This document shows, one piece after another, positions 1-30,792 of a DNA stretch of 30,792 nt; within the stretch, counting starts at the first letter, position 1, and every line of letters starts with the position of its first letter. Where the stretch lies: positions 1-30,792 of the IMG/VR virus record IMGVR_UViG_3300031746_000109, one strand, 5' to 3'. The position numbers and the translations under genes were made by a program. The notes under the pieces are model-generated. The model had not been told where the DNA came from. It saw nothing but the letters and a program-made list of their open reading frames with translations, and did no database searches. Source of the stretch: a virus.

Positions 1-354
1 GTACTCCTGAAACTCGTCTTGCGGATAAATGTCGGCATAGCCCTTAAACAGGCCGACTGCGATTGTCCTGTGTAAATCCCGTTCCTCCTCCTCATATTCC
101 GTCTCCTTGTCGTAAAGGGTCTCAAGTACCGTTATAATACCTTTTAATGCCCCTTCCTTTGCGTCAGAAGGGGTCGCCACAACGTCTTGTGAGGGGGGTA
201 CGCCATAATACGTCTCCAAAGCCAAATGCACGTTAGAGCCGTCTATAAGCGCCCAAGACTGCTTCTTCGGCTTAAGGAACTGGTTATAGGCAAAGTCGTA
301 CTTCTTATGACAGTCCCTAAACGTCTGGATACTACTGTGAGTTAGGACTAACAC
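1..354 (-). CDS. PD-(D/E)XK (RecB/Cas4-like) nuclease, N-terminal part
   Basis: The frame is open from a GTG at 354 to the left edge, giving 118 residues with the C-terminus outside the window. Near the N-terminus it reads SSIQTFRDCHKKYDFAYN, followed by KPKKQSWALIDGSNVHLALE. This is the opening pattern of the RecB/Cas4-like PD-(D/E)XK superfamily (S-x-x-x-x-F-x-x-C-x-x-K-Y, then G-x-x-x-H-x-A-L-E). The His of the second block normally contributes to metal binding. The catalytic D-(D/E)XK residues would lie in the missing part. Such phage proteins usually act as exonucleases in recombination, replication or DNA degradation; that role is inferred. The GTG start was chosen because GAGGGAAA precedes it and it follows the stop of the regulator gene by six bases. 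It is probably co-transcribed with that regulator. Confidence 0.72.
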   Translation of the reverse strand, partial: MLVLTHSSIQTFRDCHKKYDFAYNQFLKPKKQSWALIDGSNVHLALETYYGVPPSQDVVATPSDAKEGALKGIITVLETLYDKETEYEEEERDLHRTIAVGLFKGYADIYPQDEFQEY

Positions 355-360
355 TTTCCC

Positions 361-525
361 TCATCCCTTTAATCGTTTGTTTCCGTACACATCTCTATTA
401 TGTGAGTACTCGTCGAAAGCAGATGCTAAAATTCGTGTGATTGAAATTCCTGTAAGATTTTTAAAACGAAGAACTTTAAGATAGGTCTCTTTTGTAATGC
501 GGACGCACTTGGTTTCTTGCTTCAT
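361..525 (-). CDS. Small ribbon-helix-helix DNA-binding protein
   Basis: This is a 54-residue protein. A short strand (KCVRIT) is followed by a helix starting KETYLKVLRF, a turn (NLTG), and a second helix beginning with ISITRILASAF. This matches the MetJ/Arc ribbon-helix-helix layout, in which a dimer inserts a two-stranded sheet into the major groove. The protein is basic and has no other domain. It is the first gene after a strong sigma70-like promoter that contains a palindrome, and it is followed directly by the nuclease gene. A role as autorepressor or as a switch for the early genes is inferred from context. The only SD-like bases (AAGG) sit one base from the ATG, too close for normal use, so the message may be leaderless. 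The fold is fairly clear; the target is unknown. Confidence 0.7.
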   Translation of the reverse strand: MKQETKCVRITKETYLKVLRFKNLTGISITRILASAFDEYSHNRDVYGNKRLKG

Positions 526-560
526 GCCTTAAGTATACCTGACATGTCGCAAAAAGTCAA
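526..560 (-). promoter_or_regulatory. Sigma70-like promoter for the regulator-nuclease unit
   Basis: On the minus strand there is a -35 TTGACT (560-555), a 17-base spacer and a -10 TATACT (537-532). Both hexamers are within one base of consensus and the spacing is ideal. The expected start point, about seven bases past the -10, falls on or next to the A of the regulator ATG at 525. The spacer contains the palindrome GACATGTC. It lies just after the last late-operon frame, so it probably begins a separate transcription unit. Confidence 0.65.
541..548. promoter_or_regulatory. Candidate operator palindrome
   Basis: The perfect 8-base palindrome GACATGTC lies inside the promoter spacer, between -10 and -35. 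A protein bound there would block RNA polymerase. The adjacent ribbon-helix-helix protein is the obvious candidate ligand. This is inference from position and symmetry; no second copy was noticed nearby. Confidence 0.35.
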
Positions 561-568
561 CATGAAAT

Positions 569-772
569 TTATCTTTTTACATCAGGCATTAAGTCTACGT
601 TTTCCCAATGACATACGACCGATGGGAAAGTGCCTTTACAGACCAACCTCATCGAACCGAATTGCTGTGAGGTATTGACTTCTTTCGGCTCTTTCTTATT
701 GCTCAATACCCACATCCAGTACTTGCCGTACGACCAGCGAAAGAACTTAAAGCCTACTATAAACTCCGTCAG
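569..772 (-). CDS. Last late-operon frame, no standard start (possible readthrough tail of the holin)
   Basis: After the TGA of the upstream putative holin (784-782) the same frame stays open to a TAA at 569. Its composition is protein-like: LTEFIVGFKFFRWSYGKYW, later GSMRLVCKGTFPSVVCHW. No ATG, GTG or TTG occurs in the first half. The options are CTG at 772 (given here), ATG at 715 leaving 48 residues, or readthrough of the TGA, which is followed by CTA. The frame ends just before the next promoter, which fits a genuine last gene. No family was recognised. It could also be the remnant of an older, longer gene cut by a nonsense mutation. Existence as coding sequence is moderately likely; the start is uncertain. 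Confidence 0.4.
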   Translation of the reverse strand: MTEFIVGFKFFRWSYGKYWMWVLSNKKEPKEVNTSQQFGSMRLVCKGTFPSVVCHWENVDLMPDVKR

Positions 773-781
773 GCTATATAG

Positions 782-970
782 TCACTCGCCCTTGTGTTTA
801 AACCAATTAGCCGCCATAACGATAAGAGCCGCTATAATAGACCCTACGGTCATCTGCTCTATGTTATCGGGCACTAATTTTAATATAGTCTGTGGATTAG
901 CCACCAGATACGCTGTAACAAACGTGCCTATCGCTAACAACCCTTTAATCAACATCTTTCCAAAGTCCAT
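782..970 (-). CDS. Putative holin, two membrane segments
   Basis: This 62-residue protein begins MDFGKMLIKGLLAIGTFVTA. It has two hydrophobic stretches (about residues 7-24 and 40-55) separated by a short polar link, and ends in a basic tail (NWFKHKGE). That is the size and layout of small phage holins, which form holes in the inner membrane at the end of infection. The start has a strong site (AAAAGGAGGG five bases upstream). It lies in the late operon after the ejection genes and a second membrane protein, but no endolysin is adjacent, which weakens the lysis assignment. The same frame reopens after its TGA. Confidence 0.5.
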   Translation of the reverse strand: MDFGKMLIKGLLAIGTFVTAYLVANPQTILKLVPDNIEQMTVGSIIAALIVMAANWFKHKGE

Positions 971-985
971 ATTACCCTCCTTTTG

Positions 986-1480
986 TTATACCATGAACAA
1001 CGGACAAAGAAATATACTTATTCCGCAGACCGCTTCCTTATAAGAAGCGTTAAGGTCACCATCAGCCCAGCCCCCAAGAGCACCAAGAGTAACCATAGGG
1101 CATAAAACACATAAGCTATACACTCCCCAACTCCCCGTAACAATAGCAACAAGAATCGCCGAAGCACCATGTACGCCTCCTACTATAAACTGTTGCGGTA
1201 TCCGTCCTATTAGCTTTCTAATCCAACTGTCCGCGCCGTAGGAAAAGACCGACATGGTCAGGTAGTATAAAGGAATAGATAAAAGAATAGCCCCTAATAA
1301 CATCAGAGAGAACTTCCCCATCAGGAACATAAAGACAATCCAATTAACGGCAAGGATAATAGGAAGGTGTAAGCGTCGCTTGATACCTACTCCCCGGCCG
1401 GCCAACGAGTATAGTAGTCCGATAAGTGCCGCAATAAGAAGTTTAACCCCTGCAAGCCAAGTTAAAGTCATCTCGGTCAT
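986..1480 (-). CDS. Multi-pass membrane protein of unknown function
   Basis: This 164-residue protein is strongly hydrophobic, with about five candidate membrane helices: near residues 7-25, 38-55, 58-78, 95-118 and 123-135, plus a hydrophobic C-terminus. A basic loop (GIKRRLHL) follows the first helix. Its ATG overlaps the stop of the large ejection gene as TAATG and has AGGAAAGG upstream, so it is translationally coupled. The putative holin follows 15 bases downstream. A lysis or superinfection role is possible from position, but no family signature was recognised. Confidence 0.6.
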   Translation of the reverse strand: MTEMTLTWLAGVKLLIAALIGLLYSLAGRGVGIKRRLHLPIILAVNWIVFMFLMGKFSLMLLGAILLSIPLYYLTMSVFSYGADSWIRKLIGRIPQQFIVGGVHGASAILVAIVTGSWGVYSLCVLCPMVTLGALGGWADGDLNASYKEAVCGISIFLCPLFMV

Positions 1481-4400
1481 TATAAACCTTTCCTTTCCGC
1501 TATTAACTTGTCCACTATAGCATGATAGTCAGGGCGAGCACCTTGACGCACTCTACCGGCACCTAACTTCTTTCTACCAAACTTAAAGGGCTTAGTCTTC
1601 TTACCGTATGTCCGTTCATAAGCCTCACCCAACTCAAAGGGAGTAAGCCCCAATGAAAGCATTATTTTCTCCCTCAAGGTATGAGGTTTGTAGATAGTCT
1701 TGATTGCCTTACCACGTTTTACCTTTACACCTTCCGCCGCAAACAACATACCTTTCGAAAAGAGTTGTGTTCCTGCCAAAGGAAAGGTCACTAAAGCACC
1801 TATGGGTCCATATCTATCATACATAATCTTCGCACGTTTTGCTTTATCGGCAAGCATCTTTAATGACCGAATACTGATACCACTCTCAAACCCACGAAAA
1901 GAAACGGGTGCTAAGAACTTCCCCGATACACCAACCATGCCCAGAAGACCAGATATCAAGAAGCGGTCGAGTAATCCTTTCTTCATTTTCTTCTTAACAA
2001 GGTACCGACCGAAAGGAACACCTGCCATCATCGAAGCGCCTAAGAGCCATAATAACTTCTGCCCAAGTGTCCCTCTGGCAAACTTGTTTATCCAGTCCAT
2101 TACCCACTTCATAAATATAAGTCCATATTGTCGAAACCAACCTGCACCCCTTCCCCGCATAAAGACGGGAACGGCGCCCTTATAAAAAGGCTTACCTTCG
2201 TTAAGAAAGTGCCAAGCGTATTCATAGGCCGCATCGTCATGTAACCCGGCATCTCTCGCTAACGCAAGACCAAACTTGAAGGTCTGGCGACTACTCCAAG
2301 CATCTGTTCTCTTTCCTATCATATCGGCATGTTCTAATAGGTCATCTGCCTTACCGCGTATCTGTTCCTTCATATACGACTTAATCAAGCCCTCTTCCTT
2401 AGCTTTAAGGAGAAGGCGGAGATATTCCTCTTCTAACGGCTTAAGAAAGCCTATTTTATCCTTAGCACGGTCGAAAGCCATAGTCCAAGACCAGTAGACT
2501 TCCGTTACGTTCTGAATAGCAAAGAGGGGAGAATTGGCAAGTGCCGCAAAGTAAACAAGAGCGTTCGCCGTATCTAAGACGACATTACCTCGCTCGTCCT
2601 CTAAAAGCATATCCAAATAATCATTAAGAATGCCTGTCCGGAAAGCCTTATCACGAACCTGACGGCTCTCTTTCAGAGTTATGATATTCTCCGTTCCTAC
2701 TTTAGGGACTTTGCTCTTGAGTTCTTTTAGGTCGTTAGCCCTTACTCTGCCAACCGCCGACTTCGCTATATCAACCATACCTTTACTGATACCTTCCCAA
2801 TCTACTCTATATCCGGGGATACCCGTATCTTGGTTTATATGGCTTAGCAGGGTAGACATACCTCGATACGCATTGATAATCTTCTGGGCTTCTTCACTCT
2901 TAAGGTCTATACCACGCTGGTTAAGCCAGTAGGTAACATCTAAGACATTACCCATATAGAAGTCCATAGATAATGGCGCGTCTAATCCGATATTGACCAC
3001 CCGTTCAGGAAACTGTTGGTTAGAGAGTTCTTTAAGGCGGTTGGCGTATCCAAGGGATGGCACGCGGGCAGAGTACATCATCTCCTGCTTACCCGTTTCG
3101 GGATCTACTTCGCCGGAGATTGTTACCCAATACTTACCCTGAGCCCGCGAGTGTGTAATATACTGCCCCGGACCCCACGGTAAGAGTTCCTTAATAAGTT
3201 GCCTATTCTCCTCACTTAAGATTTCAGGCACTTCGGTAAGGTAATCGTCTATATAGCGAGACTCTTCTACATACTGCCCTGTCTCGGGGTCTACCTTCTT
3301 TATGGTAATCTGCTCTTTCTCTTCAAGGACTTCCATATCGGGGAACTTGGACTTGAGATTATCCTTAGCAGGACCCGTTACCCACTTCTCACTTACACCC
3401 TTCTTCGTATTATAGACTACTCTATACCGTTTACCCTTAGAACGTACCCTTACACCAAGCCTTGACTCCATAATCTCTTCCACGATACGGTTGTAAGCAA
3501 ACTTGTGAAGGGTAACATAAGCCTTACCGGCATAAAACTCCTTCTCAGTAATTCTTCCTTCTCTTAAGGCGTTCTCTAATATAGAGTCGATATCAACAGA
3601 GTTATCCCTATCGGCTGCCACAAATATCTCCGCAAGAGCCTTTGAGTTTTTAGCGGCGTCCATCAGACGTTCAGTTACATCTACAGTCTTACGGTAAGCA
3701 AGGGCTTTAGCCATAATGTTTTCTATAGCAAGAGTAAAAGGCTTTGAGTCAGGATTAGCCCGAAGGTAGTTGTGCATTAGTTCCGTGCTGTGAATCGCCT
3801 CTTTAGCGGTCTGGAGGAGGTCGCTCGCTACCTCACCAAACTTCTTACCCATAGACATAGCAAGGTCTTCGTCCGACACGTCCATAACGAACGAAGCACC
3901 GTATTTCTCTTTAGCATTACCACCTTCCCTCTCCTGTATCTTGTCGGTTAGACCTGTCGCCTTACTTACTGACTTCTGCCTTAGCTCGCGGTCTATCTTA
4001 TCCAGCCAGCGCTGGACACGCTTCCGTTGAGAAGGAGTAAAGCGACCCGTATCTAAGGTCTCCTGTATGCCTTGAAGATAGCCTACCTTACCTGTCTCCC
4101 GATAGTTCTTAATGCTGTCCTTCATAAACTTTCTATAGTCCGTATCGGAGAAAGGTTCAATCTCTAAAGTCTTATCGGAAACAGGTTCAAGTTCAGGAGG
4201 TTTGCCTCCGCGTTCCGCCCATGTCTTATCTAAGAAACTCTGTATCGTCTTTCTCTGCGGGGCGGTTAGAGGTGTCTGTAGTTTCGCCTGTAGGTCGTCC
4301 TGGACTTCCATCTTACCCGCGCGGTATTCTTTTATCTTATCCCGCATAAAGGCCTGGAACTCTTCTACGGTAGGTGGTTTAAGTTCTTGCTTTAGACTCA

Positions 4401-6141
4401 CAATCTTTTGCTTCTCTATTTTCCTTCCTGCCCTTAATTCTTTCGCCTCATTTAATAGAGCATATAGTTCTTGGTCGCCACCCTCCAATCCTAACTGTTG
4501 AGCCATCTTGTCGGGAGTAGAACCACCTTTACGCCTGATACGAAGATTAGTATGCCCTCTGAACTCTTCCATTTCCTTCCCACCCGCATATGGCGTTAAA
4601 CCACCTTGCTCTATAATAAGGCGTTCTATATTTCCGGCATTGATAGTCGCCTTACTTAAACCAAGTTCTTCTGCTGACGGTCTACCCAATAAAGTCTCTT
4701 CCATCGGCAAAGGTTTCTCTACACCTATATCAAGAGGTTTTACTGGTGGGGCTTGTAGACTTTTCAACTTTATCGTTGCCTGCTTTACAAGTTTACCGAT
4801 AGCCCCTTTTTGTAGGGGGGTAGCCCCCTTATCCCAATCCCTCAACTCGGTTACTATGCGGTCTAAGGACTCTGCGTCAGCAACTCCTTGTATCTGCTTA
4901 CGGTAATCCGCGGGCTTAAACTTCGGGAGGGCTTCTACCTTCTCTTCGGCAAAAGGATTATTACCAAACTGCTTTGTGTATGCCTCTATAAACTTATCTG
5001 CCCACGACTCACCCTTCGTTATTTGACGTAAAACACTTTGAGGCGAACTACCTCCTTCGAGCATTATCTTGGCATTATCAAGAGCTTGCTTAGGAACAGT
5101 GCCTTTGCTTACACGTGCAAATCCAGCTTCAGATGTAATAATATTCGCTAATCTTTTCTTCTGCGAGTCTACTATAAACGTTAACACTTTTCGAGACTCT
5201 TGCAAAGTAAGCCCAGATTGCTGTAACTCACCAAGTATCCCCGACTTCTCCGCCATATCTATCGAAATAGAGGTAGGCGCACCTAATGTAAGACCTACAA
5301 GTGCCGCCATACCAGACCCCTGAAAGATAGACCTTTTTTTATCTATACCACCAAGTTTAACTACTAAGTTTTCACCTGTTTGCTGACTCCACTCTTGTAA
5401 TGCCTCTGTTCCACTTCGGATAAAGGTAGTCATTAAACGACCACCATATCGCTTAAGTAGAAAGTCTAATCCTATATATTCAAGAGCGCCTTCTATAGCA
5501 CCACCTAATGTAGATAACTCTCCCGCTCTTTGAGGGGTAAGACCTTTCTCTCGCCCTGTCTGGTAAAGTTGACCTTTCTGGTATAAGCCAAATAAAGCAG
5601 CAGCCGCATGAGGGGTTCTTGTTAATGCCGTTATACCAAGTGCTGCGGCCATGGTAGTAGCCCCGCTGCCAAGCGAATACATAAAGTCCTTAAATTGCCC
5701 TTTACCGCTTGGCCCGTAATCAGGAATGCGTTTTGCTATCCACTTCTTATTACGCTCAATAAGTCCTCGCCCCACATCGGCTAACTGCTCATCTCTATCT
5801 GTTCTCTTAAACAAAGCTGATTTAGCCATCTTAACAAGGGGAAGCATAGGAAAAATCATATTGGAAGGAGTAGGTCCTAAATCAGGAAGTTCCTCTGCCC
5901 GCTCGCCAAGTTCCTGAATTAAAGAACCCATAACTTGTGGGCTTGAAAGGATTATATCACGTGCACCACGTACAGACTCACGTGCATACGGAGCTGCCTT
6001 TATCCCTTGCTTAACCGCAAAAGGAATAATTCTGGAAGCAGGAAAAGTTTGTTGGAAAGTTTGCTGAACGCCAGAAGCCAACCTGCCGGCAACATTTCTC
6101 TTCGCAAGGATACGGTCTACCTTCTCCGAAAGGAGGGTCAT
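1480..6141 (-). CDS. Giant internal virion (ejection) protein
   Basis: This 1553-residue protein is the largest in the window and the last of three large genes at the end of the structural operon, the position of the DNA-ejection proteins of podoviruses. The N-terminal third has hydrophobic Ala/Gly-rich stretches, for example ATTMAAALGITAL near residue 160. The middle is charged and probably helical. It holds two related segments of about 50 residues (near 590-640 and 665-715), each with an FMxDxIKxYR start and a TxxQRKxxQxxLDK end. Near the C-terminus, residues about 1365-1440 contain further hydrophobic segments that could insert into the host membrane. No lysozyme or transglycosylase motif was found, although many such proteins carry one. 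The start overlaps the previous stop as ATGA and has AAGAGG upstream. Function is inferred from size, composition and position. Confidence 0.65.
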   Translation of the reverse strand: MTLLSEKVDRILAKRNVAGRLASGVQQTFQQTFPASRIIPFAVKQGIKAAPYARESVRGARDIILSSPQVMGSLIQELGERAEELPDLGPTPSNMIFPMLPLVKMAKSALFKRTDRDEQLADVGRGLIERNKKWIAKRIPDYGPSGKGQFKDFMYSLGSGATTMAAALGITALTRTPHAAAALFGLYQKGQLYQTGREKGLTPQRAGELSTLGGAIEGALEYIGLDFLLKRYGGRLMTTFIRSGTEALQEWSQQTGENLVVKLGGIDKKRSIFQGSGMAALVGLTLGAPTSISIDMAEKSGILGELQQSGLTLQESRKVLTFIVDSQKKRLANIITSEAGFARVSKGTVPKQALDNAKIMLEGGSSPQSVLRQITKGESWADKFIEAYTKQFGNNPFAEEKVEALPKFKPADYRKQIQGVADAESLDRIVTELRDWDKGATPLQKGAIGKLVKQATIKLKSLQAPPVKPLDIGVEKPLPMEETLLGRPSAEELGLSKATINAGNIERLIIEQGGLTPYAGGKEMEEFRGHTNLRIRRKGGSTPDKMAQQLGLEGGDQELYALLNEAKELRAGRKIEKQKIVSLKQELKPPTVEEFQAFMRDKIKEYRAGKMEVQDDLQAKLQTPLTAPQRKTIQSFLDKTWAERGGKPPELEPVSDKTLEIEPFSDTDYRKFMKDSIKNYRETGKVGYLQGIQETLDTGRFTPSQRKRVQRWLDKIDRELRQKSVSKATGLTDKIQEREGGNAKEKYGASFVMDVSDEDLAMSMGKKFGEVASDLLQTAKEAIHSTELMHNYLRANPDSKPFTLAIENIMAKALAYRKTVDVTERLMDAAKNSKALAEIFVAADRDNSVDIDSILENALREGRITEKEFYAGKAYVTLHKFAYNRIVEEIMESRLGVRVRSKGKRYRVVYNTKKGVSEKWVTGPAKDNLKSKFPDMEVLEEKEQITIKKVDPETGQYVEESRYIDDYLTEVPEILSEENRQLIKELLPWGPGQYITHSRAQGKYWVTISGEVDPETGKQEMMYSARVPSLGYANRLKELSNQQFPERVVNIGLDAPLSMDFYMGNVLDVTYWLNQRGIDLKSEEAQKIINAYRGMSTLLSHINQDTGIPGYRVDWEGISKGMVDIAKSAVGRVRANDLKELKSKVPKVGTENIITLKESRQVRDKAFRTGILNDYLDMLLEDERGNVVLDTANALVYFAALANSPLFAIQNVTEVYWSWTMAFDRAKDKIGFLKPLEEEYLRLLLKAKEEGLIKSYMKEQIRGKADDLLEHADMIGKRTDAWSSRQTFKFGLALARDAGLHDDAAYEYAWHFLNEGKPFYKGAVPVFMRGRGAGWFRQYGLIFMKWVMDWINKFARGTLGQKLLWLLGASMMAGVPFGRYLVKKKMKKGLLDRFLISGLLGMVGVSGKFLAPVSFRGFESGISIRSLKMLADKAKRAKIMYDRYGPIGALVTFPLAGTQLFSKGMLFAAEGVKVKRGKAIKTIYKPHTLREKIMLSLGLTPFELGEAYERTYGKKTKPFKFGRKKLGAGRVRQGARPDYHAIVDKLIAERKGL

Positions 6142-6887
6142 AGTACCTCTTCAAGTGCCGCCGCCGCTTCTTCGTAGTCCATACCACCTTCAGCCATGAG
6201 GCGTTGTATGGCGTCATCATACTCACTACCTTGAGTACCCTGAGCCGATAGTACCTTTTCTTCGATACCTAACACATCTTCAGGCTTAAGGTCGATACCG
6301 TAACTCCGAGCAATGGGCGGCCAAAACTTCTTCAAGTAAGGTAGTTTCTCGTTCGCATCCATAGCATCCCAATCCCCACCCTTAGAGATTTTTACCTGAC
6401 GTTGTAGGTCAAGGATAGCCTTACCAATGTTAGGATTATTCTTTACGGAAGGTGGTAGCCATTTGAATATCTCTTCCATGATAAGAGCATTTTGTTCTAT
6501 ACCTTCACTGCCTTCTTCAAACTGCCCGCCTATACGAGTTCCACCAGGCCCCACTACCGAAAGACCAGGAGCCATACCTGTTCTCGTAGTCTGTCCTGAC
6601 GCCAAGTATGACGCTATGTCCCCTTGCGGAGTATAGCCCTTAGATAACATCTGACGGGATATCCCCGCACGGGCACCTATAAGAGAACGTTCCTTTAATC
6701 CTTCTCTCGCCTTAGTGGCCTCACTTTCCTTTTCCCGACTCTTACTGTATTCATCTTCCAGTTTCCACTGGCGTTGCCTCATTGCATCCTGGAACAAAGC
6801 CTTGAGGTTAAGAAATGACGCCATACCTCCACCGACACCTGCGGCAAGGGTGGTAGCCTTACTTGGACCCAAACGAAGTTTTCGCAT
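6138..6887 (-). CDS. Probable internal virion (ejection) protein, middle gene
   Basis: This 249-residue protein opens with a basic segment and a Gly-rich hydrophobic patch (TLAAGVGGGMASFL), followed by a long charged region of predicted helix from about 30 to 75. The C-terminal half is acidic and ends in an AAAALEEVL helix. It sits between two larger presumed ejection genes and overlaps the giant gene by ATGA. A GGGGGGAGGTAACC ribosome site precedes its ATG. No enzyme motif is visible. The assignment as a virion-interior component rests on position and composition. Confidence 0.5.
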   Translation of the reverse strand: MRKLRLGPSKATTLAAGVGGGMASFLNLKALFQDAMRQRQWKLEDEYSKSREKESEATKAREGLKERSLIGARAGISRQMLSKGYTPQGDIASYLASGQTTRTGMAPGLSVVGPGGTRIGGQFEEGSEGIEQNALIMEEIFKWLPPSVKNNPNIGKAILDLQRQVKISKGGDWDAMDANEKLPYLKKFWPPIARSYGIDLKPEDVLGIEEKVLSAQGTQGSEYDDAIQRLMAEGGMDYEEAAAALEEVL

Positions 6888-6889
6888 GG

Positions 6890-8116
6890 TTACCTCCCCC
6901 CCTGATATTTCGAATACAGCATATCGCTCAACCCCGCATTCATAAGTTGAGACATAAGATTCTGGAACGCCTCATAGTCCTGGCCTTCAAAGGCCATCGT
7001 CAACTCCTGGTCTTTACCCAACGCAGTTGCCAACTCCATAGCAAGTTTCTCATCCCATTGTCCCTGTTGCGCTCCCTGAAGTAGGGCATTCTGCTTTATC
7101 TCGACTTGAGTCTTATATGCGCTGGCTTCTATCTCCTGACGTGATTGAGAAAGTTCCTTTGCCCTATCCGCCTTTGCCCTTGCTATGGTATCCTGATAAT
7201 CCTTACTACCTATACCACCAGCCTGTGAGAATTGATGCTGTATCGACTTCTCGTAGTCGTCGTAGGACTTATTTATTGCTCCCTCTACCCTGCCCCACCT
7301 TGCGTCCTTCTCGACAGGATAGAGTTCCCCTAAAGGTGTCTGTATCTGCTTCAGGTATTCCTCGGCCACGACTCCAGGAAGTTTCGCCCCCGCCTCACCC
7401 AGATACTTACTCATAATTGACTTCTTGGCCTGTTCCATACGTTCTGCGGAATCATAATAGGTATACTCTGGGCGTTGAGCGGTCATACTACCTATTGCCC
7501 CACTAGCGGCAAGCGCCGGGCCTACCCAGTTCATTGCCGAGCCTTCACCTACGCCTGGAATCCACATGTTACCCGCTTTATTGGTCATCTGCGCCGTATT
7601 AAACATAGCTCCCCAAGGGGCATTAGCAACCGTACCACCACCTGCCGCTAAAAGACTACCTGCCGACCCAGGCATAGTTCCTGCGGGCACTCCAAAGGCT
7701 TGGTTAACCGCATTTACAGTACCAAGATTTTCAGCCCCACGAACAGGAGCAAGAGGTTGATTAGGCATACCTACTCCAGCACCTCCTGCCATAGAACCTA
7801 TATACTGTCCAGCGTAGCCCTTTCCTGCGCCCGTAAGTGCCCCCCAACCTATATCCATTAGTCCTGCACCCTTTAGAGGCGGTAAACCTACACCTGCGCG
7901 GTCTCTATTTTGAGCTTCTATAGACTGTTGTTTCTGAGAATAGCCTCGCCACCCGCCATATCCAGCGGCTAATGCAGGGCCTACCCCTGGAACCATCCCT
8001 AAACCTATAGGCGCAGCCCAATCCGCTATCCAGTTACTACTCTTACCGAATACCGACTTTGGTCGGGTAAAAAGGTTTCCAATCGGGTGAAATACCGCCT
8101 TGCTAAACTTGGACAT
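6890..8116 (-). CDS. Probable internal virion (ejection) protein, first gene
   Basis: The protein has 408 residues. Residues about 30-215 are very rich in Gly, Ala and Pro with hydrophobic runs such as GLGMVPGVGPALAAGYGG. Residues about 230-400 are charged, Gln-rich and probably coiled helix. A Gly/Ala-rich head with a helical tail is common among podovirus ejection proteins that line the portal channel or cross the cell envelope. The start has AAAGGAG and overlaps the preceding gene by 14 bases. The next ejection gene begins three bases after its stop. No catalytic motif was seen. Confidence 0.55.
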   Translation of the reverse strand: MSKFSKAVFHPIGNLFTRPKSVFGKSSNWIADWAAPIGLGMVPGVGPALAAGYGGWRGYSQKQQSIEAQNRDRAGVGLPPLKGAGLMDIGWGALTGAGKGYAGQYIGSMAGGAGVGMPNQPLAPVRGAENLGTVNAVNQAFGVPAGTMPGSAGSLLAAGGGTVANAPWGAMFNTAQMTNKAGNMWIPGVGEGSAMNWVGPALAASGAIGSMTAQRPEYTYYDSAERMEQAKKSIMSKYLGEAGAKLPGVVAEEYLKQIQTPLGELYPVEKDARWGRVEGAINKSYDDYEKSIQHQFSQAGGIGSKDYQDTIARAKADRAKELSQSRQEIEASAYKTQVEIKQNALLQGAQQGQWDEKLAMELATALGKDQELTMAFEGQDYEAFQNLMSQLMNAGLSDMLYSKYQGGR

Positions 8117-8504
8117 GGTCTAAAGCTCCTTTCATATTTGGGTAAACCTTAAGACTTCCATCCTTTCGATGAAAGCATATATACTTACAGTCATTCTTTT
8201 CCGCCTTCCTGACCATAGCAAGAAGCCGCCAGAAGTATTTCTTTTCCTTCGCGCACAACGTCGTAATGTAGATGTAGTCCCCCCGACCTATCAGCGGCAT
8301 GTCCTTCCAGGTAAAATCTCGCTTCTCGGGTAGATGAGTGCATCTCATCCAATCTATGAAGCCCTTTAGTTCGCCGTCTTCCCATATAAACTCCAGATAC
8401 CCATATCTTTGACAGTCCTTATAGTAACGCAGTAAGTCGACATACGTCTCACCAAAGTCTATACCTGACGCACGCCTTAGTTCGATGATTTCGTCTAATA
8501 TCAC
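8103..8504 (-). CDS. GNAT-like small protein upstream of the ejection genes
   Basis: The protein has 133 residues and starts at GTG (8504). It begins with a helix (MILDEIIELRRASG), then a strand pair (EFIWEDGELKGFIDW), a central strand (DYIYITTLCA), a helix (WRLLAMVRKAEKN) and a final strand with KYICFHRKDG. This order resembles the acetyltransferase (GNAT) fold, and T7 gp13-type proteins near the ejection genes have been linked to that fold. The acetyl-CoA pyrophosphate loop (Q/RxxGxG/A) is not evident, so it may be a non-enzymatic assembly factor. It follows the small fiber-associated gene by three bases. The resemblance is based on pattern only. Confidence 0.45.
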   Translation of the reverse strand: MILDEIIELRRASGIDFGETYVDLLRYYKDCQRYGYLEFIWEDGELKGFIDWMRCTHLPEKRDFTWKDMPLIGRGDYIYITTLCAKEKKYFWRLLAMVRKAEKNDCKYICFHRKDGSLKVYPNMKGALDHVQV

Positions 8505-8507
8505 GCT

Positions 8508-8804
8508 TCATTTGACCTTATCTTCCAACTTCTTTACCCGTTCTTCTAGTGTCGGTTGTTTCGGTGGTTCGTATCGTTCATAGCTATCGGGTTTCCACTC
8601 GTTTATATCTATGACCTCAACAATCCTTGTCTGCACTGGTATCTGGTCTACTCCATGTGTAGCCCACCTTAACGCCCAAGCATATTCGTTGCTACCGTCA
8701 TCTTTGACGAATGGGTACTCTTTTGTGGTATTCTCTATCGTCTTCTCTTGTGCGTATTGCCAACCTGCTAACTTACCATCTATAAAACGAGCAAGTATCT
8801 TCAT
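8508..8804 (-). CDS. Small fiber-associated protein with C-terminal coiled coil
   Basis: This 98-residue protein has a beta-like N-terminal half (MKILARFIDGKLAGWQY, later AWALRWATHGVD) and ends in a short charged heptad (LEERVKKLEDKV) that could oligomerise. It directly follows the second fiber gene with an ATGA overlap, the usual place for a fiber chaperone or a fiber-binding protein. No known fiber-assembly signature was recognised. The role is inferred only from the neighbourhood. Confidence 0.5.
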   Translation of the reverse strand: MKILARFIDGKLAGWQYAQEKTIENTTKEYPFVKDDGSNEYAWALRWATHGVDQIPVQTRIVEVIDINEWKPDSYERYEPPKQPTLEERVKKLEDKVK

Positions 8805-9736
8805 CGGATTGCCCCCACATAATAGCCCACAACATTAAGGTCAATATCTGGTGAAGCACCATAAGTATTTTTATATTCTAATATCTGTGATGCACTTTTT
8901 AAGGGTACTATTGTGGTACCAGTTGCATTACTGGTCAAAGTATACCCAGTTGCATCTGCAGATAGATCTCTTCTAAACCCTGTAATACAACCTGAAGTGG
9001 CGCCTAGGTGTGCTTCCATTAAGATTAAATCTGAAAACGCTGGAACAACCGCAGTACAAAGAACATTTATCCATGTTGTTGAAGTACCATTGGTCAAAAC
9101 GGCCTGAACTGTATCATAATACATCCAATCATTTTCTTGGTAGAATATTAGTATGTTACTACTTGCATCGTTCCTTACAGCACCGATACAGCGATACCAA
9201 GCACCACCTGATTGCCTATAAATTAACGTACCAGAGGTACTCGTTCCGCAGTTGGAATACTGGGGGGCAAGATTCCACCACTTGATATCCCAACTCGAAC
9301 CAGTATCATTATAGGCGTAGATATAAAACCAAGTACTTGCGGCATCGGCAGTACCCGCTACTTTGTTCGCATCTTCACTAACATCTATGGTTGTAGAAAC
9401 TGCCGTACGGGTATAAACTGAACCGTTTATCTCGACAACACCAGCAGTGGCATAAATAGTTTCCGCAGCCACATACACCAATTCCGCACCAGAGATATAG
9501 TCCTTTAAGGCACTGCTAATCAACTTAGAATCTGTACCGTCATGGTCGTGTCCAGTAGTTGTATTGAAAGCAATCTTACTTTCTACAATGGCGGCACTAT
9601 CACTAATATTTGTATTTGTAATACCGCCATTAACGACTGTGGTAATATCGTTCTGGATATTCTGAATATCGGCGCCACCAAGTATAGAACCATTATCCGC
9701 ACTACTGTAACTTTTCGACCAAGTAATATTTGCCAT
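8801..9736 (-). CDS. Tail fiber B, paralogue of the gene upstream
   Basis: The protein has 311 residues from the ATG at 9736. The N-terminal 70 residues (MANITWSKSYSSADNGSILG onward, through a GHDHDGTDS-type turn) are nearly the same as those of the gene just upstream. The rest is a Thr/Ser/Tyr-rich beta region with no similarity visible by eye. A common anchor with a divergent distal part is typical of fibers that attach to the same site but bind different receptors. The start at 9736 follows the upstream TAA by one base and matches the paralogue's first residues. A longer frame begins at 9814 but would place an unrelated hydrophobic stretch before the conserved start. The ribosome site is weak (GTGGTG), so reinitiation after the upstream stop is likely. 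Confidence 0.65.
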   Translation of the reverse strand: MANITWSKSYSSADNGSILGGADIQNIQNDITTVVNGGITNTNISDSAAIVESKIAFNTTTGHDHDGTDSKLISSALKDYISGAELVYVAAETIYATAGVVEINGSVYTRTAVSTTIDVSEDANKVAGTADAASTWFYIYAYNDTGSSWDIKWWNLAPQYSNCGTSTSGTLIYRQSGGAWYRCIGAVRNDASSNILIFYQENDWMYYDTVQAVLTNGTSTTWINVLCTAVVPAFSDLILMEAHLGATSGCITGFRRDLSADATGYTLTSNATGTTIVPLKSASQILEYKNTYGASPDIDLNVVGYYVGAIR

Positions 9737-9737
9737 T

Positions 9738-10730
9738 TTACACCACTCTATCTGTCCACGCAGTCCAATACACAGCAATAGAAGCAGTCGGGGCATAAAT
9801 AGTAAACGAACCACCAGTACCTGCTGCCTGTTGCGTTATATCAGTAATATTACCAGCAGTTGCCTCTGCAAACAATTCATGTTCCAATGTTGCCACTGTG
9901 CCATGCCTAAAGGTTACTTCTCCCGTTGCACTACCACCTCCAAGATGGGGGTCAGCAGTCTTTTCTCCATATTCAAATGTCTCAAACATATCAAACTTAT
10001 CTGTGGTATCTGGTGTTGTATCAGCAGGACTCCATACCTTCATATAACGTGGTGTCCACCCAGTAGTAATTATCATATTAGCAGCGGGACTTACAGCAGT
10101 AAAAGAGCCACAAGCAAAGTTACTCAAATCAAAGTTATTGTACAAATCCACTTGAAGGTCGGAACTTGCGTCTGTATGAACTATCCCAAGTAGTCTGTAC
10201 AATGTAGAACTGTATTTTTGGTAGCGCCATGGCACCTCTACCGCATTCTCACTTGAATCTGACAAATCTGGCGCCTCTGTTGCCAAACCGTACCCTATAG
10301 ACCCAGAATTGTTATAGGCATATACATATATGATCCCGCTTGCGGGACGACTATTGCCGTCTATCCAATTCCCAGTAACTATGTCGATATTGGCACTATT
10401 AGCAGTAGTCACAAATAACTTACCACCAATATCTATTACACCTGGCGTAACGACAATATCTTCATTATCAGTACCCTGTTTTAAGGTCATACCACGTCTG
10501 TAGTGCTTAATAAGGGGGTAACTCGCGTCTGTGCCGTTATGGGTATGCCCAGTGGTTAAAAAGGCAAGTTTACTCTCTTTAATGGCAGCAGAGGCATTGA
10601 CGTTAGAGTCTGTAATACCGCCATTGACTACGGTAGTGATATCATTCTGTAGGTTCTGTATATCCGCACCGCCTAAAATGGAACCGTTATCCGAAGCGCT
10701 ATATGACTTGGTCCACGAGATGTTTCCCAA
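9738..10730 (-). CDS. Tail fiber A, TTG start
   Basis: This 330-residue beta-rich protein shares its first 70 residues with the next gene: NISWTKSYS, DNGSILGGADIQNLQNDITT, then AAIKESKLAF and GHTHNGTD. The GHTHNGTD turn recurs in many phage fiber and tail-spike proteins. From about residue 80 it is a Thr/Ser/Gly-rich domain with no recognised enzyme motif. The start is a TTG at 10730, ten bases after AGGAGG. It was chosen because it aligns with the ATG-started paralogue. It lies 14 bases after a small fiber-domain gene. A receptor-binding or adaptor role is inferred. Confidence 0.65.
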   Translation of the reverse strand: MGNISWTKSYSASDNGSILGGADIQNLQNDITTVVNGGITDSNVNASAAIKESKLAFLTTGHTHNGTDASYPLIKHYRRGMTLKQGTDNEDIVVTPGVIDIGGKLFVTTANSANIDIVTGNWIDGNSRPASGIIYVYAYNNSGSIGYGLATEAPDLSDSSENAVEVPWRYQKYSSTLYRLLGIVHTDASSDLQVDLYNNFDLSNFACGSFTAVSPAANMIITTGWTPRYMKVWSPADTTPDTTDKFDMFETFEYGEKTADPHLGGGSATGEVTFRHGTVATLEHELFAEATAGNITDITQQAAGTGGSFTIYAPTASIAVYWTAWTDRVV

Positions 10731-10744
10731 TTTTAAGTTTCCTC

Positions 10745-10996
10745 CTATGTTACCAGGTCAAATGCCTGGCTTGAATACCAACTACCACCATGATACTTAT
10801 AGACCTTGAACGTCGCGCCAGTAATAACTCGGCGCGTCTCGCCTTCAAATCCTGGAGAACTTGCTGTAGGGACTGAGGTATAAGACTTCTCCTCATACGC
10901 CCCTTCGTTAAGTATCTCCACCATCTCCTGAAGCATCTGAAGCAAGCGCGGGTCTGTAGTCTGCTTGTTTAACTTTATGTCGCTGACGATGCTCAT
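10745..10996 (-). CDS. Small tail-associated protein with a beta-type C-terminus
   Basis: This 83-residue protein has an N-terminal helix (LLQMLQEMVEILNEG) followed by a beta stretch (PGFEGETRRVITGATFKVYK, then HGGSWYSSQAF). That GE-R...xxYKY...GGSWY pattern is seen in small phage tail or fiber accessory proteins. Its ATG overlaps the stop of the hub gene by ATGA and the first fiber gene follows, so it may link fiber to tail hub. Function is inferred; the family is not named with confidence. Confidence 0.55.
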   Translation of the reverse strand: MSIVSDIKLNKQTTDPRLLQMLQEMVEILNEGAYEEKSYTSVPTASSPGFEGETRRVITGATFKVYKYHGGSWYSSQAFDLVT

Positions 10997-12774
10997 TTTT
11001 CACCCTTCGTTATGGCTATCTGTGTCCCTACAAGATTATAGGAATAAAGAGTCCACGGATTGGTAGTCAGGCTGTCACTTATCTTAAACTGTATGTAGTT
11101 AGATTGGGTATCAAGCCCTATGGTCTTTTCTATTACTGGCTTTGCCGGTCCAAGAGTCCCTGTTCCAAGAACAAGACCCCGCCTTGTAGTCCCGAGATAG
11201 TATTCCCCACTCGAATTGCCAAGAGGAACGGTTACCGCAGACGACCAAGCACTTGTATAATCCTCTCTATGACAGAAGCTTACCGTATCGTCGCTTATGG
11301 CCTTCATATTCACTATTACCTGCCTCTGTTCTTTTAAGACAGCAGAATTATCTATAAACATTCTTGGTGTGGTATGGTAAGCAGATACAGTGGCAGTTGT
11401 TACAGCAGTAATACTTATTGTGCAACCAGACCCTGTTCCTCCCACTGTGGCTTGTCCAGTTCCAGTAGCATATCCTACACCGGCTTTTACCAATGTTACT
11501 GCGGTTACTATTCCGCTACTTGCAACTACTGAAACTGTACCTCCCATACCACTATCTCCAACAACCGTCAACACATCTCCTGTAGTATACCCAGTCCCGC
11601 CAGCGGTCGGGGCAGAAGCCACAGTGCTAATTGCACCCCAATCTGTATTTCCATAATTCCACCTGTAAGCGTAGCCATCATAGCCAGCCACAATAACCCA
11701 TTTCCTACCATTAGAGTCAACGGCTGATGCGCTCGATTTCAATACTTGACCCGAGAAAGGCCAAACTGCCCCTGTGTAGTAGTTATAGGCAAGGGCATGA
11801 GTTATTGTGCTTGTCCCGCCATTCGGCACAAAGACCACATACCAATGATTAACTGAGTCCACTATAGCATGAGCATATACTAGCCCGCCTTGATTAAGGG
11901 TATCCATAGCGATAGGGCAGATTTCATTACTTTCCTCAAAGGCGGCCGATACCGCATTACAGTTAGAGCCATCAAACTGATATAGCTTACGGTCTGACCC
12001 CAAGAACATAAGGACTTCTTCGCCTGACTTTAGGATAACGTTCTTCATCGTTAAGGGCGAACGAGTCCCGGCCCATGCTCTTTGTTGCACAGCCCAATAC
12101 GGTGAACCACCTCTATAGGTCGCTTGGTGTATAGACCACCGCTTTGAGGCATAAAGCCGTCCTTCCAACTCCATCCACCCTGTTAGTTCATCCCCATCAT
12201 GGGTGTTGATAGGCCAAGTACCGCCATTAGCAAAGTCGTCTATATCGGCTGACTCCGCGTAGTAGAATGTGTAGGGGTAGCCAGGCACTCCCGAAACAAT
12301 GAAGTGGTCTTTATAGACCTTCGGGTGCTTACCGCGTCCCCCCACATTAGAAGTGTTAAGATTTGTAAGGGAAGTCCCTCCTGTCTGCATGGTCTTGATA
12401 TAGTCCCCGCCCCAGTTGCAGATAAAGAGGTTACCCTGATAGTTCTCACATTGTATCGTTTCGTCGCTCATATTCTCTTGGAGACTATCCCACGTACCGT
12501 CCATTTCATCCATCTTATAGTAGGTAGTCCCAAAACTCCCTATCAACGTTCCTTCCCAGTCAAAGAGACCATGACCATCCTTACTACCAGCTCCTGCTTG
12601 TGTGGAATTAAGTTTTGTCCTACCATTTCGTTTATGAAGAGAACCGTCCAAGTCGGCATAGACATCCATACAGTCAGGCGTATGCTTAATACTCATACCG
12701 TTCAGTTCTTTGACCTTGGTATTCAAACCTCCGCTAAAGTCGGAAATCCCACTTACTCTATCTGTCCTAAGCAT
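10993..12774 (-). CDS. Tail hub / head stabilisation protein (beta-propeller-like)
   Basis: This 593-residue protein opens with GISDFSGGLNTKVKELNG and a DLDGSLHKRNG block, the pattern of the podovirus tail-hub or stabilisation proteins (P22 gp10-like in function) that close the portal tube. The body has repeated beta blades with conserved aromatics, such as GLFDWEGTLIGS, RLYASKRWSI and YGYAYRWN-like stretches (here YDGYAYRWNYG). Residues about 378-461 look like an inserted Gly/Thr-rich domain with repeated GGTGYTTGDVLTV-type units. The gene overlaps the adaptor stop as TAATG, giving the adaptor-hub order expected of short-tailed phages. Family assignment comes from pattern and synteny. Confidence 0.65.
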   Translation of the reverse strand: MLRTDRVSGISDFSGGLNTKVKELNGMSIKHTPDCMDVYADLDGSLHKRNGRTKLNSTQAGAGSKDGHGLFDWEGTLIGSFGTTYYKMDEMDGTWDSLQENMSDETIQCENYQGNLFICNWGGDYIKTMQTGGTSLTNLNTSNVGGRGKHPKVYKDHFIVSGVPGYPYTFYYAESADIDDFANGGTWPINTHDGDELTGWMELEGRLYASKRWSIHQATYRGGSPYWAVQQRAWAGTRSPLTMKNVILKSGEEVLMFLGSDRKLYQFDGSNCNAVSAAFEESNEICPIAMDTLNQGGLVYAHAIVDSVNHWYVVFVPNGGTSTITHALAYNYYTGAVWPFSGQVLKSSASAVDSNGRKWVIVAGYDGYAYRWNYGNTDWGAISTVASAPTAGGTGYTTGDVLTVVGDSGMGGTVSVVASSGIVTAVTLVKAGVGYATGTGQATVGGTGSGCTISITAVTTATVSAYHTTPRMFIDNSAVLKEQRQVIVNMKAISDDTVSFCHREDYTSAWSSAVTVPLGNSSGEYYLGTTRRGLVLGTGTLGPAKPVIEKTIGLDTQSNYIQFKISDSLTTNPWTLYSYNLVGTQIAITKGEK

Positions 12775-13910
12775 TAAGCATATCTCCGATCTCGTAGAAA
12801 TGCACCGTGTTGCCCGTAGATTGCCCGGCCGTCTCTGCCTTTAAGACCCTGCATCTTACTCGTAGCAATATCACTCCACTTCTTAGCATCCTGGTTATTC
12901 GGGTCTAACCGGACTGCGGCAAGGTATATCATCAGGTGGTCAAACTTAGCCGGCCATCTCGATACCCTTGAAATCGTATAGGTATCGGTTGACGTACCGC
13001 TTGATATAGATGTTCCGAGATAGGCACTACTTAGCGCAATCGCGGTATTAGTAGTCGCACTTAAAACCTTATACCACTGACTTGCCGAACCTACACCATC
13101 GGCATCAACACGAAGGTAATAGTCGTAAGTAGAGGTTGCTATATTCCCATCCCAATCAGATCCATAACCTGTAACGTCCACAGAACCATTTGTAATAGCC
13201 GAGATATACCCTGTCGTATACTCTGTCATAGGCACAAGGGCTGGAATATAGTTATAGTATATCGAGCGTGCGCTTGTATCAGCAGGATTAAGATAAAGGT
13301 AAGGCGCCCCTGCTACATACTTAACCGCATACTCACCCGGCGTACCGTAGGTATGACTCCAGTTCCTATCATACTCTCCACCGTCCATAGGGGTAAGAAA
13401 GGCTTTGGACCCACTACGCCAGTAATAAACCGCCTCGGGAATATCTTTATCGTCTATGACCATATGGTTAAAGTCGCTCGCTAAGGCATACCTGTCCTGA
13501 ACAAGCCTATATGACGTGTTTGTAGCCACAATAGCTGTACCTACCCACGTTCGGTCTAAGGTAAGGGCTACAGCACTACTGTACGTAACGCGATAGACCT
13601 CATCATACCCTGCTACCTTTAAGAGCATGTTATTCGCTATGGCAGATGTCCAGTCGCAGTCACCATCCCCAGTAACCGCGGTAGTACTTATAGCGGTAAT
13701 ATATCCTGTTCCATAGTCAGCTACCGTTGAGACATAACTTTCCGTACGGAGATAGTCCTCATGGAACATAAGCATAAGGTCTTCCATGTAGGCTTCGTTG
13801 ATGGCACCCTTATACTTGTTTTCGGTAGCTGAGTCTGTTGACTTATCACGGACAAGTTCATTCTGTGCGATCTCGAACATTTCCGTAAATGGTATACGAC
13901 TTATATTCAT
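12774..13910 (-). CDS. Head-tail adaptor protein with duplicated beta insert
   Basis: The protein has 378 residues. The N-terminus is helical (FTEMFEIAQNELVRD, then NKYKGAINEAYMEDLMLMF). The C-terminus is again helical, with FDHLMIYLAAVRL and a basic end. These ends resemble the adaptor that docks under the portal in podoviruses. Between them are two similar beta segments at about residues 66-140 and 230-317, each with TGYIxAI, a D-W block, a YxVxxxxxxxALxL block and a closing SYRL- or YTIS-type strand. They look like a tandem domain duplication. Spacing and AAGGAGG at the ATG are ideal, and the tail-hub gene overlaps its end. Adaptor identity is inferred from architecture and order. Confidence 0.6.
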   Translation of the reverse strand: MNISRIPFTEMFEIAQNELVRDKSTDSATENKYKGAINEAYMEDLMLMFHEDYLRTESYVSTVADYGTGYITAISTTAVTGDGDCDWTSAIANNMLLKVAGYDEVYRVTYSSAVALTLDRTWVGTAIVATNTSYRLVQDRYALASDFNHMVIDDKDIPEAVYYWRSGSKAFLTPMDGGEYDRNWSHTYGTPGEYAVKYVAGAPYLYLNPADTSARSIYYNYIPALVPMTEYTTGYISAITNGSVDVTGYGSDWDGNIATSTYDYYLRVDADGVGSASQWYKVLSATTNTAIALSSAYLGTSISSGTSTDTYTISRVSRWPAKFDHLMIYLAAVRLDPNNQDAKKWSDIATSKMQGLKGRDGRAIYGQHGAFLRDRRYA

Positions 13911-13919
13911 CTATCCTCC

Positions 13920-14000
13920 TTATTTTACTCTACCCTTTTTATGATGCTCCCCTTCTTCGTGTTTCTTCCCTCGTATTCTATAACCGCAGGAGCATTTCAT
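13920..14000 (-). CDS. 26-residue CxC micro-protein
   Basis: The predicted peptide begins MKCSCGYRIRGKKHEEGEHH and is very basic. Its ATG overlaps the TGA of the preceding membrane-protein gene (ATGA), and its TAA lies just before the AAGGAGG of the adaptor gene, so it fills the intergenic space exactly. The C-x-C pair with three nearby His residues could bind a metal. Short peptides starting with MKCxCGY seem to recur in phage structural operons, but this is recollection rather than a search. Coding status is likely, function unknown. Confidence 0.5.
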   Translation of the reverse strand: MKCSCGYRIRGKKHEEGEHHKKGRVK

Positions 14001-14254
14001 TGTTTCCCGTTTATCACCTTATCAGTTAAAGCATACACTACCTTAGCATTATCCAGTTTAGCCAGTATCCTATCTATATTCTTATCGTGATTTTTTACAG
14101 TGGTAGTAAGTCCACCCCAAAGGACAAGAAATGCCCCCACCTGGATTAAGATAGCAAGGGATATGGTGAATATAGTTGCTTTCAGCCCTTTGGTACTCTC
14201 CATAAACTCCTTAAACTTACCGATGTTTTCTTCCTGTATGCAATCATGTGCCAT
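13997..14254 (-). CDS. Single-pass membrane protein (holin or XhlA-like)
   Basis: From the ATG at 14254 the protein has 85 residues. It has a polar N-terminus (MAHDCIQEENIGKFKEFMES), one hydrophobic segment at about residues 30-51, and a C-terminal charged helix (HDKNIDRILAKLD). This layout resembles phage XhlA-like or accessory holin proteins. A GTG one codon upstream is also in frame, but ATG has AAGGAG at the better distance of six bases. The gene lies between the LamG-like gene and the adaptor gene rather than beside the putative holin. A lysis role is therefore only possible. Confidence 0.5.
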   Translation of the reverse strand: MAHDCIQEENIGKFKEFMESTKGLKATIFTISLAILIQVGAFLVLWGGLTTTVKNHDKNIDRILAKLDNAKVVYALTDKVINGKQ

Positions 14255-14278
14255 CACCTTCTCCTTAAAAGTTAGTGG

Positions 14279-15145
14279 TTATTGAATTAGGAATATACGC
14301 CTAACGCCCCCTACTACCGCCGCCTTAATCATATCCCAGTCCGTAGTCGGTTTAATAAAACAATACGGGTCTATATACAGTTGCTGGATTTCGGAGGGGG
14401 AGAGGACACGGGAGTAGATATAAACAAAATTTATATACCCAGTTAAGAATACACTACCATAAACACCGAATTGCATATTCGTTGTAGGATTTCTTAGCGT
14501 ATCTGCTGTTGTTGCTGTTATAGCCCCTAATTTCCCATTTACATATACTCTTACTTCTTTACCTTTTTGCCACGAACCAACAAGCATACAAGGTTTGTTT
14601 ATAACTTGCGCCGTTGTTCCTTGTGCTGTTCGAGCGGCAGCACCACCACTCGTTGTAACAATAGAAAAATATGGAAACATAGTATTTGTGGTTAAATTTA
14701 GTTGAATACTCCAACCATTACTATCAAGCCATCCCCAAGAAGTACCATCAGAACCTTTCGTAACTAACATCGGATTTGTCACCGATTGTGGATAAAATAA
14801 ACCAACTATCGTAAAAGAATTATTTTCACCCAGCAATCCTGTTCCTATCGTATTTATAGTCCCTAATGGTGAGGAATGAAGTGTTCCCATACCTTTAGAA
14901 GATATACCCCACCTTTGCGGTTGAGCAACTACACTTCTAAGCAAACAATTATGTTTTTTTAATAAATCATATCCGACCAAACCATTACCTTCATTTAGAA
15001 GCCATGCCCCAACCAATCCACAACTTAATGGATGGCTCCAATCGATTTGGGAGCCGACGGGAGGCTTGCTTGACCACGGAGTTTTTGCCTCGCAAGGAAT
15101 TACAAGTAAAGATAAAATCAGTAATAGATATAAAACTTTCTTCAT
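14279..15145 (-). CDS. Secreted-type LamG/concanavalin-like protein
   Basis: The 288-residue protein starts with a signal peptide: MKK, a Leu/Ile run, then PCEA before KTPW, with no lipobox. The mature part has the laminin-G/concanavalin-like layout often found in phage tail proteins: GLVGAWLLNEGNG, then NSFTIVGLF, later VRVYVNGKLGA, and RVLSPSEIQQLYIDPYC at the end. Such beta-sandwich domains usually bind glycans. The final stretch (WDMIKAAVVGGVRRIF) resembles the short C-terminal tail of other phage LamG proteins. Its ATG overlaps the stop of the previous signal-peptide gene. Glycan binding is inferred from fold; export from the N-terminus. Confidence 0.65.
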   Translation of the reverse strand: MKKVLYLLLILSLLVIPCEAKTPWSSKPPVGSQIDWSHPLSCGLVGAWLLNEGNGLVGYDLLKKHNCLLRSVVAQPQRWGISSKGMGTLHSSPLGTINTIGTGLLGENNSFTIVGLFYPQSVTNPMLVTKGSDGTSWGWLDSNGWSIQLNLTTNTMFPYFSIVTTSGGAAARTAQGTTAQVINKPCMLVGSWQKGKEVRVYVNGKLGAITATTADTLRNPTTNMQFGVYGSVFLTGYINFVYIYSRVLSPSEIQQLYIDPYCFIKPTTDWDMIKAAVVGGVRRIFLIQ

Positions 15146-15837
15146 TAAATTCCTGTCATTTTAATTAATCTTGCTCTTGTATGAATATCTGTTCCCGTTG
15201 CGAGTATATTGTCATATACAACCCTGACTCTATATGCGGTATCGGGGATATTGACTACATATTGAGCAACAGGCGAATACGGTTGGCCTACTCCATTTAT
15301 TGACCAAATAGTGCCTGCGGCAGTAGTTTGTGCATTTGTAATTCCATCAAGAACTGTAATTGTGTCATCTGCATCAGCACTATGGGCTGTCTGAAAACAA
15401 ATTTCAGAATTAGCGATAGTAGTGTTTTCAATGTAAATCCATTTTCCATCGTGGTCAAGATTATTTGAAATAGGTGCATCAACCGAAAGAACTGTCTGTC
15501 CAGCATCTTCATTCACAAATATAGCTCTTGTAAATGGCGTTCCAGTCGGGCCTCCGAAACTTGTCAATACTTCCCAGTCTGCGTCACCAGTAGTGTTAGT
15601 GGAAATCTCCACCCAAATTATAGCACCTACAGTTTCAGCTGCGGCTTCGGCAAGGCAGACATCAATGGCTAAAGTTGTCTGATAGTTAGGAGAAACATCA
15701 ACAGTAGCACCCTCTCTTGCTGTTCCTGCTGCAACTTCCGCCCAAATATCTGCGGATTCTACGGCTTTTGTTAAGGCGGCATGAGCAGGAGAACACATAA
15801 GCAATAAAACAAGTGTTAGTCCTAATATCTTCTTCAT
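15145..15837 (-). CDS. Secreted-type beta-rich protein of the fiber block
   Basis: This 230-residue protein begins MKK, followed by a Leu-rich core (LGLTLVLLLMC), and has a good AHA|A cleavage site near residue 20. The mature part is acidic, Thr/Ala-rich and probably beta sandwich, with WVEIS, WEVLTSFGG and a C-terminal AYRVRVVYD. It has no enzyme motif. It overlaps the upstream small gene by ATGA, has GGGAGG before its ATG, and is coupled to the LamG-like gene by TAATG. A part in a surface-exposed or fiber complex with its secreted neighbours is inferred. Confidence 0.55.
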   Translation of the reverse strand: MKKILGLTLVLLLMCSPAHAALTKAVESADIWAEVAAGTAREGATVDVSPNYQTTLAIDVCLAEAAAETVGAIIWVEISTNTTGDADWEVLTSFGGPTGTPFTRAIFVNEDAGQTVLSVDAPISNNLDHDGKWIYIENTTIANSEICFQTAHSADADDTITVLDGITNAQTTAAGTIWSINGVGQPYSPVAQYVVNIPDTAYRVRVVYDNILATGTDIHTRARLIKMTGI

Positions 15838-16109
15838 AGAACAAGTCCTCCCTGAATTGCGGTAACGGCAGTATCTAATTGACTACTATTAAAAATAACC
15901 TGTGCCGATTTATAATGATTGATTTCTTCCTGAATCACCTCAATCATCTTTGTTGTCTTTTGAGAAGGGGAATCTCCTTCAAAAAATTGACAGGAAAAGT
16001 CTTTGTTCAAGACCTCTACTGTCCCCTCTTTCAAGACAAGATTAAATACGATTGTATGCAATTTCGGTTGTGTATAAGTAACTGATTTTTTAGTAACTAT
16101 AGCCGTCAT
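15834..16109 (-). CDS. Small protein of unknown function in the fiber block
   Basis: This 91-residue protein has beta strands at the N-terminus (KLHTIVFNLVLKEGTVEV) and a central to C-terminal helical part (MIEVIQEEINHYKSAQ). It has no signal peptide, unlike its neighbours. AAAAGGAGG precedes the ATG, and the stop overlaps the next ATG as ATGA. Small genes in this position can be fiber chaperones or tail accessory proteins, but nothing in the sequence decides this. Confidence 0.5.
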   Translation of the reverse strand: MTAIVTKKSVTYTQPKLHTIVFNLVLKEGTVEVLNKDFSCQFFEGDSPSQKTTKMIEVIQEEINHYKSAQVIFNSSQLDTAVTAIQGGLVL

Positions 16110-16120
16110 AAATCCTCCTT

Positions 16121-19100
16121 TTATTGAGCATCCACTGTATATTTAATCGCTATTGTATAATCATCTGTTTCAGGCGCAACAGCGTTTGTAACATCAAACC
16201 TTAATATCTCACCCACAACTAAGGTATTTCCTGCTGTTACTGCGGCAAAGGTAGCGTTTGTTCCATGTGCTACGGCTGTAGGACTTCCACCTGTTATTGT
16301 CATAGCATTACCAGAACCATCTTCGAGAGTTATAGTCGCTGGCGTTGTTCCTGTTCCGATATAAGATACTGCTATACCTGTTATTGTTACAGCTTCGGAA
16401 AACATGCCTAACGATTTATTATCGTCAGCGGCGGCAAGGTCTTCTATTACACATGATTTTTCTTCCTCATATCTTAAAACCCTTTTTGACGCACCAAAAT
16501 AAACTAACTGGTCATCAGTAGTATCTAAAGCAATTTCACCTATTGCATCAACAACTGGTGCGGCATCATTCGGCACTTCAAGAGAGGTCGCCCCGCCAAA
16601 ATCCCAAGCGGCGGTAAAGTCTAAAGCAATCGTCGCTTTCGTCCCATTTGCTCCTGGGAATATATCGTTTGCCGAACCAGTAACAGGAGAGGTGCAGACT
16701 AAATCACCAAGAATATTTACCCCTATATCCCCTAAAGCCGATAGAGTAGCCGGAGCCGTAGCACTCACCGCAACCGTTCCTGAAGCGTTAGGAAAATTTA
16801 TTGTTTTATCCGATGTAGTGGGGTCAATAACGCCAATGATTGTTTCTACTGTATCATCGGTAGTGCCTTCAAAAGCCATTGACTTGCTTGCGCCTAATTC
16901 TAATGCTTGAGTAGGCCCCGTCGTCCCGATGCCGACGTTGCCGTCGAATCTTACATTCCCCTCGTCAACCCATAACGCATAAGAATTAGTAATGGAAGCG
17001 CTACCGGAAGCAGTTGGAGCATTTCTGATATAAAGCGTGGATGCTGTTGTAACGGCCAAAGCAGATGCGGCGGTTATATCCGGTTCTAAAAATCTTGTTC
17101 CTACCATACCCGTGTTTGCGCCCGTCATCGTTAGCTGGCCTATCCAAATATCATTGATAATGTGGGAACCTGTAGACATATTTCCATAATAGGAAGTGGC
17201 CCTCAATCCACCTAAATTGGCGTGTGATTTCTTTAGCGTAAAAAAAGTGTCTGCTTCGGTGGCAGATGTAGCCGAGTGGCTAATATCAGAAGATTTTAAA
17301 GCTAATATTTCATCATCATTACCAGCTTGATTGATAGTTAATCCTTGAGTCGAAAAAGTATTTGCCGTATCGCCAAAAAAGACATTACCCGACGCAACTT
17401 CAAGTTTGCCCCCCGGCGCCGTCGTCCCGATGCCGACTTTGCCGTCTTTAAGATATAAAGTATTCACCAAAGCCCCAGCATTTACAGAAGTAAAAGCCGC
17501 CACCGAATTGTTAGTAAGGGTAAAATCTCCACCTGGATTTATGTTAGTGATTACTGGACTTGAAATGGTAGGTGCTTGATTAAATACTGCCAAAGGCGAG
17601 CCAGAGGCAGAACCTGTTTCATCACTTAAAGCCCCATAAAGCCCTGCTGATGTTGACTGATTGGTTATCACCCCACCTGTTGTCATTGTCATTATTGAAG
17701 TCGCCGCAGGCTCATCAGCAGGCAGGTAGAATGAGGCCGCAGAGGTCATTGCGGTATTAGAATATAGACTGGCGATATAATCAGTAGCTCCTTGCTCGGA
17801 GTAAAGTTTGAGAAGTCCAGATGTCCCATTTGCGCCAAGTTGTAGAGTGCCGCCTGTAATTACACTAATATCAGTAACTACTAAATCGCCGTATATCTTT
17901 ACATCGTCTAAATCATCAGAATCACCAACAGTTAATACAGTTTGTCCACTTACTCCGTCATTATTATTTACAGTTAATCCTGTAGCGGTTATTTGTCCCG
18001 CCCCGAGAGTGCCGGTGGTAGCATAATTAGTTGCCCTTGTAGCTACTGAACTATCCACCCAATATTGAGTATGGTCATCATCTGCAAGACCTGTTAAAAC
18101 TCCGTGGTCAGTAGCAACATAAGTTCCTGCGGGTAAGTTTGATATTGTTCTTAAATCTTGCGCTTCTTCATAAGGCGTTGCGTCATTTCTAAGAATTACC
18201 CTATAAAGAAGTTTCATCTCTTGAAATGGTAGAGTCCCGAGAGTTAAACTTTCATATCTATTATTTGTTCTTGCATCAGCTATATTAGCGTCTGTCCTCT
18301 GTCCGATTAACGAAACTATCGGAGTAGTCGTATCGTTAGTAGCGAATATCCACACTGCCATATATTGATTAGCACCTAAAGCAGTTAAGACATTTCCATT
18401 ATTATAGTTTAAGTCCGAACCGCCATCCTCATAATAATACTTGGTCTGTCCAGCAAGCCACTTAAAATCTGCCGCACCATCTTTATATAAGACATTACAA
18501 GTTGTTTGTGCAGGAGTGATGGTATGTTCTAAATCTTCATCGTTTATCACACCTAACGCAACCGAGAATGTGGCATCAGCGAAAGTTCCCGCCAAACCAC
18601 TTTCATATCTTACCCCTACGGTATTGTGCATTAAGTGGTGAGTATCACCATCCATCTTAATCCCGTGGCGTTCTTCGCCAAAAAGCCCCTTATCGGTAAC
18701 TGTGTTGTAATATATTGTGGCTATAAAGGGTAAAGCAAACGAAGAAATAGAAGTTGCCTGCGAAAGAACTCCAGAAGCGTTATAGTAAATCCAATTCATA
18801 CCCGTTGCGTCATCTAAAGTAATTGATGCGGTAGTCTTGGAAGTTTTAACTCCATTGATATAGATATCGTGATTGCCTGTGATAGTAAACACTCTCGTTG
18901 CATCTACAAAACTTAAAGTAGCTGTTCTATCTACAAATCCAGAGGGTTCGGTCATTGCAGTAAATACAGTAGGGATTTCTACGGAGTTAAATGTTCCTAT
19001 GCCTGTGGTGGTAAGATTTCCCGCTGTAAAGTTATAATCTCCAGTAGTAGTATCTCCACCCAATTTAAGGAATAGGTCATCTATGGTAGGTGAGGCCCAT

Positions 19101-19333
19101 GTTCCCCCTAATTCACCGCCTGGGGAGGTTCCTACGACTATTTCAGCGGATAATGAGCCATTAGCTGTGCCTACGAGGTAGTCTGCGTCTGTGGGGGCGC
19201 CACCGCCAGCGCCTGTTGCCTCATAATAATCGAGTTCACCTGTGAACGGGTTCAGGCGCCATGCCGCGTAGACACCCGTAACTACCCAAAACACCAAATA
19301 GAATAGTAGTAGACCTGATATGAGTTTCTTCAT
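16121..19333 (-). CDS. Large tail-fiber-like protein with N-terminal signal sequence
   Basis: The protein has 1070 residues. Residues 1-23 look like a Sec signal (MKK, a hydrophobic core, VYA|A). Next comes WRLNPFTGELDYYE, a common fiber N-terminal pattern. A large domain at about 120-430 includes ERHGIKMDGDTHHLMHNT and DDDHTQYW turns found in phage fibers. Further on are Gly/Thr-rich repeats and two GIGTT-x-P...LE units (VGIGTTAPGGKLE, VGIGTTGPTQALE) that occur in trimeric fibers and intramolecular chaperone fibers. The C-terminal 110 residues form a separate beta domain. The N-terminal hydrophobic stretch is unusual for a fiber, since fibers normally assemble in the cytoplasm. The start abuts the upstream stop (TAA-ATG). 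Fiber identity is fairly clear; the receptor is unknown. Confidence 0.7.
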   Translation of the reverse strand: MKKLISGLLLFYLVFWVVTGVYAAWRLNPFTGELDYYEATGAGGGAPTDADYLVGTANGSLSAEIVVGTSPGGELGGTWASPTIDDLFLKLGGDTTTGDYNFTAGNLTTTGIGTFNSVEIPTVFTAMTEPSGFVDRTATLSFVDATRVFTITGNHDIYINGVKTSKTTASITLDDATGMNWIYYNASGVLSQATSISSFALPFIATIYYNTVTDKGLFGEERHGIKMDGDTHHLMHNTVGVRYESGLAGTFADATFSVALGVINDEDLEHTITPAQTTCNVLYKDGAADFKWLAGQTKYYYEDGGSDLNYNNGNVLTALGANQYMAVWIFATNDTTTPIVSLIGQRTDANIADARTNNRYESLTLGTLPFQEMKLLYRVILRNDATPYEEAQDLRTISNLPAGTYVATDHGVLTGLADDDHTQYWVDSSVATRATNYATTGTLGAGQITATGLTVNNNDGVSGQTVLTVGDSDDLDDVKIYGDLVVTDISVITGGTLQLGANGTSGLLKLYSEQGATDYIASLYSNTAMTSAASFYLPADEPAATSIMTMTTGGVITNQSTSAGLYGALSDETGSASGSPLAVFNQAPTISSPVITNINPGGDFTLTNNSVAAFTSVNAGALVNTLYLKDGKVGIGTTAPGGKLEVASGNVFFGDTANTFSTQGLTINQAGNDDEILALKSSDISHSATSATEADTFFTLKKSHANLGGLRATSYYGNMSTGSHIINDIWIGQLTMTGANTGMVGTRFLEPDITAASALAVTTASTLYIRNAPTASGSASITNSYALWVDEGNVRFDGNVGIGTTGPTQALELGASKSMAFEGTTDDTVETIIGVIDPTTSDKTINFPNASGTVAVSATAPATLSALGDIGVNILGDLVCTSPVTGSANDIFPGANGTKATIALDFTAAWDFGGATSLEVPNDAAPVVDAIGEIALDTTDDQLVYFGASKRVLRYEEEKSCVIEDLAAADDNKSLGMFSEAVTITGIAVSYIGTGTTPATITLEDGSGNAMTITGGSPTAVAHGTNATFAAVTAGNTLVVGEILRFDVTNAVAPETDDYTIAIKYTVDAQ

Positions 19334-19699
19334 TTACATTTCGCTTCCCCATGATTGATACGCATTCGTGGTCGCCCTGGCTGCCCACCCTGTTGAATAT
19401 CCGGTTGTTCCACTCTCATACGCATACACGTCCGCGCCCGCGCTAACCGTTTCCTTAATTATTATCCAAGATCCGTCAGCCGCCTCAAACCCATAGTAGT
19501 TAGGTGTAGCATCATCGTCCTTGTTGCATATCGTATAGTGCTTCCCTGCCATAACCGTCAGACCGTAAGAACCACCGAACTTCTCTACCTGAGCCTTACG
19601 CCCTGAGACATCCTTATCCTCTATCTTAACGCTCGTAGACGCGGCATATAGAGGTATTGTATATAACATAAAAATACAAAGAACAAGTAATCTTTTCAT
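19334..19699 (-). CDS. Small secreted-type protein preceding the large fiber
   Basis: This 121-residue protein begins MKRLLVLCIFMLYTIPLYAA, a good signal-peptide layout with cleavage near 19-20. The mature domain is about 100 residues with several aromatic and Gly residues (GGSYGLTVMAGKHYTICN, then YAYESGTTGYSTGW) and is probably all beta. It overlaps the coiled-coil gene by ATGA and abuts the large fiber gene, suggesting a coupled set. No family was recognised. It might cap or bind the fiber. Confidence 0.5.
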   Translation of the reverse strand: MKRLLVLCIFMLYTIPLYAASTSVKIEDKDVSGRKAQVEKFGGSYGLTVMAGKHYTICNKDDDATPNYYGFEAADGSWIIIKETVSAGADVYAYESGTTGYSTGWAARATTNAYQSWGSEM

Positions 19700-20223
19700 T
19701 TGACCTCCATCTTATCCAACAAGGCAATCTGCGTGCTTACGTCTGTAGTATCCCTTTCCTCACGCTCTAACGTTAATTTTATTTCTTCGAGCTTCCTCCG
19801 TCTTTCAAGCAATCGTAGACCTATCTCAATTGCCTTCTTCTGCTTTTCATCATCCCACTTCTCTTGAAGTTGTCCAATACGCAGTTCCCGAGCAAACTCC
19901 TTCGAGTCCTTCGATGCGGTAGCAGACACAAGGGATAAGGTCTTTACGAAATCAAAGAACCGTTCTATGCTGGCGATATACTTGTCCAACGCTTCCTTTC
20001 TTAAGATGTTAATTTCCGATGATACCTTCTCCAGTAAGATAGACCTTCCCTTATCAATCATACCGACAAGAAGCTCTTTAGATTCCGCGATAGCATTCGT
20101 CAGCTCAAGAGACCTCACATCCAACGCCTCTTTCGTTACAACGGTATCTTCAAGTTCGGCTACCTTACGTTCTAAGGCATGAATCCGCATCTCCATTAGG
20201 CACTTATGCTTTACGAATATCAT
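19696..20223 (-). CDS. Coiled-coil protein
   Basis: This 175-residue protein is almost entirely charged helix, with heptad-like Leu/Ile spacing from about residue 10 to 160 (for example IHALERKVAELEDTV and LRLLERRRKLEEIKLTLE). It lacks a signal peptide and enzyme motifs. Its ATG has GGAGG upstream, and its end overlaps the first signal-peptide gene. It could be a structural spacer, an assembly factor or an anchor for the exported fiber proteins. The fold is clear, the function is not. Confidence 0.5.
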   Translation of the reverse strand: MIFVKHKCLMEMRIHALERKVAELEDTVVTKEALDVRSLELTNAIAESKELLVGMIDKGRSILLEKVSSEINILRKEALDKYIASIERFFDFVKTLSLVSATASKDSKEFARELRIGQLQEKWDDEKQKKAIEIGLRLLERRRKLEEIKLTLEREERDTTDVSTQIALLDKMEVK

Positions 20224-20224
20224 C

Positions 20225-20527
20225 TTACTTCCTCCATTCCTCTACCCGTATATAGATGTCTATGGCTTCGTTCACACTTGCGTTCTCTATCGTCAGGGTA
20301 TAGATACCGTCTACCGGCAGATGAACAATATCCCGAAGCGTCCCTGTTTCTTCACGATAGTATCGCACTATCCTACTTTTGTTATCCGTAATCTTAAGGT
20401 CAAAGGTCGTAGTCGAAGTAACCGCCTTCGCATAGAATAGTGTAGCTATACCCCTTATACGCTCGGTATTGACAGCAACGGTGCCTAATACTGGTAGGAC
20501 TGTCTTTTCAACGTCTTGGAAAATCAT
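20225..20527 (-). CDS. Small beta-rich protein downstream of the paralogue pair
   Basis: This 100-residue protein alternates beta strands (TVLPVLGTVAVN, TFDLKITDNK, GIYTLTIENA) and has a YIRVEEW end. The size is close to that of the two preceding paralogues and it lies in the same run, but similarity by eye is weak. It has no signal peptide. GAGAGG precedes the start. A head or tail decoration role is possible; it is not recognised. Confidence 0.45.
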   Translation of the reverse strand: MIFQDVEKTVLPVLGTVAVNTERIRGIATLFYAKAVTSTTTFDLKITDNKSRIVRYYREETGTLRDIVHLPVDGIYTLTIENASVNEAIDIYIRVEEWRK

Positions 20528-20529
20528 CG

Positions 20530-20892
20530 CTACCTCTCTTCTTTACCTATGAGCCATATGGACAGGTTAGCCAAGGCCGTAGTTTCATTCCAACTAAGAT
20601 ATAGGTATTTATGTATACCTACTACTTCATACATTGCAGTAGTCGAAGTTGCCCCATACCCAATAGCCCCATCCGCATCTATTGCGCCTGTAAGCACAGG
20701 TTTGATGCCCAATAGGTATTTGGTAAGGGCCTTATCGTCTACCGCCCCATAGAAGGTAAGCGTACCGGCGGAGTCCACCCCATCATATACATAGTCCACA
20801 AGAAGAAGGACTTTATCGTATTGACCTACCTCGATTACCTTAGTTGTATCAGCTACAGCCGTATCTATGATTTTTTGTATGATAGTCTTCAT
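20530..20892 (-). CDS. Tandem paralogue 2 (small beta protein)
   Basis: This 120-residue protein is clearly related to the gene just upstream. Both start MKT..Q.IID, and both share VVDY/LVDYV, a GT-TFY strand, DDK.L.K, the GAIDADGA/GTIDADGA core, HKYLY, a W-ET stretch and an ending in WL.GKE.R. The fold is probably a beta sandwich. The pair lies two bases apart, each with GAGG before the ATG. Such pairs could be decoration or tail-surface proteins, but no family was recognised. Confidence 0.5.
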   Translation of the reverse strand: MKTIIQKIIDTAVADTTKVIEVGQYDKVLLLVDYVYDGVDSAGTLTFYGAVDDKALTKYLLGIKPVLTGAIDADGAIGYGATSTTAMYEVVGIHKYLYLSWNETTALANLSIWLIGKEER

Positions 20893-20894
20893 GG

Positions 20895-21251
20895 CTACCT
20901 CTTTTCCTTCCCAAGCAACCAGACTGATATGGTTGCTCCTGCCGCAGTCTCAGACCAGTCTATATAAAGGTATTTATGCACGTTCTTTATCTCGTAGGCC
21001 ACGGTCGTTGATGTCGTATAGGCCACCGCTCCATCCGCGTCTATAGTACCCGTTATAACGGGAGCTATGCCACAAGCACACTTTACAAGTCCCTTATCAT
21101 CCAGACTTGAATAGAAGGTGATCGTTCCCTCAGCGCTCGCAGCCCTAACGTAGTCTACCACTACCATCAGGCTATCATACCTGCTTACGTCTACTACTTT
21201 GGCTACTGAATCAGTAGACTTGTCTATAATAAGTTGCATTACTGTTTTCAT
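20895..21251 (-). CDS. Tandem paralogue 1 (small beta protein)
   Basis: This 118-residue protein has the same motif order as the next gene, including IDADGAVAY, HKYLYIDWSETA and ISVWLLGKEKR, and is about as long. It differs by a CACG pair (residues 59-62) that the paralogue lacks (YLLG). AAGGAG lies before the ATG. It follows the unknown 185-residue gene by nine bases. Duplication followed by divergence is apparent; the role is unknown. Confidence 0.5.
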   Translation of the reverse strand: MKTVMQLIIDKSTDSVAKVVDVSRYDSLMVVVDYVRAASAEGTITFYSSLDDKGLVKCACGIAPVITGTIDADGAVAYTTSTTVAYEIKNVHKYLYIDWSETAAGATISVWLLGKEKR

Positions 21252-21260
21252 CGTCTCTCC

Positions 21261-21818
21261 TTATTTTGGGCGGTACTTCTCAATCGATCCTATATGTGGA
21301 TTATCGGGTTCAAGTATCCTCATAATATTCTTGAACTCCCGCACTTTTTCATCGTTTTTCTTCTGCCATGCCCTATTACGCTGGATAAATTTGCCTGATT
21401 CCATCTTATCCTTATCCGCTACGACTGCCAATACAGGTTTACCGTTCCTGATTATCTGACGTTGACTGACTGGATGTAGTTCCTTCTGTGATAGCATACC
21501 TACCGTAAACTCGTCTTTAAGCACCTTTGCGCGCTTCCAGAGAGTATTCCGTGTTGCCGCTGATAGAGTGGGGGGCAGGCCGCGCTCATAGTCCTTCTTA
21601 TACTGTTTCATCATCTTCCGCAGATCCCCGATATCCTGAATGTAGTCTAACGGCCTATTATCTCCGCCCCCCATTAGGTTTGGCGTTCTCTCCCCATTAA
21701 GTACCCTTTCCCGATTCTTATACTGCTTCTTCAACTCGGCAAGCTCTGACGGCTTCCATACTTCCTTCTTTGCGTCTATCTTCTCGGCACTACCCAAAGT
21801 CAAAATTTGTATGCTCAT
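21261..21818 (-). CDS. Conserved-looking phage protein of unknown function
   Basis: This 185-residue protein is very basic and mostly helical, with KRAKVLKDEFTVGMLSQKEL in the middle and WQKKNDEKVREFKNIMRIL near the end. The region around LNGERTPNLMGGG may be a flexible link. The ATG overlaps the stop of the zinc-binding gene (ATGA). It lies at the end of the head module. A DNA- or capsid-binding role would fit the charge, but no signature is recognised. Confidence 0.45.
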   Translation of the reverse strand: MSIQILTLGSAEKIDAKKEVWKPSELAELKKQYKNRERVLNGERTPNLMGGGDNRPLDYIQDIGDLRKMMKQYKKDYERGLPPTLSAATRNTLWKRAKVLKDEFTVGMLSQKELHPVSQRQIIRNGKPVLAVVADKDKMESGKFIQRNRAWQKKNDEKVREFKNIMRILEPDNPHIGSIEKYRPK

Positions 21819-22120
21819 CTTAGCACATATCCTGGCTTTCCCCCTATAAGGGCGGGATTCTCATGGACTGCATTGTGTTCCTCTGGGATTTTCCCAGGGT
21901 GGTCTGCACCATACAGAACCGTCATACCGCAATACTTACACTGGTATTTATAGACGTTCGGCTGGACACGCTCTATAAACCTCATCTTGGGCGGAAGTGC
22001 GTCTGGGAAGGGGCGGTGTGAGGGACAACCCATCTCAGGATGGTCCCACGGACACCGAAGGTTCTCTGACCACATCTTCTTCTTATCGCCTGATATACCG
22101 CTTGACCAGACCCAAGGCAT
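21815..22120 (-). CDS. Small zinc-binding protein
   Basis: The protein has 101 residues from the ATG at 22120. Cysteines are at about 23 and 32 (C-PWDHPEMG-C) and 61 and 64 (CKYC), with several His residues nearby, so a four-Cys zinc site is likely. An alternative ATG at 22075 (residue 16) keeps all of these residues, so the start is not settled. No clear ribosome site precedes 22120. It directly follows the stop of a 40-residue gene. The function is unknown; it is one of several zinc-ribbon-like proteins in this module. Confidence 0.5.
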   Translation of the reverse strand: MPWVWSSGISGDKKKMWSENLRCPWDHPEMGCPSHRPFPDALPPKMRFIERVQPNVYKYQCKYCGMTVLYGADHPGKIPEEHNAVHENPALIGGKPGYVLR

Positions 22121-22243
22121 TTATGTCACATCTGCCGCACAAGTAATCGGCTTTCCTTGATCATTAAGCATAGGCGGCGAAGATGGTTTTACAGGTACTT
22201 TCTTTATCTTCTCCTCTACCTTAACTTTCTTTTCCTTTGCCAT
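22121..22243 (-). CDS. 40-residue basic protein
   Basis: The peptide starts MAKEKKVKVEEKIKKVPVKP and ends CAADVT. The Lys-rich, Pro-containing N-terminus is followed by a short non-charged end. ATAAGGAG lies seven bases before the ATG, and the stop abuts the next ATG, so it fits the operon exactly. It is probably a real small gene with a nucleic-acid- or capsid-binding tail, but no family is recognised. Confidence 0.5.
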   Translation of the reverse strand: MAKEKKVKVEEKIKKVPVKPSSPPMLNDQGKPITCAADVT

Positions 22244-22257
22244 GTTTTCTCCTTATG

Positions 22258-22545
22258 TTAATCGTCCATTACTTCTAACTTATCCATTATCTTCTTCAAC
22301 CGCCTTAAACACTTTGTAATATCTATCTGAAGGGCATCCACCTTTACCTCAAGTGCTGCGATGGCTGATAGCGTTACATCGTCAAGAGTATCATCTACCT
22401 GTGATTCACCATCATTATATCCAGTAGCATTACACTCCGTACAATCTACATACTCTTGGGGAGGCTGACCAGAACCAGTGGCACCAACCCACCTCTTACC
22501 AATGCCATCACAATATGTACATTCTTCCTTAATCGGTATTCCCAT
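22258..22545 (-). CDS. DnaJ-type zinc-finger protein with C-terminal helix
   Basis: From the ATG at 22545 the protein has 95 residues. Two CxxCxxxG units are present (C9-x-x-C12-D-G-I-G and C35-x-x-C38-N-A-T-G), the pattern of the zinc-binding repeats of DnaJ. Residues about 55-90 form a charged helix of coiled-coil type. There is no J domain. It starts after AAGGAG at the right distance; the longer frame to 22593 has no such site. DnaJ-type zinc repeats are known in small phage and bacterial proteins that hold unfolded partners. A head assembly role is inferred. Confidence 0.55.
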   Translation of the reverse strand: MGIPIKEECTYCDGIGKRWVGATGSGQPPQEYVDCTECNATGYNDGESQVDDTLDDVTLSAIAALEVKVDALQIDITKCLRRLKKIMDKLEVMDD

Positions 22546-22562
22546 AGTCTCTCCTTGAGATT

Positions 22563-22584
22563 GGGTGGGGAGAAATCCCCACCC
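22563..22584 (-). terminator. Strong hairpin after the beta-helix gene (terminator or RNA stabiliser)
   Basis: A perfect 9-base-pair stem (GGGTGGGGA with TCCCCACCC) closes a four-base loop, which reads TTTC on the transcript strand. It lies between the stop of the beta-helix gene and the start of the zinc-finger gene. No run of U follows on the transcript, so it is not a classic intrinsic terminator. It could lower expression of downstream genes relative to the capsid, or protect the upstream 3' end from nucleases. Confidence 0.5.
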
Positions 22585-22598
22585 ATATCCCATTCTAA

Positions 22599-23558
22599 TT
22601 ACTCATCTTGGGTAACAAGTGTCTTACCCTTAATGTTACCAGCGTCATTACCAGTGACATTCCTATCAAGCGGGTCTGTGGCATCATTGTCAAAGAAGTT
22701 CTGTGCCAAGAATACCCCACCATCAAGAGAATCATCAAGGTAACTATCTGTAGGTGCACCACCCTGACCAAATATGTTATGGATAAATACCGTACCATGC
22801 GTTAGAGAAGTTGCCCCTATCGCTACGTTAGCAGTATTCGCCCAATTAAACACATTCAGCTCAAACCAGTTATCCGTGAATACGCCAGTGGTTACCTTGA
22901 AGTTATAACCATTGGTAGACGGATTCAGGTTATGAGCAAAGTGGCATCTGTACATCGTATTACCAGCCCAGTTACTTGTGCTTGAAATGTGAGCAGTCGT
23001 CCCAGACAACGCATAGAACGAGCAGTTGTAGAACCCACACCTCATAACGGTACCTGTACAAGTAATAGTATTCGCACTCGTACCACCACCTAAGAACTGG
23101 ATACCGTAGAAGTTTACACCTCTCATACCAGTACTTCCAACTGTCAGGGCAGCAGTCGCATCAGTAGAACTACCGATACCAACTATACCTGAACCATTAG
23201 ACCTAATAGTAGCGCCAAGACCCACAATGTCACAGTGTTGAGGAATAACTGTAATAGGATCATAATTACCAACTGCTGTCGCAGCTGCGCCCCAAGGTCT
23301 AATGTAAATCGTATTACGCCTAAAATACCCCAAGTCACCCGAAGCCATTGCCTCCACGTTCCTATAAGCATTTGATAACGTAATAGCCTGATTAACCTGC
23401 TTTACGGGTTTTTCAAGTGAACCAATATTACTATCACTACCATGTTCATAGTCGACAAAGTAAGTTTTACCACCAAATAACTCTGCCGCTGGGACAATAT
23501 TTCCTCCTCCCAAATTTGGAGTCGCCAATATTCCGTGAGGAAAATGTGTTAAAGGCAT
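22599..23558 (-). CDS. Beta-helix (pectate-lyase-like) protein next to the capsid gene
   Basis: This 319-residue protein begins MPLTHFPHGILATPNLGGG and continues with TYFVDYEHGSDSN and PVKQVNQAI, the N-terminal layout of right-handed parallel beta-helix proteins. Later it shows repeated short strands with FYGIQFLGG, MRCGFYNCSFYAL, YRCHFAHN and WFELNVFNW-type turns, typical of this fold. No catalytic signature of pectate lyases is evident. The gene immediately follows the major capsid gene and a structured gap, the place where capsid decoration or head fiber genes are found. AGGAGG is seven bases from the ATG. A head-surface role is inferred; a tail-spike is the alternative. Confidence 0.6.
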   Translation of the reverse strand: MPLTHFPHGILATPNLGGGNIVPAAELFGGKTYFVDYEHGSDSNIGSLEKPVKQVNQAITLSNAYRNVEAMASGDLGYFRRNTIYIRPWGAAATAVGNYDPITVIPQHCDIVGLGATIRSNGSGIVGIGSSTDATAALTVGSTGMRGVNFYGIQFLGGGTSANTITCTGTVMRCGFYNCSFYALSGTTAHISSTSNWAGNTMYRCHFAHNLNPSTNGYNFKVTTGVFTDNWFELNVFNWANTANVAIGATSLTHGTVFIHNIFGQGGAPTDSYLDDSLDGGVFLAQNFFDNDATDPLDRNVTGNDAGNIKGKTLVTQDE

Positions 23559-23585
23559 CTTAAACCTCCTTGCATTAGGAACATC

Positions 23586-23684
23586 CAGCCTATAGGGTCA
23601 TCTGGCTGCCCGCAGGAATCACACCTGCGCTTACCCACTCCATAAAACTAAGCCCTTCATTACCCCTAAGCCACAAAGAACTAC
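23586..23684 (-). other. Structured spacer after the capsid gene, with a possible micro-ORF
   Basis: The 126-base gap between capsid and beta-helix genes can fold into a closed three-way element. An outer stem (AGCCA at 23669-23673 with TGGCT at 23603-23607, plus strand) encloses two hairpins: GCTTA/TAAGC (23629-33 with 23649-53) and CGCAGG/CCTGCG (23611-16 with 23624-29). A competing pairing of CAGCC (23586-90) with GGCTG (23604-08) exists. The same bases also contain an ATG-started 17-codon frame at 23643-23590. It is not a tRNA by normal rules. The spacer may control mRNA stability or translation after the capsid gene. Confidence 0.35.
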
Positions 23685-24575
23685 TTACGCGGGAATATTT
23701 TCGTAGCCCCAATGCCAATCATCCCAGCTGGTGCCGCACCTGTAGTAGCTGATATAGCTGGCTACCAAGGTATTGCTATCCTTATCCTGGAACATCTGGA
23801 TTGGTTCGCGGTTCCACCAAATCAAGTATTCCTTCATCATGGCATAGTCTACCATCCACCAATTTTCGGCGTCTGTCAGCCTATCCCAAACCATGAGCTT
23901 ATACTTGCCCTGATGGAAGTTGACGTTATTATCCGCGGTGTCAACCTTTCCCTTAGAATTGATAATCTCGTAACCCGTTTCCTCAAGGGAGCGAGGTATG
24001 ATGATTGAATCCGGGTTTACCGAGATTTGTTCTCCTATGTCGCCATAGAAGTCGTACATCGCCAGCCGGGTCGTCTCTACGTTCGTCGCACCAAGAGTAA
24101 GCGTACTCTCGTTTGACTGCGTAGCTACGCCGCTGACGTTTGACGGATGGTCTGAGGCAAACAGCTCGCAACCATCTCCATCCGAAGGTTCATAGGTCGT
24201 GCCGAGAATAAATACGTTGGCACCCTGCTTCTCCCTCGAACGATTTGCCGAAGTAGCCAAACCTGTCGGGAAACGATTTACGACACGATTCTGGTCATCG
24301 CTCGCCAGCTTGTGCTGTATCATAATCTTCGCAGCATACTCTGTGAACGTAATGACCTTGTCGTAGCCCTGGCTTCTCTCTACTTCGCCTACTTTTCCAG
24401 TGAACTCCTGGTGGTCCGGTACCTGTCCAACGGACGAGGATTTCTCAAAGGCCTTATCTGAGGTAAGGACGTTGAATATATCCGGAACCATCGCAGGGAG
24501 CTTCTTATACTGGTCAATGTAAATGATACGAAAATCCGTCTCAAGTACATCATTCCAATTAGCAGCTAAGTGCAT
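23685..24575 (-). CDS. Major capsid protein
   Basis: This 296-residue protein has the features of a HK97-fold or Mu gpT-like capsid protein: an N-terminal helix region with AMVPDIFNVLTSDKAFEKSS, an E-loop-like stretch (EFTGKVGEVERSQGYD), LFASDHPSN in the middle, and the C-terminal YISYYRCGTSWDDWHWGYEN that closes many phage capsid proteins. It has no signal peptide. The position after scaffold and a possible decoration protein, with a strong GGAGG site, supports it. It builds the shell in hexamers and pentamers around the scaffold. Confidence 0.75.
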   Translation of the reverse strand: MHLAANWNDVLETDFRIIYIDQYKKLPAMVPDIFNVLTSDKAFEKSSSVGQVPDHQEFTGKVGEVERSQGYDKVITFTEYAAKIMIQHKLASDDQNRVVNRFPTGLATSANRSREKQGANVFILGTTYEPSDGDGCELFASDHPSNVSGVATQSNESTLTLGATNVETTRLAMYDFYGDIGEQISVNPDSIIIPRSLEETGYEIINSKGKVDTADNNVNFHQGKYKLMVWDRLTDAENWWMVDYAMMKEYLIWWNREPIQMFQDKDSNTLVASYISYYRCGTSWDDWHWGYENIPA

Positions 24576-24590
24576 GGTTTCTCTCCTCCG

Positions 24591-25403
24591 TTAAGCAACT
24601 ACCCGACTCCAGGTATGACACAACTGGACAATCTCTGCTTCAAAGGTGGCTAACTTTCCACCCAAACCCTCTAACCCTTTGTCATTCCAATACCTCATCG
24701 CATGCGTAGGCGCGCTTTCCCATCTTCCCCAATTCTCTATAACCTCAAGGAAAACAGTAGTAGCAACTGCTATGATTGTATTCATACCAGTCGCCGTCGT
24801 ATTAAGCGGACAGAACCTATGACCAATAGGCAATATCTTGATAAAGTCTGTAGACGTATCAACGGTTACAGCGCTATCAATCGTGGTCGTACCAGATGAG
24901 GATACTGTCAGATAACGCAGTTTACCTTTATGGGTAGCCGCACTATCCGTTCCCTCTGTGGTATAAAGCCACGCGCCTTCTATATCATCTTCCAAGAGCG
25001 TAATTACCCAAGTCGTGGAAGCTGCTACAGCCGTTGTACAGCTCTTAGCAAGAGTCTGGTCATAATACGCAAAGTATGTTGCATCAGGGTTCACGATCGC
25101 CGGCAACCAGTTAAAACCAGTGGTTGCTACCCTACTGTTGCAAAGAGTGGACGAAAAATTATACAACTTGGCATTTTCCTTAGATGCGTATGCATCCGCA
25201 GAATTTGCCTGAAGAATACCAATCGTATCTTCAGCTTCCGTCGCACTCGTAGAGACATAAGCATTTATATACTGCTTATACTCTTGATCGTGAAAGTTGG
25301 CATGTCGCATTACCAACTGACCCTTATACATCACGCCCGTATCGTATACTGGGATATTGGTGACATAAGGAACGTTACCGCCAAGTAATCTGGCTAATTG
25401 CAT
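24591..25403 (-). CDS. Possible capsid decoration or second head protein
   Basis: This 270-residue protein is Thr/Ser/Ala-rich with many short beta strands (YVTNIPVYDTGVMYKGQLVM, later STTWVITLLEDDIEGAW and LRYLTVSSSG). It has no enzyme motif or signal peptide. It lies between the zinc-ribbon and major capsid genes, where decoration or stabilising head proteins occur. AAGGAG precedes the ATG. The spacer to the zinc-ribbon gene upstream (25404-25505) holds only short imperfect hairpins. The role is inferred from position. Confidence 0.5.
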   Translation of the reverse strand: MQLARLLGGNVPYVTNIPVYDTGVMYKGQLVMRHANFHDQEYKQYINAYVSTSATEAEDTIGILQANSADAYASKENAKLYNFSSTLCNSRVATTGFNWLPAIVNPDATYFAYYDQTLAKSCTTAVAASTTWVITLLEDDIEGAWLYTTEGTDSAATHKGKLRYLTVSSSGTTTIDSAVTVDTSTDFIKILPIGHRFCPLNTTATGMNTIIAVATTVFLEVIENWGRWESAPTHAMRYWNDKGLEGLGGKLATFEAEIVQLCHTWSRVVA

Positions 25404-25505
25404 TTTCTATCTCCTTATGTGAACTGAATACTTTACTACTAACCTTTGAATGTTACTTGCTTTTGCCAAAGCCAAGTAGATTCCCCTACTACACCATTGT
25501 GACTT

Positions 25506-25823
25506 TTACTCGGCCCACCTATAGGAGCCGCACCCAGGACAACCACCAGTTATCTCCGGTTCGTAATAGTAGTCAGTCACACTTTTCCTACTACCACTCC
25601 CTACAGTATAAGCAGAGGCGGTCTTCTGAGACCCGTAATCTACACCCTTCTCAGCAAAACTACCCTCCTTAATACGCTTATCCCTATCGGGATCACATAT
25701 AAAGCCACAAAACTTACATCTCTTAAGCCGAGACTCGTCTCCCTTTATGCCGTACTTATCCTTTACGTCTTTAGCCCGTAGAGGCGACCCTGTATGAGAC
25801 GTAGGATAAATATTCTTAAACAC
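25506..25823 (-). CDS. Zinc-ribbon protein
   Basis: This 105-residue protein starts at GTG (25823), which overlaps the TAG of the scaffold gene. Cysteines occur as C36-x-x-C39 (RCKFCGFIC) and C95-x-x-C98 (GGCPGCGSYRW), a two-knuckle zinc ribbon separated by a Gly/Ser/Tyr-rich region. Similar small ribbons sit beside scaffold genes in other phages. GGGGAGGG lies six bases before the GTG. Possible roles include an assembly factor or a scaffold-capsid adaptor. The ribbon is clear; the function is not. Confidence 0.55.
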   Translation of the reverse strand: MFKNIYPTSHTGSPLRAKDVKDKYGIKGDESRLKRCKFCGFICDPDRDKRIKEGSFAEKGVDYGSQKTASAYTVGSGSRKSVTDYYYEPEITGGCPGCGSYRWAE

Positions 25824-26695
25824 TAAAACCCTCCCCGACCGTAGGAAATATCCTTGTTATCACGGATAGCGCAGTAAGTCGCCAAGTCTTTGACCTTACC
25901 GCTTGCGACCGCACGCTCGGCTGCCTGTTTCTCCACGTCGCTATTGAACTTCACTTCCACTGCTGGTTTCGCTGGCGCAGGTGAACCACCGTCCGCTACT
26001 CTACCCGCCTTAATATCCGCCTGTCTCTGCTTTTCCTTTGTATCCTTCTCCTGCTCTATTTTCTCCTTCAAAGCACCCTCCTCCTGACCTTGTAGGCGCT
26101 TTTCCATGAGCGCCATCACCATCTCCGGACCATCCGCTATCTCAAGGATCCTTGGATCCTTATTTGCGATTTCTTGAAAAACCCTTCCCTTTTCACTATC
26201 CGGATTAAAGACAATACCATGCTCGTTAAAGATAAACTTACCGTCCTTATCCTTCATAAACATATCAGGATGCTTTTCCCTCAACCTCTCGGCTGACTTC
26301 TTCTGGGCGCTCTCAAAGGTTATTACGTTATCCTGAAATCTACGCCGTAAGTCCGTTCCGTGGGTAGGATACTGCGCTATAAGGTCATCCCACTCCTCTT
26401 CGGACTGAGGATAGTTTTCCTCACTATAGACATCCCTTAGGGTCTGCGTTCCTTTCGGCTTACCGCTTGTTTCAAGCGCGGCAACCCTTGTTACCAACCC
26501 CACCTTCTCCTGTTCGGAACGAGACAGTTTCTCTTCCGTTTCCTTCAACTTCTTATAGATTGCGTCTATAGCCTCTTGGGTAACAGGCTTCCCTACCTTG
26601 CCTGCGTCAGCCTTGGCCTGTGCCTCAGCCTGCGCCTGCATCTCCTTGTCTTTTACTTCCTTTTCCTGCTGTGCCTTTAATTCTTCTTCCGTCAT
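25823..26695 (-). CDS. Scaffolding protein
   Basis: This 290-residue protein is highly charged. An N-terminal helix rich in Glu, Lys, Gln and Ala is followed by a coiled-coil region (IDAIYKKLKETEEKLS), a central folded part, a second coiled part (EEGALKEKIEQEKDTKEKQR), and a C-terminal ERAVASGKVKDLATYCAI. This build and the position between portal and capsid genes are those of phage scaffolds, which guide procapsid assembly and are then released. AAGGAGAAGG lies before the ATG. No protease motif is present, so maturation may rely on scaffold exit instead. Confidence 0.7.
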   Translation of the reverse strand: MTEEELKAQQEKEVKDKEMQAQAEAQAKADAGKVGKPVTQEAIDAIYKKLKETEEKLSRSEQEKVGLVTRVAALETSGKPKGTQTLRDVYSEENYPQSEEEWDDLIAQYPTHGTDLRRRFQDNVITFESAQKKSAERLREKHPDMFMKDKDGKFIFNEHGIVFNPDSEKGRVFQEIANKDPRILEIADGPEMVMALMEKRLQGQEEGALKEKIEQEKDTKEKQRQADIKAGRVADGGSPAPAKPAVEVKFNSDVEKQAAERAVASGKVKDLATYCAIRDNKDISYGRGGF

Positions 26696-26719
26696 TTCCT
26701 TCTCCTTTACCTTTGCGAG

Positions 26720-26983
26720 CTACTCATTTGCCCAAACGTCTATTAGCTCGCCCTTAAATAGACGCTTGAGAATATCCAACTGCCCCTGATAATAGCGGGC
26801 ATCATAAAAGTTATTGGCCCGGAGGCTGCTGTCCCGGTTGCGCTCCAGGTCCACCGACAGGCACTCCCCCTGTAGGTGTACTTCGAGGCCCGGCTGACCC
26901 CATATTTTGGCCATAAGGAAGTTGAAGCCCGGGTGCGTTACCAGCTCCTTCAATGCCCTGCCCTTGCCCTGCGATATTGGCAT
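26720..26983 (-). CDS. Small gene overprinted on the portal C-terminus
   Basis: The 87-residue protein starts at the ATG at 26983 and overlaps the last 173 bases of the portal gene in the +1 frame. The final 30 residues lie beyond the portal stop. It reads LKELVTHPGFNFLMAKIWGQ and ends with FYDARYYQGQLDILKRLFKG, a regular mixed protein sequence. AGAGG lies about 11 bases before the ATG, slightly far. The portal frame in the overlap is a low-complexity Gly/Pro/Gln tail, whereas this frame looks constrained. It is probably a head protein; HPG-type small proteins near portal genes are known in phages, but this is recollection. Confidence 0.6.
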   Translation of the reverse strand: MPISQGKGRALKELVTHPGFNFLMAKIWGQPGLEVHLQGECLSVDLERNRDSSLRANNFYDARYYQGQLDILKRLFKGELIDVWANE

Positions 26984-29063
26984 ATTGTTCCATACCTCTC
27001 TGTATGTTCTCCATATATGTTGCCTGAAGTTTACGTATGTAATCGTTAAACACGACATTGGCTTCCGGTGTAAGTTGTCTGGTCTTACGAAGCTCCTTAA
27101 GTCGTGGTATAAGGGTAGTCGGGTCGCCTAACGGTATATTCACCATCTCTTGCTCAATCATGGTAAAGATACCCTCGGCATCCTCTACACTTGTCTCTGT
27201 CTGCGGTCGAGGCCCTATGTACTTCTCTACAGGTATTCTCCGCATAGCCTTCAGGTAGTCTGCCCTGATTTCCCACATAAAGGCGGGATTCTGCTGAACA
27301 AGTGGGTCGAAGGCCATAGTCTGAAACATTGCCATAGCAAACTGCCTCTCCGCGTCCATATCCATAGCGGTAAGGTCGAGTTGCATCTTGGCCTCATAGC
27401 TACCAAGCATATACTCTGGAGACGGCCACTTGTGTATGTTCTCCTTGCCAAGTATCCGAGACCACATGTCTGGGGGCATATTCTCCTCATACTGTTGCCT
27501 TACATCTGTCAGTATGGCGCAGATAATCCCCTGTACACGCGCCCCTATCAGACCAAACTTCTGTTCTCCCTGGGATATAACCGCAAGTGTACCCCTGGCT
27601 GTCGGCCGGGAAGCCGTCTCCCTACCCATCATGGCTGGAGTAAGATAGGTAAGGCGTTCTATCAACTCCATTACAAGTTTTTCCTCTTGGAAACTCACCT
27701 GTAAGCCATTGGAAGGGAATGTCGGGAACCTCACATCCCTGTCCGGGTCATCCAAAGGAATACCTGTAGCCGGCGCCGCTATAATCCTACGGGCGGGTGT
27801 TCCACTTGCCGACCTATAGAAGAAGAATGGCGCTATGAGCATGTTACCGGCATCTATTCTCTGATTGTGGATGGCATCCAGCTCATCATGGAGATGTCTG
27901 ACAAGTTCGGGTACTGACTTCCCATACGCGCGCCCGGGTCTGCGCAGGAAGGGTCTTATTACCCAAGACGACCGCCCTATCCTCGATACGGCGTGCATAG
28001 GCTTCCCTGACATATAGAGCTTAAGGTCTTCACATATCAGAAAGACGCACTTCTCACGGACACCATCGTTGTTAATATCGTAGAGTATCTCCGCCTCAAG
28101 GCACTTTAGTTTGTAATTCTCCTGCCTTATGTCCATCGGCGGTACAGTTCCTTCCGCCTCCATGCGTTGCTTCTGCGTACCCTTGAACTCTTCGGTCTGG
28201 CTTAACCCTGCCTTGATTATCCCTGATGTCTCACCCTGCTTACCCAAGTCAACACCCGGGCTTAAAGCACCGTGATACTGTAATTCACGAAGTTGCGGTA
28301 GGGTATACCACCGTTCGTCTATGATGTATTCGGCATGGTCTTCCCATCTCTTCTCAAAGGTATTGGCGTCGTAGGGAATATAAACGTGCTCTAAGGGGCG
28401 TATCTCAAGGTAACACCGTTCCCTACGGATATAGTCCCGTACAATCCTGAACTTTGGCTTAATGCTCAGGTTGCCATCGTCCGTAGCGTAGTATTCCAGA
28501 CCATCGGGGATCTTCCTTGTTACCCACACCCAGTAGGTCTTCCATATCTTCTTAACGGCTATTGTGCCGTCTACCACCAAACAATGTACTATGTCGTCAA
28601 CCGTGCCGTCTATTTCCATATCAGTAGAGGTAACCCACGACATAACTACCTTATTAGCGGAAGCAGTCTCTATATCATGCTCTTCCGTGCCTTCCCAGTA
28701 TAAGGACTTCGCATTCCAAGCCATAGGATAGAGTTTAGCATGAAGAAGGTCGCAGGCCACGGTTGTTACCATAGTGGAGATATTGGAGTGACCAGGCCAC
28801 GGTATATCACTCGCTTCCTTCAAGCCCTCATACTGCTTTATGCACTTCTCCCTGATAGCCATAAAGCCACCGCGTGCCTGTTCTGACTCATCACGCATGG
28901 CAATAATAGCCTCTACGATAGCCTTCTTCTTATCGTCACTAAGGTCAAACTGTTTAGAGAGGTTCTCTTGCTTCTCTTCCTTTTCCTTCTCTACCGCTTC
29001 CTTCGGCTTATCGAAGAACTCCCCGACCTTCTTGGTTATCTTCCCTACGATACCGTCTGGCAT
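26811..29063 (-). CDS. Portal protein
   Basis: The 750-residue protein has a charged N-terminus and then IPWPGHSNISTMVTTVACDL and LLHAKLYPM, a signature of podovirus-type portals. Further portal features are VPELVRHLHDELDAIHNQRI, IIAAPATGIPLDD and RPTARGTLAVIS. The last 57 residues are a low-complexity Gly/Pro/Gln tail. The portal forms the dodecameric ring through which terminase packages DNA, and it nucleates the procapsid. AGGAG precedes the ATG, one base after the preceding stop. A small gene is overprinted on the C-terminal tail. Confidence 0.75.
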   Translation of the reverse strand: MPDGIVGKITKKVGEFFDKPKEAVEKEKEEKQENLSKQFDLSDDKKKAIVEAIIAMRDESEQARGGFMAIREKCIKQYEGLKEASDIPWPGHSNISTMVTTVACDLLHAKLYPMAWNAKSLYWEGTEEHDIETASANKVVMSWVTSTDMEIDGTVDDIVHCLVVDGTIAVKKIWKTYWVWVTRKIPDGLEYYATDDGNLSIKPKFRIVRDYIRRERCYLEIRPLEHVYIPYDANTFEKRWEDHAEYIIDERWYTLPQLRELQYHGALSPGVDLGKQGETSGIIKAGLSQTEEFKGTQKQRMEAEGTVPPMDIRQENYKLKCLEAEILYDINNDGVREKCVFLICEDLKLYMSGKPMHAVSRIGRSSWVIRPFLRRPGRAYGKSVPELVRHLHDELDAIHNQRIDAGNMLIAPFFFYRSASGTPARRIIAAPATGIPLDDPDRDVRFPTFPSNGLQVSFQEEKLVMELIERLTYLTPAMMGRETASRPTARGTLAVISQGEQKFGLIGARVQGIICAILTDVRQQYEENMPPDMWSRILGKENIHKWPSPEYMLGSYEAKMQLDLTAMDMDAERQFAMAMFQTMAFDPLVQQNPAFMWEIRADYLKAMRRIPVEKYIGPRPQTETSVEDAEGIFTMIEQEMVNIPLGDPTTLIPRLKELRKTRQLTPEANVVFNDYIRKLQATYMENIQRGMEQYANIAGQGQGIEGAGNAPGLQLPYGQNMGSAGPRSTPTGGVPVGGPGAQPGQQPPGQ

Positions 29064-29064
29064 T

Positions 29065-29235
29065 TTAGTATACTCCTATTGCCTTATTTCGAGACTTACT
29101 ACTCTTTTTCTTACGAGACTTACCTGCCTTAGAAAAGGCTATGGCAATAGCTTGTTTCTGCGGTCTACCGCTGTGCATCAACTCACTTATATTAGCACTG
29201 ATAACTTTCTTAGACTTTCCCTTCTTAAGCGGCAT
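29065..29235 (-). CDS. Small basic phage protein (DUF6496-like)
   Basis: From the ATG at 29235 the protein has 56 residues: [20 protein letters not shown], then [20 protein letters not shown] and a Lys/Ser-rich tail. The [19 protein letters not shown] core matches the short phage family known as DUF6496, which often lies next to the portal. It is probably a DNA- or capsid-binding protein. AGGGAGGAAG precedes the ATG. A longer frame from 29310 also has a strong ribosome site (AAGGGAGG) and would add 25 residues; the core is the same. Function is not known. Confidence 0.6.
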
Positions 29236-29251
29236 TTTCTTCCTCCCTTGT

Positions 29252-29458
29252 TTATTCTGATCCCAAAATGGGGATTGATGTGTCGCTGTCCCCGGCCCCG
29301 GACTGCTCATGGTAACCTCCCTTTAACGTACAAAGACCCCTTTCATGCCAATGGCAGGTCTCCATAACGACATAGTTGATACGGTTCTTCTTACCCTGAA
29401 TATTCTTTACGCAACACTGCGCTGTGCATGACGAGAACTCTAAAGGATTGTAGTTCAT
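29252..29458 (-). CDS. Small Cys-rich protein
   Basis: This 68-residue protein has cysteines at about 11, 15, 16, 35 and 43, with CHWHERGLC in the middle, suggesting a metal site. Its start overlaps the preceding stop as ATGA; the upstream site (GGGGA) is weak. It ends just before the DUF6496-like ATG at 29235. It overlaps the alternative longer frame of that gene (from 29310), so only one of the two arrangements may be used. No family is recognised. Confidence 0.4.
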
Positions 29459-29634
29459 TTCCCCAACTTTCTTGTAGGCAATCTACCCTTTAGTTTCATA
29501 TCCTTAGTAGGATTGGGTATCGGCTTTATTGGTTCTAATGGAGTCCCGCCTTTTAGCAGTATTTTCGGTACGTCAACAAAAAACTTCTTTAACTTATCTA
29601 GGTCAAACAAACCACTGTGCCATCTATTTGCCAT
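29455..29634 (-). CDS. 59-residue protein next to the terminase gene
   Basis: From the ATG at 29634 the protein has 59 residues (MANRWHSGLFDLDKLKKFFV, then a Pro/Lys-rich tail with PIKPIPNPTKD and a basic end). ACAGGAGGATAA precedes the ATG, the best ribosome site in this stretch, so this start is preferred over an in-frame ATG at 29670 inside the terminase gene. It follows the terminase stop by one base. No family is recognised. The basic tail could bind DNA or the terminase. Confidence 0.5.
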   Translation of the reverse strand: MANRWHSGLFDLDKLKKFFVDVPKILLKGGTPLEPIKPIPNPTKDMKLKGRLPTRKLGK

Positions 29635-29635
29635 T

Positions 29636-30792
29636 TTATCCTCCTGTATACATAGAACCATGTCCGGCAATCACTTCCGCCGGCTCGCCCGTCCACTGTA
29701 GTAGGGCAAGGTAGTGCAGTAAGTCCGGGAAGTCCGTATTAAGATCCTTCGGCTGTTCTTTAGGGTCTTTGTCCGTAATAAACTTCCGGGTGTCCCAGAC
29801 ATAGTGCTCTACCTGATAGATACAGTTTACGAGATCGTTCGCTACCTGTAGAATCGGCCTGTTGATAAGGTTGATCGGCTGAGTAATATCGTACCACATC
29901 AACTCCTCGACCTTCTTCCGGCCGCGCTCCTTATGGTCGTCCCCAAACCTGAATTGCATAGGGTAGCCAAGGTCCCGGCTTGCCTCTTCGAAGTCGTCCC
30001 GGACCGTCCTCTTATTATTCCCCTGTGTCTTAGGACCGAAGTTCGGGTCCATTATCCGCAGATCCACCTTCTCCCGGGCCTCTACCTCTACCTCCATAAT
30101 GTGCTTACAGACCTGCTTAAAGGTACAGTTCTTAAGCCAGGCTTCTCTATATATGAACCACCGCTTATAATCAGGCTCCATAGCCGCCCATATCAAGGCG
30201 TGAGGCTTCTCGTCATGGGGGTCTATCAACTGTACCCTCTTCCAATGGCGTGGAGGTTGGCCGGCATACATCGAATTGACGTTAGTCCAGATATTCCTAT
30301 CAAAGCCGTGAATATTCCTATCCCATATCTTCCAGATACGACCTGTCAGGTACTTAAACTTTCCGTGAATACGGGCATCAAACTCCCCAGCGTCCTTAAT
30401 TGACCTCTCATACCGCCTTATAGACTCCTCTGTAAGGCCTATATGCCCCCCTGTTAAGGGATTCGGCCTTAGGCTATTATGCCGTATATCCATAGTGAAG
30501 CACTCTACGTCCGCGTCTTTTGAGGCATATATCTCATCGTAGAGATACGGCTCTGATACAGGCGTAGCAGTGAACATTTCCCATCCAAAGTAGTCTGTAA
30601 GGCCTCTGAGAGTAGCTATACGGTGGGCTTGAGGGGGACATTCATCGTAACAAGCAAGGTGGCCAGACCATCCTTCTGCCAGAGTAGGAGACTGTTCGTA
30701 TGTCATAACGTCCATAGAGGACAGTTTACCGCTTTCGTGCTTAATCCAGTACTTATCATAGACCCCAGCGTTGTTCTTTTCCCTATCTTTGA
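29636..30792 (-). CDS. terL: Terminase large subunit, C-terminal part
   Basis: The frame is open at the right edge, so the N-terminal part, including Walker A, is missing. Visible from the in-frame Met at 30715: a Walker B-like GHLACYDECPP (Asp24, Glu25), the coupling motif FTATPVSEPY (Thr49-Pro52), then the nuclease domain with VQLIDPHDEK (Asp165), LRIMDPNFGP (Asp223) and DFPDLLHYLAL (Asp328 and Asp331). These acidic residues match the RNase H-like nuclease centre that cuts concatemers. The protein docks on the portal to translocate DNA. Reading upstream through SSMDV and YWIKHES shows the gene starts outside the window. Confidence 0.85.
   Translation of the reverse strand, partial: KDREKNNAGVYDKYWIKHESGKLSSMDVMTYEQSPTLAEGWSGHLACYDECPPQAHRIATLRGLTDYFGWEMFTATPVSEPYLYDEIYASKDADVECFTMDIRHNSLRPNPLTGGHIGLTEESIRRYERSIKDAGEFDARIHGKFKYLTGRIWKIWDRNIHGFDRNIWTNVNSMYAGQPPRHWKRVQLIDPHDEKPHALIWAAMEPDYKRWFIYREAWLKNCTFKQVCKHIMEVEVEAREKVDLRIMDPNFGPKTQGNNKRTVRDDFEEASRDLGYPMQFRFGDDHKERGRKKVEELMWYDITQPINLINRPILQVANDLVNCIYQVEHYVWDTRKFITDKDPKEQPKDLNTDFPDLLHYLALLQWTGEPAEVIAGHGSMYTGG

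Follow-up and report, generated by a model that had tools for sequence, protein, structure and literature searches.

Predicted Sec signal peptides on a fiber and lectin-like gene cassette of tailed phages, present in some relatives and absent in others in front of the same N-termini

The DNA analyzed here (hereafter, “the window”) is an IMG/VR virus record of 30,792 bases whose likely genes all lie on the minus strand (Table 1). Its capsid protein is ~ 24% identical to that of Pelagibacter phage HTVC023P, and its capsid relatives, found in Pelagibacter, Roseobacter, and other phages, show 23–31% identity. Gene calls are ORF-based and several family labels are weak; the start of the second of two paralogous fiber-like proteins is an inner ATG, chosen by comparison with the first paralogue. 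Signal peptides are abbreviated as SP, and proteins with and without one are referred to as SP+ (or tagged) and SP-less.

Table 1. Genes of the window in gene order
Feature	Coordinates	Strand	Remarks
Terminase fragment		minus	Assigned by position and sequence; PHROG match uninformative
Portal		minus	phrog_1216
Major capsid protein	23685..24575	minus	phrog_371, E = 4.9e-17; no SP
Series of small proteins, followed by the block with four SP genes		minus	
P0001	19334..19699	minus	121 aa; predicted SP 1-19, then ASTSV...; score 5.36
P0002, fiber	16121..19333	minus	1070 aa; predicted SP 1-23; score 5.68
91-aa protein inside the cassette	15834..16109	minus	No SP
P0003 (P3 family)	15145..15837	minus	230 aa; predicted SP 1-20, then ALTKAV...; score 6.04
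P0004, LamG-like lectin	14279..15145	minus	Predicted SP 1-20, then KTPWSSKPPVGSQIDWSHPLS...; score 4.62
86-aa protein	13997..14257	minus	One membrane span, by eye
Adaptor-like tail protein	12774-13910	minus	Label inferred from order and sequence
Nozzle-like tail protein	10993..12774	minus	ISDFSGGLNTK; no SP; label inferred from order and sequence
Two paralogous fiber-like proteins	8801..10730	minus	No SP; MGNISWTKSY / MANITWSKSY
Probable internal virion proteins and membrane proteins		minus	Internal label inferred from order and sequence

An initial annotation had described four consecutive genes with Sec signal peptides in this block, and the coordinates and strand it gave for them are exact. 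We scored N-termini with a program written for this analysis, which combines n-region charge, a hydrophobic core, and the -3/-1 rule. On 93 annotated E. coli proteins, the same proteins on which the threshold of 4.3 was set, it passed every secreted protein (20/20), 3/4 lipoproteins, a single inner-membrane protein (1/23, the TolA anchor), and no cytoplasmic protein (0/46). All four N-termini exceed this threshold, with scores of at least 4.6, and have the positive n-region, hydrophobic core, and small -3/-1 residues typical of Sec/SPase I substrates; the predicted cuts (marked by a slash) are MKRLLVLCIFMLYTIPLYA/AS for P0001, MKKLISGLLLFYLVFWVVTGVYA/AW for P0002, MKKILGLTLVLLLMCSPAHA/AL for P0003, and MKKVLYLLLILSLLVIPCEA/KT for P0004. 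The only other pass, both among the 178 six-frame ORFs of at least 40 aa in the window and among its 29 other genes, is a 62-aa holin-like ORF, and shuffled N-termini pass in 0.4–5% of trials. The start codons look right, as they follow Shine-Dalgarno-like sequences and/or abut or overlap the upstream stop. The run itself is less continuous than first described: the four tagged genes are four out of five, with the untagged 91-aa gene lying between the fiber and P0003.

Two other readings of these N-termini were considered and rejected. By eye, there is no lipobox at the predicted cuts to suit a lipoprotein (SPase II) signal, the nearest case being VIPC in P0004 with Pro at -1. A SAR or signal-anchor reading does not fit either, as the cores are Leu-rich and have -3/-1 sites rather than being Gly/Ala-rich without a cleavage site.

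The proteins belong to distinct families. P0001 is a remote member of a small pre-fiber family that is SP-less in loci L025, L058, L004, and L087 (45% identity over 47 aa to L025:946-1218). The fiber P0002 contains two of the GIGTTxP units noted initially, has the predicted mature N-terminus AWRLNPFTGELDYY with the motif AWRL-NPFTGELDYY, and carries a receptor-like module (residues ~ 104-458) that it has in common, at 70–90% identity, with SP-less fibers of other phages. Homologues of the 91-aa protein with 50–65% identity occur in SP+ and SP-less cassettes alike (L084 65%, L160 54%, L087 53%, L072 51%). Behind its signal peptide, P0003 is a two-domain beta protein (AlphaFold pLDDT 83.8); Foldseek matched P3 to a single phage protein whose function is unknown (TM 0.75/0.86), and its PDB matches were weak, with tailspike domains aligning locally over ~ 95 columns. 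PDB sequence searches with P3 and the fiber gave no match. P0004 is LamG-like, as had been proposed (Laminin_G_3, PF13385, E = 4.5e-12, 46.8 bits versus a curated cut-off of 27.6). As a single IMG/VR query it had no confirmed relatives; a family alignment then found 69 related loci, mostly SP-less. Against cultured phages, P0003, P0004, and their cassette relatives had no match. PHROG profiles gave no informative match for the SP proteins of the window, and SP+ relatives match phrog_3287, phrog_1640, and phrog_2234.

Comparison with homologues, which the initial annotation had recommended, reveals that SP-less and SP-bearing forms have the same (mature) N-terminus. Residues 21-230 of P0003 are 52% identical to residues 2-210 of its SP-less homologue in L084. 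For the fiber, a scan for NPFTGKLDY found 47 IMG/VR loci and one genome contig; the scan of about 85,000 genomes for the fiber motif matched this one MAG contig only. In all 17 distinct SP-less fibers, M[GAPS]xxx stands exactly before NPFTGKLDY, with starts of the form M[GAPS]-[WYLF]-x-F, and position 2 always permits removal of Met by methionine aminopeptidase. SP+ fibers (n = 12) have 4–9 mature residues between predicted cut and motif, and the window has 4; for this count the SP+ class was defined by a looser limit of 3.7, which brings in L029 and L034, and L025, a likely SP+ fiber with an inner start, lies outside the script’s count. The correspondence can be read directly from MAWKF-NPFTGKLDYY (L041, no SP), YS/AWKF-NPFTGKLDYY (L029, for which the scorer placed the cut one residue off or gave 3.88, under 4.3), and YA/AWRL-NPFTGELDYY (window). 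Likewise, the KPP..HPL motif of the LamG family lies a few residues after the start in about 50 SP-less loci and soon after the predicted cut in SP+ members, and the L105 fiber consists of the N-terminal domain of BPP-1 Bbp9 preceded by a 16-residue tag. Even where P3 is circularly permuted (L070 and L076), a signal peptide again precedes the new N-terminus; SP-less permuted forms also exist. By comparison among these homologues, the tagged proteins are very probably exported and cleaved by signal peptidase.

The initial annotation had advised looking for the same signal-peptide run in related phages, and searches that used P0003 and a LamG pattern found it. At least three other phage contigs (L069, identical to L071; L070; L076) have the order SP+ fiber, 91–100-aa SP-less protein, SP+ P3, and SP+ LamG, and there are two close variants: L078 has the last three cassette genes plus one further SP gene, and L092 has an SP+ fiber, a 102-aa gene, SP+ P3, and SP+ LamG. 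The small cassette gene is tagged nowhere and is 51–54% identical to the window’s in close SP+ cassettes and 65% in the SP-less cassette of L084. Small genes similar in size to the window’s 86-aa gene follow LamG in other cassettes (L069 6092-6364, L070 7601-7885). Because the surroundings are siphovirus-like by eye in L069 and L092 (tape-measure-like and head-tail joining-like genes) and podovirus-like in the window and in two further relatives, G001 and G002, the cassette is common to different phage backgrounds. The shared cassette, the untagged gene within it, and the window’s SP-less fiber-like proteins (8801-10730) had been overlooked in the initial annotation.

Tags on adjacent genes tend to occur together. 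P3, directly upstream of LamG, is tagged in 8/8 loci with a tagged LamG (window included) versus 4/47 with an untagged one (raw Fisher p = 4e-7), where the loci are not independent of each other, some upstream genes of the SP-less set are perhaps not true P3 homologues, and the SP+ LamG of L105 was called by eye, the scorer excluding Pro at +1. The four P3 passes beside an untagged LamG were judged false by eye, post hoc, as they have no hydrophobic core; dropping them gives 0/47 (p = 8e-10). Genes neighboring a tagged LamG are themselves tagged in 18/66 cases versus 25/477 near an untagged LamG (p = 2e-7), and other ORFs near NPFTGKLDY fibers pass the scorer in 7/78 cases if the fiber is SP+ and in 6/335 if it is SP-less. 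There are also mixed loci, L117 and L120, in which an SP+ spike-like gene lies 5 kb from an SP-less LamG. The LamG tree requires 4 tag changes (bootstrap 3–5) and, with many weak nodes, rejects a single SP+ clade modestly (AU p = 0.033), which lends modest support to more than one tag switch; a sign test on independent pairs had too few pairs for any inference.

In the two larger relatives the tagged set extends further. Seven consecutive genes pass the scorer in G001 (46,850 bases): two small genes, a nozzle-like protein, a tail-protein-like gene, the fiber, P3, and LamG. The tagged nozzle-like protein matches phrog_3287 and is the only copy in the 46.9-kb record. In G002 (42,026 bases), the tagged genes are a nozzle-like protein, the gene that follows it, two small genes, the fiber, P3, and LamG; here the nozzle-like protein shows weak homology (25%) to the window’s untagged one, with the ISDFSGGLNTK stretch at residue 25 versus residue 4 in the window. 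Terminase, portal, capsid, adaptor-like, and internal proteins (roles assigned partly by position) are untagged in both, and a few small membrane proteins elsewhere also pass the scorer.

Textbook accounts place the assembly of tailed phages in the cytoplasm, and phage fibers and sugar-binding proteins normally become part of the virus while still within the host cell. The initial annotation proposed that this phage exports surface proteins, and that part of its reading is well supported, as far as sequence comparison goes, by the matching SP+ and SP-less N-termini and by the joint change of P3 and LamG tags. It does not apply to all appendages: since the 91-aa protein, the nozzle-like protein, and the two fiber-like proteins of the window are SP-less, the phage does not export every one of them. 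Among the purposes listed at the outset, periplasmic or late assembly fares best, as the exported set in relatives reaches the nozzle-like protein and stops at the head; for the capture of debris or competing phages, we found nothing in favor in particular.

Our preferred explanation, which we hold at about even odds, is that all four are appendages on the outside of the virion with cleavable Sec tags, the virion being completed outside the cytoplasm. By comparison with homologues, the proteins are very probably exported and cut by signal peptidase I, which would give them the same N-terminus as SP-less relatives have once methionine aminopeptidase has acted. Heads might meanwhile be filled in the cytoplasm while the appendages fold elsewhere, either in the periplasm or beyond it. 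At lysis the mature N-termini could then dock onto the particle, so that it is finished outside the cytoplasm, which would require heads lacking a nozzle to keep their DNA for long enough; the SP-less cassettes would do the same job through ordinary cytoplasmic assembly. Completion outside the cytoplasm is favored because the docking-like N-termini are conserved and nozzle-like proteins are tagged. T4 complementation provides a relevant precedent, in that separately made tail parts join particles in mixed extracts (PMC9576892). The mixed loci L117 and L120 and the untagged proteins of the window (the 91-aa, nozzle-like, and two fiber-like proteins) count against this explanation, and the conserved N-terminus could serve self-assembly instead of docking. 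More tentatively, and with somewhat less than even confidence, we envisage a two-compartment build for some tailed phages, in which heads filled with DNA in the cytoplasm are joined at lysis by a nozzle, fibers, and lectins that Sec has exported, and in which evolution changes the compartment through the joint gain or loss of signal peptides on genes whose products interact.

The strongest competitor, which we regard as possible and would lean against, is that in SP+ phages the exported proteins do not belong to the virion and that the infected cell releases or displays them as lectins and decoy fibers, either to mask receptors (superinfection exclusion, with less progeny lost on debris) or for cell adhesion. 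LamG has a lectin-like fold, further fiber-like proteins of the window phage are SP-less, and a secreted copy of the fiber could occupy the same receptor, given how closely its receptor-like module resembles those of SP-less fibers. There are parallels in PblB of a pneumococcal prophage, a tail protein reported as a surface adhesin and predicted to have a signal peptide (PMC4508584), and in cultured pelagiphages, where an SP protein and an SP carbohydrate-binding-like protein are encoded as a pair close to lysis genes. However, the docking-like N-termini are still conserved in tagged forms, the tagged set of G001 and G002 includes nozzle-like proteins without an obvious cell-surface role, and there is neither a lipobox nor an obvious surface anchor.

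A special case of assembly outside the cytoplasm is that export serves folding or quality control rather than timing, either by keeping sticky receptor-binding parts away from heads and cytoplasmic sugars or by giving access to Ca2+ or disulfide chemistry. Beta-rich lectins and fibers are indeed typical periplasmic folds, but we noticed no cysteine enrichment, and the SP-less P3 of L084 has more cysteines than the SP+ P0003; we consider this version improbable. The initial annotation raised the alternative of uncleaved virion anchors; that the hydrophobic N-termini stay uncut and serve as anchors, whether in the virion or in the inner membrane, also seems decidedly improbable. The long hydrophobic cores, the aromatic residues in that of P0002, and the inability of scoring to prove cleavage speak for it, but most SP+ members have small -3/-1 residues just before the family’s conserved start, and SP-less homologues begin at the same residue, which anchors would not need; this shared mature N-terminus and the P3 and LamG tags changing in step make anchors unlikely. 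An artifact of wrong start codons or chance hydrophobic N-termini is very improbable, despite metagenomic ORFs, a home-made scorer, and four weak P3 passes judged false, as sequences resembling ribosome-binding sites and overlaps with the preceding stop mark the tagged starts, the first mature codon is one for Ala or Lys rather than a start codon, and the pattern recurs in unrelated contigs.

A cassette that gains and loses cleavable signals together while keeping its mature N-terminus constitutes a natural experiment on where virions finish. The tag toggles while the protein behind it stays nearly unchanged, which hints that some phages finish or deploy particle parts outside the cytoplasm. 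The cassette also offers sets of receptor-binding and lectin proteins, predicted to be exported, that lend themselves to testing, and it may be a superinfection or adhesion system, and the NPFTGKLDY N-terminal peptide motif looks like a docking element.

In the open-licence literature, we found no precedent for runs of SP-bearing fibers, and NPFTGKLD appears in no paper. In one paper, phage DGR proteins are described as lacking signal peptides, and this absence was taken as support for the phage origin of a binding protein (PMC6199706). Sec signals are already known in phages from SAR endolysins and the T4 antiholin RI (PMC8385771; PMC3765740), but these act in lysis, whereas the window proteins include a fiber and a lectin. 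PblA and PblB of streptococcal prophages are tail-module proteins reported as surface adhesins, with a signal peptide predicted for one PblB (PMC4508584). PblB differs in being a single protein of a Gram-positive prophage for which no cassette-wide tagging or switching is described. Phages HTVC023P (whose capsid is the one related to the window’s at 24%) and HTVC033P encode two adjacent SP-like proteins, one of them annotated as carbohydrate-binding in HTVC033P; this pair differs from the window’s block in comprising two genes of other protein families. Laminin_G_3 lectin-like phage proteins are also comparable: P0004 is above the Pfam cut-off and has about 50 SP-less IMG/VR phage relatives, and the LamG genes with a signal peptide, that of the window and those of 7 other loci, in every case have a tagged P3 gene upstream. 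Finally, the podovirus tail protein Bbp9 of BPP-1, although of a different family from the window’s fiber, has an N-terminal domain homologous to the SP+ fiber of L105 (36% over 132 aa); both come from a late structural region, and Bbp9 begins directly with the domain that in L105 follows the tag.

The receptor-like module of the predicted exported fibre P0002 (residues ~104-458) is 70-90% identical in fibres of other phages that have no predicted signal peptide. Asn-rich, signal-peptide-bearing proteins with the fibre-family motif NPFTGKLDY are encoded at L035, L037, L046 and L053, which may come from viruses of another host group. At L117 and L120, spike-like proteins (EFFRD../DYFRDVV..) with a signal peptide lie ~5 kb upstream of a LamG protein without one, so predicted export status is mixed inside a single phage.

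Relative to the window's P3, a two-domain beta protein, two related loci encode circular permutants in which the C-terminal domain (ADDTITVLDG...) forms the N-terminus after the signal peptide; permuted forms at L085, L095, L104 and L121 have no signal peptide. Elsewhere, two inserted genes, glycosyltransferase-like by eye, separate the fibre from a signal-peptide-less cassette, and one phage-contig ORF consists nearly throughout of Gly-Arg repeats.

Coordinates of window features and related loci
Feature	Locus	Position
P0002 receptor-like module	window	17960-19024
Same module, signal-peptide-less fibres	L003, L004, L006, L007, L008	
P3	window	15145-15837
Permuted P3	L070	5941-6645
Permuted P3	L076	5392-6087
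Glycosyltransferase-like insertion	L084	4900-7067
Gly-Arg repeat ORF	G002:C1	18192-18776
HTVC023P gp45-46	L065	19448-21523
HTVC033P gp46-45	L151	2761-5039
Mosig Thr/Asn-rich protein	L150	1250-2023

The cultured Pelagibacter phages HTVC023P, HTVC033P and Mosig encode a Thr/Asn-rich signal-peptide protein. Close to lysis genes, a second, carbohydrate-binding-like gene follows it, with a signal peptide in HTVC033P and with a signal-peptide score slightly below threshold in HTVC023P.
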